Of a stretch of DNA of 64,000 nucleotides, positions 1 to 64,000 are shown piece by piece. The position numbers were made by a program, and so were the translations under genes. Origin of the DNA: Bacteroidales bacterium (lineage in GTDB: Bacteria > Bacteroidota > Bacteroidia > Bacteroidales > Muribaculaceae); assembly GCA_014800795.1 (NCBI GenBank), contig JAAVFL010000004.1, positions 1-64,000 of the forward strand, given 5' to 3'. Each line of letters starts with the position of its first letter. The first letter of the stretch is position 1. Under the pieces are notes generated by a model. That model did not search any database, was not told the origin of the DNA, and saw only the letters and a program-made list of their open reading frames with translations.

Positions 1-568
1 AAAGGTGTGCATATCTTTGCGAATACTTTAACAACATACATTTTACATTGACCTCTGATATCGGGCAGCCCGGAATACCATAGCCCGGAATATACCTGCG
101 AGCCGTGATGGTTGATTATTGTTGCCGTCGGATTACTCCGGCAACCAGCATATCAGACAGCCATCCGATTATAGCTGTGCGTTCGTTTGCACCTATCCAT
201 CCTGATTGTACTATCCGCCGTGGATAGCTATCTCTCAACTCGGATTAATGGTAGGCACGATTTGCAGGCTGGCTGTAAGCTGTTTCAGCTGCGGACCCCA
301 ATTGAGGCTGTGGAAATGAGTGATGTACTGTGAGAATGAATCTGAATAGCGGTTATGAGTGTGTCGGGTTTATGCGTGTTCTACCGGATATAAGGGGGGT
401 GTGAGGCAGGGTGTGTCGAGCATTCTGTTTTAGCCTGTCCATCATTTATTTTTGAGAAGTATTAGCTGTTGCAATATGAGGAGGTTTCGTGTGGTGTTTG
501 CATGCAGGGCGCGCACTATGGTTTAGGGCGCGTTGGCAGGCGTAAAGTTCTTAATTTCTACTAAATGT
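1..568. other. Intergenic stretch without a convincing gene
   Basis: No open reading frame here has protein-like content. A TATCTTTG at 12-19 matches the Bacteroidetes -7 element, so a transcript could begin near 25 on the plus strand. Small hairpins are visible (GTTGCCG/CGGCAAC around 121-146 and CTATCC/GGATAG around 210-226), and the direct repeat AGCCCGGAATA occurs twice around 66-92. A long-range CTGATAT/ATATCAG pairing (about 54-60 with 151-157) could enclose the first part. No terminator-like T run follows, so I do not call an RNA gene. Confidence 0.4.
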
Positions 569-599
569 TTTGTGGGTTGGAAAGTTGTTTGTAATTTTG
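569..599 (+). promoter_or_regulatory. Promoter of the mannosyltransferase-pyrC unit
   Basis: TTTG at 569-572, a 19-base spacer and TAATTTTG at 592-599 fit the Bacteroidetes -33/-7 consensus exactly. Transcription would start near 606. That rules out the upstream ATG at 570 and supports the ATG at 630 as the true start. Confidence 0.75.
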
Positions 600-629
600 T
601 TTGCAAATTTTTTTCAGACTTATCGGGAT

Positions 630-1403
630 ATGCAGCAAATTGTCGGATCTGATGTCAGGAGGGATTCACTTGTCATTATACCAATGTATAATGAGAAGGA
701 GAATGCTGCGGCAATTATTGACGCGGTTCTTGGGCTTGAACATGGGTTCGATGTGCTTGTGATTGATGATAATTCGCCTGATGGTACCGGTGCTATTGTA
801 AAGAGAAAGATTGCTGAGAATCCGGGCAGAGTCCATATAATTGAGCGCAGCGGTAAGCTTGGGTTAGGTACGGCCTACATAGAAGGTTTCAAATGGGGGC
901 TCGCTCATGGCTACGATTATATTTTCGAGATGGATGCCGATTTCTCGCATAATCCGAATGATTTGCCTGCTCTTTACCGTGAGTGTGCCGAGAATGGGTC
1001 GGATGTGGCTGTAGGTTCGCGATATGTTACGGGCGTGAATGTGGTTAATTGGCCGATGGGACGTGTTCTCATGTCGTATTTCGCGTCGAAATATGTGCAG
1101 GCTGTAACAGGGCTTAAGGTGAAGGATACCACGGCCGGTTTCGCATGTTACAGGAGCGAGGTATTGCGTACGATGGAGCTGGACAAGATCCGGTTCAAGG
1201 GGTATGCTTTCCAGATAGAGATGAAATATACTGCTGTAAAGTGTGGTTTCAAGGTCACTGAAGTTCCTATTGTCTTTGTCAATCGTGTTCTGGGGACATC
1301 CAAAATGTCGTCGGCGATATTCGGCGAGGCTCTGTTCGGTGTGGTTAAACTGAAACTTGACTCTCTTACCCGCAAGTATCCTGCCAAAGAAACGAGACAT
1401 TAA
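630..1403 (+). CDS. Polyprenol-phosphate mannose synthase (GT2, DPM1-like)
   Basis: Family 2 glycosyltransferase of the dolichol/polyprenol-phosphate mannose synthase type. The family transfers a sugar, usually mannose from GDP-mannose, to a polyprenyl phosphate at the inner face of the membrane. The 257-residue protein opens with the nucleotide-sugar fold (LVIIPMYNEKEN), then DDNSPDGTG and the metal-binding EMDADFSHNP, followed by VGSRY and a GFACYRSEVL segment typical of the DPM1 group. No C-terminal membrane helices are seen, as in the short soluble DPM1 forms. An upstream in-frame ATG at 570 lies within the promoter, so I use 630. Dihydroorotase follows after 53 bases on the same strand, probably in one transcript. 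The sugar donor cannot be read from sequence. Confidence 0.9.
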   Translation: MQQIVGSDVRRDSLVIIPMYNEKENAAAIIDAVLGLEHGFDVLVIDDNSPDGTGAIVKRKIAENPGRVHIIERSGKLGLGTAYIEGFKWGLAHGYDYIFEMDADFSHNPNDLPALYRECAENGSDVAVGSRYVTGVNVVNWPMGRVLMSYFASKYVQAVTGLKVKDTTAGFACYRSEVLRTMELDKIRFKGYAFQIEMKYTAVKCGFKVTEVPIVFVNRVLGTSKMSSAIFGEALFGVVKLKLDSLTRKYPAKETRH

Positions 1404-1456
1404 TATAGCGTTGTATATTGAAACATAATTTTGTCAAGTAATTCGTGTGAGCTGTC

Positions 1457-2809
1457 ATGAAGCCAAAGATTTTAGCAAACGGATTGATTTTCAGCAACGG
1501 TTTCCGTTTCAAGGGAAGCGTGACTGTAGATAGCGGTCTGATTGAAAGGGTTGATACCGGTTATGTGGATATTTCTGATATCCCGTGCGAGAATTACGAG
1601 GTTATAGATTGTGAGGGGAAGATGATTCTTCCCGGTGTGATTGACGAGCATGTTCATTTCCGTGATCCGGGTCTGACGGAGAAGGGAGATATCGCCACAG
1701 AGAGCCGCGCCGCGATTGCAGGAGGGGTGACCTCTTTCTTTGATATGCCCAACACGGTTCCGCAGACAACGACTGTGGAGGCGTGGGAGCGCAAGATGGA
1801 GCGTGCTGCCGAGGTTTCGGCCGCAAACTACGCTTTTTTCCTTGGTGTGACGAATTCCAATCTCGATGAGATACTTCATGCGGATTATACCCGTATTCCA
1901 GGTGTGAAGCTGTTTATGGGCAGTTCTACCGGAGGAATGTTGGTGAACAACGATGAGATGATGCATCGTCTGTTCACACAGTTCCCTTATGTGATTGCGT
2001 GTCATGCGGAGAGCGAAGATGTGATATCGGCCAATAAGACAAGGCTCCAGGGCGAATATCCCGGTGGAATCCCGGTTGGGTTGCATAGTATGCTCCGCTC
2101 ACGCGAGGCATGTGTGGAGGCTTCGCGAAAGGCCGTGGAGCTGGCTCAGGCCACAGGCGCACGTCTTCATCTGATGCATGTCACAACCGCTGAAGAGCTT
2201 GATTTCCTGTCACCCGGCGATGTGGCCGGGAAGCGCATAACGGCTGAAACATGTCCTCACTATCTTTGTTTTACTGATGTGTCCGTAGGCGCTACGGGTG
2301 GACTTACGAAATGTAATCCGGCGCTGAAAACCGCAGATGACCGTAGGGCGCTTATGCGTGCCGTTGCCGATGGCCGTATTGATGTCATAGCAACGGATCA
2401 TGCCCCGCATCTCCTTTCAAGCAAGCAAGGGGGCGACGCGCTGACAACGGCGTCGGGAATGCCCTCGGTGCAGTATGCTCTCCCTATAATGCTCCAGCTG
2501 ACCCGTAAAGGAGTGTTTACGATTGAGGATGTGGTAGAGAAGATGAGCGGTGCCCCGGCCCGCCTGTACCGAATGTCGCGGCGCGGCTACATACGTCCGC
2601 ATTATGCGGCAGATCTCGTTATCATAGATCCTGATGCAGATTACACTATAACGGCCGACAGTGTGATCAGTTCGTGCGGATGGACGCCGTATGAGGGTAT
2701 GAAGCTTAATTTCCGTGTGGAACAGACATGGGTCAACGGGCGGCCGGCGTATGTCGATGGTAAATTCACCGGGATTCAGAAGGCTTTGGCGATCCGATTT
2801 GATATTTGA
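1457..2809 (+). CDS. pyrC: Dihydroorotase
   Basis: Cytoplasmic amidohydrolase of de novo pyrimidine synthesis; it interconverts carbamoyl-aspartate and dihydroorotate. The 450-residue chain carries the metal-binding DEHVHFRDPGLTEKGD motif near residue 60, GGVTSFFDMPNT near 90, a mid-chain CHAE, the HVTT...ETCPHYL segment, and DHAPH near residue 315. This is the long dihydroorotase/allantoinase type of about 420-450 residues, not the short E. coli type. The HxH and DxAPH residues needed for catalysis are present. The ATG at 1457 gives an N-terminus (KILANGLIFSNG) normal for the family. It lies 53 bases behind the mannosyltransferase and is likely transcribed with it. Confidence 0.93.
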   Translation: MKPKILANGLIFSNGFRFKGSVTVDSGLIERVDTGYVDISDIPCENYEVIDCEGKMILPGVIDEHVHFRDPGLTEKGDIATESRAAIAGGVTSFFDMPNTVPQTTTVEAWERKMERAAEVSAANYAFFLGVTNSNLDEILHADYTRIPGVKLFMGSSTGGMLVNNDEMMHRLFTQFPYVIACHAESEDVISANKTRLQGEYPGGIPVGLHSMLRSREACVEASRKAVELAQATGARLHLMHVTTAEELDFLSPGDVAGKRITAETCPHYLCFTDVSVGATGGLTKCNPALKTADDRRALMRAVADGRIDVIATDHAPHLLSSKQGGDALTTASGMPSVQYALPIMLQLTRKGVFTIEDVVEKMSGAPARLYRMSRRGYIRPHYAADLVIIDPDADYTITADSVISSCGWTPYEGMKLNFRVEQTWVNGRPAYVDGKFTGIQKALAIRFDI

Positions 2810-2874
2810 CATCCGGCAGGATTGAAAGATCTTTCAGCCGCATTTTATCGAGATTCATTTCATACGTCCAAATG

Positions 2875-2934
2875 TCGGAGAGCATAACCCACGGTACCAT
2901 GTGAAGTCGGTTTACCGGGTGTTATGCTCTCCGA
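2875..2934. terminator. Long hairpin between convergent pyrC and ansA
   Basis: A 14-base arm starting TCGGAGAGCATAAC at 2875 pairs perfectly with its complement ending at 2934, and an inner CGGTA/TACCG pairing extends it. It lies between two converging genes and probably ends transcription in both directions, although no strong T run follows on either strand. Confidence 0.6.
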
Positions 2935-2959
2935 TGTCTATTATACCGCAAGTAGCTGT

Positions 2960-4012
2960 TCAGATAGTCATTTCACCGCATATAGGATGAAGGAGGCTGT
3001 TGGCGACCTGGCGTGGAGTGAGCCCTGTTCCGAAGAGGAACATCATTTTAGTAAGCGCGGCTTCGGTAGTGAGGTCATGGCCCGATATCACTCCGGCCTG
3101 AGCCAGATGATTACCTGTCGCGTAGCGTTTCTGCTGTACTCCACCGTTGACACACTGGGTTACGTTCAGAACCACTACACCGCGGTCCACGGTATCTCTC
3201 ACGGCGCGCTGAAACCATTCGCAAGTGGGTGCGTTTCCGGCACCGTAGGTCTTGAGTACGACTCCTTTTACGCCGGGTGTCTCGAGTTGCTGACGCAGAG
3301 ATCGCTCGGTCATTCCGGGATTTACGTATACGATGATAACGTCCGTGTTGAGTCCCGTATGTACTTTCAGCGGCAGCCTGTCGTGAAGTCTCCATAGTGA
3401 GTCGATATTGAACTGGATCGAAAGTCCTATCTTGGCGAGCTGGGGATAGTTGTTGCTTTTGAAGGCGTTGAAGTTGTCGGCGCTCATTTTTGTGGAGCGG
3501 TTCCCGCGCCAAAGATAGTTTTCGAAAAGTATAGCCACCTCCTGAACCATCGGTTCACCGTTGATGGGATCTACCGCGGCGGCAATCTGAAGTGCAGTTA
3601 TAAGGTTCTCTTCACCGTCGGTTCTCACTTCTCCGATGGGAAGCTGCGACCCTGTGATGATGACAGGTTTATGCAGATGTTCGAGCATGAACGACAGCGC
3701 AGAAGCTGTGTATGCCATTGTGTCTGTGCCGTGGAGAACTACAAATCCGTCGAAGTGATTGTAGTTCCGCCCGATTTCAGATGCGATCTGTTGCCAATGT
3801 CCCGGGTTTATATTACTTGAATCGATAGGCGGGTCGAACTGTATATGCTCGATATCGTAGTCAAGCATTTTGATCTTCGGTACGTTATCAATCAGATGAT
3901 TGAAGTCGAACGGACTGAGAGTATGTGTACACGGGTCCTCTATCATGCCGATAGTGCCTCCGGTATATATGATGAGGATGCGCGGCCGCGTATGGCTTTC
4001 GGTCTGCTTCAT
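2960..4012 (-). CDS. ansA: Type I L-asparaginase
   Basis: Hydrolyses asparagine to aspartate and ammonia. The 350-residue protein has no signal peptide and so resembles the cytoplasmic type I enzymes. The first active-site signature is IYTGGTIGMIED, with the catalytic threonine near residue 20. The second is VVLHGTDTMAYTAS, with Thr96-Asp97. The substrate-lysine region TGSQLPIGEVRTDGEENL is also present. It follows metG on the same strand with a 72-base gap and could be read from the metG promoter. Its 3' end faces pyrC across a long hairpin. Confidence 0.92.
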   Translation of the reverse strand: MKQTESHTRPRILIIYTGGTIGMIEDPCTHTLSPFDFNHLIDNVPKIKMLDYDIEHIQFDPPIDSSNINPGHWQQIASEIGRNYNHFDGFVVLHGTDTMAYTASALSFMLEHLHKPVIITGSQLPIGEVRTDGEENLITALQIAAAVDPINGEPMVQEVAILFENYLWRGNRSTKMSADNFNAFKSNNYPQLAKIGLSIQFNIDSLWRLHDRLPLKVHTGLNTDVIIVYVNPGMTERSLRQQLETPGVKGVVLKTYGAGNAPTCEWFQRAVRDTVDRGVVVLNVTQCVNGGVQQKRYATGNHLAQAGVISGHDLTTEAALTKMMFLFGTGLTPRQVANSLLHPICGEMTI

Positions 4013-4084
4013 GTTCGGTATAGATCTATAGTTACACTCACGTGAAGAGAGAGGATATCGGAGAGAGAGGATAAAGGATGTGTC

Positions 4085-6127
4085 TCAGCCTACTTTAGCG
4101 CCTGGAGTTACCGCTCCGGTAGGACCGATAACAACAAGCGAGCCATCGGGGTTCTGTGCCGACAGGATCATGCCCTGGGAAAGCACCCCTTTGAGCTTGC
4201 GCGGAGCGAAGTTCGCGACGAAGCATATCTGTTTCCCGACGAGATCCTCGGGATTGTAATATTTAGCAATGCCGCTGACAATGGTGCGCTGTTCCATGCC
4301 GTCGTCGATGAGGAACTGCAGCAGCTTGTCGGCTTTGGGCACTTTATTGCATTCGAGTATGGTTCCAACGCGGATATCCACTTTGGTGAAGTCTTCGAAT
4401 GGGACGTCGGCCATCTGGGGCTCGGGACGCCAGCTCTTGCGTTTGTTCTCCTCACGTATGCGGTCAAGGCGGTCGAGCTGTGCCTGTATCGCATCATCCT
4501 CGATTTTCTCGAACAGAAGTTCGGGTTGCGCAAGCTGAACGCCGGGAGAGAGGAGATTGTCGCTTCCGAGCATATCCCATGTAAGGTTTTTCATACCGAG
4601 CATTCCGGCGAGTTTCCCGCTCATGAATGGTAGGAAGGGCTCGAAAGCAACCGCTATGTTGGCGCAGATCTGGAGGGCGACGTTCAGTATGGTCGCCACG
4701 CGTGTCATATCTGTTTTCGCCACTTTCCACGGCTCTGTCTCCTGAAGGTATTTGTTGCCCAACCGGGCTATGTTCATGGCTTCCTTGAGGGCTTCGCGGA
4801 AGTGGAAGGTTTCGAGATTGGCGGTGAGGGCTCCGGCTATAGTTTTCAGCTCGTCGAATACTTGGGTATCTACAGGCTGCATGTCGGTTGCAGCCGGAAC
4901 TTTTCCGTCGAAATATTTGTGGGTCAGAACCATCGCGCGGTTCACGAAGTTTCCGAGAATAGCCACGAGTTCCGAGTTGTTTCGGCTCTGGAAATCGCGC
5001 CATGTGAAATCGTTGTCTTTTGTCTCCGGAGCGTTGGCGGTGAGTACATAGCGTAGCACATCCTGTTTGCCGGGGAAATCGCGCAGATATTCGTGGAGCC
5101 AGATAGCCCAGTTGCGTGAGGTGGATATTTTATCCCCCTCGAGATTAAGGAATTCATTGGCAGGCACATTGTCGGGCAGCTGGTAATTGTCGCCGTATGC
5201 CATCAGCATGGCCGGGAATATGATGCAGTGGAACACGATGTTGTCCTTGCCGATGAAGTTGATTATACGTGTTTCCGGATCTTTCCAGTAGGTTTCCCAG
5301 CTGTCGGGCAGCAACTCCTTGGTGTTGGATATATATCCGATTGGGGCATCGAACCACACGTATAGCACCTTACCTTCGGCGCCTTCCACGGGGACAGGCA
5401 CACCCCAGTCGAGGTCGCGGCTTACGGCGCGTGGCTGCAATCCCAGGTCGATCCACGATTTGCATTGGCCGTAGACGTTTGTTTTCCATTCCTTGTGGCC
5501 TTCGAGAATCCATTCCGACAGGGGTGTTTCCCAGCGGTCGAGGGGCAGATACCAGTGTTTTGTCTCTTTCAGCACGGGAGTATTGCCGGTGATGGCGCTC
5601 TTGGGATTGATGAGGTCTGTTGCGTTGAGCGACGAGCCACACTTCTCGCATTGGTCGCCGTAAGCGCGGTCGTAGTGACAGTGGGGGCACTCGCCGGTCA
5701 CATAGCGGTCGGCGAGAAACTGGTTTGCTTTCTCGTCGTAGAGCTGCATTGAAGTTTTCTCCACGAAGTGCCCGTTATCGTATAGGCGGCGGAAAAATTC
5801 CGAGGCCGTTTCCGCATGAATATCGCTTGTGGTACGTGAATAAATATCGAACGACACTCCGAGTTCCTCCATCGAATCCTTGATGATGGCGTGGTAGCGG
5901 TCTACGATGTCCTGAGGGGTCACGCCTTCGTTCTGTGCTTTTATGGTGATAGGCACTCCATGCTCGTCAGATCCTCCGATCATCACCACATCCTCACCTC
6001 TGAGGCGAAGGAAGCGGGTATATATGTCGGCCGGAACATACACTCCGGCGAGGTGTCCGATATGCACGGGGCCGTTGGCATACGGAAGGGCGGTAGTGAC
6101 AAGGGTGCGCTTGAATTTCTTTTCCAT
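4085..6127 (-). CDS. metG: Methionyl-tRNA synthetase
   Basis: Charges tRNA-Met with methionine. The 680-residue protein has HIGH at residues 22-25, a zinc knuckle ([18 protein letters not shown]) in the connective peptide, and KISTS in place of KMSKS near residue 340, the usual form in many MetRS enzymes. The C-terminal hundred residues (from about [11 protein letters not shown]) form an EMAPII/Trbp111-like OB-fold that binds tRNA and dimerises the enzyme. Length and domain order are complete. A promoter-like pair lies 24-54 bases upstream. Asparaginase follows downstream on the same strand. Confidence 0.96.
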
Positions 6128-6150
6128 TTATCTTCAATCTGTTTAAGTTG

Positions 6151-6181
6151 CAAAATTACTAAATTCCGCTGAGAATTAAAA
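6151..6181 (-). promoter_or_regulatory. Promoter of metG
   Basis: On the minus strand TAATTTTG (6158-6151) is preceded by 19 bases and a TTTT -33-like element. Transcription would start about 15-20 bases before the metG ATG. Confidence 0.6.
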
Positions 6182-6267
6182 GAACCAGGGTGCAAACAGC
6201 ATGCTTTGGTATGTGTGTCGCCGGAAGAGAAATAAAGACACCGTATCAGGGCGGTATAACTGTGAAA

Positions 6268-6304
6268 GCCCCCTGAAAGTACGTTCGTAGTACTTTCAGG
6301 GGGC
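6268..6304 (-). terminator. Terminator after the 6340-8652 gene
   Basis: GCCCCCTGAAAGTAC and its perfect complement form a 15-bp stem with a 7-base loop. On the minus strand a short TTTC follows, 36 bases past the stop codon. It could also shield the divergent metG promoter. Confidence 0.7.
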
Positions 6305-6339
6305 ATGGTATGTGTATGTCAGTTGTGGTTACAGCCGGC

Positions 6340-8652
6340 TTATCGGTTAATTTTGCGTACAGAACCGTCGGAGTATCTGACAATAAAGATACCTTCTGTA
6401 GCGGCAGATTCGTTTATCCGGCGACCGTCGGGAGTGAAGTATTCTACCGGAACAGCGTCGGCCGGAGCAGCAATCAGATCGTTCACGCCCGCAAATTCCG
6501 TAATATTAAACGATAATTCCACGCCTGGAGCTTTGAGGGTGAGTGTTCCCTCGGCTATTACTTCGGTATCGTTGTGGCGAACGTTAAGCACAGTGTTGCC
6601 ATAACGTCCGGAGACGCTGGCGGTCACTCCTGCGGGAGCGTCGACTGTGAACCGCGATCCGTCGTAGTAGCTGCTGAGAGCAATTTCGAGGGGGGTGCCG
6701 TCGGAGGGAACCGCAATGTCGGTGACTTCCGAGGTGAGCCAAGGGTATTCGCCCACGAGATTGATAGCGAAGCCCGACATAAGATCGCCGTATTCATTTG
6801 AAATGTTTGCAATTGCCGACCATGTCTTTCTCGGATTACCTTCGCGGGTGATTGTCTTTTCAATCCATCCGTGGCAGAGATAGGGATGGGGGTATTCGCC
6901 AATCATCGGCGAGAAGAGTTCGACGCCTTTGCCATTGAAGCCTGTGATACGGGCTGCATAGGCAATGTTGCTCTGATCAAGTACTACAGGGGTGTCGAAA
7001 TTGAACGGAATTGTAAGATAGTCGCTTGATCCGAATTCGTATGTCACAACATCAGTTCCCTTGCATACGGCGGAGGCAACCACGGGAGCACCCTCTATCA
7101 CATAATCGTTGGCCATCGCCAGAATTTCGATTGTAAATTCAGCTTCAGGCGAAATCTTACCCATGGCGAGAAGATGTGCTTTACTTACTACCAGCGGTGA
7201 TGCCGACGGATAGATGAAGTTGAGTATGGCATCGAGGGTTACAAAGTTCTCCTCCGATGCTTCATCGTCGAAAGTGTATTTTGTCCAGAAATCCGATACA
7301 CCCTCGCCTCGGCCGAACACCGGAATATTGGCCGAACCGTATTCGCGGGCGGCAAGCACCTCGGTGATTCCTTGTGTAATGGGATCGAACGGAAGCAGAC
7401 CGTAGACTTCGGCAGAGCCATCGCTAAACATTACCTCGGTAGAGCCTCCGATCTGTATATAGTTGTAAGTCGGAGCGTAAACAGATTCTTTATATTGAGG
7501 TGCTGATGCCGAAATTGTGGGGGGAGCTACTAAGTTATGGCGTGTAGTCGATTCGGTAGAATAGTTCGGTGTATATTTCAGTAACAGGAAGTCGGGATCG
7601 CTGTCGGAAACGGTCATCTCTCCGGTAGCGGGATCCTGATAAGTCCAAGCACATGTAGTTCCTTCCGGGAATTCTGCCATTCCGAACGGGTCGTTGATCC
7701 ACATTAGGTCTGCATATACCGGGAGCATTGCAATCGGGGTGATGTTCACGGTCCATCCCTGTTCGCTGCTGAATCCGTAGAACAGTGTTTCGTATGGTTC
7801 GAGATATGGAGGTATATCAATACCGGGGTAATCCACAGCGATATTGTCGAGAATAGCAGAGTCGCAGTCGGTGCCGTAATAATGGAATGCGATCTGTACG
7901 TTTTTACCCTCATACCCGTCGAGTGAAACGGTGACCGGCTCGAGAACGCCCGATCCTCCAATCATATCGTATGCCGCTTTTCCGGCGTTGTCGTCGGTCA
8001 TGCTGTAGATCGGGGTCCATTCGTTGGCGCCCTCCTCGCGGATAAGAACCTTTATGTCGCCCTTTGCCTCGAACTGGGTGAATACCATTTCGTCGGGGTT
8101 ATAGTAAGCCCAGTCGTAATAATACATACATGCGGTGTACATATCGAAGCTCAGAGTCATTTTCTCCTCTACTGTGAATATGGGCGATATGAGCTTCTCA
8201 TCCTGTAGCTTGTCGCCTCCGGCTACGCTAAGGTTGATATAATATATTCCGTCGGTTGGGGCTGGAAAATAGTAATTGGGCTGCGAGAAAGCATTCCATT
8301 TCTGCTTAGCTGTAAGCTCGTTGCTGCCGAGGCTTTCCGTGGTCCATCCGTCGGGAATCCATCCTTCGGAGGTTCCGTCGTAAGCTTCGAAACTTTCGAA
8401 GAGCGCCGCTGTGCCATTGGTGGCGGCGCGCTTCGGCATCGACTTTTTTATGAGAGGATTTATGGTGTTATCGATGCGTAGGGCCGGAGCAGCTTTGCGC
8501 ACAGGGGCATTTTCAGTTTTTCCCGTGGTGGCCGGGATAATGGTCTTATGCGCTTTCGGCAGCATTGATACACTCTGGAACTGCGAACTTTCGGCCGAGA
8601 TTGTCAGCGAAACCGCGCAAGTGACCAGTGATAGAAGTAATAATTGCTTCAT
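6340..8652 (-). CDS. Large exported protein with jelly-roll domain and type IX-like C-tail
   Basis: A 770-residue exported protein. It starts with a signal peptide (MKQLLLLSLVTCAVSLTISA). Residues around 85-275 (LFESFEAYDGTSEGWIPDGW ... AILDNIAVDYPG) look like a choice-of-anchor J, concanavalin-like jelly roll found on Bacteroidetes surface proteins. The rest is beta-rich with no recognised catalytic residues. The last 40 residues (VPVEYFTPDGR ... GIFIVRYSDGSVRK) match the tail of the GH43-SGNH protein at 18018-21002 and resemble type IX secretion C-terminal tails, so surface or extracellular location is inferred. It stands alone, with its own promoter and terminator. Function unknown. Confidence 0.85.
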   Translation of the reverse strand: MKQLLLLSLVTCAVSLTISAESSQFQSVSMLPKAHKTIIPATTGKTENAPVRKAAPALRIDNTINPLIKKSMPKRAATNGTAALFESFEAYDGTSEGWIPDGWTTESLGSNELTAKQKWNAFSQPNYYFPAPTDGIYYINLSVAGGDKLQDEKLISPIFTVEEKMTLSFDMYTACMYYYDWAYYNPDEMVFTQFEAKGDIKVLIREEGANEWTPIYSMTDDNAGKAAYDMIGGSGVLEPVTVSLDGYEGKNVQIAFHYYGTDCDSAILDNIAVDYPGIDIPPYLEPYETLFYGFSSEQGWTVNITPIAMLPVYADLMWINDPFGMAEFPEGTTCAWTYQDPATGEMTVSDSDPDFLLLKYTPNYSTESTTRHNLVAPPTISASAPQYKESVYAPTYNYIQIGGSTEVMFSDGSAEVYGLLPFDPITQGITEVLAAREYGSANIPVFGRGEGVSDFWTKYTFDDEASEENFVTLDAILNFIYPSASPLVVSKAHLLAMGKISPEAEFTIEILAMANDYVIEGAPVVASAVCKGTDVVTYEFGSSDYLTIPFNFDTPVVLDQSNIAYAARITGFNGKGVELFSPMIGEYPHPYLCHGWIEKTITREGNPRKTWSAIANISNEYGDLMSGFAINLVGEYPWLTSEVTDIAVPSDGTPLEIALSSYYDGSRFTVDAPAGVTASVSGRYGNTVLNVRHNDTEVIAEGTLTLKAPGVELSFNITEFAGVNDLIAAPADAVPVEYFTPDGRRINESAATEGIFIVRYSDGSVRKINR

Positions 8653-8706
8653 GTAAAATTATTTATAAGATTAGATGTTATTACTGCGTAAAGTTTAGGA
8701 TTATAA

Positions 8707-8798
8707 ATAAGTCTTGCATATAATGCATTCAAATAGACTTTACACTATCTGCGGCATCCTTTCGGCGGATAATATAAAATAATTTCCACGACTTACTT
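8707..8798 (-). repeat. Dispersed inverted-repeat element, copy A (deleted form)
   Basis: Read on the minus strand from 8798, the first 32 bases equal the start of the longer copy at 53437 (AAGTAAGTCGTGGAAATT...), then it jumps to the copy-C interior GGATGCCGC...AAAGTCT. The far terminal repeat is shortened. The element sits in the 5' leader of the 6340-8652 gene, downstream of the promoter at 8817-8848. Confidence 0.7.
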
Positions 8799-8816
8799 AT
8801 TATGGAAATTTTATCA

Positions 8817-8848
8817 CAAAGATACTTAAAATGTCGCATACCTGCCAA
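8817..8848 (-). promoter_or_regulatory. Promoter of the 6340-8652 gene
   Basis: Minus-strand TTGG (8848-8845), a 20-base spacer and TATCTTTG (8824-8817). The same TTGG-N20-TATCTTTG pair precedes the gene at 18018-21002. The leader would be about 160 bases and contains repeat copy A. Confidence 0.65.
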
Positions 8849-9094
8849 TCATCTAACTATTTTTAACCAAAAAAACGAATGCAGCTGTTGAACTTCGTTG
8901 CGGATAGATAATTGCATCGTCGTGAAATTGTAGCTACTCTGGCTGGACGCATTCCACTCGCACCGGCATATACCGATGGCTGCCTATCCCTGCCTGGGCG
9001 TTTGTCATGTACCGTATGCAGCCGCCACCTAAAGGGGCCTCGCTATTGACTGTTTTGATGCGGTTGCCCTGGTGTATGTTATGAAATATTTCTG

Positions 9095-9102
9095 TAGTTT
9101 TG
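9095..9102 (+). promoter_or_regulatory. Probable -7 element of the glutaminase gene
   Basis: TAGTTTTG fits TAnnTTTG and lies 78 bases before the chosen start. No good -33 box is found at the usual spacing. Confidence 0.45.
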
Positions 9103-9179
9103 CGAAACTTTAACAAACGCTTATTGTTAAATATTAATAATAAGAGAGTGAATAACTATGCTTGCTTTTAAGGATCCAT

Positions 9180-10115
9180 ATGAATAATTCAGATCAGATT
9201 ATGGACTATAACAGAATATTAGGAGAGATCGCCACCGAGGTGGAACCCCTGCGGGGGGAAGGGCGGCTGCCTGAATATATTCCCGCACTCGCCCGGGTAA
9301 ATCCTGACCGATTTGGTATATGTCTGCTTACAACAGGTGGTGAGCGATTCGAGTTTGGAGATACCGGCGAACGGTTTTCTATTCAGAGTATCACGAAAGT
9401 GTTTTCACTGTCGGTGGCATTGTCGCTTATTGGGGAGGAGCTGTGGCAGCGTGTCGGGAAGGAACCTTCGGGGTCGGCTTTCAATTCGCTGATTCAACTT
9501 GAGATTGATCACGGCATTCCCCGCAATCCGTTCATCAACGCCGGAGCTATAGTGGTGGCTGATGTGCTTCTATCCAGTCTACCCTCTCCAGAGGCGGATT
9601 ATATGGATTTCCTCAGGCGTATATCGGGCGATCAGACAGTAGACTATAACCGGAAAGTGGCGGCTTCGGAGCGCGAGGCCGGCTATGTGAATGCCGCTAT
9701 CACAAATATGCTCAAATACTACGGCAATCTTACCAATGACATCGAGGATGTGTTGCGGTTCTATTTCCTGCAATGTTCCGTGGAGATGAACTGCCGTCAG
9801 CTCGCGCAGGCATTTCTGCCGTTCGCCGACCGCAACCGCAGATTTGAGTTCGGCAATGTCAGCCTCACTTATTCGCAGGTTAAGCGTATCAACGCCATAA
9901 TGCAGACATGCGGGTTCTACAACGATGCCGGTGAGTATTCCTATCTTGTCGGTCTGCCGGGGAAGAGCGGTGTCGGCGGCGGAATCGGGGCGATATATCC
10001 CTGTCACTATTCAGTTGCTACATGGAGCCCGCGCCTCAACGGCAAGGGCAATTCAGTGATGGGAATTAAAGCCTTGGAGCTCCTTACCACCTATACGCAC
10101 GAATCTATTTTCTGA
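9180..10115 (+). CDS. glsA: Glutaminase (serine-dependent, GlsA family)
   Basis: Hydrolyses glutamine to glutamate and ammonia in the cytoplasm. The 311-residue length fits the bacterial GlsA family (about 305-310). The catalytic Ser-x-x-Lys lies in FSIQSITKVFSLSVAL, followed by the family signatures GSAFNSLIQLE, PRNPFINAGAI and the C-terminal GLPGKSGVGGGI...ATWSP. The frame is open from a TTG at 9162, but ATG at 9180 or 9201 is more plausible; the latter would start MDYNRILGEI as in many homologues. The S41 protease begins 214 bases later, with a weak terminator-like hairpin between, so they are probably separate units. Confidence 0.92.
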   Translation: MNNSDQIMDYNRILGEIATEVEPLRGEGRLPEYIPALARVNPDRFGICLLTTGGERFEFGDTGERFSIQSITKVFSLSVALSLIGEELWQRVGKEPSGSAFNSLIQLEIDHGIPRNPFINAGAIVVADVLLSSLPSPEADYMDFLRRISGDQTVDYNRKVAASEREAGYVNAAITNMLKYYGNLTNDIEDVLRFYFLQCSVEMNCRQLAQAFLPFADRNRRFEFGNVSLTYSQVKRINAIMQTCGFYNDAGEYSYLVGLPGKSGVGGGIGAIYPCHYSVATWSPRLNGKGNSVMGIKALELLTTYTHESIF

Positions 10116-10159
10116 ATTATTTCTGTCCGATAAAACTTTTTGTTGCAAGAAAGGATCAG

Positions 10160-10196
10160 GGCCAACTCCATTTGGCCTACGACAGGAAGGTTTTTT
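10160..10196 (+). terminator. Weak terminator after glsA
   Basis: GGCCAA-CTCCAT-TTGGCC hairpin at 10160-10177, with a run of six T at 10191-10196. The 13-base gap between stem and T run makes this uncertain. Confidence 0.4.
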
Positions 10197-10329
10197 ACCA
10201 ACAGATGTTAATTTTAAGGGTTTTTGGATAAAAAGTTCATGGCGGTTGTTATTATATTGTGTAATTTCGCATCATAAATGCGGCAGTCCCCGTGGTGGTC
10301 GCCGTTACTTTTCAGCTATATAGAAGATT

Positions 10330-11991
10330 ATGAGAAAACTACCCGTCATATTAGCTCTGACAGCCGTTGCGACGGCTCTTGTATCGTTTGCCGCCACCCG
10401 CAGTTCGAAGGGTGACATATCGCGCAACCTCGATATATTCACCTCTATTTATAAGGCTTTGCAGACCAACTATGTGGATACGATCGATGCCGATAAGTCG
10501 ATGAATACAGCCATAGCGGCGATGCTCGATGAGATCGATCCCTACACCGAATATATCAGCGAGGCCGATCAGGACGAATTCCTTACCATTTCCACGGGTG
10601 AATACGGAGGTATCGGATCATATATCGGCGAGCGCGACGGGAAAGTATATGTTACGGAACCCCGCGAAGGCACCCCCTCCCAGAAATCCGGTCTCAAGCC
10701 CGGCGATGTGTTCATAAAGATCGACGGCGATTCGGTGAAAGGGATGCACAGCTCAGATGTCAGCAAGCGTCTCAAGGGACAGGCAGGCACAACGGTGTCC
10801 GTTCAGGTAAAGCGCCCCTACGTAGCCGACAGCATTCTCGACATAGATATCATCCGCGAAAAGATCGAGCTTGACCCGGTTCCATACTACGGCGTGGTGA
10901 AAGGGGACATCGGCTACATACAGCTCACGACATTCAACGAGAAGACTTTCGAGAAAACCCGCGATGCCCTGCTCGATCTCAAGAGCCGTCCCGAGGTTAA
11001 ATCGATAGTGCTTGATCTCCGCGGCAACGGCGGCGGCTTGCTTGAGAGTGCCGTTCAGGTAGTAGGGCTGTTTGTTCCAAAAGGAACGGAGGTTGTACGT
11101 ACCCGGGGCAAGGGAGTTCTCAATGAGAAGATCTACAAGACAACTCAGAAACCTGTGGATACGGAGATTCCGCTGGCTGTGCTTGTCAATGGCGGATCGG
11201 CATCGGCTGCTGAGATTGTGACCGGTGCGCTTCAGGATCTTGACCGTGCCGTCATAGTGGGTGAGCGCAGTTTCGGTAAGGGACTTGTTCAGAGTACACG
11301 CCAGCTCCCTTACAACGGTCTGCTTAAAGTAACCATTGCAAAATATTATATTCCTTCGGGTCGTCTGATTCAAGCCATCGACTACAGCCACCGTAACCCC
11401 GACGGCACTGTGGCCCGTATTCCCGACAGCCTCACCACCGTATGGCATACGGCCAACGGACGCGAGGTCCGCGATGGCGGCGGCATCACCCCCGATGTGA
11501 AAGTGGAATATCCGGAAGGGAACCGCCTTGTCTACAACATCGTGCGCGACAACTGGAGTTTCGACTTCGCCAACCGTTATGCCGCAACCCATCCGTCAGT
11601 TCCCGCTCCCGAAGATTTTGTGATTACCGATACTATCTTCAACGAGTTCAAGAGCTTTATAGATCCTGATAATTTCAAGTACGACCGCACCTGCGAGCTG
11701 ATTCTCGAACAACTTGAGAAGGCTTCGAAAACCGAAGGTTACCTGAATCCGCAGGTGCAGGCGCAGCTCGATTCTCTGAAGGTGACGCTGAAGCACGATC
11801 TCAACCACGACCTCGACCAGAACCGTCAGACAATAAGCGAATATCTCGCCTCTGAAATTCTTCAGCGCTATTACTACGAGCGTGGCGCTACCATCGAGGC
11901 TCTGAAACACGATGCCGATCTCGATTCTGCCGCTACGGTTCTCGGCGACCGGGAGCGCTACCGCGCCCTGCTCTCACCTGTGCGCAAATAA
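10330..11991 (+). CDS. S41 family C-terminal processing protease
   Basis: A 553-residue tail-specific serine protease of the CtpA type, acting in the periplasm. The N-terminal hydrophobic stretch (MRKLPVILALTAVATALVSFAA) is a signal peptide or anchor. A PDZ domain spans about 90-165 (GGIGSYIGERDGKVYV ... GDVFIKIDGDSV). The S41 core follows, with GYIQLTTF, LDLRGNGGG, the catalytic serine in NGGSASAAEI near 290-292 and the general-base lysine in GERSFGKG at 317. All catalytic elements are present. The roughly 180-residue C-terminal extension is common in Bacteroidetes homologues. mfd begins 48 bases after the stop, so the two are likely co-transcribed. The natural substrate is not predictable. 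Confidence 0.93.
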   Translation: MRKLPVILALTAVATALVSFAATRSSKGDISRNLDIFTSIYKALQTNYVDTIDADKSMNTAIAAMLDEIDPYTEYISEADQDEFLTISTGEYGGIGSYIGERDGKVYVTEPREGTPSQKSGLKPGDVFIKIDGDSVKGMHSSDVSKRLKGQAGTTVSVQVKRPYVADSILDIDIIREKIELDPVPYYGVVKGDIGYIQLTTFNEKTFEKTRDALLDLKSRPEVKSIVLDLRGNGGGLLESAVQVVGLFVPKGTEVVRTRGKGVLNEKIYKTTQKPVDTEIPLAVLVNGGSASAAEIVTGALQDLDRAVIVGERSFGKGLVQSTRQLPYNGLLKVTIAKYYIPSGRLIQAIDYSHRNPDGTVARIPDSLTTVWHTANGREVRDGGGITPDVKVEYPEGNRLVYNIVRDNWSFDFANRYAATHPSVPAPEDFVITDTIFNEFKSFIDPDNFKYDRTCELILEQLEKASKTEGYLNPQVQAQLDSLKVTLKHDLNHDLDQNRQTISEYLASEILQRYYYERGATIEALKHDADLDSAATVLGDRERYRALLSPVRK

Positions 11992-12039
11992 GATGCCGGT
12001 ATCTACAAATGTAACGCCTATATATCGAAACACATATCA

Positions 12040-15000
12040 GTGACGCTTAACGAACTTGAGGGGCTTTTGATGACCCCTGCGCGCCGCGACGCCCTATCGG
12101 GTGCCGTGGCGCTTGCCCGAAAAAAGAAACCTGTGGAACTGCGGGGGCTTGCCGGCTCTTCCGCAGCCATGATGCTTGCAGCTCTGGCTTCATCGGTGAG
12201 AAAAACTGTGATAGCCGTGGGCGATTCGCTCGACGATGCCGGTTATCTCTTCCACGATCTTTCGAAACTGTTGGGGGAGGAGGCTGTGGCTCTGTTCCCA
12301 TCCGGATATAAGCGTGATATAAAATATGGCAGGGTAGATCCCCCCTCGCAGATCATGCGCATCGAGGCGCTCAACCGCCTCACGGAAGGGAAAGGTCTGA
12401 AGGTTTTGGTAACCTATCCCGAGGCTCTTGCCGAGCGCGTGGCGACACGTCAGACGCTTTCGGATCACACTCTGGTATTGGCGACGGGAGCGGAGATCGA
12501 CCTGGAGGAAACGCAGCGCTGGTTGCGCGACAACGGTTTCAAGGAGGAGGATTATGTTTATGAACCGGGACACTTCGCCGTGCGCGGTTCCATACTCGAT
12601 GTGTTCGGGTACTCGTCGGAATATCCTTTCCGGATTGACCTTTTCGGCGATGAGATAGAGACCATCCGCCCATTCAACATAGAGACCCAGCTGTCGGAAA
12701 GCAAGGTCGACAGTGTGGCGATCTCGGCCAACGTGTCGGCCGACGATTCCGGCCGTGGCACGAGCCTGCTCGAATTCGTGGGGGACACGACCCTTATGGT
12801 AATGCGCGGCAGGGATTTCACGCTTTCGCGTGTGCGGGCCATCGCTGAAACCGATTTCAGTTCGTCGGCCATGATTGCGGAGGAGGGAGATGCCGACGCT
12901 ATGAAAAATGTGGTGGATCCCGGCCGTTTTGAAGCGGCCCTGGCTTCGTTTCCGGTGATTGAATTCTCGGCCGGAGCAGGTAGGGAACCGGGCACCAATC
13001 CCGGAGGCGCTTCGACCGGTGACACTACGGCCGAACTTGATTTCAACTGCACCCCTCAGGGATTGTATCATAAGAATTTCGATCTGATTTCGGAATCGTT
13101 CAAGGGGTTGCTTTCCGATGGTTATAAAATCTATCTGCTTTCCGACAGCGAGAAGCAGATAGCGCGTCTGCAGGCCATATTCGCCGAGCGCGGTGACGAT
13201 ATACCGTTCACACCGGTGATCTCGACCCTGCACGAGGGCTTCGTAGACCATACCACGCGCATCTGTGTGTTCACCGACCATCAGATTTTCGACCGTTTCC
13301 ACAAATACACCCTCAAGTCGGACCGCGCCCGCTCGGGCAAGCTCGCCCTTTCGCTCAAGGAGCTGAGCGCTATCGAGCCGGGCGACTACATAGTGCATGT
13401 CGACCATGGTGTAGGGCGCTTCGGCGGTCTGTTGCGCACACAGGTCAACGGCTCCACACAGGAGATGATAAAACTCATCTACAAGAACAACGACTGCATC
13501 TTCGTGAGCATCCATGCGCTCCATAAGCTGGCGAAATACCGCGGTAAGGAGGGTGTGGAGCCTACGATCAACAAACTCGGTTCCGGAGCGTGGAATAAGC
13601 TCAAGGAGCGCACCAAGAGCAAACTGAAGGATATAGCCCGCGACCTGATAAAGCTCTATGCGGCCCGCAAGGATGAGCAGGGATTCAGTTTCTCGCCCGA
13701 CAGCTATATGCAACATGAGCTGGAGGCTTCGTTTGTCTACGAGGATACCCCCGATCAGCTGACGGCCACCAATGCCGTGAAAAAAGATATGGAGAGCCCG
13801 CGGCCTATGGATCGCCTGATATGCGGCGACGTAGGGTTCGGAAAGACGGAGATCGCTATCCGCGCCGCTTTCAAGGCCGCTACGGATGGCAAGCAGGTGG
13901 CCGTGCTGGTGCCGACCACCGTTCTTGCGTATCAGCATTTCAATACGTTTCGTGATCGCCTTGCCGATTTTCCGGTCAGGGTCGATTATCTATCCCGCGC
14001 GCGCACGCCGAAGCAGGTGAAAGAGATTCTGCGCGATCTTGCCGATGGAAAGATAGATATAATCATAGGCACCCACCGCCTTGTGGGCAAAGATGTGAAA
14101 TTCAAGGATCTGGGTCTGCTCGTAGTCGATGAGGAGCAGAAGTTCGGCGTGGCGGTGAAAGAGAAGCTCAAACAGCTCAAAGTGAATGTCGACACCATCA
14201 CGATGAGCGCCACCCCTATACCGCGAACCCTTCAGTTCTCGCTGATGGGGGCCCGCGATCTGTCGTCGCTCAACACTCCGCCGGCCAACCGCTATCCGAT
14301 ACTTACCTCGGTCAACACACTTACCGACGACATACTCTCCGAGGCGCTCAACTTCGAGCTGTCGCGCAACGGACAAGTGTTCATAATCAACAACCGTATC
14401 GAAGGGCTCTATCAGCTCGAGCAGATGGTGAAGCGGGTGGTGCCAGACGCGCGCACACTCGTGGCCCACGGTCAGTTACCGCCCGAGCAGCTTGAGAAAG
14501 CTATAATAGATTTCGCAAACCACGATTACGATGTTCTGCTGGCCACCACCATAGTGGAGAGCGGCATCGACATGCCCAACGTGAACACCATCATAGTGAA
14601 CAACGCGCAGAATTTCGGACTTTCCGAGCTTCATCAGCTCCGCGGGCGCGTGGGGCGCTCATCGCGCAAGGCGTTCTGCTACCTCATGGTGCCACCCGGC
14701 AATCCGCTTACTCCCATTGCCCGCCGCCGATTGCAGGCCATAGAGAGTTTCTCCGATCTCGGGAGCGGCATCCATATCGCCATGCAGGATCTCGATATAC
14801 GTGGCGCCGGTAATCTGCTCGGTGCCGAGCAGAGCGGTTTCATTGCCGATCTCGGTTACGAGACATACCAGAAGATTCTGAAAGAGGCCGTCACCGAACT
14901 GCGCACGCAGGAGTTTTCCGACACCCTCACCGCCGCCGACAACTCCGGTGAGGAGAAGGAGTTTGTGGCCGACTGCGTTATCGAAAGCGACCTCGAACTG

Positions 15001-15429
15001 CTGTTGCCAGCGCTTTATGTGCCGCAGGAGAGCGAGCGTATAGCCCTGTACCGCGAACTTGATTCGATTGAGCGCGAGACGGATCTCATGGAGTTCCGTG
15101 CCCGCCTCATCGACCGTTTCGGTAAGATTCCGCCTGAAACGGCCGAACTGATGCGTGTGCCCCGTCTGAGGCGCCTCGCCCGGCAGCTCGGCATCGAGAA
15201 GGTGTCGCTCAAGCAGGGGATGATGTATCTCTATTTTGTCGACGACAGCAACAAGGCTTATTATCAGAGCCCGTCGTTCGGGCGTCTCATCACCTTCCTG
15301 CAGCAAAATTCCCGGCGTGTGAAGATCCGCGAGAAAAACGGCCGCCGCTCCTTCGCCGTCGCCAACGTACCCACCGTGGAGACCGCCGTCGCCATCCTTT
15401 CCGAAATCACATCCCTGCCGGTAAGCTGA
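12040..15429 (+). CDS. mfd: Transcription-repair coupling factor
   Basis: Mfd removes stalled RNA polymerase at DNA damage and recruits UvrA. The 1129-residue protein has the UvrB-like N-terminal part, the CarD-like polymerase-interaction domain at about 441-510 (IEPGDYIVHVDHGVGRFGG), and an RecG-like superfamily 2 translocase with Walker A GDVGFGKTE near 595-603, DEEQKFGV near 697 and SATPIPRTLQFS. It ends with the TRCF C-terminal domain. The start is a GTG at 12040: translation from there gives MTLNELEGLL and no in-frame ATG lies close upstream. It follows the S41 protease gene by 48 bases. The chain is complete and the order is normal. Confidence 0.96.
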   Translation: MTLNELEGLLMTPARRDALSGAVALARKKKPVELRGLAGSSAAMMLAALASSVRKTVIAVGDSLDDAGYLFHDLSKLLGEEAVALFPSGYKRDIKYGRVDPPSQIMRIEALNRLTEGKGLKVLVTYPEALAERVATRQTLSDHTLVLATGAEIDLEETQRWLRDNGFKEEDYVYEPGHFAVRGSILDVFGYSSEYPFRIDLFGDEIETIRPFNIETQLSESKVDSVAISANVSADDSGRGTSLLEFVGDTTLMVMRGRDFTLSRVRAIAETDFSSSAMIAEEGDADAMKNVVDPGRFEAALASFPVIEFSAGAGREPGTNPGGASTGDTTAELDFNCTPQGLYHKNFDLISESFKGLLSDGYKIYLLSDSEKQIARLQAIFAERGDDIPFTPVISTLHEGFVDHTTRICVFTDHQIFDRFHKYTLKSDRARSGKLALSLKELSAIEPGDYIVHVDHGVGRFGGLLRTQVNGSTQEMIKLIYKNNDCIFVSIHALHKLAKYRGKEGVEPTINKLGSGAWNKLKERTKSKLKDIARDLIKLYAARKDEQGFSFSPDSYMQHELEASFVYEDTPDQLTATNAVKKDMESPRPMDRLICGDVGFGKTEIAIRAAFKAATDGKQVAVLVPTTVLAYQHFNTFRDRLADFPVRVDYLSRARTPKQVKEILRDLADGKIDIIIGTHRLVGKDVKFKDLGLLVVDEEQKFGVAVKEKLKQLKVNVDTITMSATPIPRTLQFSLMGARDLSSLNTPPANRYPILTSVNTLTDDILSEALNFELSRNGQVFIINNRIEGLYQLEQMVKRVVPDARTLVAHGQLPPEQLEKAIIDFANHDYDVLLATTIVESGIDMPNVNTIIVNNAQNFGLSELHQLRGRVGRSSRKAFCYLMVPPGNPLTPIARRRLQAIESFSDLGSGIHIAMQDLDIRGAGNLLGAEQSGFIADLGYETYQKILKEAVTELRTQEFSDTLTAADNSGEEKEFVADCVIESDLELLLPALYVPQESERIALYRELDSIERETDLMEFRARLIDRFGKIPPETAELMRVPRLRRLARQLGIEKVSLKQGMMYLYFVDDSNKAYYQSPSFGRLITFLQQNSRRVKIREKNGRRSFAVANVPTVETAVAILSEITSLPVS

Positions 15430-15444
15430 TCTGTACGGATACAG

Positions 15445-15479
15445 AAGTGGCTGTGTCAAAATCCGTGACACAGCCACTT
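15445..15479. terminator. Hairpin between convergent mfd and serpin genes
   Basis: AAGTGGCTGTGTCA and its perfect complement form a 14-bp stem with a 7-base loop, 16 bases after the mfd stop. There is no T run on either strand. It probably acts in both directions. Confidence 0.6.
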
Positions 15480-15545
15480 GGGGAATATCAAACGCAGTCA
15501 ACATGAAACCTTGACGTTTGATCTGTCATGTTTCAGCATTCGGCG

Positions 15546-16790
15546 TTATTTTACCGAAGGAATGTCGGCAACCTTTCCGGCCATCAGACATATACCGCTT
15601 TTGGTTTCAGTCAGGAAGAAGAGGTAAGGACGGGTAAAGGTAACCGGGATGAACTGATCCTCGCCGCCGTTGCTGAATGCATCCATTCCTACAGTTGTGA
15701 CAGAAGAGGCCTCAGCTCCTTTCTCGGAAAATTCGATAGTAGACTTCTGCTCGATTTTGGCTTTGAATGATAGCGGTTCGGTAAATATGTCAGTTCCGGC
15801 GCCTGAGAAAATATTTCTGATTCCTAAGGCTGAGAGAGTTTTATCAAGATCATATTTTTCGGGCATGAGTTTGCACTTGGGAAGCATAAGGCTTACTTTC
15901 TCTGTGTTGAAAGACATATTTGTGAACGCTTCATAATCGAATCCGGCGATGAAATCGTCGATAGCGATGTTTTCGTCAGGGAGAATGAACGTAGCGGCAA
16001 ATGATTCGTTGCCGAAAGTGAGCTTAACAGCCTGATAGTTGTCTTTCGCAAGATAAGGGATGGTGCGCATGGCAGTCATCATATGTATTACCGAATTTCC
16101 TTTCTCGCCATAGAACGGGCGCATTTCGACACGTTCCTCTTCAAACGGTTCTGTCCATGCTCCCTTGAAATATAGGGCATTTATGAGCATGACAAAGCGG
16201 TCGGAGTTGATTTTTTCGATAATGTTGTTGATCAGACCGTTGGTTTTGTTTGCGCACCAGCTGTTGATTTCGTCAGCAACATTTTTGTCATTGAAGTCGC
16301 GTGCGAACTTGTCGGCACGGTATGTGTCGGTCAGAAGGTCAGAGAATTTGCTGTTGAGCGTAAGCGTGTTGATATACCACAGTGAATTCGCGATATTCAC
16401 GGTGGTTCTGGTGTCAAGGTCGCCGACAGAATTAAGATATTTGCCATTGAACGAGTTGAGCGATGCCAGATCGTCGCAACCCAGAGCTTCGGTAATCTGG
16501 GCTGCTGAAACCTCATCAATGCAGTTTGCGAGCATCGACAGGGCATACTGGGCGCTGAATGGTGAAACTATCACGTTTTCACCGGGATTGTCGCCTACCA
16601 CCCCTTTGAGAAAAGCATAGTCGAAACCGCGGGTTGAAGCCGCGGCAGCTAACTCTTCCGATGTGATGGTGAATTCATCAGTTATTGCCGGTGTGTTCCC
16701 TTCATTTCCACCCTGCGGGCTGTCAGGTTGATCACTTGAGCAAGCTGTCGCCAATAGCAACAACGGTGCAAGAAACAGGCTCTTTTTCAT
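15546..16790 (-). CDS. Serpin (serine/cysteine protease inhibitor), lipoprotein
   Basis: A 414-residue serpin. The signal peptide ends in a lipobox with Cys17 (LLLLATACSS), so the inhibitor should be lipid-anchored, probably at the outer membrane. Serpin signatures are clear: NVIVSPFSAQYALSML, NALYFKGAW, the breach/shutter region, and the C-terminal FTRPYLFFLTETKSGICLMAGKV. The reactive-centre hinge begins at E356 (EKGAEASSV); counting from it as P17 puts P1 at Phe372 and P1' at Ser373. The short-side-chain hinge suggests an inhibitory, not a substrate-type, serpin. A Phe P1 points to chymotrypsin- or cathepsin-G-like targets, which is inference. It lies just behind a broken mini-lipoprotein gene and a palindromic control region. 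Confidence 0.93.
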   Translation of the reverse strand: MKKSLFLAPLLLLATACSSDQPDSPQGGNEGNTPAITDEFTITSEELAAAASTRGFDYAFLKGVVGDNPGENVIVSPFSAQYALSMLANCIDEVSAAQITEALGCDDLASLNSFNGKYLNSVGDLDTRTTVNIANSLWYINTLTLNSKFSDLLTDTYRADKFARDFNDKNVADEINSWCANKTNGLINNIIEKINSDRFVMLINALYFKGAWTEPFEEERVEMRPFYGEKGNSVIHMMTAMRTIPYLAKDNYQAVKLTFGNESFAATFILPDENIAIDDFIAGFDYEAFTNMSFNTEKVSLMLPKCKLMPEKYDLDKTLSALGIRNIFSGAGTDIFTEPLSFKAKIEQKSTIEFSEKGAEASSVTTVGMDAFSNGGEDQFIPVTFTRPYLFFLTETKSGICLMAGKVADIPSVK

Positions 16791-16824
16791 GATAATATAG
16801 TTTAGTTAAATAATAAATTGGTGG

Positions 16825-16986
16825 TCAACGATAGATTGGTATGTATTCACGCATGAAATCATAGTTACGCTCAGGCTCTGAGCCGCCTTCGGAACCTCCC
16901 GGACGTAAAATGGTAGTCTGTGGCTCGTCAGATCTGCATGATGGTAGGGTGGCCTATATCCCCAGAATAGGAAATAGTTTCTTCAT
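16825..16986 (-). pseudogene. Mini-lipoprotein gene interrupted by an amber codon
   Basis: Minus-strand ATG at 16986 opens a 53-codon frame that reads MKKLFPILGI, then TAG (16956-16954), then continues in the same frame as ATLPSCRSDEPQTT and ends YIPIYR before TGA. If the TAG is ignored, the product is a short signal peptide with a lipobox (LPSC) and a Gly/Ser/Glu-rich mature part of about 37 residues. It ends 34 bases before the serpin ATG. It is either a decayed small lipoprotein gene, a read-through product or a sequencing error. No known family is recognised. Confidence 0.45.
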
Positions 16987-17222
16987 GGTTTATATTTTTT
17001 TTATGTTATGGGGAAAAGTGCCTGTTAATGAATCCGCTCGCAAGTTACGACTTAAAAATATATTTTGCAAGTAAAATAAAATATATTTTTTGAATTATAG
17101 ATAAATATTTGTTTGGTGATCAAGGCTGCTTGCGAATGGCAACATAGCCACGCGTGATACAACTGTTAAAAGAACTGATTCGGATATTGCGATGTTTTTC
17201 ACAAAATATATTCCAATCGCAG

Positions 17223-17254
17223 CAAAGTTAGTGATTGAATGTGGAAGTATCAAA
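17223..17254 (-). promoter_or_regulatory. Strong promoter facing the serpin region
   Basis: Minus-strand TTTG (17254-17251), a 20-base spacer and TAACTTTG (17230-17223) match the Bacteroidetes consensus at every fixed position. Transcription would start near 17216, about 230 bases before the mini-lipoprotein ATG and 425 before the serpin. Confidence 0.65.
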
Positions 17255-17267
17255 TGAAATTTCCAAA

Positions 17268-17357
17268 AAAAACGTAACACGCATAATTGTAAATATTTGA
17301 GAATCTGAGGATTGCGGCGCGTTATGTTTTTAAAAACGTAACACATTGTAACGCGCT
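17268..17357. promoter_or_regulatory. Repeated palindromic operator-like sites upstream of the serpin promoter
   Basis: AAAAACGTAACAC occurs at 17268-17280 and again at 17332-17344. The second copy is half of a 22-base palindrome (17321-17342, one mismatch), itself framed by GCGCGTTA (17317-17324) and TAACGCGC (17350-17357). The position just upstream of the minus-strand promoter suggests a regulator binding site; the regulator is unknown. Confidence 0.5.
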
Positions 17358-17664
17358 GTATTTTAGCCGTTTAATTTACGGTTTTTTAGTCGCTGATATG
17401 AAATTCTCCGGAAGAATATCACGAAATTATGAGTCAGATTTTTCAAGACACCTTTTCAGACGTGCTTTTCTATTTCGAAGTGCCTCAGGATTATGCATAT
17501 TCATGATCAGGCACATGGTATGGGAATCTACATTCGGGAATATAAGTATGTATCCCGATGCTTCAGAAACGACAACGGAGGCAAGCTCTGAGATAATCAG
17601 GCTGAAATCATTCGTGAAAGAACGCTCATTCGTTATAAGTAAGTCATGAAAACTATTACGTATA

Positions 17665-17771
17665 AAGTAAGTCGTGAAAATTATTTTATACTTTCAGGGA
17701 GTGTATTTTCGAGAGAAATCCGACTGAAAGTATGCTCACGGATAATATAAAATAATTTTCACGACATACTT
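17665..17771. repeat. Dispersed inverted-repeat element, copy B (intact 107 bp)
   Basis: The left terminus AAGTAAGTCGTGAAAATT... (17665-17690) is repeated inverted at 17746-17771 with one mismatch over 26 bases. The interior also pairs (CTTTCAG/CTGAAAG), so the whole element can fold. A partial extra terminus (AAGTAAGTCATGAAAA) abuts it at about 17637-17663. No coding capacity. Minus-strand reading aligns with copy C at 53437. Confidence 0.8.
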
Positions 17772-18017
17772 AGAGATATCGTTTCTCCCATTTTTGTGAT
17801 CGGCAGTCAGATTGGTCAATTGTGACAAATTAAGATAAAGACGCGGTTGCCAATAAGCATGGCGAACCGTATCATGACGGCGCCATGATGGGAATATAGA
17901 GCAGGAGAGCAGGAGATGTGGAGGATATGAAGCTCGACATACGTGCGTTCCTACGGTGTCTCGCTCTGTTTTTTCCTCTGTTATCCTGCTCTCCTGCGCT
18001 ATTGTTATCCTGCGCTA
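17772..18017. repeat. Second repeat element with 19-bp inverted arms downstream of the GH43-SGNH gene
   Basis: No gene. Arms ATAGAGCAGGAGAGCAGGA (17896-17914) and its complement (17984-18002, one mismatch) enclose 69 bases holding CCTACGGTGTCTCGCT (17950-17965), a 16-mer found again at 33950. The part at about 17869-17914 (hairpin, then GGGAATATAGAGC) resembles 50557-50625. The sequence TTATCCTGCGCTATT recurs near 18002. The arms may also serve as terminator for the gene ending at 18018. Confidence 0.5.
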
Positions 18018-21002
18018 TTATTTACACACTTCTTTGCGCACGGAGCCGTCGGAGTAGCGCACTATGAAGATGCCGCTTGGGGATGGTGAAGGGGCAAGGG
18101 AGCGGCCGTCGGGAGTGATGTATTCAACGGGTACGGCTCCCGGTGCGTCGGCTTCGGCTGCCGTGATGCCGGCGGGATCAGGGCGGCGTAGGGTGACGGC
18201 GTTAAGGCTCTGTGCCTTGTTGGGAAGCGTCGCTGCAGTTTCATCATCGGCAGTTGCGGCAACGGCCTCTTCCTCGTTCATGGGGATGTATAGTTCGAGG
18301 CTCGATTTCAGCATCTTACCCGAAGAAAGGGCTATCATCTCTTTATCGCACATACCGGCGCGCCAGAAGTATAGCTCTGAGAGCGTGAGGGCCGGAGCCT
18401 TGTCGCTGTCTGGGTTGCCGATAGTGAACTCAGTGGGTACGAGATTTTCTGAGGTGGAACCGGCAAGGGTTTTATCGATGTAGAGCTGTGTACGTCCGCT
18501 GGCGTAATAGTGTGTGAGGGTGATGTAGTGAGCTTTCCCGTCGGCGAAAGGGGCGATGTCGGTTGTGAAGCTGTCGTTTTTCGGTGAGGAGTATGTGAGG
18601 GTCCCGTCTCCGTTGAGAAGCAATCCTCCTTCATAAGTCTTGTTTCGGAGGCCTACGGTGGTGAACGACAGAATATTTCCGGTTCCCTCGGCGGCCGTGA
18701 TATTCAGTGATATAGTGAAGGAGTGGAGAGTTTCTTCGGGGGTGAAGGTGATCGAGGCCCGGTCGGTCAGTGTAAGTTCGTGTGTGGTGTCGGCTTTAGG
18801 CTGTGGCTTGTCTTGCTCAAGGGCGTCGAAGAGCGAGGGTACCATCGAGTACATGAATTCCGAGTGTCCATTGTCGTTGGGGTGCCATCCGTCGGCGAAA
18901 AAGTTCTGTGCCCAGTGGCATGAACCGTCGTCAATGGCTCCGAGGGTGTTGCATGAAGGAACATCCCATTCGTGGATGAGCAGGTTGATCTGGCGGATGT
19001 AGTTGTAGTCCGACGAGGTATAGTCGTTGTTGGTGTAGTTGTTCATCACAACGGGTATCTTGCCGTCGGCGCGGGCCTTGTCGATAAGGGTGAGCATATT
19101 GTCGCGGAACTTGTTGAACACCTCGCGCTTGTTGGAGGCGGAGGAGAGACCCTCGTTGGCCATCGACAGGCCGAAGATTACATAGGCGGAGTGGTCGCGG
19201 AGGAGGTCGTCGTAGCGGTTGAGCAGCGCTACGGTAGTGTTGCCGCCGATGGATATTCCGGAGGTATAGAAGGGATATTCGCTGCGTCCTTTCTCGGTGC
19301 GGGTCTGCAGTTGCTGTCCGTACTGGTATGCATATCCGTGGCGTCGCTCGGCTCCCTGGCCGTTGGCTACCGACGAGCCGAACACGCTGATGCGGTAAGG
19401 ATCGGTTTCGCCTGCAATGTCGAAGGTGCGGTTGGTGAGGTCGGCCGAGATGAGATATTTACCCTGGGCGATGCGCAGGTTTTCGGAGTTGTATCCTTCG
19501 GATGACAGGCCAATCATCATTGTGCCGGGTATGCGGCGGTAGGCCATGTTCTCATCTTTGTTGAGGGTGAAGTAAAGGTTCGTGTTGGCGTACTCGATCT
19601 CATCAGTCGTTGAGAGTGTCACTTCATCGCTCCAGACTCCGCGGCCGGCATAGGTGAGGGCGGGTGAGGTTGATGAAACGTTCGAATGCACTTCGACGGA
19701 TGTTACCGGAGTGATTTCGAGCGTGCCCTTGCGGGTATCGGCCACGATGCGCACTATGCGGTTTTCGGTTTCGGTGTAGGGTTGACCGTCCACCACGAGG
19801 TTGCCGTCTTCCTCGCCGTAGGTGGCGGGGGTACCGTTGTCGGTCAGGCCGGAGAATGTGTATGTGCCCGGTTTGAGACGCACGTAGCCGGAGAACACTC
19901 CTGCATAGGCTGCTACCGGTGTCTGTGTCGGTATGATGATCGATTCGGGGTCGGCGGTGATCTTGTATGGCTGGCCGTCGGATTTATCTACGTTGAAGGT
20001 GATGATGCGGGCGCGGCGCGGCTCCGACTTCGAATCGCTGTAGTGTACGTGGTAAACATAGCGCATGTTGCCGTCGGCGTCGAAGAACACATCGCCGTGA
20101 CCCGACCCCATCTCTCCTACTATGTTGCGGTGGATGATGGGATTGGAGGGGTTCTTGGTCCAGGGTCCGGTGGGGGATGGGGCAGTGGCGTAGCCTACGG
20201 CGTAGTCGGTGCTGAGATAGTGGTTGGCGGAGTAGAAGAGGTAGTAGAGATCGTCGATTTTCACTACTGTCGGACCCTCCATGATGGGAGAGCTGGGGTA
20301 AGCGTTTGTCGCTTCCCATGCCTGGGTGTTGGTGAAGCACTTTTGGAGCGTTCCGGGCACTATCTGGCAGGTTTCGGGATCGAATTCAGCTACCCACAGG
20401 AAGTTGCCTCCTCCGAAGCGCACATGGTACATATAGTATTTCCCGTCGTCGTCGCGGAAGATGAAGGGGTCGATATTGCTTGCCGATTCGTCGAAGCCGC
20501 ACACGGTTGGCTGAGTGTAGACGTCGGTGAGGTTGTTGGCGCGGGCAACGGCCACATGTTCGTTGGCGCAGTAGGCGAGCAGATAATGGTCGTCCTCCTT
20601 GAAAAACTGTGGTGCCCAGAACCATTGTGTACCATAGGTCTGATTGCCGTTGATAAGCACCATGGAGTCGGTGCGGGCGTATGCCCAGTGCTTCAGGTCG
20701 CAGCTTTCGAGCATCGTGAATCCGGCCGGGCTTCCTCCGCGGGTTCCGGCCATGTAGTATTTACCATCCTCGGCGTAGACCGTAGGGTCGGCGAGGAAAA
20801 TCTGTCGGGCGCGTTCTGCTCCGTTCGCCGACAGTTTCGGGCGAAGCACAACGGGGTCGGTTCCCTCCTCGTCGACGGCCGAGCCACTGATGGAGAGTTC
20901 GACCATGTTGTAGTAGGGTTTCTTGTCGCTTGCGGCTGTAGCGGTCTGCACGGCGGATACCGGAGCTGTGACTATCAGAGTCGTGAGTAAGAGTTTCTTC
21001 AT
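18018..21002 (-). CDS. Exported GH43 - SGNH esterase - LamG fusion enzyme
   Basis: A 994-residue secreted multidomain glycan enzyme. From ATG 21002 it starts with a signal peptide (MKKLLLTTLIVTAPVSAVQTATAA). A five-bladed GH43 domain follows at about 60-345 with the usual triad: Asp72 (FLADPTVY), Asp178 (SNIDPFIF) and Glu242 (IMEGPTVV). A beta-sandwich like SusE/F-type binding domains spans about 365-530. An SGNH/GDSL-type hydrolase lies at about 535-730 with FGSSVANG (Ser544 in place of the GDS serine) and DGWHP (Asp704, His707). A LamG-like domain follows, then a type IX-like tail (VPVEYITPDGR ... SDGSVRK). The GH43 part likely removes arabinose or xylose side chains and the SGNH part an acyl group, by family analogy. 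An upstream in-frame extension lacks a signal peptide and is rejected. Confidence 0.9.
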   Translation of the reverse strand: MKKLLLTTLIVTAPVSAVQTATAASDKKPYYNMVELSISGSAVDEEGTDPVVLRPKLSANGAERARQIFLADPTVYAEDGKYYMAGTRGGSPAGFTMLESCDLKHWAYARTDSMVLINGNQTYGTQWFWAPQFFKEDDHYLLAYCANEHVAVARANNLTDVYTQPTVCGFDESASNIDPFIFRDDDGKYYMYHVRFGGGNFLWVAEFDPETCQIVPGTLQKCFTNTQAWEATNAYPSSPIMEGPTVVKIDDLYYLFYSANHYLSTDYAVGYATAPSPTGPWTKNPSNPIIHRNIVGEMGSGHGDVFFDADGNMRYVYHVHYSDSKSEPRRARIITFNVDKSDGQPYKITADPESIIIPTQTPVAAYAGVFSGYVRLKPGTYTFSGLTDNGTPATYGEEDGNLVVDGQPYTETENRIVRIVADTRKGTLEITPVTSVEVHSNVSSTSPALTYAGRGVWSDEVTLSTTDEIEYANTNLYFTLNKDENMAYRRIPGTMMIGLSSEGYNSENLRIAQGKYLISADLTNRTFDIAGETDPYRISVFGSSVANGQGAERRHGYAYQYGQQLQTRTEKGRSEYPFYTSGISIGGNTTVALLNRYDDLLRDHSAYVIFGLSMANEGLSSASNKREVFNKFRDNMLTLIDKARADGKIPVVMNNYTNNDYTSSDYNYIRQINLLIHEWDVPSCNTLGAIDDGSCHWAQNFFADGWHPNDNGHSEFMYSMVPSLFDALEQDKPQPKADTTHELTLTDRASITFTPEETLHSFTISLNITAAEGTGNILSFTTVGLRNKTYEGGLLLNGDGTLTYSSPKNDSFTTDIAPFADGKAHYITLTHYYASGRTQLYIDKTLAGSTSENLVPTEFTIGNPDSDKAPALTLSELYFWRAGMCDKEMIALSSGKMLKSSLELYIPMNEEEAVAATADDETAATLPNKAQSLNAVTLRRPDPAGITAAEADAPGAVPVEYITPDGRSLAPSPSPSGIFIVRYSDGSVRKEVCK

Positions 21003-21078
21003 TCTGTATGGTATTGATTTATTGTCGGAGTTGAACATGAGTGGAGTTGGGGCAGCCTGTCTGCTGCGGCTGCTTATA

Positions 21079-21110
21079 CAAAGATAGGAATAATGTGGCG
21101 ATATTTCCAA
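21079..21110 (-). promoter_or_regulatory. Promoter of the GH43-SGNH gene
   Basis: Minus-strand TTGG (21110-21107), a 20-base spacer and TATCTTTG (21086-21079). Leader of about 70 bases. Same box pair as at 8817-8848. Confidence 0.6.
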
Positions 21111-21217
21111 TTTTAAATATCGTTTTTGGACAAATGTCCCTGTTAATGCACAAAAATCCCTCCCCGACAGCGCGTCAGCACCATACCGGGGAGGGATAAT
21201 TTATTTATTAATGCGTA

Positions 21218-23038
21218 TTATTTCTTGGAGGGGAGGGAGTTTGTGAGGGCTTCGTTGGCTTCTTTGATGCGCGGCTCCTCAACTTTGATTACCTTGCGGT
21301 CGTAGGTCATGAGACCGTTCACCTCGCCTTCTACGTCGGTTGTCTGGGTGTATACGGCTGCGGAGAAGCCTTTGTCGGCGAATTTGCGGAGTTCCTTGGC
21401 GTACTTCACATATTCGTCGGTAACGGCTTTGGGGCTGTCGAACTGGATGTAACCCCAGTTGCGGTCGGGCTGCCAGAGGTGGCCTTCGATGGGATATCCG
21501 ATGCCGCCGAATTCGCCGAGGGCGTTGACGCGCTGTGCGTCGTAGAGATACATGTCGGGGCCGGGATAGTTGTGGAGGTCAAGGATGTCGCCGCACTGGA
21601 AGAAGTTACCGCCCGATGCGGGGTTTACCATACGTGTAGGATCATAGCTCATGGTCCATTCAACAACCTCGGGTGTGTCGAACTGACCCCACGATTCGTT
21701 GAAGGGTACCCATACGCCTACACAGGGGTAGTTGTAGAGGGCGTCCATGATCTCTTTCCATTCGCGGCGGTAGTTGGCTTTGCTCTCTTCGCTGCGCTGT
21801 CCTTCATATCCGGTGAAGTAGGTGCGGTTGTTCCATCCGGGACCGCGGTCGCCGCTGGGCATATCCTGCCATACGATGATACCGTTTTTGTCGCAGTAGG
21901 TGTACCATGAAGCGGGTTCAACCTTCACGTGTTTGCGGATCATGTTGAAGCCCCAGTCTTTGGTTTTGTCAACGTCGTAGACCATAGCCTCGTAGGAGGG
22001 TGCGGTGTAAAGGCCGTCGGGCCACCAGCCCTGATCGAGGGGGCCGAACTGGAAGAGGTCCTGATTGTTGAGCTGGAGGCGCATTATGCCGTTGGCGTCG
22101 CGGCGGCGTGAGAATTTACGCATGGCGGTGTAGCTGTTCACCTTATCGGCTACTTTGCCGTCGGCGTTGTAAAGGGTCACCTGCAGGTCGTAGATGTTGG
22201 GGGCGTCGGGGCTCCAGAGTTTGAAACCTTCGGGCATGGCGATCTTCACGGGTTCGCCATTGACGCTCTTGCCGGTGGCTACCACTTTGCCTCCGTCGAG
22301 AACGGCTACTTCGCTTACGGTTCCTTCTGGCGAGGTAGCGGTAACGTCTACGGTCACAGTGCCGCGGTCAATGTCGGGAGTTGTGCGGATGCCGGCGATG
22401 TGAGTTTTCGCAACGGGCTCCATCCATACAGTCTGCCAGATGCCGGTAACGGGGGTGTACCAGATGCCTTCGGGGTTGGCGACCTGCTTGCCACGGGGCT
22501 GATAGCCGGCGTCGGTGGGGTCGTAAACGCGAACGGTGAGGGTGTTCTCGCCCTTAGCCTTGAGGGCGGGGGTAATGTTGAGGCTGAAGGGAGTGAAGCC
22601 ACCGGTGTGGCCGCCAACCTTCACGTCGTTCACCCATACCTCGCACTGCCAGTCTACGGCACCGAAGTTGAGCATTACGTCCTGACCTTTCCAATCGGAG
22701 GGAACGGTGAATGTGCGTGTGTACCAGAGAGCCTGATCCTTGCCTACGTTCTTACCTACGCCCGAGAGAGATGATTCTACCGCGAAGGGAACGAGAATCT
22801 CGCCCTGCCACTGGCCGGGGGTGAGGTCTTTGGCGGGAACGATGGCATACTGCCAGAGGCCGTTGAGGTTTTTCCACTGCTGACGTTCCATAATCGGGCG
22901 GGGATATTCCTGCCAAACGTTTTCGGGGGTCACAGTCTCAGCCCAGGTGGTGCTGATGTGGCCGCCTACGGGGCTCCATGCCGATGCGGATGCCGCAGCG
23001 GCGAGGATAAGGGCTGCCGAGATGAGCCTAAGATTCAT
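21218..23038 (-). CDS. Exported glycoside hydrolase family 2 enzyme
   Basis: A 606-residue secreted GH2 enzyme. Signal peptide MNLRLISAALILAAAASASA; sugar-binding jelly roll (LWYTRTFTVPSDWKGQDVMLNFGAVDWQ split over about 100-175); immunoglobulin-like sandwich; then a TIM barrel. The acid/base is Glu448 in VPFNESWGQFD and the probable nucleophile is Glu509 in NALGEFGGIGYP. It lacks the long C-terminal domains of beta-galactosidases, so it belongs to the short GH2 group annotated as sugar-binding domain proteins. Substrate could be a beta-galactoside, beta-glucuronide or beta-arabinoside and cannot be fixed. It has its own promoter and lies 215 bases before the GH43-SGNH start. Confidence 0.92.
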   Translation of the reverse strand: MNLRLISAALILAAAASASAWSPVGGHISTTWAETVTPENVWQEYPRPIMERQQWKNLNGLWQYAIVPAKDLTPGQWQGEILVPFAVESSLSGVGKNVGKDQALWYTRTFTVPSDWKGQDVMLNFGAVDWQCEVWVNDVKVGGHTGGFTPFSLNITPALKAKGENTLTVRVYDPTDAGYQPRGKQVANPEGIWYTPVTGIWQTVWMEPVAKTHIAGIRTTPDIDRGTVTVDVTATSPEGTVSEVAVLDGGKVVATGKSVNGEPVKIAMPEGFKLWSPDAPNIYDLQVTLYNADGKVADKVNSYTAMRKFSRRRDANGIMRLQLNNQDLFQFGPLDQGWWPDGLYTAPSYEAMVYDVDKTKDWGFNMIRKHVKVEPASWYTYCDKNGIIVWQDMPSGDRGPGWNNRTYFTGYEGQRSEESKANYRREWKEIMDALYNYPCVGVWVPFNESWGQFDTPEVVEWTMSYDPTRMVNPASGGNFFQCGDILDLHNYPGPDMYLYDAQRVNALGEFGGIGYPIEGHLWQPDRNWGYIQFDSPKAVTDEYVKYAKELRKFADKGFSAAVYTQTTDVEGEVNGLMTYDRKVIKVEEPRIKEANEALTNSLPSKK

Positions 23039-23192
23039 GGTGATAATTGAAAAGTTATTAAGTTTTGATTTGGCAACGGTCCGGCTGTCGGGCGCGATGC
23101 GTTTAATTAAAAATATATGTCTATTGAAAGTTTTTTCGGGTAAAGACGCATTGGTGTGTGCATGAAATATGGATAAAATTCCATATGCTGCA

Positions 23193-23223
23193 CAAAATTA
23201 CAAAAAAATATCTGAAAATAAAA
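23193..23223 (-). promoter_or_regulatory. Promoter of the GH2 gene
   Basis: Minus-strand TAATTTTG (23200-23193) with a TTTT -33-like element after a 19-base spacer. It lies in the 234-base gap ahead of the GH2 ATG. Confidence 0.55.
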
Positions 23224-23272
23224 TTTTTCCGTGGCGGTCAGGTTCTTGAAAATTCAGGTGCGGCCGGTATTT

Positions 23273-24322
23273 TTATTTACCGGATGAAGTCATCTCGGGA
23301 ACAAAACATTCTCCCCAGCCCATCACTACGTAGGGGGTGGAAACCGGAGCGAATTTCTGAAATGTGAGCCAGAAGGCTTCGCGGTGGTCGATTGTATGGC
23401 CCATCTCGTTTTCGTGGGCGGTAACTACATATCGCGGGTTAAAGGCGGCTGTAATCGCGGGTATGCGTGTGTTCCAGCAGTTGAGCATGAAGATGTCGAC
23501 TTTCGGGAGCAGCGGAGTTATGGATGGTATCCATTCCATATCTTCCGAGCCGCTCTGATACTGGTCGCCGCTGTTTGCGAAGGTGAATCCCTCGGGGGTG
23601 GTGATGACATACAGATTGTTCATCAGGTCGTCCTGATGGCCGGGGAAGATCATCAGGCGCAGGCTGTCGCCGTCGGGCAGAACGAAGGGCTCGTCGGTGT
23701 GGGCGCCCTCTGCAGGGCGGATGTGTATCAGTCTGTTGTCATCGGGCATGAATTCAGGAACCGCTATCACTGGTTTGCCTGCCTGCAAGAACATTTCCAC
23801 AACGGCCGGGTCGCCGTGGTCGGAGTGGTTGTGGGTGATGAACATTGCATCGCAACTGTCTGCGATTTTCTGTATCGTGGTGTCGGCGATCATGGGGGTG
23901 TCGTGACACAGGCCGCGCACTATGTCGAAAGCGAGGCTTGCAGAGGGGGTGCGGGCCACAAATCCTGCGTTATAGATTTTGTGAAGTTCGTAGCCTGACT
24001 GTACGGGCTTGTTCATCCGCGCAGCTGTCTTTTCAACCCGGCCGTTGAGAAAGGCGAGTGCGGCGGGTGAGTTGTCGTTACCGGTGTCGTGGAGAAGCAT
24101 GTCGAGGTTGGCGAGCGTCATGAGGCGCGTTGGGTCAGCTCCGGCCGAGGGTTGAACTGCATCAAGTTGCCGGTCTACGAGATCGAACATCACATTCGCC
24201 TGCCGTTGCAGGTAGGCGTTGCTGTCGCCCCAGAATTTTGTGGGGGCGGGCTGAGGGTTCTCGTCGGCATGCAGCTGGAGCAGTGTGGCCGCCGAAAGTA
24301 GTGTCAGTATAAGTTTCTTCAT
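23273..24322 (-). CDS. Exported metallo-beta-lactamase-fold hydrolase
   Basis: A 349-residue exported protein from ATG 24322 (signal peptide MKKLILTLLSAATLLQLHA). The metal site HxHxDH is intact in MFITHNHSDHGDP. Later histidines (FPGHQDD, VVTAHENEMGH) and SGDQYQSGSED fit further ligands of the MBL superfamily, closest in style to the UlaG-like lactonase group. The reaction is unknown; lactones or phosphoesters are typical substrates of the superfamily. It lies within a run of secreted glycan enzymes, 96 bases after the BNR-repeat gene, so a role on a sugar lactone or modified sugar is a reasonable guess. An upstream in-frame extension to 24397 is rejected because it would bury the signal peptide. 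Confidence 0.85.
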   Translation of the reverse strand: MKKLILTLLSAATLLQLHADENPQPAPTKFWGDSNAYLQRQANVMFDLVDRQLDAVQPSAGADPTRLMTLANLDMLLHDTGNDNSPAALAFLNGRVEKTAARMNKPVQSGYELHKIYNAGFVARTPSASLAFDIVRGLCHDTPMIADTTIQKIADSCDAMFITHNHSDHGDPAVVEMFLQAGKPVIAVPEFMPDDNRLIHIRPAEGAHTDEPFVLPDGDSLRLMIFPGHQDDLMNNLYVITTPEGFTFANSGDQYQSGSEDMEWIPSITPLLPKVDIFMLNCWNTRIPAITAAFNPRYVVTAHENEMGHTIDHREAFWLTFQKFAPVSTPYVVMGWGECFVPEMTSSGK

Positions 24323-24418
24323 GGTTGTGAATTGATTTAAGATGTTGTCAGGTGTATTATTGAAAAATCGCCGGACCGGCATGCTGCAAGTCTGCATGCC
24401 GGTCCGGCGAAATGTCTG

Positions 24419-26461
24419 TTATCTTGTAGATATTATTTTTCCTTCGAGCATCATGATGTCGCTCTCGACTCGTCTGTCTCCGTCGTATTTGGCTTTTGTC
24501 ACGAGCAGCCAAATCGTCTCGCTGTCTTTGAGGAAAAGCGAGTTGTAGTATGCTCCGGTTCCCGACGGAAGGGGGTTGGATCCGCTGAGCGGTGTTGAGA
24601 TGGTAGCGCCGTTTTTCCCGGTGTTGTCGGTGATAACCACCTGGGGGCGGCATGTCTGCCATACCGAGCCTGTCTGATTGGTATGCGCGCTCATAACTAT
24701 TTCTCCTGTCGGAAGCTGAATCATATAAGGGGCTCCGGCGCCGCTGTTGAGGCGTGAGCGCCAACGGCGGTCGTTGTCTTTACCGTCCCATTCGGAGGTA
24801 TCCCAGTCTCCATCGAGAGTCCGGTGCTGAAGTGTGGGGGGCACACCGCCGTTTACACTCTCCTCGATGAACAGCACGCCCTTGTTGCCTTGCATCACTA
24901 TAGCTACAGGCATGCCGTCGCGGGCTCCCGGTTTGAACGACGCGCGTTTGAAGGCTGTCCAGGTCTGCCCGTTGTCGGTAGATCGTGCCGATACGATTTC
25001 CTGGAGGATATTGTCGGCTTTCGGCTCCCACCAGTTTCCCTCGCTGCTGACAAGCAGTTCGAGTTCGCCATTGGGTAGCTGGATGACCTGAGGCTCCCAT
25101 GTGCGTCCGCGGCCTACGATTATCGGGTCGCCCCATGTTTCTCCACCATCTTTCGAAAGCGACGCAAGTACTTTGCAGTTGTAGTTGGTTTCCTGTCTGG
25201 CATTGGCTACAACTGTCATGATGATCCATCCGTTGGCGAGGCGGGTGAGCTCGGGATTGCAGATGCGCCAGTGTTTGTCGCCGTATTCCGTGCCTTCGCA
25301 GTTGAATATGGTAGTGGGGTCGCTCCATGTGCGTCCGTTATCGTGGCTTATACGCAGATAGGTGTTCTTCCAGTGGTCCGACCCGCTGCCGCCGTGGTAT
25401 GCGAAGAGGATTGTGTTATCGTCGACGCGACACATCCTCGGATACTCAACCTGATTGTTCTCTGGAGTGAGATTGATCAGTGTCTTGGTGCGGTCCCATC
25501 TGATGGTATGGTGAACTCCTGACGATGTTTCGTCGACTTCGACATTGGAGTAATCTGACCATGTGCGCACGGTTTTCTCGATTTCCATAGGTGTTCCGTC
25601 GACTGTAGCCCGTGCCACTACCAGATAATCGGTGCCCGGAGTGAGGGAGCGTACTGTAGTGCAGGTATATATTCCGCCTTTGTATTCGGAAGTCTTGTAT
25701 TCCGTAAGGTTGTCGCGGTTCTCCCCGATGAGAATCGTTACATCGGTAACCTCCATCTGTGAGGGTACTTTCACCATGGGGCGGATGCGGATTTTGTCGA
25801 TAAGCCAGTCTTCCGTACTCCAGGCTATACCCTGTGGAGTTGTGGTTTTGCATTCGTCACCGAAAATCAGGGAGCCGTCGGCTGTGCGGAACCACGGCCG
25901 TATTGAGTAAGATGTGTTCGGCTCCAGGTCCGTGCAAGTGATGGTGAATTCTTCCTGCGACGGAATGGCATCGCCGGTCTTCACGCGATTCATAACCCGG
26001 TAGTCGCGTTCAAGCGAGGAGTAGTTGGCTGCAAAACCGTGTTCCACGATCTGAGCTTCTCCGAAGTCGGCTCCTGAGATTTTGAGTTGTGCGCTGTTGA
26101 AAGTGTTGCCGGTTATGGATGAGGTGAATGCCACAGGGCGTATCTCCCTTTCAACCGTAGCTTCGGGGCACGCCGGGTCTCCGTTGACAACAGCGCGGTA
26201 AATGATGGGTCTTGTCTGGCGGAACTGTGTGGAATATACCGGCGATGTGGCACCGTTGAGATCGGTCCATGTGGCGCCGTCGTCGGTAGATCTCTGCCAT
26301 TGGATGGTTCCGTAGTTGTCGGCAGTCCAGTTGAGGTTCAGGGTTATGGCGGAATTTGCACGTGCGTATGTGACGGTGCGCTCTGCCATGGCGTTCCATT
26401 GTGTGATGCCGCATGTCGCCGCCATCAGAAGCAGGACTGATGATATGTATCTTTGTTTCAT
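24419..26461 (-). CDS. Exported BNR/Asp-box (sialidase-like) protein
   Basis: A 680-residue secreted beta-propeller protein. Signal peptide (MKQRYISSVLLLMAATCGITQWNAMA), then Ig-like and fibronectin-like beta domains to about residue 320, then a six-bladed propeller with at least three Asp boxes (SHDNGRTW, SKDGGETW, STDNGQTW). This fold is shared by GH33 sialidases and several other exo-glycosidases. The canonical Arg-Ile-Pro before the first blade is replaced by QVEYPRMCRV, so true sialidase activity is uncertain. It is preceded by a small secreted protein 7 bases upstream, almost certainly in one transcript, and followed by the MBL-fold gene. Confidence 0.85.
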   Translation of the reverse strand: MKQRYISSVLLLMAATCGITQWNAMAERTVTYARANSAITLNLNWTADNYGTIQWQRSTDDGATWTDLNGATSPVYSTQFRQTRPIIYRAVVNGDPACPEATVEREIRPVAFTSSITGNTFNSAQLKISGADFGEAQIVEHGFAANYSSLERDYRVMNRVKTGDAIPSQEEFTITCTDLEPNTSYSIRPWFRTADGSLIFGDECKTTTPQGIAWSTEDWLIDKIRIRPMVKVPSQMEVTDVTILIGENRDNLTEYKTSEYKGGIYTCTTVRSLTPGTDYLVVARATVDGTPMEIEKTVRTWSDYSNVEVDETSSGVHHTIRWDRTKTLINLTPENNQVEYPRMCRVDDNTILFAYHGGSGSDHWKNTYLRISHDNGRTWSDPTTIFNCEGTEYGDKHWRICNPELTRLANGWIIMTVVANARQETNYNCKVLASLSKDGGETWGDPIIVGRGRTWEPQVIQLPNGELELLVSSEGNWWEPKADNILQEIVSARSTDNGQTWTAFKRASFKPGARDGMPVAIVMQGNKGVLFIEESVNGGVPPTLQHRTLDGDWDTSEWDGKDNDRRWRSRLNSGAGAPYMIQLPTGEIVMSAHTNQTGSVWQTCRPQVVITDNTGKNGATISTPLSGSNPLPSGTGAYYNSLFLKDSETIWLLVTKAKYDGDRRVESDIMMLEGKIISTR

Positions 26462-26468
26462 GTGTGGA

Positions 26469-27062
26469 TCAGATTTGGGTTTTGTAGATGAGAAGACTGT
26501 TGGCTGTTGTCACGATCTGTATCACGTATATTCCGGGCTGAAGTGATCCGAGGTCGAATACGGATGTGGGATCTGTGGGTGTGAAGAGCGCGGCCATCAC
26601 TCCCGTGGGGGTGAAGGCTGTCGCCTGCGTTGCCTCCGCGCCTTCGATGTGCAGGTTGGTTCCGTCGGTGAAAATGCGTATGCCGGTAACGGTGGTGGCG
26701 TCTATGCCCGCAGCTTCTACTGAGAAAGTCACTTCCTGGGCGCAGTCGCACTGGTCGGATATGGTGAGCAGGTATGTGCCCGGGGTTGATACGGTGAGTG
26801 TGGCATTGCTTCCGAGTGTGGCTCCGGAGGTGTCTTTCCATTGATAGGTGTATGTGCCGCTTCCTCCGGCTACGGTTAGGTCGCCTCCTAAAGTGAGTGG
26901 TGTTCCGTCGCCAGGAAGGGCGGTTGCCACGCTGTTGGTTGACACTTCGAACAGCGGGTTCTGTGTGAACCGGAGGTCAATTACAGTCTGAGCATCCGCT
27001 TTCTGGGAGAGAAATGTAGATGCGATCGTCAGTATAGCTCCTGTAAGGTAAATTGATTTCAT
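26469..27062 (-). CDS. Small secreted protein with Ig-like repeat and type IX sorting tail
   Basis: A 197-residue protein from ATG 27062. Signal peptide MKSIYLTGAILTIASTFLSQKADAQ, a PKD/SprB-like beta repeat (GGSGTYTYQWKDTSGATLG ... PGTYLLTISDQCDC) at about 60-125, and a C-terminal tail of type IX form (IRIFTDGTNLHIEG ... LQPGIYVIQIVT). It resembles a stand-alone binding or adhesion module and has no catalytic residues. The gene ends 7 bases before the Asp-box protein ATG, which suggests translation coupling and a joint surface role. Translating from further upstream (27179) gives a Pro/Ile-rich segment without a signal peptide, so I reject that start. Confidence 0.8.
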   Translation of the reverse strand: MKSIYLTGAILTIASTFLSQKADAQTVIDLRFTQNPLFEVSTNSVATALPGDGTPLTLGGDLTVAGGSGTYTYQWKDTSGATLGSNATLTVSTPGTYLLTISDQCDCAQEVTFSVEAAGIDATTVTGIRIFTDGTNLHIEGAEATQATAFTPTGVMAALFTPTDPTSVFDLGSLQPGIYVIQIVTTANSLLIYKTQI

Positions 27063-27198
27063 GAGTGGAATCGTATATATATTGGATATGGAGATGGGAA
27101 TGGTTATGATTTTATAGGGGGGAGAAGGCTCGTACTCCGATGGGGCGGTTTGGGCAGCCTCCTCCCTTGTCGTGTGCAATATTTTTTTAATGTCGGGA

Positions 27199-28332
27199 TC
27201 AGTATGCTATGGTCTGCGGGCCTGTGGTGGGTCCTTCAACGGTCAGGATACCGTCGGCATCGATTTTAACAGGATCGATGAATACAACGCGATCATCGGG
27301 GGCAGATGCGATGCGTCCGTGATACACGGTGTACATCTCGCCCGAAGGCAGGGTGAGTACCATGTTGTGGCCGGTGCCGACTACTTCTCCGCCGCGGCTG
27401 GCATTCTCGCTGAGAACCGGATTTGACGGAGATTTTACGAAGGGTCCCATGGGGTTGTCGGAGGTGGCGTAGCCAACGGCATAGTTGCCGCCGAAATAGG
27501 CGTTGGCGCTGTACATCATGTAATATTTGCCGTTGTGTGGGAAGATGTACGATCCTTCGGTCCATCGACGGGGGGCTTCTCCGGCGGTTACCGAGCGGCT
27601 TTCCCATTCGGCCTGTACATCGGAGAGCTTGGTGGGGGGAGCGAGCAGGCATACAGGCTCGCCTACGATGCCCGAGAAGTCTGGTTTGAGTTCGGCACCG
27701 TAGATCCAGCTTTCCTCTACCTGATCGTACAGTCCCGCTTTGCGTACGCTGTCGGCGATTTCGCTCTCAACCGGGTGTTTGTAGCAGCAACGTGAGAAAT
27801 AAATGTATGATTTGCCGTCGGGGGCGTCGAAAAGCACGTTGGCGTCGATCACAGGGAATTCAGGCTCGAAAACCGGGCGGTTGTAGAGGTCGGTGAACGG
27901 TCCGGCGGGGCTGTCGGCCACGGCTACACCGATCTTGAAGTTCTCTTCCTCGTTGTTGGGGTTATTGCGGTCGTTGGCGCTGAAGAACATATAGTATTTC
28001 CCGTCGCGTTCATACACCTCGGGAGCCCAGAAGCAGCTTTCGTTCCACTGATCGGGCTGCGCGCCCTTGTAGACCTGTCCGATGCTTTCCCACGACGCGA
28101 GATCGTCGGATACGAAGGCTTCGAAGCCATCGGAAAGCGATGTGCCATACATGTAGTAGCGTCCGTCGGCGGCATGCAGCAGGAACGGGTCTCCGAGTTT
28201 GATGGGGAGCGGATTCACCACTTCGGCTGTTGCCGTAGTGTCTGCGTTTGATTTTTTGCCGGTGCATCCGGTGATGGCGCTTCCGGCTGCGATAAGTGCG
28301 AGGGCACAGATTGCGGTTCTGAAATTTGTCAT
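27199..28332 (-). CDS. GH43 family lipoprotein glycosidase
   Basis: A 377-residue GH43 enzyme, probably an arabinofuranosidase or xylosidase. Signal peptide with lipobox ITGC (Cys23) predicts a lipid-anchored surface or periplasmic enzyme. The five-bladed propeller holds the family triad: Asp48 (LGDPFLL), Asp163 (VIDANVLF) and Glu259 (WTEGSYIF). Repeated DGKYYMFFSAN-like blades support the fold. It is the first gene of the minus-strand series (GH43, small secreted protein, Asp-box protein, MBL protein); the first gap is 136 bases. A -7 box lies about 60 bases upstream. Confidence 0.92.
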   Translation of the reverse strand: MTNFRTAICALALIAAGSAITGCTGKKSNADTTATAEVVNPLPIKLGDPFLLHAADGRYYMYGTSLSDGFEAFVSDDLASWESIGQVYKGAQPDQWNESCFWAPEVYERDGKYYMFFSANDRNNPNNEEENFKIGVAVADSPAGPFTDLYNRPVFEPEFPVIDANVLFDAPDGKSYIYFSRCCYKHPVESEIADSVRKAGLYDQVEESWIYGAELKPDFSGIVGEPVCLLAPPTKLSDVQAEWESRSVTAGEAPRRWTEGSYIFPHNGKYYMMYSANAYFGGNYAVGYATSDNPMGPFVKSPSNPVLSENASRGGEVVGTGHNMVLTLPSGEMYTVYHGRIASAPDDRVVFIDPVKIDADGILTVEGPTTGPQTIAY

Positions 28333-28390
28333 TGGTATTTTGGTTCAGGTAAAGATAACTACAGGCATGATGCCATTATGATTCAAGGTA

Positions 28391-28398
28391 CAAAGATA
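28391..28398 (-). promoter_or_regulatory. -7 element ahead of the GH43 lipoprotein gene
   Basis: Minus-strand TATCTTTG, 59 bases before the ATG. No clear -33 box at 19-20 bases. It could drive the whole GH43 to MBL group. Confidence 0.5.
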
Positions 28399-28548
28399 GG
28401 TACTCCTGCCTTAAAATACCCTTAAACTTGTCTAAAAAAATGAGTAATTTTGTACAATCGCGCAATTTGATTTCCCCGGAGACCTCGCAACCGGAGTAGT
28501 CTCCTGCACTATAGCCCCCCCATTCTGATTTTAGACGTGACATGATTA

Positions 28549-28587
28549 AAAAAAACGACCTTTCAAGCCATATGGCCTGAAAGGTCG
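28549..28587 (-). terminator. Rho-independent terminator of the tRNA-Pro gene
   Basis: On the minus strand CGACCTTTCAGGCC pairs with GGC(T)TGAAAGGTCG, followed directly by eight T. It lies 10 bases after the tRNA 3' end. It is the clearest intrinsic terminator in the window. Confidence 0.9.
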
Positions 28588-28596
28588 TGCTGATTG

Positions 28597-28669
28597 TCGG
28601 GGTGAGAAGACTCGAACTTCCGACCTCCACGTCCCGAACGTGGCGCGCTGCCAACTGTGCTACACCCCG
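28597..28669 (-). tRNA. tRNA-Pro (anticodon CGG)
   Basis: A complete 73-base cloverleaf. The acceptor stem CGGGGTG/CACCCCG is followed by discriminator A. The D arm contains AGTTGG. The anticodon stem CCACG/CGTGG carries loop TTCGGGA, so the anticodon is CGG, reading CCG (proline). The T arm has TTCGAGT. CCA is not encoded. A TACCTTTG -7 box lies 47-54 bases upstream and a strong terminator follows. It divides the two halves of the glycan island. Confidence 0.95.
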
Positions 28670-28715
28670 AGGTGCCCGCAGCCCCGGCAGAGGGGCTTAT
28701 TTGCGTTTGAGCGCA

Positions 28716-28723
28716 CAAAGGTA
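28716..28723 (-). promoter_or_regulatory. -7 element of tRNA-Pro
   Basis: Minus-strand TACCTTTG fits TAnnTTTG. The -33 position is poor. Confidence 0.5.
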
Positions 28724-28822
28724 AGAATATTTTTTTGATTATCGAGCGGTTGATGTCACTTTTTTTTCAAAAAGCTGCCGTATATTCTACGTCAGAGGTA
28801 TGGAAGCGCGCGATAGGAAGTG

Positions 28823-31105
28823 TCATTCCGGGCGTGAGAGCGAGTAGGGGGCGGAATGTCTGGAGGTGCCTCGGGTGAACGATGGCTCCGGCGACATATC
28901 GAGCGTAAGGGTTCCTCCGGCGGCAATGTCGCCGTATGTTATATAGTTGAGGTCATATGGCTCGCCATTGAGAGTGGCGGAGGTAATATACACGTTTTCA
29001 GAACTGTTGTTGCGTGCTTCGATAACAAACCTGTTGCCGTTCTCGAGAGTGACGGTGGCTTTCCTGAAAACGGGGCTGCCAAGTACATATTGATCGGTTC
29101 CCGGGCATACGGCGTATATGCCGAGTGCGCTCAATACATACCACGACGACATTCCTCCCTGATCTTCATCGCCGGGAAAACCTTTTGGCGATGAGTTATA
29201 CAGCCGGTTCATTATCCGGCGCACCCATTTCTGGGTTTTCCATGGTTCGCCGGCATAGGTGTATAGATATGGCATATGCTGTATGGGTTGATTGCCGTGG
29301 GCATATTGTCCCATGTCGGCAAGTTGCATTTCCACCATCTCATGAATCATGCTTCCATATGTGCCGGGTATAACTGTATTCGGGAGGGTGAATACCGAAT
29401 CGAGCTTTGCCGTGAAGGCCTTGTCGCTCCCATAGAGGTTGATGAGTCCTTGCACATCGTGAAACACCGACCAGTTGTAGTGCCATGCGTTCCCTTCGCA
29501 ATAGGGGCCGCCCCATTCCATGGGGTCGAAAGGTTCGGTCCATGAACCGTCCTCACCGCGCCCGCGCATAAAGCCTGTCGCAGGGTCGAAAACGTTGCGG
29601 TAGTTCAGAAGCTGCCGGGAGAATATATCTTCGTGGAAGCTGTCGCCGGTGAGGCGTGCGAGTTGCCATGCGCAGAAGTCATCGTAGGCATATTCGAGTG
29701 TCTGGGCTGTAGATCCCATCGACATGGGATAGGGCACGTACCCGAGAGTGAAATACTCTTTCCATCCTACACGTCCGTTGGCTCCCCCCCACGGGCCTTT
29801 GTTCGTAACCTCATGGGTATAGGCTTCCAGCGCTTCGGCAGGATCGAAGGTGCGGATCCCTTTCACCCATGCGTCGGCAAGGAGCGATATGGAGTGATTG
29901 CCGAGCATTCCTCCGGTTTCACCCGGACAAGACCATGCCGGTAGCCATCCGCACTGTTTCTGCGCGTCTAGCAGTGCGTTCATATAGCGTCCCTGCATGG
30001 TAGGATGCAGAAGTACAGTGAGGGGAAACTGCGACCGGAATGTGTCCCAGAAGCCGTTGTCGGTGTACATATATCCGTCGTATATCTTGCCGTCGTAAGG
30101 ACTGTAGTAGTAGGGGGTACCGTCGGGGCGCAGTTCGTAGAACTTGCGTGAGAAGAGGTTGGACCGGAAGAGGCATGAGTAGAATGTGCGTATTTCCTCG
30201 TCGGTGCCACCCTCCACTTCGATACGCCCGAGGAGGTCGTTCCATACTTCGCGTCCGCGTTCTGCAGTGTCTTCGATACGGCGGTCTTTGCCCAGTTCCA
30301 TGTCGAGATTGACGAGTGCCTGCTCTGCGGAAATGTATGAGGAGGCGGCTTTGGCCTGAACTTTAGCCCCGGGTTTGAATTTCAGATAGGCGCCGTATCC
30401 TTTACCGATGCCGGTGGTTTTATCAGGCATAACGCTGTCCGTTACATTTTCCCATAGTCCCCATGCCTCGAATGGTTTGTCGAACTCTACGATGAAGTAG
30501 TTGCGGTAGCTTTTGGAGTCGTTGAAGAAGCGTTGGTTGTTTACCCATCCGCTGACAGTGCGCCTTGCGGGATCGATATGTATGGAACTCATGTCGGTGT
30601 ATCCGTCGATCACGAGCCATGCATCGTCTTTCCCCTCGGGAAAGGTGAACCGCAGGTGTACGCCACGCTCTGTGGGGGCCATTTCGGTAGTCACACCGTT
30701 GTCGAGTTTTACCGAATAGTAATGCGGGCGTCCGATCTCGTTGTCATGGCTGAAACGGGTGGCGCGGGAATCCTCGTTCACAACAAGATCTCCGACAACG
30801 GGCATGAAGGAATAAACGGCGTAGTCGCTTACCCATGGGCTGCACTGGTGAGCCTGTGCGAATCCACGGATAGCATCCGCTGAATAGGTATATTTGAATC
30901 CATCGCCGTTGCGCCCGGTCTGTGCTGACCAGAAATGTACGCCGAAAGGCATTCCTGTCGTGGGGTAGGTGTTGCCGTAGCTCAGTCCGAAATTGGAGTC
31001 GGTGCCCTGTAGCGTATTCACGTACTCTGTGAAATCTTTCCCGGCGTAAGAAACTGCTATTGTTGAAAATGCGATGGCGGCGGCCAATAGATAGCGGTAT
31101 CTCAT
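28823..31105 (-). CDS. GH92 alpha-mannosidase, exported
   Basis: A 760-residue member of GH92, the calcium-dependent exo-alpha-mannosidases that trim N-glycan or yeast mannan chains. Signal peptide MRYRYLLAAAIAFSTIAVSYA; the mature part begins FTEYVNTLQGTDSNFGLSYGNTYP, typical of the family. Family signatures: GFAQAHQCSPWVSDY, GFWDTFRSQFPL, CEGNAWHYNWSVFHD (the Glu of this motif is the general acid in characterised GH92) and GDEDQGGMSSWYVLSALGIYAVCPG. Length is normal. It follows the GH2 gene at 31158 by 52 bases in one probable transcript, so mannose-containing host glycans are a likely target. Confidence 0.93.
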   Translation of the reverse strand: MRYRYLLAAAIAFSTIAVSYAGKDFTEYVNTLQGTDSNFGLSYGNTYPTTGMPFGVHFWSAQTGRNGDGFKYTYSADAIRGFAQAHQCSPWVSDYAVYSFMPVVGDLVVNEDSRATRFSHDNEIGRPHYYSVKLDNGVTTEMAPTERGVHLRFTFPEGKDDAWLVIDGYTDMSSIHIDPARRTVSGWVNNQRFFNDSKSYRNYFIVEFDKPFEAWGLWENVTDSVMPDKTTGIGKGYGAYLKFKPGAKVQAKAASSYISAEQALVNLDMELGKDRRIEDTAERGREVWNDLLGRIEVEGGTDEEIRTFYSCLFRSNLFSRKFYELRPDGTPYYYSPYDGKIYDGYMYTDNGFWDTFRSQFPLTVLLHPTMQGRYMNALLDAQKQCGWLPAWSCPGETGGMLGNHSISLLADAWVKGIRTFDPAEALEAYTHEVTNKGPWGGANGRVGWKEYFTLGYVPYPMSMGSTAQTLEYAYDDFCAWQLARLTGDSFHEDIFSRQLLNYRNVFDPATGFMRGRGEDGSWTEPFDPMEWGGPYCEGNAWHYNWSVFHDVQGLINLYGSDKAFTAKLDSVFTLPNTVIPGTYGSMIHEMVEMQLADMGQYAHGNQPIQHMPYLYTYAGEPWKTQKWVRRIMNRLYNSSPKGFPGDEDQGGMSSWYVLSALGIYAVCPGTDQYVLGSPVFRKATVTLENGNRFVIEARNNSSENVYITSATLNGEPYDLNYITYGDIAAGGTLTLDMSPEPSFTRGTSRHSAPYSLSRPE

Positions 31106-31157
31106 GGTATGAATGTATGTATGTTATGAATGTATCTATGGAGAAAAAAAAGGTGTG

Positions 31158-33818
31158 TCAGAGTTGGGCGACACGGGTCTCAGGATAGGAGTATTGTTTG
31201 AGCATGATGTCGACAGGCCGGTCTGCAAAATCGCGGTAGTCGATCGTGATCTCCCGTTCGGCACCCGGGAGCAGGGTGATGTAGTTGTCGCTCATTATGA
31301 CAGGGAGTATGCGGTCGCCCGTCTCGGCGTCGAGCAGACGCAGGCGGTTGGCGAAAGCTACGGTGTTGCTTTCGTTTTTCAGTTTCAGCACACCCTTGCC
31401 GTTGGCTACAGGGGTTGCTGTGACACTTATGTTGGCCTGAGGCAGAGAGTTGAGGGCTTTATAGTCGAGTTCTTCCCTTCCGTTTCGCCAGTAGAAATTA
31501 TCGCTGATCGTATTTCCGTCGTTATCTGTAAGTTTCAGAACGATAAAGTGAACGCTTTCGGGTTCCTGCGAGAAATCAAGGGTAAATGCCGGAACGTTTG
31601 CCGACGCTGGCACATCTACGGCAGAACTCTTGGCGTATCGTGTGAGTTCGTTTCCGTCAAGCCCGTAAACTTTCGCACTGGCTATGGTGCCGTCAAGCGG
31701 TTCGGAGGTTGTGTTTATAACCTTCACGCTGTTGTCGAGGGCGTTCCATTGTATGTGGCGGTGTTCGCAAGCCTTTTTCGCTCCCCAGTATGCTCCGGTG
31801 GGGTCGTAATAGTAATCGTAGGTCTGCCATACGAACGAGGGGTAGGCGGGATGGCTCATCCATATGAGTAGTCCGGCGGCATCGTTCCACATCTTATCGT
31901 TCCATGCCTCATACATTCCTTTCATGTCCTCTATATTGATCAGCTGCGCTTTCTCGCAGAACTCAATTATAGATTCGGCTCCGCCCCAGCGGTCGCGTAC
32001 GGCGGCGGTGTAGTTTGTCGGCCTTGCGTTCGACGCCTCGGTGCCGAAGAAGTGATGGTTCCATACGTTCTCTTTCTGATTCTCGAGTTCATCATCGGTA
32101 GGAAGAGGCCATAGCTTATCCTCCGGGATGAAGAGTCTGACGCTTTCATACACGGGGAATGTCACCATACCTATCTCGGAGCGCATGCCGTAGCCGTAGT
32201 CTATGCCGTAAGGGTAAGGGGGCTGGTTGAACGCGAGGTTACTTGCCGAGGTTGAGAAGTGATGGCGGGGTGGCTGGTTCGCCCACCATCCGCTGCCTGA
32301 TAATCCATCCTGGTTTGAGCAGGATTTGTAAAGGCGGTCGCCATGGTCTTCACGGCTTACGATGCCGACAAGGGCGGAATCGATGTAGGGCGAGGGATGG
32401 GTCTCGTTCGCCCCGCACCATAGGGCGATGGACGGGTGATTGCGCAGGCGGCGCACTTTGTCTGTCGCGTTGGCGAGAAACGCCTCTGGCTCGGCAACGT
32501 CGTTGAACGAGAAATAGAGCCAGAAATCGTTCCAGACCATTATGCCGTAGCGGTCACACCAGTCGTAGAACTCATCGTCGGTGACGCATCCTGTCCAAAG
32601 GCGGATCATGTTGTAGTTCATGTCGTGGTGGAGGCGTATCTTCTTCTCATATTCGTCGCCGTGGCAGCGGAGGAGGTATTCGCTCATGCCCCAGTTGCCA
32701 CCCTTTGGGAATACGCGCTGTCCGTTGACCCACAGATTCAGAACGGGCATTCCTGCCTTGTTCGTCTCCCAGGTGTAATCATATTTCTTTATACCGAAAT
32801 CTATGCTTCTCGTGTCGAGAACTTTCCTGCCATCGGTTACCTTCAGGTCGAGGGTGTAAAGATTGGGCTCGCCGTAGCCGTTGGGCCACCATAGTTGCGG
32901 ATTTGTCACCGCAAGCTGAGGAAAGCGGTTGCTGTCGAGGGTGACGAGCGGTTCGGCTCCGGCGGGTATGATAAAGGTCTGTTCAATCTTCAGGTCGCCG
33001 GGGTTGACGGTGGCTTCCAGCTTTACACGCCGTTCTTTGCCGGAAGTGTTTTTCAGCCGGGTGCTGATTGTCAGTTCGGCAAGGTCTGTCGACGGCAGGT
33101 CGTTTCTGATCCACGGATCTACCATCACCACATCGCCGGTCACATCAAGGCTCACATGACCGGTAATACCGTTGAGACGTCCGGGCACATATGGCATCCA
33201 GTCCCATCCGGCTCCGGCAAGGTAGCTCGGGCTGCAGGCGACCCCGTAGGGATCATCGGCGTCGCGCGTCTTTTTCTGGTCGGCATCGGTTATGAGAACA
33301 GCCACCGCGTTTCGGCCATCCGGCGATAGATAAGGGGTGATGTCGAATATGCTGCGGATCATGTGGCCACTCACATCGCGGGTCGACTCCGGGGTTCCCG
33401 ACAGTTTCACACCGTTGAAGTAGAAGTCAGCATAGCGGTTGGTGTTGTCGAACTTCAGCCATACCCGTTTCCCGTCGGTGTAATCGGCGGGGGTATCGAA
33501 TTCGGCGCGATACCAGAACGGGCGGTTGTAGAATCGCTCGTCGACACGCCAGATATTGTCGCCATATTCGGGTGTCTCCTCCTTTCCTGCATTGACGTAA
33601 GCAGTGAACACAACTCCGGGTACCACCCCCTCTACGGCATCGTCGGGCATAGTGAATCCGACGGTGGAAATTTCTGTTCCCGCCGTTCCGCTCATGCTTT
33701 CCTGCGGACAGAGTTGCCATATGGCTCCGTCGGGGCTGTCGAGGCTGATCCGTGATGTTGATTTAATCTCAGGTACGAGGGCTATCAGTAAAGCTAAAAA
33801 TAAGGGAAGTTTCTTCAT
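31158..33818 (-). CDS. GH2 beta-mannosidase/exo-glucosaminidase-like enzyme, exported
   Basis: An 886-residue GH2 enzyme. Signal peptide MKKLPLFLALLIALVPEIKS; jelly-roll domain (FWYRAEFDTPADYTDGKRVW, about 100-225), Ig-like domain, barrel at about 350-650, then C-terminal sandwiches. Acid/base Glu472 lies in LWCGANETHP and the probable nucleophile Glu548 in GMRSEIGMV. Architecture and the W(N)DFW/WCGxNE pattern match the beta-mannosidase and exo-beta-glucosaminidase subgroup, not beta-galactosidases. The mannosidase assignment fits the adjacent GH92, and together they could strip a mannosylated N-glycan core. This pairing is inference. Confidence 0.9.
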   Translation of the reverse strand: MKKLPLFLALLIALVPEIKSTSRISLDSPDGAIWQLCPQESMSGTAGTEISTVGFTMPDDAVEGVVPGVVFTAYVNAGKEETPEYGDNIWRVDERFYNRPFWYRAEFDTPADYTDGKRVWLKFDNTNRYADFYFNGVKLSGTPESTRDVSGHMIRSIFDITPYLSPDGRNAVAVLITDADQKKTRDADDPYGVACSPSYLAGAGWDWMPYVPGRLNGITGHVSLDVTGDVVMVDPWIRNDLPSTDLAELTISTRLKNTSGKERRVKLEATVNPGDLKIEQTFIIPAGAEPLVTLDSNRFPQLAVTNPQLWWPNGYGEPNLYTLDLKVTDGRKVLDTRSIDFGIKKYDYTWETNKAGMPVLNLWVNGQRVFPKGGNWGMSEYLLRCHGDEYEKKIRLHHDMNYNMIRLWTGCVTDDEFYDWCDRYGIMVWNDFWLYFSFNDVAEPEAFLANATDKVRRLRNHPSIALWCGANETHPSPYIDSALVGIVSREDHGDRLYKSCSNQDGLSGSGWWANQPPRHHFSTSASNLAFNQPPYPYGIDYGYGMRSEIGMVTFPVYESVRLFIPEDKLWPLPTDDELENQKENVWNHHFFGTEASNARPTNYTAAVRDRWGGAESIIEFCEKAQLINIEDMKGMYEAWNDKMWNDAAGLLIWMSHPAYPSFVWQTYDYYYDPTGAYWGAKKACEHRHIQWNALDNSVKVINTTSEPLDGTIASAKVYGLDGNELTRYAKSSAVDVPASANVPAFTLDFSQEPESVHFIVLKLTDNDGNTISDNFYWRNGREELDYKALNSLPQANISVTATPVANGKGVLKLKNESNTVAFANRLRLLDAETGDRILPVIMSDNYITLLPGAEREITIDYRDFADRPVDIMLKQYSYPETRVAQL

Positions 33819-33841
33819 CTGTTAGGTTCTGTGTCTGACTG

Positions 33842-33849
33842 CAAAGATA
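33842..33849 (-). promoter_or_regulatory. -7 element of the GH2-GH92 unit
   Basis: Minus-strand TATCTTTG, 24 bases before the ATG. No clean -33 box at the standard distance. Confidence 0.5.
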
Positions 33850-33921
33850 ATAAAACTTTTCAAGTAAAGAAGAGAGGAAAATAAGTTGATAGGTAAAGAA
33901 GTATAGAAACTATGAAAAATA

Positions 33922-33965
33922 CAGGGCAACCGCATAAAATCAGTCAACGCCTACGGTGTCTCGCT
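33922..33965. repeat. Two short dispersed motifs side by side
   Basis: 33922-33947 read on the minus strand matches 9046-9071 over 26 bases with two mismatches (core ATGCGGTTGCCCTG). 33950-33965 is CCTACGGTGTCTCGCT, identical to 17950-17965. Both are intergenic in every case. Role unknown. Confidence 0.5.
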
Positions 33966-33999
33966 GAGGGGTAATTTGATGCATCCCTCCGAAGCGTCA

Positions 34000-34228
34000 T
34001 TATTCATGAAATCCTATTTCAATCAGGTAGTCATCAGCGATATAGTAGTCGCTTCGGATGTAAAGATCTGTACTGCGATACTGGAATTTTTCTACATGTA
34101 TCGCTGCGATAGAAATCTTTCAGGGCTTACAGAGGTGAGAATCCAAGTTTTTCAGCGATGCGACATGCAATGACACCCATACGGCTCCACCTCAGTATGT
34201 CAAGTATTTCTTTGCTGTAATTATCCAT
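34000..34228 (-). pseudogene. DUF3791-like small gene, broken
   Basis: From a minus-strand ATG at 34228 the frame reads MDNYSKEILDILRWSRMGVI...AEKLGFSPL, then TAA, then in the same frame ALKDFYRSDTCRK. After a frameshift at an A run it reads STDLYIRSDYYIADDYLIEIGFHE and stops at 34000. The pieces join into one 76-residue protein of the DUF3791 pattern (SP..AL..FYRS ... LY..S.YI...YL.E). That family often sits beside DUF3990 genes, but none is seen here. One stop and one frameshift make it a pseudogene. The remaining bases of the gap (33850-34437) hold nothing else I can support. Confidence 0.6.
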
Positions 34229-34437
34229 CAGTCTGACAATTCATGTTTCCATAAAAGTAAAATATGTGGGGTAATCTTCGATAGGCAGTCTCACTCAACC
34301 TTTGCCATTACAAAATCAATTAGACTGGCACAAAGTTACATAATAAATCCGGCACATTGAACATCAGAGATATATTATACGGTGCCTGACGGAGGCTGGG
34401 TGGTGATTGATTTGATGCGGGGGCTTTGACTTTTTTG

Positions 34438-34468
34438 TTGGGGATATGGAGGGAATTGAGTAATTTTG
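34438..34468 (+). promoter_or_regulatory. Promoter of the cvpA-suf operon
   Basis: TTGG (34438-34441), a 19-base spacer and TAATTTTG (34461-34468). The expected start point (about 34475) is almost at the cvpA ATG (34477), which implies a leaderless or near-leaderless message. Confidence 0.65.
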
Positions 34469-34476
34469 CAGGATAA

Positions 34477-35019
34477 ATGACAATACTCGATATTATAATA
34501 CTGATAGTGGCGTTCGGTAGCGCCTTTATGGGCTGGCGCAAGGGCATTGTGTATCAGCTCGGAAGTCTCGCCGGTATAGTAGCCGGTGTTGTGGCATGTC
34601 GCTTAGGTGGCGACTGGCTTACGGCTCTGTTGCTTTCATCGGATCCGGAGGTCGTCACGCCGGGTGAACATTATTTCTATACTGTTCTGGCGAGGGTCAT
34701 ACTGTTTATTGCCGGATATTTCCTGATAAAAATGGTAGCAAGATTTCTGCGTGGCATCACTCATGCTCTTCATATCGGTGTGATCGACCGTCTGGCCGGC
34801 GCGCTGTTCAGTCTGTTTGCCTGGATGATGGTTCTCAGTATTGTAATTAACTTCTGGCTTGTAGTGAAACCGCAGACGAACCTTCACCGGATAAGCCGTC
34901 TGGGTAACGGACATGCAATAGAGACAATAACGGCGCTGGCACCGGCCGCACTGGGGTGGGCAATGGATTGCGAGCTGTTTCATCTGCCTGAGAGCGACGG
35001 GCAACCAAAGGGGGAGTGA
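34477..35019 (+). CDS. CvpA family membrane protein
   Basis: A 180-residue inner-membrane protein with four predicted helices, starting [23 protein letters not shown]. That is the CvpA signature: a first helix followed by the G-x-R-x-G turn. CvpA proteins are linked to colicin V production and to envelope stress, with no defined reaction. The ATG is fixed by this conserved start and lies only about 8 bases after the -7 box. sufB follows by 20 bases, so it is the first gene of the iron-sulfur operon, an association seen in other Bacteroidales. Confidence 0.85.
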
Positions 35020-35039
35020 GATTGTTGATTTATCTGAAT

Positions 35040-36578
35040 ATGAACAACGATAAAATAGATAAGAATAATCCGGGACAGACATCGCCGGCAGATCCGAAGC
35101 CGCACGACGGGAACCGCTCCTTGCAGGATTCCCGAAGTTCTGATGCCGATCTGCTCAAGGAGGCAGCCGAGAGCGACTATAAGTATGGATTCGTGAGCGA
35201 TATCGACACGGATATCATACCTGTAGGATTGAGCGAGGAGATAGTGCGCCTCATTTCTGCGAAAAAAGGTGAGCCGGAATGGATGCTTGATTTCCGTCTG
35301 CGGGCCTATCGCTACTGGCTTACGCTTACTCCTCCGAAGTGGGGACACCTGCGCATGCCCGAAATCGACTTTCAGGCTATCAGCTATTATGCCGCGCCGG
35401 TGAAGAAGGAGGGGCCGAAAAGTCTCGACGAGGTGGATCCGGAACTGCTTAAGACTTTCGACCGCCTGGGTATCCCTCTGCAGGAGCAGAAACAGCTCAG
35501 CGGTATGGCAGTGGATGCCGTAATGGACTCCGTATCGGTGAAGACAACCCACAAGGAAGCACTTGCCGAGAAGGGGATAATATTCTGCTCCATCTCTGAG
35601 GCGATAAAGGATTATCCGGATCTGATAAAGAAATATCTGGGGTCGGTGGTGTCGTATAAAGACAACTTTTATGCAGCGCTTAACTCGGCGGTGTTCTCCG
35701 ACGGTTCGTTCGTGTATATTCCCAAGGGGGTGCGCTGTCCGATGGAGCTGTCGACCTATTTCCGTATCAATGCATCCGGAACAGGCCAGTTCGAACGCAC
35801 GCTCATCGTAGCTGACGATGATTCGTATGTAAGCTATCTCGAGGGGTGTACGGCTCCGATGCGCGATGAAAATCAGCTCCACGCCGCCATTGTGGAAATC
35901 GTGGTGGAGGATCGCGCCGAGGTGAAATATTCGACCGTGCAGAACTGGTATGCCGGCGACAAGGATGGCAGGGGAGGCATATACAACCTGGTTACGAAAC
36001 GTGGTTTGTGCCGCGGCGACTATTCGAAACTTAGTTGGACGCAGGTTGAGACAGGATCGGCTATAACGTGGAAGTATCCGTCGTGTGTACTGGCCGGCGA
36101 GGGGTCGGTAGGGGAGTTCTATTCGGTTGCATTGACCCGCAACTATCAGCAGGCCGATACCGGAACCAAAATGATTCATCTGGGACGCAACACCCGTTCA
36201 ACTATAGTATCGAAGGGTATCTCGGCCGGATTCAGCGAGAATTCCTATCGCGGGCTGGTGAAGGTTACCCCCGCGGCAGATGGCGCGCGCAACTATACGC
36301 AGTGCGATTCGCTGCTTCTCGGCAGCGACTGCGGGGCGCATACGTTCCCGTATATCGATGTGATGAATCCGACGGCTATAGTGGAGCATGAGGCTACGAC
36401 ATCGAAGATCTCCGAAGACCAGATCTTCTACTGCAATCAGCGCGGCATCCCGACCGAGGAGGCTGTAGGTCTGATAGTCAACGGTTACGCAAAGGAGGTA
36501 ATGAACAAGCTACCGATGGAGTTCGCAGTAGAAGCTCAGAAGCTGCTCCAGATAAGCCTGGAGGGATCGGTCGGGTGA
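35040..36578 (+). CDS. sufB: Fe-S cluster assembly protein SufB
   Basis: Scaffold subunit of the SufBCD complex, which builds iron-sulfur clusters in the cytoplasm. The 512-residue length is slightly long because of a charged, variable N-terminal stretch ([24 protein letters not shown]). The core shows [25 protein letters not shown], the beta-helix region ([16 protein letters not shown]), [19 protein letters not shown] and the C-terminal [21 protein letters not shown]. The in-frame start at 35016 sits against the cvpA stop; ATG 35040 is preferred. Order sufB-sufC-sufD-sufS. Confidence 0.95.
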
Positions 36579-36637
36579 GAGTACAATTGGTGATTGCTGA
36601 TTGCTGATTGCAAAAGAGGTAGAGTATATAGATACAT

Positions 36638-37399
36638 ATGAAAGATATATTACTGAAGGTTACGGACCTTCATGCGAAAATCGAGGATAAGGAGATTCTG
36701 AGGGGTATCGATCTTGAGATACACCCCGGGGAGGTGCATGCCATAATGGGACCCAACGGCTCCGGCAAATCTACGCTTTCGAGTGTGCTTGCCGGCAATC
36801 CGGCCTTTACCGTGACGGGTGGATCGGTTGATTTTCACGGAATGGATCTGTTGTCGCTATCTCCGGAAGACCGCAGTCATGAGGGGCTGTTTCTGTCGTT
36901 CCAGTATCCGGTAGAGATCCCCGGAGTATCGATGGTGAACTTCATGCGCGCGGCGGTCAATGCCAAGCGTAAATATTTCAATGAGCCTCCGCTGGGTGCG
37001 GGAGATTTTCTGAAGCTGATGCGTCAGAAGCGTGCCATAGTGGAGTTGGACAACAAGTTGGCCTCACGTTCGGTAAACGAAGGTTTTTCCGGAGGAGAGA
37101 AAAAACGCAACGAGATATTCCAGATGGCGGTTCTCGAGCCACGGCTCAGCATTCTCGACGAGACCGATTCAGGGCTTGATATCGACGCTCTGCGCGTAGT
37201 GGCAGGGGGTGTCAATCAGCTCAAGACCTCGCAGAACGCGACTGTCGTTATCACCCACTATCAGCGTCTGCTAGACTATATAAAGCCCGACTTCGTTCAT
37301 GTGCTGTACAAGGGACGTATCGTACGTACGGGTGGACCCGAACTGGCGCTCGAACTTGAGGAGAAAGGCTACGACTGGATCAAGGAGGAGGAGAAATGA
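36638..37399 (+). CDS. sufC: Fe-S cluster assembly ATPase SufC
   Basis: ABC-type ATPase of the SufBCD scaffold. The 253-residue protein has Walker A GPNGSGKSTL, the Q-loop FLSFQYPVEIPGVS, the SufC form of the ABC signature FSGGEKKRNEIFQ, Walker B SILDETDSGLDID and the H-loop VITHYQR. Length is normal. The sufB-sufC gap holds three tandem TGATTGC units (about 36590-36611). Its stop overlaps the sufD start (ATGA), so the two are translationally coupled. Confidence 0.96.
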   Translation: MKDILLKVTDLHAKIEDKEILRGIDLEIHPGEVHAIMGPNGSGKSTLSSVLAGNPAFTVTGGSVDFHGMDLLSLSPEDRSHEGLFLSFQYPVEIPGVSMVNFMRAAVNAKRKYFNEPPLGAGDFLKLMRQKRAIVELDNKLASRSVNEGFSGGEKKRNEIFQMAVLEPRLSILDETDSGLDIDALRVVAGGVNQLKTSQNATVVITHYQRLLDYIKPDFVHVLYKGRIVRTGGPELALELEEKGYDWIKEEEK

Positions 37400-38745
37400 G
37401 CAAGGCTTCCGAACAATATCTTGAACTGTACCGCGCCCACCGCGATGCTATCGACGCTCACGGCGCCCCGGCGATGAACGCGTTGCGCCAGGGGGCGGCC
37501 GAAGCTCTGAGACGTGCCGGCGGTTTTCAGGAAAAAGGTGACGAGGGGTATGAGAAAACCTCTGTCGACGGAATGTTCGCGCCGGATTACGGGGTAAACA
37601 TTAACCGTGTGGATATGCCGGCGGACGTGAGCGCATCGTTCCGCTGCGGTGTGCCTAATCTGTCGACTTTGCTCGCTGTAGTGGTAAACGACCGGTTCGT
37701 GCCCTCTTCAACTCTTCTGAAAAATATACCGGAAGGGCTTACGGTGTGTTCGTTGGCCCAGGCATGTCGCGAGATGCCTGATCTGGTGATGAAATATTAC
37801 GGTCAGGCTGCCGATATCAGCGATCCGTCTGTAGCGTTGAACACGATGTTCGCGCAGGATGGCGTGTTCATACATGTAGGCAAGGGTGTGCGCAGCGAAC
37901 GCGCCGTGCAGCTTGTCGACATATTCAGCTCGTCAACCCCTCTGATGGCAGCACGCCGTGTGCTTGTGGCGGCTGAGGAGAACAGTCATGTGGCAATTCT
38001 CAAATGCGATCATACGCAGGGTGATGAGGCCCGGTGTATGAGTTCGGAGGTGGTTGAAATTTTCGCTGCTCGTGGTGCCAGGGTGGAATGGTACGATATA
38101 GAGGAATCGAATGCATCTACATCGCGCCGCCATCAGCTGTTCGCACGTCAGGCGGAGGGATCGGAGCTTCATATCTGCGGCGCGACGCTTACCAACGGCA
38201 CCACGCGCAACGATTTCCGCATCGATGTGGATGGTGAGCATGCCGTGACCGGGCTTGGGGCTATGGCGATCGGTTCGGGTGACCAGCATATCGATAATTC
38301 GTCTGTCATACGCCATGCGGCAGACCGCGGACGCAGCAACCAGTTGCTTAAATATGTGCTTGACGACTGTGCTACCGGCGCTTTCGAAGGCAGCATAGAG
38401 GTATGCCATGGCGCCCGGTTCGTGGAGGCATATCAGAGCAACCGTAATATCCTCGCTTCCAAGGGTGCGAGGATGCACACTAAGCCGCAGTTGCTGATCT
38501 ATAACGATGATGTGAAGTGTTCACATGGGGCAACAACCGGACAACTCGATCAGAATGCGCTCTTCTATATGCGCACCCGCGGAATTCCTGAAGATGAGGC
38601 GCGCCGCATGCTTATGCAGGCGTTTATGGTTGATGTGATCGATTCGATCACTCTCGAACCGCTGCGCGACCGGCTGCGTCATATGGTTGACAGGCGATTT
38701 GCCGGCGAGACTGCCGGATGCCGGGATTGCAAGAGCTCATGCTGA
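37396..38745 (+). CDS. sufD: Fe-S cluster assembly protein SufD
   Basis: Partner of SufB and SufC. The 449-residue protein has the right-handed beta-helix of SufB/D proteins and the C-terminal signature MHTKPQLLIYNDDVKCSHGATTGQLDQNALFYMRTRGIPEDEA (given here as landmarks at about residues 355-400), with the conserved Cys and His of the SufB-SufD interface. The ATG overlaps the sufC stop by 4 bases. It ends with an unusual Cys-containing tail (CRDCKSSC). sufS follows after 46 bases. Confidence 0.94.
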   Translation: MSKASEQYLELYRAHRDAIDAHGAPAMNALRQGAAEALRRAGGFQEKGDEGYEKTSVDGMFAPDYGVNINRVDMPADVSASFRCGVPNLSTLLAVVVNDRFVPSSTLLKNIPEGLTVCSLAQACREMPDLVMKYYGQAADISDPSVALNTMFAQDGVFIHVGKGVRSERAVQLVDIFSSSTPLMAARRVLVAAEENSHVAILKCDHTQGDEARCMSSEVVEIFAARGARVEWYDIEESNASTSRRHQLFARQAEGSELHICGATLTNGTTRNDFRIDVDGEHAVTGLGAMAIGSGDQHIDNSSVIRHAADRGRSNQLLKYVLDDCATGAFEGSIEVCHGARFVEAYQSNRNILASKGARMHTKPQLLIYNDDVKCSHGATTGQLDQNALFYMRTRGIPEDEARRMLMQAFMVDVIDSITLEPLRDRLRHMVDRRFAGETAGCRDCKSSC

Positions 38746-38791
38746 ACCGGAATTGTATGGATTTATCCTGACGTATATTTTTTTATTTAAG

Positions 38792-40012
38792 ATGGCATAC
38801 GATGTAGAAGCGCTCAGGCGCGATTTTCCGATACTTGACCGCACTGTCTACGGTAAACCGCTGGTTTATCTTGACAATACGGCTACTTCGCAGACCCCGC
38901 GTCAGGTGGTGGATGCGGTGGCCGATATGTACCTTGCCCACAAGGCCAACGTTCACCGGGGGGTGTTCTCTCTGTCGCAGGAGGCAACCGCTCTGATGGA
39001 AGCCACACGTGAGAAAGTGCGCGACTATATCAACGCTGCCTCCACGCGTGAAATCGTTTTCACACGTGGCACGACAGAGGCCATCAATCTTGTGGCTTCG
39101 AGCTTCGGAAGTTTTATGGAGAACGGCGATGAGATAATTCTCACCGTTATGGAGCATCATGCCAATATAGTACCCTGGCAGTTGCTGGGTACACGCAAGC
39201 GCATAACCTTGCGCGTTGTGAAGATCCGGCCCGACGGTACCCTCAATATGGAGCAGTACCGCAATCTGTTCAACGAACGTACGCGTCTGGTGGCTGTGTG
39301 CCATGTATCGAACGTACTCGGAACAGTCAATCCCATAGAGGATATGATCCGTTATGCCCATTCACTGGAAGTGCCGGTATTGGTTGACGGCGCTCAGGCT
39401 GTTCCGCACATGAAGGTGGATGTGCGTGCGCTCGATGCCGATTTCTATGCTTTCTCGAGCCATAAGATGTATGGGCCGTCGGGAGTCGGTGTGCTTTACG
39501 GCAAAGAGCGGTGGCTCAAGAAGATGCCCCCGTATCAGGGTGGCGGCGGGATGATCTCGCATGTAAGCTTCAAGAAGACCACCTATGCCGATCTCCCTCT
39601 TAAATTTGAGGCCGGAACGCCTGATTTTGTCGATATCGCTGCTTTTTCAGCGTGTCTCGACTACATACGTTCGGTAGGTATAGATGCTATCGCTGCCCAT
39701 GAGCATGAACTTCTCGAATGGACTACCGCCGAAATGATGAAGATTCCCGGCATGCGTATTTTCGGAACCGCTCCCGGCAAATGCGCCGTGATTTCGTTCC
39801 TGATCGGGGAGGCACACCACTACGATACCGGCATGCTTCTCGATAAGCTCGGATTTGCGGTCCGCACCGGCCATCACTGCGCCCAGCCGCTTATGGAGGT
39901 ACTCGGCGTAGAGGGAACGGTACGTGCCTCTTTCGGGCTTTACAATACCCACGCCGAAGCGGAAGCCTTTATCGCCGCCCTCCATCGCATCGCCCCGATG
40001 CTCGGGGTGTGA
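38792..40012 (+). CDS. sufS: Cysteine desulfurase SufS
   Basis: PLP enzyme that releases sulfur from cysteine for cluster assembly. The 406-residue protein has the group II (SufS/CsdA) pattern: YLDNTATSQTP, the HKANVHRGVF region, PLP lysine in AFSSHKMYGPSGVGVL near residue 226, and the short active-cysteine loop RTGHHCAQPLM near residue 362. No SufE gene is nearby. ATG 38792 begins MAYDVEALRRDFPIL, the usual start; the longer frame from 38687 overlaps sufD and is rejected. No clear terminator follows. Confidence 0.95.
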   Translation: MAYDVEALRRDFPILDRTVYGKPLVYLDNTATSQTPRQVVDAVADMYLAHKANVHRGVFSLSQEATALMEATREKVRDYINAASTREIVFTRGTTEAINLVASSFGSFMENGDEIILTVMEHHANIVPWQLLGTRKRITLRVVKIRPDGTLNMEQYRNLFNERTRLVAVCHVSNVLGTVNPIEDMIRYAHSLEVPVLVDGAQAVPHMKVDVRALDADFYAFSSHKMYGPSGVGVLYGKERWLKKMPPYQGGGGMISHVSFKKTTYADLPLKFEAGTPDFVDIAAFSACLDYIRSVGIDAIAAHEHELLEWTTAEMMKIPGMRIFGTAPGKCAVISFLIGEAHHYDTGMLLDKLGFAVRTGHHCAQPLMEVLGVEGTVRASFGLYNTHAEAEAFIAALHRIAPMLGV

Positions 40013-40121
40013 TTCCTCGGAAAAATGTGATTTTTTTGTGAATTTAACCCTCTGATTTCTGTGGTTTTGCTCGCATGAGCCCTCAGGGAATTGTGTTTCG
40101 TGGCGCAAAGGTCTGAGTTTC

Positions 40122-40455
40122 GTATGTTGGATGCTACGTAGTCGAAGAGATTGAAGAAGTTCATCCCGAATAGGGTGATATTCTCCCACGGTCCCATGCT
40201 GAGAGCGCAGAGCAGGCTCAGCGCAAGTCCTATGCCGCATGCAATTGTGGTTGCGGCTTTTCGCCCCATTTTCTTTTCCTCGGATATAAACGATATGGAA
40301 ATCCCAGATAGCATATCAGGAAGGCACTCCCTCCGTGAACCCCTGTCTCATAAGGGAAACGCCAGATATTGCCAGTCCGACAGCAGAGCCTACCGTGGTT
40401 GCTACAGCGGCGAAACGCGATCCGAACATAGCCCTTGTAGAGTTATTCCTGTCTT
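40122..40455 (-). pseudogene. Remnant of a neurotransmitter:sodium symporter (NSS) gene
   Basis: Minus-strand reading from about 40455 gives NNSTRAMFGSRFAAVATTVGSAVGL, then, one frame over, GNIWRFPYETGVHGGSAFLI. Together these form the TM1 signature of NSS transporters, split by a one-base deletion near 40378. After YLG the sequence jumps to a third frame reading ISISFISEEKKMGRK...LSMGPWENITLFGMNFFNLFDYVASNI, which matches a segment far downstream in NSS proteins. So most of the gene between TM1 and about TM8-9 is deleted and the 3' end is lost. Clearly non-functional. The rest of the 40013-40683 gap holds a promoter and direct repeats only. Confidence 0.75.
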
Positions 40456-40602
40456 TTCTTATGATTCACTTAAATCTCCGGAGTGTCGGTTATTCAGATA
40501 ATTTCGTTGATTTGCGACAAAGTTACGCAAATTTATCTTAACATCAGTCAGTGTGGGGGGAATAAATCGGGCGACGGTGGTGCGGATGTGGAAGTTTTTT
40601 CT

Positions 40603-40610
40603 TATCTTTG
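40603..40610 (+). promoter_or_regulatory. -7 element of the Gfo/Idh-DUF1080 operon
   Basis: TATCTTTG, 74 bases before the first ATG. The -33 position is poor (GGTG), which may mean that an activator is needed. Confidence 0.5.
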
Positions 40611-40620
40611 TTGGCGTAAT

Positions 40621-40648
40621 TACGTCAGGCGCCTTATACGTCAGGCGC
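40621..40648 (+). promoter_or_regulatory. Direct repeat in the leader, possible operator
   Basis: TACGTCAGGCGC occurs at 40621-40632 and 40637-40648, exactly 16 bases apart, directly after the expected transcription start. This could be a regulator site or an RNA-level element. Confidence 0.45.
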
Positions 40649-40683
40649 AATCGCATTTCTTCATTCGGATGAATCTCATAACC

Positions 40684-41991
40684 ATGAAAGAAACTAAAAA
40701 AGATACTGAAATAAGCAGACGCGAGTTTCTGCGCAATCTCGGCATGGCAGGTGCCGGAATTCTTGCTGCCACCAGTCCGTGGCTTTCTGCATTTTCCGAA
40801 GTGGCACACACTCAGAAAGAACGTTGCCGTCTCGGCATAATCGGTCCCGGTTCGCGCGGGCAGTTCCTTATGAGCTTCATAGCTCAGAATCCCAAAGCTG
40901 AAATAGTGGCGCTTGCCGATGTCTACGAGCCCTCTCTGGAAAGTGCGCTGAAAATAGCTCCTAAGGCAAAGGTTTACCGCGACCATCGCGCCCTGCTTGC
41001 CGACAAGGATGTGGATGCCGTGATAGTGGCGACACCACTCCATACCCACTACGATATCGTAATGGACGCCTTTGATGCCGGCAAGCATGTATATTGCGAG
41101 AAAACGATCGGCTACACGATGGAACAGTGTTTCAATATGTATAACAGGCATCTTGAGACAGGGCTTCTATTCTTCTCCGGGCAGCAGCGCCTGTTTGATC
41201 CCCGGTATATCAAAGCGATGGATCTGGTTCATAAAGGGCTGTTCGGAAAAGTGTCGGCCGTAGAAGCTTTCTGGAACCGCAATGGCGACTGGCGTCGCGA
41301 TGTGCCCTCGCCCGAACTGGAACGCTTTATAAACTGGCGTCTTTACGGCGAATCGTCGCGTGGCCTTATGTCGGAGCTTGGCTGTCATCAGCTGCAGGTG
41401 GGCACATGGGCCTTGGGCAAACTCCCCGACAAGGTAATGGGGCACGGCGGCATCACATTCTGGAAAGACGGGCGTGAGGTTCACGACAACGTACACTGCA
41501 TCTACGGTTACGACACAGGCGAGACCATAACCTATGGCTCGGTGATCTCCAATAAGTTCTATGGTCTGGAGGAGAAGATAATGGGTAATCTCGGTACGGT
41601 GGAGCCTGAAAACGGTAAATATTTCTTCGAGGAGGTAGCGCCCGCTCCGGCTTTCCTGCAGATGATAAATTCGTGGGAACACGCTCTGTTCGATGAAATT
41701 CCATTCGCAGGAACGAGCTGGGCACCGGAAACCGCCAATGTCAACAAGGGTGAATTTATATTGGGTGAGCGCCCCAAGGGGGACGGCACGTCGCTTCTGA
41801 CCGAAGCATTTGTAGAAGCTGTGATTACCGGCCGGCAACCTGAGCGTATTGCCGAAGAGGGCTATTACGCAAGCCTCCTTTGCCTGTGGGGACACGAAGC
41901 CATCGAGCGTGGTGAGATAATGCGCTTCCCGGAGCAATACAGCATCGACTACGCTCCCTACGGCACAAAGCGTCAGACAACAATATCATAA
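40684..41991 (+). CDS. Tat-exported Gfo/Idh/MocA oxidoreductase (first)
   Basis: A 435-residue sugar oxidoreductase. It begins with a twin-arginine signal (SRREFLRNLGMAGAGILAAT), so it should be folded with its cofactor and then exported. The Rossmann motif GIIGPGSRGQFL and the catalytic lysine region VYCEKTIGYT (EKT instead of the usual EKP) follow, then the C-terminal beta-sheet domain with ELGCHQLQVGTWALG. Homologues oxidise a sugar hydroxyl with NAD(P). In operons with DUF1080 proteins they act in 3-keto-glycoside pathways; that role is inferred from context. ATG 40684 is preferred over 40669. It is the first gene of a six-gene run. Confidence 0.88.
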   Translation: MKETKKDTEISRREFLRNLGMAGAGILAATSPWLSAFSEVAHTQKERCRLGIIGPGSRGQFLMSFIAQNPKAEIVALADVYEPSLESALKIAPKAKVYRDHRALLADKDVDAVIVATPLHTHYDIVMDAFDAGKHVYCEKTIGYTMEQCFNMYNRHLETGLLFFSGQQRLFDPRYIKAMDLVHKGLFGKVSAVEAFWNRNGDWRRDVPSPELERFINWRLYGESSRGLMSELGCHQLQVGTWALGKLPDKVMGHGGITFWKDGREVHDNVHCIYGYDTGETITYGSVISNKFYGLEEKIMGNLGTVEPENGKYFFEEVAPAPAFLQMINSWEHALFDEIPFAGTSWAPETANVNKGEFILGERPKGDGTSLLTEAFVEAVITGRQPERIAEEGYYASLLCLWGHEAIERGEIMRFPEQYSIDYAPYGTKRQTTIS

Positions 41992-42013
41992 ACCTCTCAG
42001 ACACATTTATCCC

Positions 42014-42277
42014 GTGAAAGATATAACCTTCAGCGCACGGCGCCAGAAAACCGAGTTGTGGTATCTGCTTGGTGCGTTCGTCGTGGCCAATCTCGTGAAT
42101 CTATGGGCTATAACAAGCTACGGTGCCCCGATTAAAGAGATGTTTACTTCGTTTTTTTATGTGCTTACGTTCACTGTGTTCCTGTATGCGCTCAGTGTGA
42201 TAGTAAGAATAGTGGTCTATGGAATACGTAGCCTGATAGTAAACCGGAAAAAATTAAAAACAAATAACTCCCTGTAA
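42014..42277 (+). CDS. Small two-helix membrane protein
   Basis: An 87-residue protein starting at a GTG (42014), 22 bases after the first oxidoreductase and 2 bases before the second. Two strongly hydrophobic segments (about 17-37 and 46-72) are joined by a short loop, with a basic C-terminus (RSLIVNRKKLK). No recognised family. Tight packing between two Tat-exported oxidoreductases suggests it anchors one of them or links it to the membrane; that is inference. Confidence 0.75.
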   Translation: MKDITFSARRQKTELWYLLGAFVVANLVNLWAITSYGAPIKEMFTSFFYVLTFTVFLYALSVIVRIVVYGIRSLIVNRKKLKTNNSL

Positions 42278-42279
42278 CC

Positions 42280-43710
42280 ATGACAACCAGAAGAGATTTT
42301 CTGAAAACCATGGGTGCCTCGGCCGTGACGATGGCGCTCAGTGGTATCGGTGGTGCGATGGCCACCCCTCTTACATCCCGCGAATGGGATTCGGCAAAGA
42401 AAGATAAAGTAAAGATCGCTTATATAGGTATCGGTAACCGCGGTGAACAGAATATCGATGAGTTCGCGCGTACCGGAATGGTGGACGTGACGGTTCTCTG
42501 CGATATCGACATGGGCGCTGCCCACACCCAGAAGGTGATGAACATGTATCCGAAGGCGAAGCGTTTCCGCGACTTCCGCGAGATGTTCGAGAAGGCCTCA
42601 GGCGATTTTGACGCCGTCTGCGCCTCTGTTCCCGACCATATGCATTTCCCCATCGCCATGCTCGCCATGGCCAACGGCAAGCATATCTATCTGGAGAAGC
42701 CGATGTGTCGCACCTTCCTTGAGGGTGAACTGATGATGGAGATGGCCCGCCGCCATCCCGAGCTTGCCACTCAGGTGGGTAATCAGGGACACTCGGAGGG
42801 TAACTATTTCCAGTTCAAGGCGTGGAAAGACGCCGGAATCATCAGTGACGTTACAGCAATCACCGCACATATGAACAATTCGCGCCGCTGGCACAACTAC
42901 GACGACAAGATTCTTCATATGCCCGGTGGCGAGCCCATGCCTGCCGATATCGACTGGGATACATGGACCGGCCCGTGCGCATACCACGGATTTTCCGACA
43001 AATATCATCAGGGGAACTGGCGTTGCTGGTATGACTACGGTATGGGGGCCCTCGGCGACTGGGGCGCTCATCTGCTTGATACGGCCCATGAGTTTCTTGA
43101 ATTAGGATTGCCCTACGAAGTCAGTATGGAGTATGCCAACGGCCACAACAGCTACTTTTTCCCATATTCGTCGACAATCAAGTTCCGTTTCCCCGCACGC
43201 GGCAGCATGCCCCCGTGCGATGTGACATGGTACGACGGCCTCGACAACCTGCCCCCGCTTCCCGCCAACTACGGAGCCTCGGAGTACAACCCCAATGTGC
43301 CCTCGACCAACCAGGGAAACACCCCTGTGAGTCAGCTCAATCCAGGTAAGATTATCTACGGACGCGATCTGACTTTCAAAGGGAGCAGCCATGGAAGCAC
43401 ACTCTCGATTATCCCGTCGGCCAATGCCAACGATATCAAGGATAAGTTGCCTGAAGTGCCCCAGAGTCCGTCGAACCATTATGTGAATTTCCTTCGTGCG
43501 TGTCAGGGAACAGAGAAAACCCGCTCGCCGTTCGAAATAAACGGTGTGCTGAGCCAGGTGTTCTGTCTCGGTGTTATCGCCCAGCGTCTTAACGACAAGC
43601 TTTATTTCGATGCCCGTACAAAGCAGTTTACCAACAATGCCTTCGCCAACGCTCTGCTTTCAGGTATGCCTCCGCGCAAGGGATGGGAGGATTTCTACAA
43701 GATGGTATAA
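42280..43710 (+). CDS. Tat-exported Gfo/Idh/MocA oxidoreductase (second)
   Basis: A 476-residue oxidoreductase with a twin-arginine signal (TTRRDFLKTMGASAVTMALSG). Rossmann motif AYIGIGNRGEQN, catalytic Glu-Lys-Pro in IYLEKPMCRT, and the GDWGAHLLDTAHEF segment place it in the exported Gfo/Idh group common in Bacteroidetes. It is longer than the first and not a recent duplicate: identity is confined to motifs. The start is 2 bases after the small membrane protein stop, so translation is coupled. Likely a second sugar oxidoreductase or reductase in the same exported pathway. Confidence 0.9.
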   Translation: MTTRRDFLKTMGASAVTMALSGIGGAMATPLTSREWDSAKKDKVKIAYIGIGNRGEQNIDEFARTGMVDVTVLCDIDMGAAHTQKVMNMYPKAKRFRDFREMFEKASGDFDAVCASVPDHMHFPIAMLAMANGKHIYLEKPMCRTFLEGELMMEMARRHPELATQVGNQGHSEGNYFQFKAWKDAGIISDVTAITAHMNNSRRWHNYDDKILHMPGGEPMPADIDWDTWTGPCAYHGFSDKYHQGNWRCWYDYGMGALGDWGAHLLDTAHEFLELGLPYEVSMEYANGHNSYFFPYSSTIKFRFPARGSMPPCDVTWYDGLDNLPPLPANYGASEYNPNVPSTNQGNTPVSQLNPGKIIYGRDLTFKGSSHGSTLSIIPSANANDIKDKLPEVPQSPSNHYVNFLRACQGTEKTRSPFEINGVLSQVFCLGVIAQRLNDKLYFDARTKQFTNNAFANALLSGMPPRKGWEDFYKMV

Positions 43711-43763
43711 TCCGCCACGCACATAACAACACAGACCCCAAATACACAACTTAAAAAACAGAA

Positions 43764-45107
43764 ATGAAAAAGAACGTAATAATGTTGCTCTGTCTGCTCT
43801 GTGCCGCTGTAGGATCGGCACAGAACTGGCAGCCGCTTTTCAACGGAAAGAACCTCAACGGATGGAAGCGGCTGAACGGCAACGCTGAATACAAGGTAGA
43901 GGATGGCGCGATAGTGGGTGTGTCTAAGATGAATACTCCCAACACCTTTCTCGCTACGAAAAATAATTACGGCGATTTCATCCTTGAGTTTGATTTCAAG
44001 GTTGACGACGGACTGAACTCCGGTGTGCAGTTGCGCAGTGAGAGCAAGAAAGATTATGACAAGGGGCGCGTTCACGGCTATCAGTTCGAGATCGATCCCT
44101 CGCAGCGCGCGTGGTCGGGAGGTATCTACGATGAGGCGCGCCGCGGCTGGCTCTATCCTCTTACCAAAAATCCGGCAGCCAAGACTGCTTTCCGCAACGG
44201 TCAGTGGAACAAGGCTCGTATCGAGGCTGTGGGCAACAGCATACGCACCTGGATCAATGGCGTTCCCTGTGCCAATGTGTGGGATAATATGACTCCCGAA
44301 GGTTTTATCGCCCTCCAGGTACATGCTATCGGTGATCCGTCGCAGGAGGGTAAGACGGTCGCATGGCGCGATATCCGTATTCTTACCGATGATGTGGAAA
44401 AGTATGCGACTCCCGTAACTTCGGCTCCCGTAGTGAACTGTATTGACAACACTCTCGCTCCCGAAGAGGTGGCAGAGGGATGGGCGCTACTGTTCAACGG
44501 TAAGGACAGTGCCGGGTGGCGAGGCGCCAAGCTCGATGCTTTTCCTGAGAAAGGATGGGTGATCGAGGATGGTATTCTGAAAGTGATGCCCGCCGACGGT
44601 GGTGAGTCGACCAACGGCGGCGATATAGTCACCGACCGTACATACAAGGATTTCATCCTGTCTGTCGACTTCAAGATAACCGAAGGCGCCAACAGCGGAA
44701 TCAAGTATTTCGTAGATCCCACGCTCAACAAGGGTGAGGGTTCGGCTATCGGATGCGAGTTCCAGATTCTTGACGATCTCCGCCATCCGGATGCGAAACT
44801 CGGTGTGAAGGGCAACCGCAAGCTGGGTTCGCTCTATGATCTCATACCTGCTCCTGAGAAGAAACCGTTCGACATCAACAACTTCAATACGGCGGTGGTG
44901 ATAGTAAAAGGTAACCATGTGGAGCATTGGCTCAATGGCGAGAAGCTTATCGAATATGACCGCGACAACCAGCTGTTCAACGCTCTTGTGGCTTACAGCA
45001 AATATCGCGACTGGCCCAACTTCGGCAACCGCAAGGAGGGGAACATCCTTCTTCAGGATCATGGCGACGAGGTCTGGTTCAAGAATGTGAAGATCAAGGA
45101 GCTTTAA
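43764..45107 (+). CDS. Double DUF1080 (3-keto-glycoside hydrolase-like) protein
   Basis: A 447-residue exported protein (signal peptide [20 protein letters not shown]) with two DUF1080 concanavalin-like domains at about 21-195 and 228-447. Each opens with the family motif: [14 protein letters not shown] and [15 protein letters not shown]. Each carries a DF.L..DFK(V/I)..G.NSG(V/I) strand. DUF1080 proteins in Bacteroidetes include hydrolases acting on 3-keto sugars. Placement after two exported oxidoreductases fits a 3-keto-glycoside pathway: oxidise C3, then eliminate or hydrolyse. Two fused domains in one chain is less common than one. Confidence 0.88.
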
Positions 45108-45128
45108 TCTGTAAAAGCGCATTGCAGG

Positions 45129-45845
45129 ATGCCTCATCTGTCCCGCACTATTGCTGATGGTTCAGTCGCTGTTTACGTATGGTTTGAAGCCATGCATACG
45201 CGGGTGGATATCCTGCTGAAGAGTTCTTGCCACTCAGAGAGCGCTTTGCTTGAGGTGACAGAGGGAATGAAGCGCATTATCGCCGGCCTGGAGAAAGTGG
45301 GTAACCGCTTTGATCCGTCGAGTGAACTCGCGCATCTCAACCGTCTGCCGGCGGGAGAGGAGGTGGAAATAAGTGCCTCTCTGTATGATATGTTATCCCT
45401 TTGTCTGTACTATAATGTCCGGACAAAGGGATTATTCGATATATCAGTTTCGTCTCCGGGTTTCGAACCCGGGATGTTGAGCAGTATAAGGCTTGGCGAG
45501 GGGGGCCGGTTTTGCCGTAGTCGCGAGGATGTGGTGCTGGATCTGTCGGGGTTCATAAAGGGGTATGCTCTGGATCAGTTGCGTATATATCTGGTGGAAT
45601 GTGGTCTGGAGAATGCTCTTGTGAATCTTGGAAACAGCTCCATAATGGCTATGGGCGATGTGCCGGGTCCGGTGAGAAACGGCTGTCTGACAACATCGGG
45701 CAACAGCGATCCGTCGCGACGCCATATCCGCAATCCGCTTTCCGGGGAGTATATCGGTGGAGCGCGGACGGCGCAGGTGTTCACGCCGGGTGGGGCCGAA
45801 GGGGAGGTGGAGGCAACTGTTAAATTTATTACCGAAACTATATGA
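45129..45845 (+). CDS. Short ApbE-like protein (FAD:protein FMN transferase family)
   Basis: A 238-residue protein of the ApbE fold. Recognisable parts: N-terminal GTRF-type region altered to FEAMHTRVDILL, DPSSELAHLNR, LDLSGFIKGYALDQL, ALVNLGNSS at the usual GGD site, LTTSGNSDPSRRHIRNPLSG. It lacks the final 60-90 residues and the GGD motif is replaced by GNSS. It also has no signal peptide, unlike most ApbE enzymes. It may therefore be inactive as a flavin transferase or have a changed role. It overlaps the next gene by 4 bases (ATGA) and is part of the operon. Confidence 0.8.
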   Translation: MPHLSRTIADGSVAVYVWFEAMHTRVDILLKSSCHSESALLEVTEGMKRIIAGLEKVGNRFDPSSELAHLNRLPAGEEVEISASLYDMLSLCLYYNVRTKGLFDISVSSPGFEPGMLSSIRLGEGGRFCRSREDVVLDLSGFIKGYALDQLRIYLVECGLENALVNLGNSSIMAMGDVPGPVRNGCLTTSGNSDPSRRHIRNPLSGEYIGGARTAQVFTPGGAEGEVEATVKFITETI

Positions 45846-48046
45846 AATTCAGGAATCAGTTCTTAATGGCTGCCGTAGTGTCGGCCGTTGTCGCTGTCGG
45901 GTGGACCCCATCGTCGGAGGCGAAAAGTAAAAAGGTGGATGATGGGGTTAAAACCACGTTCCAGACCTCGAGAGGCTGGCGACCGACTATAGATAACCGG
46001 GCAGATGCCGTGATGGTTTACGGCGTTGGTGGTAATCCGAGTGACCGCCGCGGTAACACCAACTTCGAGGAGCGTGTGGAGAGTTGGAAGGATAAAGGCT
46101 ACACCGTTCACTTCATGACTGGAATAGCATGGGGTGAGTATCAGGATTATTTCACAGGCAAATGGGACGGAAAGTGGCATCTCGACGAGGGACAGGTGAC
46201 ACAACGGGGCGACACCATATGGCACGGGCATATGGTGCCTTATATCGTGCCTTCGGAAAATTTCCTCAAGTATATGAAAGAGATGCATGTGAAGCGTGTT
46301 ATCGACGCGGGAATCGATGCCATCTTCATGGAGGAACCTGAGTTTTGGGCCCGTGGCGGTTATAGCGACGCTTTCAAACGCGAATGGAAGGAGTATTACG
46401 GTACAGACTGGCGTCCGCAGCATGAATCGCCCGAGGCTACGTATATGGCCAACAAATTGAAATACCATCTTTACTATCGCGCTCTCAACGAAGTGTTTAC
46501 TTACGCAAAGGAATATGGCAAGAGCCTCGGACGGGATATAAAGTGTTACGTCCCCACCCATTCGCTCGTGAACTATTCGCAGTGGCAGATCGTGAGCCCT
46601 GAGGCGAGTCTGGCATCGCTCCCGTGTGTCGACGGATATATCGCTCAGGTATGGACAGGTACATCGCGCGAGCCAAATTTCTTCAACGGTGTGCAGAAAG
46701 AGCGTGTGTTCGAAACCGCATATCTCGAATATGGCTCTATGGAATCTATGACTGCTCCTACTGGAAGAAAGATGTTTTTCCTGACAGACCCGATAGAGGA
46801 CCGCGCCAAGGATTGGGACGACTATAAGCGCAACTATCAGGCGACATTTGTGGCTCAGTTGCTATATCCCGGTGTGGCCGACTATGAAGTGATGCCGTGG
46901 CCCGAACGAATCTACGAAGGGTTATATCGCGTTGGAGCCGGCAGTGATGAGAAGACACGTATCCCGCGATTCTACTCCACTCAGATGCAGGTTATGATCA
47001 ATGCGCTCAACAAGATGCCGGTGAGTGATAATGCCGTGTCTGGTAGCGACGGCATCGGTGTGCTGATGTCGAACTCGCTGATGTTCCAGCGTTTTCCTCT
47101 TCACGATGGGTATGATGATCCGCAGCTTGCCAATTTCTATGGGCTTGCCCTTCCGCTGGTCAAGCGCGGAGTTCCGGTTAAGACGGTGCATATCGAGAAT
47201 CTCGGATTCCCCGCTACCCTGGCCGATACCAAGGTGCTGCTGATGACTTACTCCAATATGAAACCGCTCGATCCGGCCGCACATACGTATCTGGCTGAAT
47301 GGGTGAGGAAGGGTGGAAAACTTGTGTTCTGCGGGTCGGATAAAGATCCTTTCCAGCAGATTGAGGAATGGTGGTCTACGGGTGATAACAGCTATACCGC
47401 ACCTTCCCAGCATCTGTTTACTCTGCTCGGTATCGGGGCTGATGCTCCGCAGGGTGAATATAAAGTGGGCAAAGGAACGGTGTGTGTACTCCGTGCCGAT
47501 CCGAAGGAACATGTGTTGAAGGCCGGTGGCGACGCATCGTTTATTGATGCAGTGACCCGTCTGTACAACGGTAGCAAGGGTTCGGATATCGTTTTCAAGA
47601 ATGATTTTCTGCTTCAGCGCGGTCCCTATGCTATCGCGGCTGTTGTCGATGAGGGTGTGAGTCCGGAACCTTTGCGTTTGCAGGGAAGTTACATAGATAT
47701 GTTTGATCCCGCACTTCCGGTGGTTGACGGATATGTAGTCGAACCCGGGCATCAGGCTCTGCTGCTCGATCTTGCGAAAGTAGATAAACCGAAACATCCT
47801 CAGGTACTTGCAGCTTCTTTCCGCGAATCGGATGAAGCCGCTTCGAAAGGTGCTTATGCCTTTACTGCAAAAAGTCCGGTTGATACCGATGGAATTGCCC
47901 GCGTTCTTTTGCCTTCTGTTCCGACGAGTGTAAAGATCGACGGTACCGATACGTTCGATCGTTCATTGTGGGATCCGGCATCGCGGACCTATCTTCTCCG
48001 TTTCGAAAATCTTCCGGAGGGTCACCGTGTGGAATTCACCTGGTGA
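45842..48046 (+). CDS. Exported protein with GH-like barrel and trimerisation-like domain, unassigned
   Basis: A 734-residue protein with a signal peptide (MKFRNQFLMAAVVSAVVAVGWTPSSEA). The N-terminal half reads like a TIM-barrel glycosidase: GIDAIFMEEPEFW followed by FKREWKEYYG resembles GH42-like enzymes, with Glu-Glu at the acid position. Residues about 400-520 (VLLMTYSNMKPLDPAAHTYLAEWVRKGGKLVFCG) match a beta-galactosidase trimerisation/glutamine-amidotransferase-like fold. A beta-domain follows. No CAZy family can be assigned. It overlaps the ApbE-like gene by 4 bases and ends the operon before a strong hairpin. Confidence 0.8.
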   Translation: MKFRNQFLMAAVVSAVVAVGWTPSSEAKSKKVDDGVKTTFQTSRGWRPTIDNRADAVMVYGVGGNPSDRRGNTNFEERVESWKDKGYTVHFMTGIAWGEYQDYFTGKWDGKWHLDEGQVTQRGDTIWHGHMVPYIVPSENFLKYMKEMHVKRVIDAGIDAIFMEEPEFWARGGYSDAFKREWKEYYGTDWRPQHESPEATYMANKLKYHLYYRALNEVFTYAKEYGKSLGRDIKCYVPTHSLVNYSQWQIVSPEASLASLPCVDGYIAQVWTGTSREPNFFNGVQKERVFETAYLEYGSMESMTAPTGRKMFFLTDPIEDRAKDWDDYKRNYQATFVAQLLYPGVADYEVMPWPERIYEGLYRVGAGSDEKTRIPRFYSTQMQVMINALNKMPVSDNAVSGSDGIGVLMSNSLMFQRFPLHDGYDDPQLANFYGLALPLVKRGVPVKTVHIENLGFPATLADTKVLLMTYSNMKPLDPAAHTYLAEWVRKGGKLVFCGSDKDPFQQIEEWWSTGDNSYTAPSQHLFTLLGIGADAPQGEYKVGKGTVCVLRADPKEHVLKAGGDASFIDAVTRLYNGSKGSDIVFKNDFLLQRGPYAIAAVVDEGVSPEPLRLQGSYIDMFDPALPVVDGYVVEPGHQALLLDLAKVDKPKHPQVLAASFRESDEAASKGAYAFTAKSPVDTDGIARVLLPSVPTSVKIDGTDTFDRSLWDPASRTYLLRFENLPEGHRVEFTW

Positions 48047-48107
48047 TCGACGGTCTCAGATCCGGAAACGGGTAGTAACTATCAATCCGGAATTCCAGTG
48101 TATGCTT

Positions 48108-48139
48108 AACATCGCGGCGCCTAAAGGCGCCGCGATGTT
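48108..48139 (+). terminator. Terminator-like hairpin after the Gfo/Idh operon
   Basis: AACATCGCGGCGCC, loop TAAA, and a perfect complement: a 14-bp GC-rich stem 61 bases after the stop. No long T run. Confidence 0.65.
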
Positions 48140-48263
48140 GCTGTATTAACGTAGAATGTACAATCAGAAAGTATAGTTCGGTATGGATATACTGTAATTT
48201 CGGCTTGTGCTGTTTTTATTACTTTCTTATTTTGCAGTGTTTTACCGAAGTGATTGTACGGAA

Positions 48264-48301
48264 CTCGCCCGGCAATCCGCATTCCGCGGTTGCCGGGCGA
48301 G
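48264..48301 (-). terminator. Terminator-like hairpin after rpsA
   Basis: CTCGCCCGGCAA and its perfect complement, 12-bp stem, 37 bases past the rpsA stop on the minus strand. It faces the hairpin at 48108; the genes converge. Confidence 0.6.
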
Positions 48302-48338
48302 CTGTGTTATGCTGAATATGATTCAGGCGATTTGTTTA

Positions 48339-50123
48339 TCAGTTCTTGGAGAGTTTCTCCTTAAGAGCTGCGAGAGCCTCGATGTCGCCGAGGGTAGTCT
48401 TTTCAACGGGAGCTGCGAGTGCGGGTGCTTCCTCAGCCTTGCGGGGAGCGCGCTTGGCAGCCTTGCGGGCTTCAGCCTTCTCTGCCTTAGCCTCATCTTC
48501 AAAAATGCGGCTGTGGCTGAGGATGATGCGCTTGCTGTCTTTGTTGAATTCGATTACCTTGAAGTCGAGCTTCTCGTCAACCTTGGCCTGTGAGCCGTCT
48601 TCCTTAACGAGGTGTTTGGGAGTAGCGAAGCCTTCAACACCGTAGGGGAGTGCGATTACAGCGCCCTTGTCGAGCATTTCTACGATAGTGCCCTGATGAA
48701 CGGAACCAACGGTGAAGATGGTTTCGAATACATCCCAGGGATTCTCTTCGAGCTGCTTGTGGCCGAGGCTGAGGCGACGGTTTTCCTTGTCGATTTCGAG
48801 AACGACAACCTGGATGTCAGAACCGATCTGAGTGAATTCAGAGGGGTGCTTGACTTTCTTGGTCCATGAAAGGTCGGAGATGTGGATGAGACCGTCGACA
48901 CCTTCTTCGATTTCAACGAATACACCGAAGTTGGTGAAGTTGCGCACGCGTGCGGTGTGCTGTGAACCAACGGGATATTTAACTTCGATGTCTTCCCAGG
49001 GATCCTGCTTGAGCTGCTTGAGACCGAGGCTCATCTTGCGCTCTTCGCGGTCGAGGGTGAGGACTACAGCTTCAACTTCGTCGCCAACCTTGAGGAAGTC
49101 CTGAGCAGAGCGGAGGTGCTGGCTCCAGCTCATTTCGCTTACATGGATAAGACCTTCCACGCCGGGAGCAACTTCTACGAATGCACCGTAATCGGCCATA
49201 ACCACTACGCGGCCTTTAACCTTGTCGCCAACCTTGATGTCGGCAGCGAGTGCATCCCAGGGATGGGGCTGGAGCTGCTTGAGACCGAGAGCGATGCGCT
49301 TCTTCTCGTTGTCGAAGTCGAGAATAACGACATTGAGCTTCTGGTCGAGGGCAACAACCTCTTCGGGGTGGCTTACGCGGCCCCAAGAAAGGTCGGTGAT
49401 ATGGATAAGACCGTCGACACCGCCGAGGTCGATGAACACACCGTAGGAGGTGATGTTCTTGACGGTTCCTTCGAGAACCTGACCTTTTTCGAGCTTGGCG
49501 ATGATTTCGCGCTTCTGCTGCTCGAGTTCAGCCTCGATAAGAGCCTTGTGGCTGACAACCACGTTGCGGAATTCGGGGTTGATTTTCACAACTTTGAATT
49601 CCATAGTCTTGCCAACGAAAATATCGTAGTCGCGGATGGGTTTCACGTCGATCTGCGAGCCGGGGAGGAATGCCTCGATGCCGAACACGTCCACGATCAT
49701 GCCGCCTTTTGTGCGGCATTTGATGTAACCCTTGATGATTTCGTCGTTTTCCAGAGCCTGGTTAACGCGTTCCCATGAGCGGGAAGCGCGGGCTTTGCGG
49801 TGAGACAGGATGAGCTGACCCTTCTTGTCTTCCTGGTTTTCGATGAATACCTCGACAACGTCGCCGACTTTGATGTCGGGGTTGTAGCGGAATTCATTCA
49901 TGGGGATGATACCGTCAGACTTGTAGCCGATGTTAACCACAGCTTCGCGCTTGTTGAGGGCGATGATGGTACCTTCGATTACTTCTTTGTCCTTTACGGT
50001 GTTGAGCGATTCGTCGTAGGTGCGGGTAAGCTCCTCGCGCGACTTCTCGCAGTTGTTTTCCCCTCTTTCATAGGCATCCCAGTCAAAATCTGCGATGGGA
50101 GAGGTTTTAACTTCTTCAGTCAT
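48339..50123 (-). CDS. rpsA: 30S ribosomal protein S1
   Basis: Binds mRNA on the small ribosomal subunit. From ATG 50123 the protein has 594 residues with six S1 RNA-binding domains (first near 48-115, KEVIEGTIIALNKREAVVNIG; last near 479-548, GSVHQGTIVEMLDKGAVIALP). The middle repeats carry the GVFVDLGGVDGLIHISDLSW-type core. The C-terminal tail is Ala/Lys/Glu-rich (AEKAEARKAAKRAPRKAEEAP). The frame extends upstream to 50249, but that part is arginine-rich noise lying over the promoter. S1 matters strongly in Bacteroidetes because most genes lack Shine-Dalgarno sites. Confidence 0.96.
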   Translation of the reverse strand: MTEEVKTSPIADFDWDAYERGENNCEKSREELTRTYDESLNTVKDKEVIEGTIIALNKREAVVNIGYKSDGIIPMNEFRYNPDIKVGDVVEVFIENQEDKKGQLILSHRKARASRSWERVNQALENDEIIKGYIKCRTKGGMIVDVFGIEAFLPGSQIDVKPIRDYDIFVGKTMEFKVVKINPEFRNVVVSHKALIEAELEQQKREIIAKLEKGQVLEGTVKNITSYGVFIDLGGVDGLIHITDLSWGRVSHPEEVVALDQKLNVVILDFDNEKKRIALGLKQLQPHPWDALAADIKVGDKVKGRVVVMADYGAFVEVAPGVEGLIHVSEMSWSQHLRSAQDFLKVGDEVEAVVLTLDREERKMSLGLKQLKQDPWEDIEVKYPVGSQHTARVRNFTNFGVFVEIEEGVDGLIHISDLSWTKKVKHPSEFTQIGSDIQVVVLEIDKENRRLSLGHKQLEENPWDVFETIFTVGSVHQGTIVEMLDKGAVIALPYGVEGFATPKHLVKEDGSQAKVDEKLDFKVIEFNKDSKRIILSHSRIFEDEAKAEKAEARKAAKRAPRKAEEAPALAAPVEKTTLGDIEALAALKEKLSKN

Positions 50124-50246
50124 TAAAAAAATGGTTAATAAAAAATGGTTAATATAAATCTCAAAGTCGCTATGCGCCAATCGGTTACGCTTGTCGCTCA
50201 AGCTAAGTTGCGATTCCGGCCGCGCACAGTGAGCCCTAAGGCGCTG

Positions 50247-50277
50247 CAAAGTTACATCTTTTTTGTTGAATTACAAC
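50247..50277 (-). promoter_or_regulatory. Promoter of rpsA
   Basis: Minus-strand GTTG (50277-50274), a 19-base spacer and TAACTTTG (50254-50247). The leader of about 117 bases could hold an autoregulatory site. Confidence 0.65.
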
Positions 50278-50766
50278 ACTTTTCACGTCCGGATGCAAAA
50301 ATATTTATTTCTCAGGTGGTCCCCGTCCCATTAGGGCAGACGGATTCGTTGTCTGCGACAATTTTTTTTCATAGATTGAGTAATCGGTTCTATTGAAAGT
50401 GTAATAGCAAAGTAATGAAAATTATTGCGTACGATGTAATCAGCGTAGCAAATGGTTGATCGTCAGCCTGGAGCGAAGTAGGGCGATTCCATGCAATGCA
50501 GTAAATTGCTGATTGTCAGCGGGGATAAAAGGCTGTTGCAGCGGGAGATGGTTTCTGCATCGAGGCACCTATGGCGCCTCGATGGGAGTATAGGGCGGGG
50601 GAGCATGGAGCGGGAGCGCAGGGGAGAAGAAAAGCCGGCATGCTGGCGTATCGCTGCGGATAACTTATTCAGCCAATGGCAGCCTGCTCATGAAATATTT
50701 TGATCAGGTTGCCTTCCGGGCCTTACTTAGTTATGACGCGGATGGGCCACGTCACCCTAATGGTTC
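50278..50766. repeat. Repeat-rich intergenic region with partial copies of both dispersed families
   Basis: No gene. 50410-50435 (AAGTAATGAAAATTATTGCG) is a damaged terminus of the AAGTAAGTC family. 50557-50625 resembles 17869-17914: a hairpin (CATCGAGGC/GCCTCGATG) followed by GGGAGTATAGGGC and G-rich GGAGC units. Near 50700, TTTTGATCAGGTTGCC recalls the motif at 9056-9068. Confidence 0.5.
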
Positions 50767-53394
50767 TCATTCGTCGGCGGCAGGCCGGAGGCCAAAGCCG
50801 TATAATATCACGTTGGACTGGACATTTGATATTCCGTTCTTTCCTACGATAAGATAGCGGGCCAGGGTTGATGATCCGGCAATGTTGGTCCACGAGGTGC
50901 TTTCTCCGTCGAAGTGAACCTCCGAACCTGTGGCCGAGCGGTAGCCGAACACGGGGAATGTGGCGGATGAACCGTCGGGCAGGGTCAACTTCATGGAATT
51001 CAGCGACGCATCGTATTTCCACGGATATGTTACCATGATGTCGAAAACATTCTCGTCGGGTACTTTGGCCCCTGACGGGCAAGGATCGTAGATCGTTTTC
51101 ACCGACGTGGGGTTGCCGGCTGATGGTTTCGATACAATCTGGTCGATGTTCCACAGATTCAGGTAGCATGGCTTTATTTTCCTCACTTCCGTCTCACGAC
51201 CTGTGAAGAACAGGAGCGGGTGGCATATCGAAGCCTTAATCATATCCTTATGGGCTGTTCCGGCGGTCTGCGTGGGAATACTGCTTCCGTTTATCTCGTT
51301 GCGGTCAGTGTCGTAGAATTGTTGCAGATTTGATATGAAGGGATCTTTGCGTCCCCACTGATAGAAGCTGCTGCAATCGTGGGTGTCGATTGTTTTCTCT
51401 TCCTGAAGAATGTCTACGGTGATGGTGCGCGGGGTAACCCCTTCCGGCACATTTTTCTGAACAATCTTCATCTTTATGGATGAGGCGGGGAATTCCGTGC
51501 GGTCTCCTCCATAGATGCGTCCGAGGTCGCAGGGGTAGAGGCGATATGTGCCCGCCGTGCTGTCGCTGATCTCCGTCCATGCTTCTCCGGGCTTGAAATC
51601 GGTGATCCATATCTGCCAGCTCCACATAGCGTTACCATCGGCATCGCGCACGGCAAGCATGGCGTTGCCCTGACGGATGGCAGCAGCCGGTACATCGAAC
51701 TCCAGATTCTTGCGGTCGGATGAGAGAGCTACGTTTCTGATAATCCCTATGCGTTCCTCCCATATCATTGCGGCATCAGCGGGCTCACATCCGCTGTTGT
51801 TGTAGATGTAGGGGTCGGTGATCTCGTTGCCGAGATGGTTGATAAAATGATACAGCGCCTTAGAGTTGTTGGCGGTGGTTGGGGCGAGTGTGGAAATGTA
51901 TGCGCTCTCGTTGGTGGCACCGTTTTTAATGGCGTTTCCGTAGACGAGCGGCAGTGAATAGTGGCCGGGAGCATTGACAATGTAACAGTTGGCGGTGTTC
52001 TCAACGGTCAGTGCGCCCGTAGAGTTGGCCAGGTTGTAGGGGGTGTTTCCGCTTGAGGCGTTGATATCCTGAGCCTGCCGTAGTGCGGCGGTCTGATCGC
52101 TCATCTGCAGGAATTGCGGGTCGTTGAGGTCGGTGGTGAGTTCGCATGCGGTATCGCCTGTTCCGGAAAGTCCGTATCCTGAAATCCATACGGGGGTAGT
52201 TGTGAGGGGATTGCCGTCACTGTCGGTCAGTGTGGCTTCCCATTCCACGGGAATTGCCGCCGCACCTGTTCCGTCGTCGTAGCTGCTTTTGACGTTGTAG
52301 GTGAGCGTTCCTCCGGTGTATTTCGAACTGAGGCTCTCTGTAGGGTTCCCGTCGGCGTCGGTCACTTCAAGTATCAGATCGGGAGCGGCAGGATTGGCGG
52401 AAAGTCTGTATGTGACGATCTTGCCGGCGCTCCAGGTCTGTCCGCCCAGCGAGGCCGTGAACTCCGATGTTCCGCCGTCGGTCTCGACGGTCAGTGTAAC
52501 GGAGGCTTCCTGCGTGAGCGTCTGCGGTAGAAGCATAAAGGTATGCTCCTCGTCGGTGATAGCTTCGTCAGGGGCGGTATAGTCAGAATTGTCGGCCGCG
52601 GCGAAGGTTCTGCCGGGGGTGACTTCATAGGATGCGTCTCCTGTCGTTTCGCTCCACTTACCGTCGTCAAGCGAAAGTGTGGCACTGTTTTTAACGCCGG
52701 ATATCTTTATGGATGTCACCGTACAGGGGGCAAGCTCCGTTCCGGTGACGAATCTGACGGCTGTCAGCGCATGGTTGAATTCCAGGGCGCATGGCGAGGC
52801 TGACGCATCGGTAGGTGTGGCCCACATAAGGTCTGCCTGATCGGTAACCTCAGCCGGGGTTACATATGCGAGGGTCAGCGATCCGTCGCTGCCGGCGATG
52901 GGGGTGTTTTCCGCACTGTAGGGAGCGTAGGCGTTGAAATGCAGCGATCCTTTGCCGGGCCAAAGATATTCGCCGGCGGGTGTCCAGGCTCCGGTCTCGG
53001 TAATCTCCACGTTGCGCATGTACAGTCCGGAACCTGAGGCACCGGCATTGTATGTAGCGAACACTCCGCACGATGTAAGGGTAGCGGTGTACACGGGCAC
53101 GCCGCGCGATACGCCCTGTGCGGCTGCCGCCATGTCGGTAACATCCGGCGTAAGATAAAACGTGCCGTCCTGTGATTTGAGTCGCAGGGTTGCAAGCCGC
53201 GTAGGGCCGGCGGCGGTAGTCTCGCCGCGCGAGGATATGCCACGGTTCCACTCTCCGGCTGCCGACACCTCAAACCGTATCAGTGCCCCATCTGCGGAGG
53301 CGACTTCCATATCATCATCGGAGCAGGCGGTAAACCCGCCGAGCATACCGGTCAGCATGGCCGGAAGCAGAAATATGTGGCATATATCCCGCAT
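50767..53394 (-). CDS. Large fimbrillin-family lipoprotein, probable tip/accessory subunit
   Basis: An 875-residue lipoprotein (lipobox FTAC near residue 24, CSDDD). Residues about 35-330 are a fimbrillin/Mfa-like domain: RFEVSAAGEW, GISSRGETTAAGPTR (a basic cleavage-type site), HFNAYAPYSAENTPI, ADLMWATP, LEFNHALTAVRF. The C-terminal 500 residues are beta-rich and end with CHPLLFFTG...DPCPSGAKVPDENVF and a YGFGLRPAADE tail typical of long accessory fimbrial proteins in Bacteroidales. It is the last gene of the fimbria run, separated from the main fimbrillin by a 235-base gap filled by repeat copy C. A tip or host-binding role is inferred from size and position. Confidence 0.85.
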   Translation of the reverse strand: MRDICHIFLLPAMLTGMLGGFTACSDDDMEVASADGALIRFEVSAAGEWNRGISSRGETTAAGPTRLATLRLKSQDGTFYLTPDVTDMAAAAQGVSRGVPVYTATLTSCGVFATYNAGASGSGLYMRNVEITETGAWTPAGEYLWPGKGSLHFNAYAPYSAENTPIAGSDGSLTLAYVTPAEVTDQADLMWATPTDASASPCALEFNHALTAVRFVTGTELAPCTVTSIKISGVKNSATLSLDDGKWSETTGDASYEVTPGRTFAAADNSDYTAPDEAITDEEHTFMLLPQTLTQEASVTLTVETDGGTSEFTASLGGQTWSAGKIVTYRLSANPAAPDLILEVTDADGNPTESLSSKYTGGTLTYNVKSSYDDGTGAAAIPVEWEATLTDSDGNPLTTTPVWISGYGLSGTGDTACELTTDLNDPQFLQMSDQTAALRQAQDINASSGNTPYNLANSTGALTVENTANCYIVNAPGHYSLPLVYGNAIKNGATNESAYISTLAPTTANNSKALYHFINHLGNEITDPYIYNNSGCEPADAAMIWEERIGIIRNVALSSDRKNLEFDVPAAAIRQGNAMLAVRDADGNAMWSWQIWITDFKPGEAWTEISDSTAGTYRLYPCDLGRIYGGDRTEFPASSIKMKIVQKNVPEGVTPRTITVDILQEEKTIDTHDCSSFYQWGRKDPFISNLQQFYDTDRNEINGSSIPTQTAGTAHKDMIKASICHPLLFFTGRETEVRKIKPCYLNLWNIDQIVSKPSAGNPTSVKTIYDPCPSGAKVPDENVFDIMVTYPWKYDASLNSMKLTLPDGSSATFPVFGYRSATGSEVHFDGESTSWTNIAGSSTLARYLIVGKNGISNVQSNVILYGFGLRPAADE

Positions 53395-53436
53395 GGCTGT
53401 TCTTTTTTATTTTGAGTTATGTTTAAGTGGCTTTTT

Positions 53437-53620
53437 AAGTAAGTCGTGGAAATTATTTTATATTATCCGTGATCATACTTTCAGTCGGATTTTGCTCGAA
53501 GATGAAGGAGTGTAGCGAGCTACACGACTGAAGGTGAGGGCGAAATCCGGCGAAAGGATGCCGCGGATGATATAAAGTCTTGTTAAGTATATTATACGTA
53601 ATAATTTTCATGACTTACTT
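53437..53620. repeat. Dispersed inverted-repeat element, copy C (184 bp, fullest form)
   Basis: Left terminus AAGTAAGTCGTGGAAATT... at 53437, inverted right terminus ending GACTTACTT at 53620. The interior (TCGGATTTTGCTCGAAGATGA and GGCGAAAGGATGCCGC) is shared in part with copies A, B and E. Between them is the small palindrome TGTAGCGAGCTACA. No coding capacity. It separates two fimbrial genes. Confidence 0.8.
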
Positions 53621-53629
53621 ATCTGTGGT

Positions 53630-54721
53630 TTATTTTGATGATGTGTCATCGGACTGTTCGGTGACATCCATCGGAAGGTCTACAGGATTATCAACCCAAT
53701 CTTCAACATCTACGGTAAATTTGATCGGGCCGCCGAGCACCTCTATACCCGGATCAGGATCATTAGGATCGACATATCCGGCGCCATGTGAGAAGTCGAG
53801 GTTGTAGATGTATTTCTTGCCCTGCTCCCAGTTGGTGGAGATAGGTATGGCCGCCCACTGACATCCGGATTCAGACGGGAAGGGGTAAACGGTCACTCCG
53901 GTCTCTGTTGTCTCTATCTGGAGGCGTACCGACAGATAAGCGCCTTTCGCGCTGTTCGTGGTGTCGGTCTTGGGGTTCCATGCTGTAAGTTGCTGCGGCA
54001 ACAGGATCGCGTTACCCTCGCTGCCCATCAGGGTGGCATCGTCGGCGGTAAGGGTCACCGGGGTGTCGTATGTCTCTTCGTATATAGCCTTGTCACTTCC
54101 GAGGGTCCAGTCGGAGGCAGTGAAATCGAACGATCCCTCCGACACGGGTTGTCCGATACGTACACCGCTGACTTTGAAGGTGTAAACTTCATTATCGGCC
54201 TTACCTCTTATTTCAATCTGCGAGAGTCTGTGGGCGAATGTAAGTTCCACACCGCTTGCTTCGTTCTGCGAGCGGTTGCCGGATGCGTTGGCGGTGATGA
54301 AATCTACCTGATCGGCTACATTGGCAGCCGGGGAGAAGCCGGTCATGTTTTTGGTATCGGTATCGATCGTGACTTTTCCGCCCGGATTTGTCGGTGCATA
54401 GGCGTAGAAGGTGAGTTCGGTGTCGTCGCCGGGCCAATGATATTCGGGCGTCGATACAAAGAAGCCGTCTGTTCCCTTCAAGAAGTCAAGTCCGGGGAAG
54501 TAGAGTGAGTTGCCCATGAAAGCTGTCACGTTGATTTCCGAAAGGTTGGCATTGGTGATTTCGGTGCTGCGCGACAGAGGCGATAACGCCGGTCCCATGG
54601 CAGGTCTGAAACCGATTGCATAGTCACTGGTAGTTTCGCTTCCGGTCATCACAGGTTCATCCTGCGAGCATGAAGCTAGGGTCAGTGCGCCCAGAGCAGA
54701 AAGTAAAAGCATCTTTTTCAT
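53630..54721 (-). CDS. Fimbrillin-family lipoprotein (probable major subunit)
   Basis: A 363-residue Mfa/FimA-like fimbrillin. Signal peptide with lipobox LASC (Cys18). The mature chain begins with a propeptide-like region ending in SPLSRSTEITN; an Arg there is where fimbrillin precursors are usually cut before strand-exchange assembly. EINVTAFMG, YHWPGDDTELTFYAYAP, DQVDFITANASG and VELTFAHRLSQIEIRGK are typical of the family. It is followed after 9 bases by repeat copy C. Its size, close to known fimbrillins, suggests it is the stalk subunit. It starts 45 bases after the DUF5119-like gene. Confidence 0.88.
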   Translation of the reverse strand: MKKMLLLSALGALTLASCSQDEPVMTGSETTSDYAIGFRPAMGPALSPLSRSTEITNANLSEINVTAFMGNSLYFPGLDFLKGTDGFFVSTPEYHWPGDDTELTFYAYAPTNPGGKVTIDTDTKNMTGFSPAANVADQVDFITANASGNRSQNEASGVELTFAHRLSQIEIRGKADNEVYTFKVSGVRIGQPVSEGSFDFTASDWTLGSDKAIYEETYDTPVTLTADDATLMGSEGNAILLPQQLTAWNPKTDTTNSAKGAYLSVRLQIETTETGVTVYPFPSESGCQWAAIPISTNWEQGKKYIYNLDFSHGAGYVDPNDPDPGIEVLGGPIKFTVDVEDWVDNPVDLPMDVTEQSDDTSSK

Positions 54722-54766
54722 TATCCTTATCGTATTTAACAGTTATTTGATGAGTAAAAATATATA

Positions 54767-55723
54767 TTACATGTCAAGATCGATCTGTTGGGTCTGCCAG
54801 TCGTCGACGTCGGTTATGAATCCCCCTCCGGTCGAGAGTGGCTTGGGTAGTTTGAGGCCGCTGACAGTGATGTGTACATGATGTGGATCGGCGGCGCTGC
54901 GAACCTGACCGGTGACATCGAACGTATAGTACCACTTGCTTCCGTCTGTAAGATACATGTACACGGTAAGCATATGAGCGGGTTCGGTCGAAGCGCTCTC
55001 GCCGAAGGTAAGAAACTCGGCATGTAGGGTGCGGGCCTCATCGTCGGCATGGAGTGTGAATGGCATCGTCACATGTTCGTCGGCGGGTCTGTTCTGTCCG
55101 TGGAGATACCCTTCGGACATTCCCGAGATAGTTCCGTCGATCTCCGTTCCGTGGAGGTATGTCAGGTTTTCGACGTCGAGGATATCGACCGTGTAATGGC
55201 ATACGACCTCTTCGGGATACAGGGTGATGGTTTTCTCCGTAGCGGTGACCGGTAGTTCGATATTGTCCTGCCGGTTGCTCCATAGCATTCCCGGGGTGGC
55301 GGCCATACGCTCGCTTTCGGTGCCTGAGGCGCGGGGAATCGACCGGGTTCCGATGCTGTAGGCTGTCAGCTCTTCGGCATCTGCGGTCATGATCTCGAAT
55401 CCGTCCACATCATCGGGATTACAAAGGCATGCCCAGTCGGTATCGTCGCTGTTCATGCAGAGCCCGGAATATGTGCCGAACGGCAGGGTTATCGGGCCGC
55501 CATCCTTCCCGCTGAAAATATATCGCAGCGGATCGCTTCCGGTAGCTGCATCGAACATGTAGAGAACCATCGAGGCCGGATCGGCATCGGGAGCGTTGCT
55601 CCAGTCGAACACTACGTTCACCTTTACGGCGTGATTATGGTCGTAGCACAGATCCTTATGTTCGCAGGAAGTGAGCATTCCCGCCGCACCTGCCATGTAT
55701 GTCAGCAGTAAGAGCTTATTCAT
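54767..55723 (-). CDS. DUF5119-like fimbria-associated lipoprotein
   Basis: A 318-residue lipoprotein from ATG 55723. The signal peptide ends in a lipobox (MLTSC); the mature part starts EHKDLCYDHNH followed by VKVNVVFDWSNAPDADPASM, the DUF5119 opening. The family accompanies fimbrillin genes in Bacteroidales and is thought to be an assembly or anchor component. The start overlaps the upstream stop (ATGA) and is preceded by GGAGG at 7 bases, one of the few good Shine-Dalgarno sites in the window. The in-frame extension to 55807 is rejected. Confidence 0.85.
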   Translation of the reverse strand: MNKLLLLTYMAGAAGMLTSCEHKDLCYDHNHAVKVNVVFDWSNAPDADPASMVLYMFDAATGSDPLRYIFSGKDGGPITLPFGTYSGLCMNSDDTDWACLCNPDDVDGFEIMTADAEELTAYSIGTRSIPRASGTESERMAATPGMLWSNRQDNIELPVTATEKTITLYPEEVVCHYTVDILDVENLTYLHGTEIDGTISGMSEGYLHGQNRPADEHVTMPFTLHADDEARTLHAEFLTFGESASTEPAHMLTVYMYLTDGSKWYYTFDVTGQVRSAADPHHVHITVSGLKLPKPLSTGGGFITDVDDWQTQQIDLDM

Positions 55724-57000
55724 CTCGCGCCTCCTTTCTTTCCGTTGAAGTTTCCGCATCCGATAAGCCACACCAGTGATATTTCTGCTTTGGTAGGGCC
55801 GAACCATTTCAGGCGGTGGGTCGACTGCCAGACGTAGTGGTTGTCGCGTGGAACATATTTCTGATATTGCCCTCCGAGGTAGCCCACACCGATGGAAAAG
55901 TCGATGTTGATGCGCCGGCTTACTGGCAGGGAATAACCGTATTCCACACCGGCGAGCTGCTGGCAGCGATCCCAGAGGGTGCCACCGGGGATTCCTCCCA
56001 TATATCCTTTGCCTCCGAATTCGAAGTCGTAGGTGACCACACCGGCATAAATACCGATGTGATGTCCCGTAAGGGGTTTCTCATGTGCCTTTCCGCCGAA
56101 CCACCAACGCAGAGCGAGATCACCTCCGTAGGCGCGCCAGTAACGGTGGCTACGGTCGTTGTCCCACCAACCGTACATCCAGTTTGCCACTACCGACAGA
56201 TTCTTGCCTACATAGAATTCTGCTCCGATATCGGGTAGTGCCAGCGCGTCGAAAAGCAGGTTGGTGCGCAGATTCATGTAGAAAGGTCTGCAATGTCTTA
56301 CCGGCGAAAGGTCACGGTAGAGAACCGACCCGGCTGTGACATCAGTCACCGGAGCAGAGGGGAGACCGCTGTCGAGTGTGACGCGGTGTGTTATAAAGTC
56401 GGGAGACGAATATTCGATATACAGTCGCGATTCGCGCAAACGGGGAAATTTCGTCCGATAAAGATAGGCATATGGTTTGCCACCATCGAGATCTTTGAGT
56501 TTCTGAAGGTTGGCTGAGTTGTCAGGATTGCCCGAATTGATGGAGGAGGTGATTTGCCTGAGGAGTTCGAGAACCAGGTCGCGTGACGGGACGGCATCAT
56601 CGTCAAGCACCATCGCGTATAGTCCATTCCAGTCGCGGCCTACGTAATCGAATGTAGTCAGGGCATCTGCCTCTGGTGCAAAATCGGTGAAGTAACCGAA
56701 TATGCTGGAGGCGCGCTGATGCGACAGGCGTCGGTTGATGCCGACCGAACCTTCCGGAGATGCGGCTCCGACAACCCTTATCCGCGAGATGCTGTAGGAG
56801 GGGGAAGAACCAAGGAAATCGCGCAGATGTCCGGAAAGCGAGTCGAGTTGCGCGCGATTATCCATAAAATCCGGTTCAAGCGCCGAAACCGACTGTCTGA
56901 AGCGAATTTCTATGGAGTCGCCCCGCTCGGCGGCATACGCCGGAAGGCTGTAAGCCGACAACGCGACAAGCATAATTGCGGATATAAAATTGGTCTTCAT
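55720..57000 (-). CDS. DUF3575-type outer-membrane protein of the fimbria operon
   Basis: A 426-residue protein from ATG 57000 (signal peptide MKTNFISAIMLVALSAYSLPAYA). Residues 30-190 resemble an OmpA-like periplasmic domain (IRFRQSVSALEPDFMDN...LDSL; RIRVVGAASPEGSVGINRRLSHQRA). The C-terminal half (from PFYMNLRTNLLFDALALPDIGAEFYV) is the DUF3575 beta-barrel, ending with SLVWLIGCGN. Such proteins begin fimbria operons in Bacteroidales and may anchor the fibre or help export it. First gene of the run; no clear promoter was found upstream. Confidence 0.85.
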   Translation of the reverse strand: MKTNFISAIMLVALSAYSLPAYAAERGDSIEIRFRQSVSALEPDFMDNRAQLDSLSGHLRDFLGSSPSYSISRIRVVGAASPEGSVGINRRLSHQRASSIFGYFTDFAPEADALTTFDYVGRDWNGLYAMVLDDDAVPSRDLVLELLRQITSSINSGNPDNSANLQKLKDLDGGKPYAYLYRTKFPRLRESRLYIEYSSPDFITHRVTLDSGLPSAPVTDVTAGSVLYRDLSPVRHCRPFYMNLRTNLLFDALALPDIGAEFYVGKNLSVVANWMYGWWDNDRSHRYWRAYGGDLALRWWFGGKAHEKPLTGHHIGIYAGVVTYDFEFGGKGYMGGIPGGTLWDRCQQLAGVEYGYSLPVSRRINIDFSIGVGYLGGQYQKYVPRDNHYVWQSTHRLKWFGPTKAEISLVWLIGCGNFNGKKGGAR

Positions 57001-57113
57001 AAATCCCTCGTTGCGGCGGGGCACCGTATGCTCCGTCATGTTGTTTCTCTTATAGGAACGTTGCTGAATTGGCATAGGTTCGGTCGGAAACGTTAAATCA
57101 GAAATGTTAAATC

Positions 57114-57241
57114 AGGCGGGTTTTGCTCGAAGATGATGGTGTGTAGAGGGTTACCCATTGCCGCCTACGCCTTTGAACAGGTAGAAATAGACTGAAGATG
57201 AGTGTGGAGGTCGGCGAAAGGATGGAGCAGCTGATATAACG
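57114..57241. repeat. Dispersed element, copy E (interior only)
   Basis: GGTTTTGCTCGAAGATGATGG and GTCGGCGAAAGGATGGAGC align with the interior of copy C (53490-53570), but both termini are missing. It lies upstream of the fimbria operon. The rest of the 57001-57463 gap holds a -7 box and no gene. Confidence 0.6.
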
Positions 57242-57325
57242 CCTATGAATGTGCATTATGCGCACATGATTTTCAAAATAAGAATAATTATGATGCCATA
57301 TCCGCTCCATATGGCAGATATTGCG

Positions 57326-57333
57326 TAACTTTG
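57326..57333 (+). promoter_or_regulatory. -7 element of the 57464-60751 gene
   Basis: TAACTTTG, about 130 bases before the ATG. No good -33 box. Confidence 0.5.
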
Positions 57334-57463
57334 CATACATATAACCTATTTCAAAACACTCAACCACGAACCCGGTAAACCATTCGGTTGGCCATTTGGC
57401 GGGGTTCGCTTGTAAAAAGTTCAAAATCAGGATATAAGTAAAGTGATGAAAATCCATATTGAC

Positions 57464-60400
57464 ATGAAAATACAACTACTTACCACAATTATTGCAGGGG
57501 CGGTATCTATGTCCGCTCAGGCCTCTGATCAGGGACCGGGAATGCGGCCGCCCGGCGAGCGGCATACCCGTAGCCCGTTTGCAATCGAGCGCATGGGTAC
57601 TGTCAGGCGTCTGTCTGCTCCTCCTGCCATACCTTTCGCGAAAGCGGGAAGTTCTCTTCAGACGATTCCGGCGAGAGGTGCCATAGTGTATTCAGATGCA
57701 TGGAGTTATGATAATACACCGGTAGGTTTTTACGAAATTCCCACATCAGGTACCAATGCCGACTTCACGTTGCTGTCGGAGAATTCGTATGTGGCGGGCA
57801 ACGCCGGAACGCTGTTTTTCGACGGATCATATATGGTGGCCGATGCCGAGACGGAATACAATCAGCGCTCGGTGAGCTATTATGTGCTCGACTCCGATAC
57901 ATATGAGCTGACCGGAATGGGGGTGCTCGCCTCAACATTCATGGCATACTCCATGGTTCAGGATCCGGAAACCGGCGACTGCTACGGAAGTTTTTATAAT
58001 ACGAATACCGAAAAGTTCTATTTCGGTTCCATAAGCAAGACGAATTTCTCAACCAAGGTTATCAGGGATCATGAAGCCGATCTGCGCTTCAATGCAATGG
58101 GTGCCACCACCGACGGCGACCTTTATGGTATCACGTTTGCGGGCGATCTCTATGCGATCGACAAAGCGTCTGGTGACATGACTCTGGTGGCGTCGACGGG
58201 TATCGTATCCGAGTGGCAGTCGTCGGGTGCGATCAGTCCCCGCAACGGAAAGTTCTACTATGCCACATGCTGCGAGAAGGGGAGCGCCATGTATGAAATA
58301 GATCCCGCAACCGGAGCGGCGGCAAAAGTCTACGATATGCCCTACAACGAGGAGATCGTCGGCTTGCATTTTCCCCCGTTTTCGTCTGATCTCTCACCCG
58401 ATTATCCACAGAACGTAAGTGTCAATTTCGAGGGTGGATCGCTTTCGGGGGAGGTGAGCTTTACGATGCCCTCGACCTATGTCAACGGTGAGGCAGCTTC
58501 GGGTATGGCTTCATATAGCGTGACGGTTGATTCGCGCCCGGTGGCCTCGGGTACCGCTTCATATGGCTCGGCGGTAACGGTTCAGGTAGAGGTGGAGAGT
58601 GCCGGCATGCACACCTTCAATGTCATGGTGAGCAATGAGGCGGGTGACAGTCCGCGCACAACCGATAATCTCTATATCGGCAATGACACACCTCTGGGGG
58701 TTACGGATGTCCTCCTTGTTTATGCCGGCGGTAAGGCAACCGTGACATGGCAGGGGGCGGCTTCTGCCAACGGCGGCTACCTTGACGGACTGGCGTATAC
58801 GGTGACACGCGCCGACGGCACTACGGCAGCCGATGGAATTACCGCTACCGAATTCTCGGAAACGTGTGAGGTTCCCGCCGAGGGGCTTAAAGTATTGGGA
58901 TACTCGGTTGCGGCAACCGCATCAGGTGTAACTACCGATCCCGTGACCTCCAACCGTATCACGATCGGTTCGGTGACCCCGCCTTATTCGAACTCGATGT
59001 CTACAGAGGAGAGAGCTTCACACTTCACGATACTGAATGCCAACGACGACAAGCAGACCTGGGAATGGGATAAGCGCGGATTTTTCGGTTATTACTACAA
59101 CAACAGCAAGAAGGTAGGGGCCGATGATTATCTGGTGCTTCCCGCTATGATACTTGAGAAAGGGAAGGTGTACACTGTATCGTTCGACGCCTATGGCTAC
59201 GAGACTTCACGCTATACCGAGAAAGTGGCGCTGTATGTAGGCGGTTCATGTGATGTAGATGCCTTCACCACCTGTCTTGTAAGCCCGACTGAAATCGTAG
59301 GCGGTGAGTCGAAACTGATCACGGCCAATTTCCTGGCTCCGGCCGACGGAACGTATTATTTCGCTATCCATGCCTGCTCGGATGTGGATCAGTTTGTGCT
59401 TTATGTAGACAATGTAAGCGTTTCGGCACCTATTTCCACGGCGGCTCCCGCCATGGCAACCGATATTACCGCCACGGCCGACAGCCACGGTGCCCTTTCT
59501 GCCACAATCAGCTTCACCGCCCCGGGTGTGGATCTCGACGGTAATCCGCTGGTCGATCTCACGGCTGTGGAAGTGCGCAGCGGCAGCCGCGTGGTAGCCT
59601 CTCTGTCGGGAGCGCCCGGCGAGCGCATGTCGTGTGTCGACACTGAGGCCGTGAAAGGTGACAATGCATATACGATCGTTCCGGTCAACAGTTCCGGCGA
59701 AGGTGAATATGCCTACGTTTCGGTATTCGTCGGTTTTGCCGCTCCCGCCCATCCCGAGACTTTCACAGTGGAGGCCGGCGATAACAACGGCGCGGTAGTG
59801 ATGCGCTGGTCACCCGTTACGACCGATGTAAACGGGTTGCAGTTCGGTCCGGATGATGTCACCTACACTGTGGTACGTTACGAATATCGCGATCAGGTGG
59901 TTATTGCCGAAGGTGTCACTGCCTGTGAATATGCCTGTCAGGTGATGGATCCGCAATATGAGCAGGAGCTGATTCAGTTTGCCGTGTTCCCCGTCAATGC
60001 CGACGGTGTGGACGGCGTGGGGCTTGCCTCAGATATGATCCCGGTAGGCGCACCCGACACTCTGCCGTTCGATGAGTCGTTTGCCGAGGGCTATCTGTCG
60101 CATACTTTCGGCATGTCGTATGACGGCGCCGAATGGTGGCTCTCGACTGAAGCTGATATGGACAACAACGTGCCTGCCCAGGATGGCGACGACGGTTTTG
60201 CCGTTCTCGGCTCCAACGACCTACAGACCTCAGCCCGTCTCTTTACCGGACGCCTTGACCTCAGCGGTGCCGCCGCTCCGCAACTGTCGTTCTACTACTA
60301 TGTACTCGGAGCGATAGATGAGAACACCGTTTCCGTATCCGTAAACGACGGCAGCGGCTGGGTGCAGGTCGGGACACCGTTCCGGATCGGTGAAGGGGAA

Positions 60401-60751
60401 GTTCATACCTGGGTGAAAGCAACTGTCGACCTGGCCGCATATGTCGGCAAGCGCATACAGGTGGCTCTCGAAGGTAGGATCAATACCTACGCATACATCT
60501 TTATCGACAATCTGCGTGTAGCAGATAATGAAAGCGGCTCTGTAGATTCTGTCACAGACTCTGCCGCATGGGTGAAGACCGTTGCCGGTGGAATAGAAGT
60601 GACAGCCGCCGACAGCGATCAGGTAACCGTGACCGACATTGCCGGACGCACTCTGTATAGCGGCGCAGGATCCGCCACGGTCACTCTCCCCGCCGGCATC
60701 TATGTGGTTCGCGCCGGTACCCTCACCGTCAAGGCCCGTGTGGGGCAGTGA
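57464..60751 (+). CDS. Large exported multi-beta-domain protein with type IX-like tail
   Basis: A 1095-residue secreted protein. From ATG 57464 it has a signal peptide (MKIQLLTTIIAGAVSMSAQA). Residues about 60-320 look like a beta-propeller (repeated DG-x-LYGITFAGDLYAID, NGKFYYATCCEKGSAMYEID). Fibronectin-like and jelly-roll modules follow; FFGYYYNNSKKVGADDYLVLPA and DTLPFDESFAEGYLSHTFG begin two choice-of-anchor-type domains. The end (VTVTDIAGRTLYSG ... LPAGIYVVRAG) is a type IX-like tail. No catalytic residues recognised. It stands alone between repeat E and a terminator. An ATG at 57446 is a possible alternative start. Confidence 0.85.
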   Translation: MKIQLLTTIIAGAVSMSAQASDQGPGMRPPGERHTRSPFAIERMGTVRRLSAPPAIPFAKAGSSLQTIPARGAIVYSDAWSYDNTPVGFYEIPTSGTNADFTLLSENSYVAGNAGTLFFDGSYMVADAETEYNQRSVSYYVLDSDTYELTGMGVLASTFMAYSMVQDPETGDCYGSFYNTNTEKFYFGSISKTNFSTKVIRDHEADLRFNAMGATTDGDLYGITFAGDLYAIDKASGDMTLVASTGIVSEWQSSGAISPRNGKFYYATCCEKGSAMYEIDPATGAAAKVYDMPYNEEIVGLHFPPFSSDLSPDYPQNVSVNFEGGSLSGEVSFTMPSTYVNGEAASGMASYSVTVDSRPVASGTASYGSAVTVQVEVESAGMHTFNVMVSNEAGDSPRTTDNLYIGNDTPLGVTDVLLVYAGGKATVTWQGAASANGGYLDGLAYTVTRADGTTAADGITATEFSETCEVPAEGLKVLGYSVAATASGVTTDPVTSNRITIGSVTPPYSNSMSTEERASHFTILNANDDKQTWEWDKRGFFGYYYNNSKKVGADDYLVLPAMILEKGKVYTVSFDAYGYETSRYTEKVALYVGGSCDVDAFTTCLVSPTEIVGGESKLITANFLAPADGTYYFAIHACSDVDQFVLYVDNVSVSAPISTAAPAMATDITATADSHGALSATISFTAPGVDLDGNPLVDLTAVEVRSGSRVVASLSGAPGERMSCVDTEAVKGDNAYTIVPVNSSGEGEYAYVSVFVGFAAPAHPETFTVEAGDNNGAVVMRWSPVTTDVNGLQFGPDDVTYTVVRYEYRDQVVIAEGVTACEYACQVMDPQYEQELIQFAVFPVNADGVDGVGLASDMIPVGAPDTLPFDESFAEGYLSHTFGMSYDGAEWWLSTEADMDNNVPAQDGDDGFAVLGSNDLQTSARLFTGRLDLSGAAAPQLSFYYYVLGAIDENTVSVSVNDGSGWVQVGTPFRIGEGEVHTWVKATVDLAAYVGKRIQVALEGRINTYAYIFIDNLRVADNESGSVDSVTDSAAWVKTVAGGIEVTAADSDQVTVTDIAGRTLYSGAGSATVTLPAGIYVVRAGTLTVKARVGQ

Positions 60752-60819
60752 TCGCCGGCATGACGATGTGGCGTAATCGGCCGGCATCTGCGGTCGATTG
60801 ATTTAATCAAATAGTATTA

Positions 60820-60864
60820 TCCCCACCCTTTGGTGTGAATACACCTCGGGGTGGGGATTCTGTT
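60820..60864 (+). terminator. Terminator after the 57464-60751 gene
   Basis: TCCCCACCC...GGTGT-GAAT-ACACC...GGGTGGGGA double stem (60820-60856), then TTCTGTTTT. It lies 68 bases after the stop. Confidence 0.75.
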
Positions 60865-60897
60865 TTGACGCGGTTTGGACTTTTCGCTTCAGAAATA

Positions 60898-60929
60898 TTT
60901 GGTGGATTAAAGACTTTATTCTATTTTTG
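60898..60929 (+). promoter_or_regulatory. Promoter of the candidate small RNA
   Basis: TTTG (60898-60901), a 20-base spacer and TATTTTTG (60922-60929), a full match to the Bacteroidetes consensus. No ORF begins after it until 61374. Confidence 0.7.
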
Positions 60930-60935
60930 CAACCG

Positions 60936-61056
60936 TACACCGCTATGCGGCCCACGCCAGTCGGGTAAGGTTCATACGGAACCGATCCCGCTTCCGGGGT
61001 ACGCGGGTGGGCATAGTCAGCATGCCAACGTCCGGCATGCCGCAGACATTTTTTTT
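60936..61056 (+). ncRNA. Candidate structured small RNA, about 120 nt
   Basis: Starts just after a full-consensus promoter and ends with a hairpin (GCATGCC/GGCATGC, extended by GTC/GAC) and eight T at 61049-61056. In between, CTATGC (about 60943) pairs with GCATAG (61011-61016), CCAC with GTGG inside it, and an inner arm CGGG-TAA-GGTTC/GAACC-GAT-CCCG. This gives one long branched rod with a separate terminator. It lacks the GGAA loop and AGCAG motif of SRP RNA and any riboswitch core I know. No coding capacity. Confidence 0.55.
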
Positions 61057-61085
61057 ATGATAGCGTTTATCCGCGCTGATTCTTG

Positions 61086-61321
61086 ACCTTCCGGAATTCT
61101 CGCAAAATTTCAACTATAGTCAGGGATTAGGCAACGGTAGATGCCCGTAGGTATGTAGATACGCTTTCGGCGCTGTTTCGCGAGAAACGCAGCCGGATGC
61201 ATTGTTTGCATATACTGGCGTGGGCTTCTGTGTTGCCGTCCGACTATAGTAGGGCAATGCGAGAAGCCCCGGAAGGTAGGATGGCAACCGATACAGATTC
61301 CCGCGCTTTCCTATTTTTTTT
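61086..61321 (+). other. Structured leader-like region before the C10 protease
   Basis: No ORF. Several hairpins: CGGC(G)CTGTTTC/GAAACGCAGCCG near 61163-61195 and GGGCTTCT...TGTTGCC/GGGCAAT...AGAAGCCC near 61221-61270. A run of eight T at 61314-61321 follows a weak TAGGA/TCCTA pairing. It could be an attenuating leader of the protease gene or a second small RNA. I see no good promoter box. Confidence 0.35.
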
Positions 61322-61373
61322 ACCAATCATCAACGCCGACGAGGGGATGACAGAGGCGACAATCGAGTGAGTT

Positions 61374-64000
61374 ATGCGTAAACTGTTTATCCTTCTCTTT
61401 GCGGCAGTTTCCCTGTGTGCCGCAGCACGTCAGGTAACGCCTGACGAAGCAGCTGCCATTGCATCGGAGTTTCTGAACACACCCTCTCCATCGCGCCCCG
61501 TTGCAAAACGTGTTGCCGTTGCTCCGGTCAAGGCGAAATCCGCATCCGGTGACGAATCTCCGCGTCCCTTCTACGTATTCAACGCCGATGATGACCGCGG
61601 TTTCGTAATCGTGTCCGGTGACGACCGTGCCCACAAGATCCTCGGCTACTCCACCACCGGCCGCTTCGACTTCGACAACCTCCCGCCTGCTTTCGAATAT
61701 ATGCTGGGGCAGTATGAGAAGGAGATAGAAGCGCTGTCGTCAGCACCCTCCACACCATTAAAATCAGAGAATGCAGCATCAGCCTCAAGACCGGCCATTG
61801 AACCGCTCATAACGACGAAATGGGGACAAGGTACACCCTACAATCTCCAATGTCCGGTATTGGGGGATATTCAAGCACCTACCGGTTGTGTAGCTACAGC
61901 TTTCGCTCAGGTGATGAACTATTATAAATGGCCTCAGCGAGGTTCGGGCTCGCATTCATATGAATATGATGGTAATACGTATTCCATAGACTTCTCCGAG
62001 ATTGAATTCGATTGGGATGCGATGTTGGATGAATATATCTATGAAAGCGACGAGCGTAACCGGAACGCTGTAGCTACACTTATGAAGGCGTGTGGTTATA
62101 GTATTGATATGATGTATGGTGTCGCAGCGAGTGGTGCATTCACCTCAGATATAGTAAAGGCTGCAAATGAATATTTTGATTATTCCGCTCAGGCGTATTA
62201 TTCTGAGCGCAATGATTTTACTCAAGAGCAATGGGAAACGATTATATACTCTCAATTATCCGGCGGTTTACCGGTGATATATTCGGGAAGCAATGAAAAT
62301 ATGGCTCATTGCTTTGTGTGTGACGGATATGACGGGGAGGGGTATTTTCATTTTAACTGGGGCTGGAACGGATGGGACGACGGCTATTTCCTGTTATCAG
62401 GTTCGCCTGAAGCTGTGAATGGCTATAGTTCCGGACAGGGGTGTATAGTAAACTTTTATCCGTCTAATAAAGAAAATACGGATCTATCTGACGGAACATT
62501 CGTATATCAAGAAATTGACCCTGGAAAAGTGATCTTGACCGGATTAGCAGACCCGAGCCGCAAACTCGGCGGCGAAGTCGTATTACCGGACGAGACTGTG
62601 ATCGATGGTGTTACATATCAGGTGGTAATGTGCGGTCAATTATATAATATTTTAGATGTTGAAAATATAACAGGTCTTGATATTAAACTTCCCATAACAT
62701 CAATTCGTGCAAGAGCTTTTGAAAACGCCCAAAACTTAAAATCGTTATCTCTTCCATCAACATTATTATCAATTGAAAATAGCGCCTTTCTGGGCTGTAG
62801 TGGTTTGACAGGATCCTTGAGAATTCCTGATTCAGTCACGTTTATTGGTGACTATGCTTTTGGGGGGTGCGCAGGTCTTACCGGTTCACTGATATTAGGA
62901 AATTCAGTAACATCAATTGGGGATATGGCTTTCTGTAATTGTGGCTTTACCGGATCGCTGATATTCCCGGATTCGGTTTCGTTCATAGGTGATCGTGCAT
63001 TTGATGGTTGTAGTGGTTTCACCGGTTCTTTAGTAATTCCAGATTCTATTACTTCAATCAAATTCAGGACATTTTGGGAATGCAGTGGTTTTAACGGAAC
63101 CCTGACGCTACCCGAGTCACTTACTGTGATTGAGAACAGTGCATTTGAAGGTTGTAATGGTTTGATGGGATCCCTAAAAATCCCGGACTCTGTCGTTTCA
63201 ATAGGGCAGTGTGCCTTTAATCGTTGTAGTGGTTTTAACGGAACCTTGACGCTACCCGAGTCGCTTACTTTGATTGAGAACAATGCATTTGGTGGTTGTA
63301 GTGGTTTGACGGGATCCCTGAGAATTCCTGACTCAGTTACGCTTATTGATGTCCATGCTTTTGGGGGCTGCACAGGTCTTACCGGTTCACTGATATTAGG
63401 AAATTCAGTAACATCAATTGGAGAAAATGCTTTCTATAATAGTGGCTTTTCGGGATCGCTAAAAATCCCAGATTCAGTCGTTTCAATAGGAATTCAAGCA
63501 TTTTATGGTTGCAGCGGTTTTAACGGTTCTTTGGAAATCCCCAATTCGGTTACTTATATCGGAGAAAGTGCATTTAGCGGTTGTAGTGGTTTGACTGGAT
63601 CGCTAAAAATCCCGGATTCTGTCGTTTCAATAGGAAGGTACGCATTTAATGGTTGCTGTGGTTTTACGGGAACCTTGACGCTCCCCGAATCGATTACTGC
63701 GATAGAGGAATGTGCCTTTGTCAACTGTAGTGGTTTGACGGGTTCCCTGAAAATCCCTAATTCGGTTACTTATATCGGAAAAAGTGCATTTGCCGGTTGC
63801 AGCGGTTTTAACGGTTCTTTGGAAATCTCCAACTCTGTAACTGAGATTGGAAATAGCGCATTCGATAGTTGTAGTGGTTTCACAGAATCTTTGGAGATTC
63901 CTAACTCTATAGTTTCAATAGGGAGTTATGTATTTGCCTATTGTAGCGGTTTGACGGGTTCCCTGAAAATCCCGGATTCTGTAGTTTCAATAGGAACGGC
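61374..64000 (+). CDS. C10 (streptopain-like) protease fused to BspA-type leucine-rich repeats, open at the window end
   Basis: At least 875 residues with no stop before the edge. Signal peptide MRKLFILLFAAVSLCAAA, then a Spi/C10 propeptide (RQVTPDEAAAIASEFL...FYVFNADDDRGFVIVSGDD, to about residue 140). The mature cysteine protease carries Cys172 in PTGCVATAFAQVMNYY and His312 in NMAHCFVCDGY, followed by FHFNWGWNGWDDGYF. After residue about 420 come tandem 24-residue LRR_5/BspA repeats (for example CSGLTGSLKIPDSVVSIGRY), 17 in the window. It is likely secreted, cleaving host or bacterial proteins while the repeats bind a target. Base composition drops from GC-rich in the propeptide to AT-richer afterwards. 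Confidence 0.9.
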   Translation, partial: MRKLFILLFAAVSLCAAARQVTPDEAAAIASEFLNTPSPSRPVAKRVAVAPVKAKSASGDESPRPFYVFNADDDRGFVIVSGDDRAHKILGYSTTGRFDFDNLPPAFEYMLGQYEKEIEALSSAPSTPLKSENAASASRPAIEPLITTKWGQGTPYNLQCPVLGDIQAPTGCVATAFAQVMNYYKWPQRGSGSHSYEYDGNTYSIDFSEIEFDWDAMLDEYIYESDERNRNAVATLMKACGYSIDMMYGVAASGAFTSDIVKAANEYFDYSAQAYYSERNDFTQEQWETIIYSQLSGGLPVIYSGSNENMAHCFVCDGYDGEGYFHFNWGWNGWDDGYFLLSGSPEAVNGYSSGQGCIVNFYPSNKENTDLSDGTFVYQEIDPGKVILTGLADPSRKLGGEVVLPDETVIDGVTYQVVMCGQLYNILDVENITGLDIKLPITSIRARAFENAQNLKSLSLPSTLLSIENSAFLGCSGLTGSLRIPDSVTFIGDYAFGGCAGLTGSLILGNSVTSIGDMAFCNCGFTGSLIFPDSVSFIGDRAFDGCSGFTGSLVIPDSITSIKFRTFWECSGFNGTLTLPESLTVIENSAFEGCNGLMGSLKIPDSVVSIGQCAFNRCSGFNGTLTLPESLTLIENNAFGGCSGLTGSLRIPDSVTLIDVHAFGGCTGLTGSLILGNSVTSIGENAFYNSGFSGSLKIPDSVVSIGIQAFYGCSGFNGSLEIPNSVTYIGESAFSGCSGLTGSLKIPDSVVSIGRYAFNGCCGFTGTLTLPESITAIEECAFVNCSGLTGSLKIPNSVTYIGKSAFAGCSGFNGSLEISNSVTEIGNSAFDSCSGFTESLEIPNSIVSIGSYVFAYCSGLTGSLKIPDSVVSIGT
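62799..64000 (+). repeat. Tandem 72-bp repeats encoding BspA-type LRRs
   Basis: About 17 units of 72 bases (two of 69) with recurring cores such as GGTTTGACGGGATCCCTG. Units 1-2 (62799-62920) and 8-9 (63300-63421) are nearly identical and 501 bases apart, which points to block duplication. The array continues past the window end. Confidence 0.9.

Follow-up and report, generated by a model that had tools for sequence, protein, structure and literature searches.

A TA-flanked, probably IS630-moved MITE family of Muribaculaceae carries a structured hairpin core formed on one strand

The window, i.e., the whole 64,000-nt stretch of a Muribaculaceae contig (JAAVFL010000004.1) that was analyzed, contains a short non-coding element at 53436-53621, together with rearranged and decayed copies of the same element. 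A preliminary description had placed here, at 53437-53620, a member of a dispersed palindromic family; the element lies where it was claimed to lie and measures 186 bp (53436-53621), once the outer T and A are counted. The features were located through terminus searches and aligned copies, through matches to two models of the core (R1 and R2), and through a pair table mapped onto the element:

53436..53621, + strand: full 186-bp element, TA to TA, including the T and the A outside 53437-53620
53436..53462, + strand: left terminal inverted repeat (terminus searches and aligned copies)
53594..53621, - strand: right terminal inverted repeat (terminus searches and aligned copies)
53478..53557, + strand: hairpin core (model R1 match, 98.2 bits)
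53490..53545, + strand: apical core (model R2 match, 74.0 bits)
53498..53537, + strand: apex with tandem G.A steps, loop at 53516-53519 (pair table mapped onto the element)
53508-53509/53526-53527 and 53504-53505/53530-53531, + strand: G.A steps of the apex, first and second from the loop
53501-53502/53533-53534 (one G.G here) and 53498-53499/53536-53537, + strand: G.A steps of the apex, third and fourth from the loop
17636..17772, no strand assigned: chimeric copy made of a right end, a subfamily 2 left arm and an inverted subfamily 1 left arm (aligned copies)
8704..8799, - strand: deletion form with a decayed right end (aligned copies)
57109..57218, + strand: degraded remnant of a longer form (19.6 bits and E 0.016 with core model R1)
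50410..50438, + strand: possible right-end relic, weak (83% over 29 bases)

The other copies listed in the preliminary description fared differently. The one at 8707-8798 is the deletion form that it was said to be, and the one at 17665-17771 is a real copy, but not a standalone one, since it belongs to the chimera 17636-17772. The partial copy placed at 57114-57241 was found as the degraded relic 57109-57218, and the one at 50410-50435 amounts to a weak match to the right end. The statement that the copies are intergenic and without ORFs is broadly true: with a simple ORF caller, an ORF overlap of more than 60 bases was scored for one of 34 tabulated copies from the own genome.

The terminus AAGTAAGTCGTGAAAATT, searched with up to three mismatches, matched the window six times compared to 0.06 matches expected, and none of 100 shuffles reached six. 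Under the same tolerance, AAGTAAGTCGTGAAAATTATT marked 108 termini in the 2.72-Mb assembly (57 and 51 by strand), and the terminus pattern read backwards, which served as a control, had no match in that assembly. The family is thus not confined to the window, as it would be if the proposed dispersal were mistaken. The 184-bp element (53437-53620) had at least 53 BLAST matches in the assembly, with 40 of 87 candidates scored.

The aligned copies follow a common plan, in which two arms flank an apex; the left arm is preceded by the left end (TAAGTAAGTCGTGRAAATTATTTTATA), and the right arm is followed by a bulge of approximately 25 nt and then by the right end (TAAGTAAGTCATGAAAATTATTACGTATA), which is inverted. 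The terminal inverted repeats are approximately 27 bp long, close to the 26 bp first given for them. The family includes (i) forms of 186 bp; (ii) forms of 219 bp, in which a 33-nt block adjoins the apex; and (iii) shorter forms down to 57 bp, the shortest of which retain little besides the ends. The arms fall into two subfamilies, in which TTATATTATCCG goes with CGGATGATATAA and TTATACTTTCAG goes with CTGAAAGTGTAAA, respectively. Five subfamily 2 copies are 94.5 to 97.7% identical, and several contigs break off within copies of this subfamily; together, these observations fit the picture of collapsed young repeats. The interiors had been described as mosaics of shared blocks. They are indeed shared; the deeper cause, however, is that the two arms belong to a single hairpin and change in concert; the apical core, moreover, also occurs in elements with other ends. 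The 33-nt block of the 219-bp copies (GTTATCGCCTGCGCTTTTGAGCTTGTCGAAAAA; e.g., loci L005, L009, L015 and L031) is near-identical between the two arm subfamilies in spite of their different arms, pointing to exchange or constraint, and a related block is also present in L227 of genome G006. A small frame in the core, ATGAAGGAG...GACTGA, is extended in frame by the block; we do not consider it a gene because, by eye, the start or the stop is missing in several relatives. Arm copying is exemplified at L026:1500-1685, where the apex has been turned into a perfect palindrome.

The target of insertion was examined through the flanks. TA was found directly outside 98 of 110 termini at own-genome loci with a search pattern that did not contain TA, and TA accounts for 4.8% of the dinucleotides in the window. 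Among 42 tabulated sites, 30 had TA at both ends, 11 at one end and one at neither; the pattern used for this table included TA, and 5 of its 47 rows were dropped as overlapping or nested readings. Another genome of the same genus, G012, has identical 186-bp copies at eight sites, the flanks of which differ. At L226 and L199, a full element is inserted within a short one, and the outer halves, rejoined with one TA, read as uninterrupted short elements (66 and 52 bp), consistent with TA duplication. An empty site in sister strains was sought with the L031 flanks in 14 genomes of the genus, and none was found; the three flank matches (36 to 129 bases), all on contig 31 of G006, stopped short of the insertion point. 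No match to the element was detected in plasmids, and one exact pattern had 0 matches in viral contigs. Short forms that lack the core are also located at TA sites, and insertion thus does not strictly require it. Among the copies seen, the young ones (G012 and subfamily 2) carry the core and the short ones are diverse, which is only suggestive of a role of the core in the element's persistence or spread. The element is short and non-coding, has inverted terminal repeats and is present in many copies, as is typical of MITEs. Mobilization in trans, as initially proposed, is supported by the inverted ends, the TA outside them, the nested insertions, the identical dispersed copies and the IS630-family character of the ends.

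The last of these points is based on related genomes. In one of them, a 1.1-kb insertion sequence (L052) is bounded by a terminus and TAAGTAGATGTTGAAAATTAGT and contains two overlapping frames, which meet near a T run and have HTH_32 and DDE_3 matches, as in the IS630 family. By eye, 25 of 27 bases are equal between the left end of the element and IS630-family ends of related genomes. In an end search of 32 related loci, TAAGTAAGTCGTAAAAATTAATTT was exact in seven and had one mismatch in two, with records named Xylanibacter, Bacteroides and Bacteroidales among these. The ends are therefore common to the element and to IS630-family elements (L052 and the related loci), as expected of an IS630-derived MITE. 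A transposase gene with the same ends, the search for which had been recommended, thus exists in related genomes (L052), but none was found in the own assembly, where neither the DDE_3 domain search nor the search with the L052 protein produced a match. Because no such gene was found there, the copies in this assembly may be stranded. Among the 14 genomes of the genus, three have an L052-like protein (G001, G002 and G004) and eight have termini; G004 is the only one with both, G001 and G002 having no terminus at the threshold used. The mover, which is probably an IS630-family transposase, may no longer be present in these genomes or may be missing from their assemblies. Two element types differ in their resemblance to the insertion sequence: by eye, the 166-bp elements (L193, L059) have ends like its left end (GAAAATTAGTTTATAT) and the 186-bp elements have ends like its right end, as if each type had arisen from one IS end.

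The hairpin was examined through folding and covariation. For 53436-53621, the folding energy is -82.7 kcal/mol on the + strand (z -11.6 against -39.4 in shuffles) and -52.0 kcal/mol on the - strand (z -7.4). Across 44 distinct elements (180-192 bp, several genomes), pairing extends 26 positions outward from the loop. Eight of these 26 pairs make up four steps of two pairs each; they are A.G or G.A in 37 to 43 of the 44 elements, and the pairs between the steps are Watson-Crick and covary (e.g., one is TA in 36, AT in 5 and GC in 2 elements, and another is AT in 34 and TA in 7). Three alignments were used. In A1, with 23 of 24 representatives (L026 was left out), the 27 Watson-Crick pairs had 56 double-changed cells, compared to 16.7 when shuffled and 9 to 18 when slid. 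In A2, fitted to the model (48 hits, four of which are weak opposite-strand hits on another hit), a single pair between two G.A steps is AU in 17, GC in 13, CG in 9, UA in 6 and UG in 1 of the hits, and unpaired in 0. In A3, composed of 34 cores from elements with various ends and aligned with MAFFT without a model, there were 163 double-changed cells versus 52.5 in shuffles, and the covariation score was 0.483 versus 0.159 (0 of 500 shuffles). The G.A positions of the three inner steps are kept in A3 in 34, 31, 29, 32, 25 and 26 of the 34 cores, and those of the outermost step in just 13 and 15. A known conserved RNA was sought as well: Rfam 15 at the gathering score returned one tRNA and no element match in the window, and, when six element loci were searched with E up to 5, four weak matches with E no better than 0.63, all lying outside the elements.

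If the element were an ordinary IS630-type MITE only, its arms would be kept alike by quasi-palindrome correction and the hairpin would be functionless. The apex of L026, which became a perfect palindrome, is as this explanation predicts, and neither a common promoter-like box nor an orientation bias was found. Conversely, correction would erase the G.A steps, and these persist (at one pair in all 34 cores of A3) even where the intervening pairs are exchanged; this explanation also fails to account for the strand bias and for the presence of the core within other ends. We therefore regard this explanation as improbable, even if it is the strongest of the alternatives. Because palindrome correction should remove the G.A steps and does not distinguish between strands, a single-strand role is most likely what keeps the core.

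The strand bias is evident in base pairs as well as in folding energies. In A3, there are 55 G-U cells versus 10 A-C cells, with 27 rows having more G-U, two having more A-C and five ties; counted by pair, the excess is 8 to 4 and not significant (p 0.39). For the 186-nt set, G-U and A-C cells number 68 versus 20 in own copies and 47 versus 5 in relatives. The model strand folds better in all 38 A2-derived elements, with a median core advantage of 12 kcal/mol, although this energy bias is partly built in because the model strand has G.A where the opposite strand has C.T. This set was obtained from the 48 A2 hits by leaving out the four opposite-strand hits, L267, L269, L277, L293 and L294 (the last two being near-copies) and L061:675-754. 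The same strand was favored in 16 of 16 further elements among those listed (the short loci L323 and L333 were skipped). It was also favored, by 11 to 27 kcal/mol, in all five of the 166-bp elements from other genera, the orientation of which was set by motif. The other strand folds better in L021, L026, L040, L085 and L212, and in L098, the orientation of which is less sure.

A one-strand hairpin might also act in single-stranded DNA, during replication, DNA uptake or repair, and not as RNA. Tandem G.A pairs are stable in DNA too, L031 folds as single-stranded DNA at z -7.9, and neither a promoter nor an orientation bias was detected. However, the G-U excess at least accords with RNA, and TA-flanked elements transpose in the IS630 manner without needing a hairpin strand, so that we consider this possibility to be rather remote. 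REP- or BIME-like palindromes moved by a RAYT enzyme, the other origin initially considered, would likewise appear as many small intergenic palindromes but are very improbable given the long matched ends, the TA outside them and the IS630 elements with the same ends.

The core is not restricted to one kind of element. By eye, R1 cores lie between ends that include TAAGTAACTGTTTAAAATTA (G043), TAAGTAACTGGTCGAAATTA (G011, G002), TAAGTAACTCTTAAAAATTA (G088), TAAGTGAGTGTTCATTTTAAA (G051, G047), GAAGTTGTTTAAACTTTTTT (G019), GAAGTGATTTAAACTTTTTT (G020), TAAGAAACTGTTTAAATTTATG (G144) and AGAGTGTTTTTGAATTTAACTC (G122); L204 and L098, searched with R1, had no match. Some core-bearing ends intergrade with each other and with other IS630 ends (L124), so common descent with drifting ends may account for the pattern; others look unrelated. 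A nested element at L061:611-1145 (G122:C7) contains three hairpin cores, two of them inside the ends AGAGCTTGTTTAATAACAAATG.

Within the family, the R1 core was detected in 80 of 149 genomes and 19 of 30 genera, and the terminus, with up to two mismatches, in 24 genomes and 10 genera. Across the order, R1 matched 6 of 247 genomes, three of them outside the family and weakly, and R2 matched 23 of 393, of which 19 belong to 17 families other than the own one; a single weak match was frequent among them. G167, G463, G233 and G333 have 11 to at least 14 R2 copies each, a result that is partly by construction for G167, G233 and G333, because R2 was built with their rows; G463, from the same genus as G167, was not in the R2 alignment. 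In a phylum sample of 392 genomes, with at least five others of the same order, R2 matched the own genome only, which speaks for a low false rate, and this covariance model can be used to find such elements elsewhere. When 80 IS loci were searched with R2, only L135 (Prevotella ihumii) matched, with two cores, one of which lies between 23-bp inverted ends. These two cores (L135:971-1025 and 3100-3157) are located near an IS630 copy in a named, cultured host.

With a probability of about 0.68, we propose that the element is an IS630-moved, TA-targeting MITE that carries a structured hairpin core on one strand, and that this core acts single-stranded to aid the element. An IS630-family transposase would recognize the ends (about TAAGTAAGTCRTNAAAATTATTTTATA) in trans and insert the element at TA. 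Inside the element, one strand would form a hairpin in which as many as four tandem G.A steps are separated by covarying Watson-Crick pairs. This core would act in single-stranded form, RNA being the most likely one, through a factor that binds it and aids the persistence or spread of such elements. RNA is favored because G-U and G.A both favor one strand; we give it roughly even odds as the acting form, whereas single-stranded DNA is unlikely and some other form only somewhat less so. A cis role in neighboring transcripts was considered and rejected. Relative to neighboring genes, defined with a simple ORF caller, 16 elements are sense and 27 antisense in 43 tandem contexts (p 0.13), as counted for 70 of 78 rows, without L067_936, the window copy at 17636, three overlapping L199 rows, two L226 rows and L098. 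No common promoter-like box was found, TAnnTTTG being present in 11 of 82 element readings on the listed strand and in 9 on the other. The absence of an orientation bias and of a common box argues against such a role. The putative factor would act on the element's own persistence or spread. That the core is, more broadly, a passenger RNA module, i.e., a new structured nucleic acid inside MITEs with unrelated ends in one order that benefits these MITEs via a shared host factor, is a tentative suggestion to which we give somewhat less than even odds.

Among known systems, RUP of Streptococcus pneumoniae is a 107-bp intergenic repeat with approximately 108 copies at TA targets, for which mobilization in trans by the transposase of an IS630-family element with similar ends (IS630-Spn1) has been proposed (PMC2229807). 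The present element is, likewise, a short intergenic repeat with TA and a probable IS630-family mover acting in trans. Compared by description, it differs from RUP in the length of the ends (approximately 27 bp versus 9 bp), in host and in sequence, and no covarying G.A core is described for RUP in the available parts of that paper. Correia (NEMIS) elements of Neisseria have TIRs of 24 bp, TA, forms of approximately 107 and 155 bp that differ by an internal block, and a stable RNA stem-loop, with transcribed copies being cut by RNase III (available parts of PMC2229807 and PMC10969869). By description, they share with the present family the TIRs, TA, the size forms set apart by an internal block and the stem-loop; a tandem G.A core common to elements of other ends is not described in these parts. 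BrickBuilt and other MITEs of Porphyromonas gingivalis, from the same order, have predicted long stem-loops, but, unlike the present element, they have ends that match the IS5 family and a minisatellite interior of 23-nt repeats (PMC4596501, parts available to us). Palindromic structured RNA candidates, e.g., HMP2_4078, were mostly found in Bacteroidetes, and the core, compared by description with the available part of that report, could be related to them or the same (PMC8040213). The core appears undescribed in the literature searched, including the accessible parts of PMC10969869, PMC2229807, PMC8040213, PMC2864571 and PMC4596501. The same literature contained nothing on a MITE and an insertion sequence in Muribaculaceae, and nothing joining Bacteroidales, an RNA motif, a transposable element and a hairpin.

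As a MITE, the element represents an ordinary new member of the IS630 type with a presumed mover. What is new, within the literature searched, is a structure-conserved, strand-specific G.A core that is common to elements with other ends. MITEs are usually regarded as two ends plus filler; here, what lies between the ends is itself a conserved part, keeping a non-canonical one-strand structure while the ends vary between elements. If the core works as RNA, non-coding transposons across one order carry a common RNA device, the partner of which can be fished for.

Other repeats were noted in the window. A repeat array with 72-nt and larger spacing occupies 62695-63985, near the window end, and repeats at 261-nt spacing are found at 48733-49422, as in a protein with repeated domains, perhaps ribosomal protein S1.
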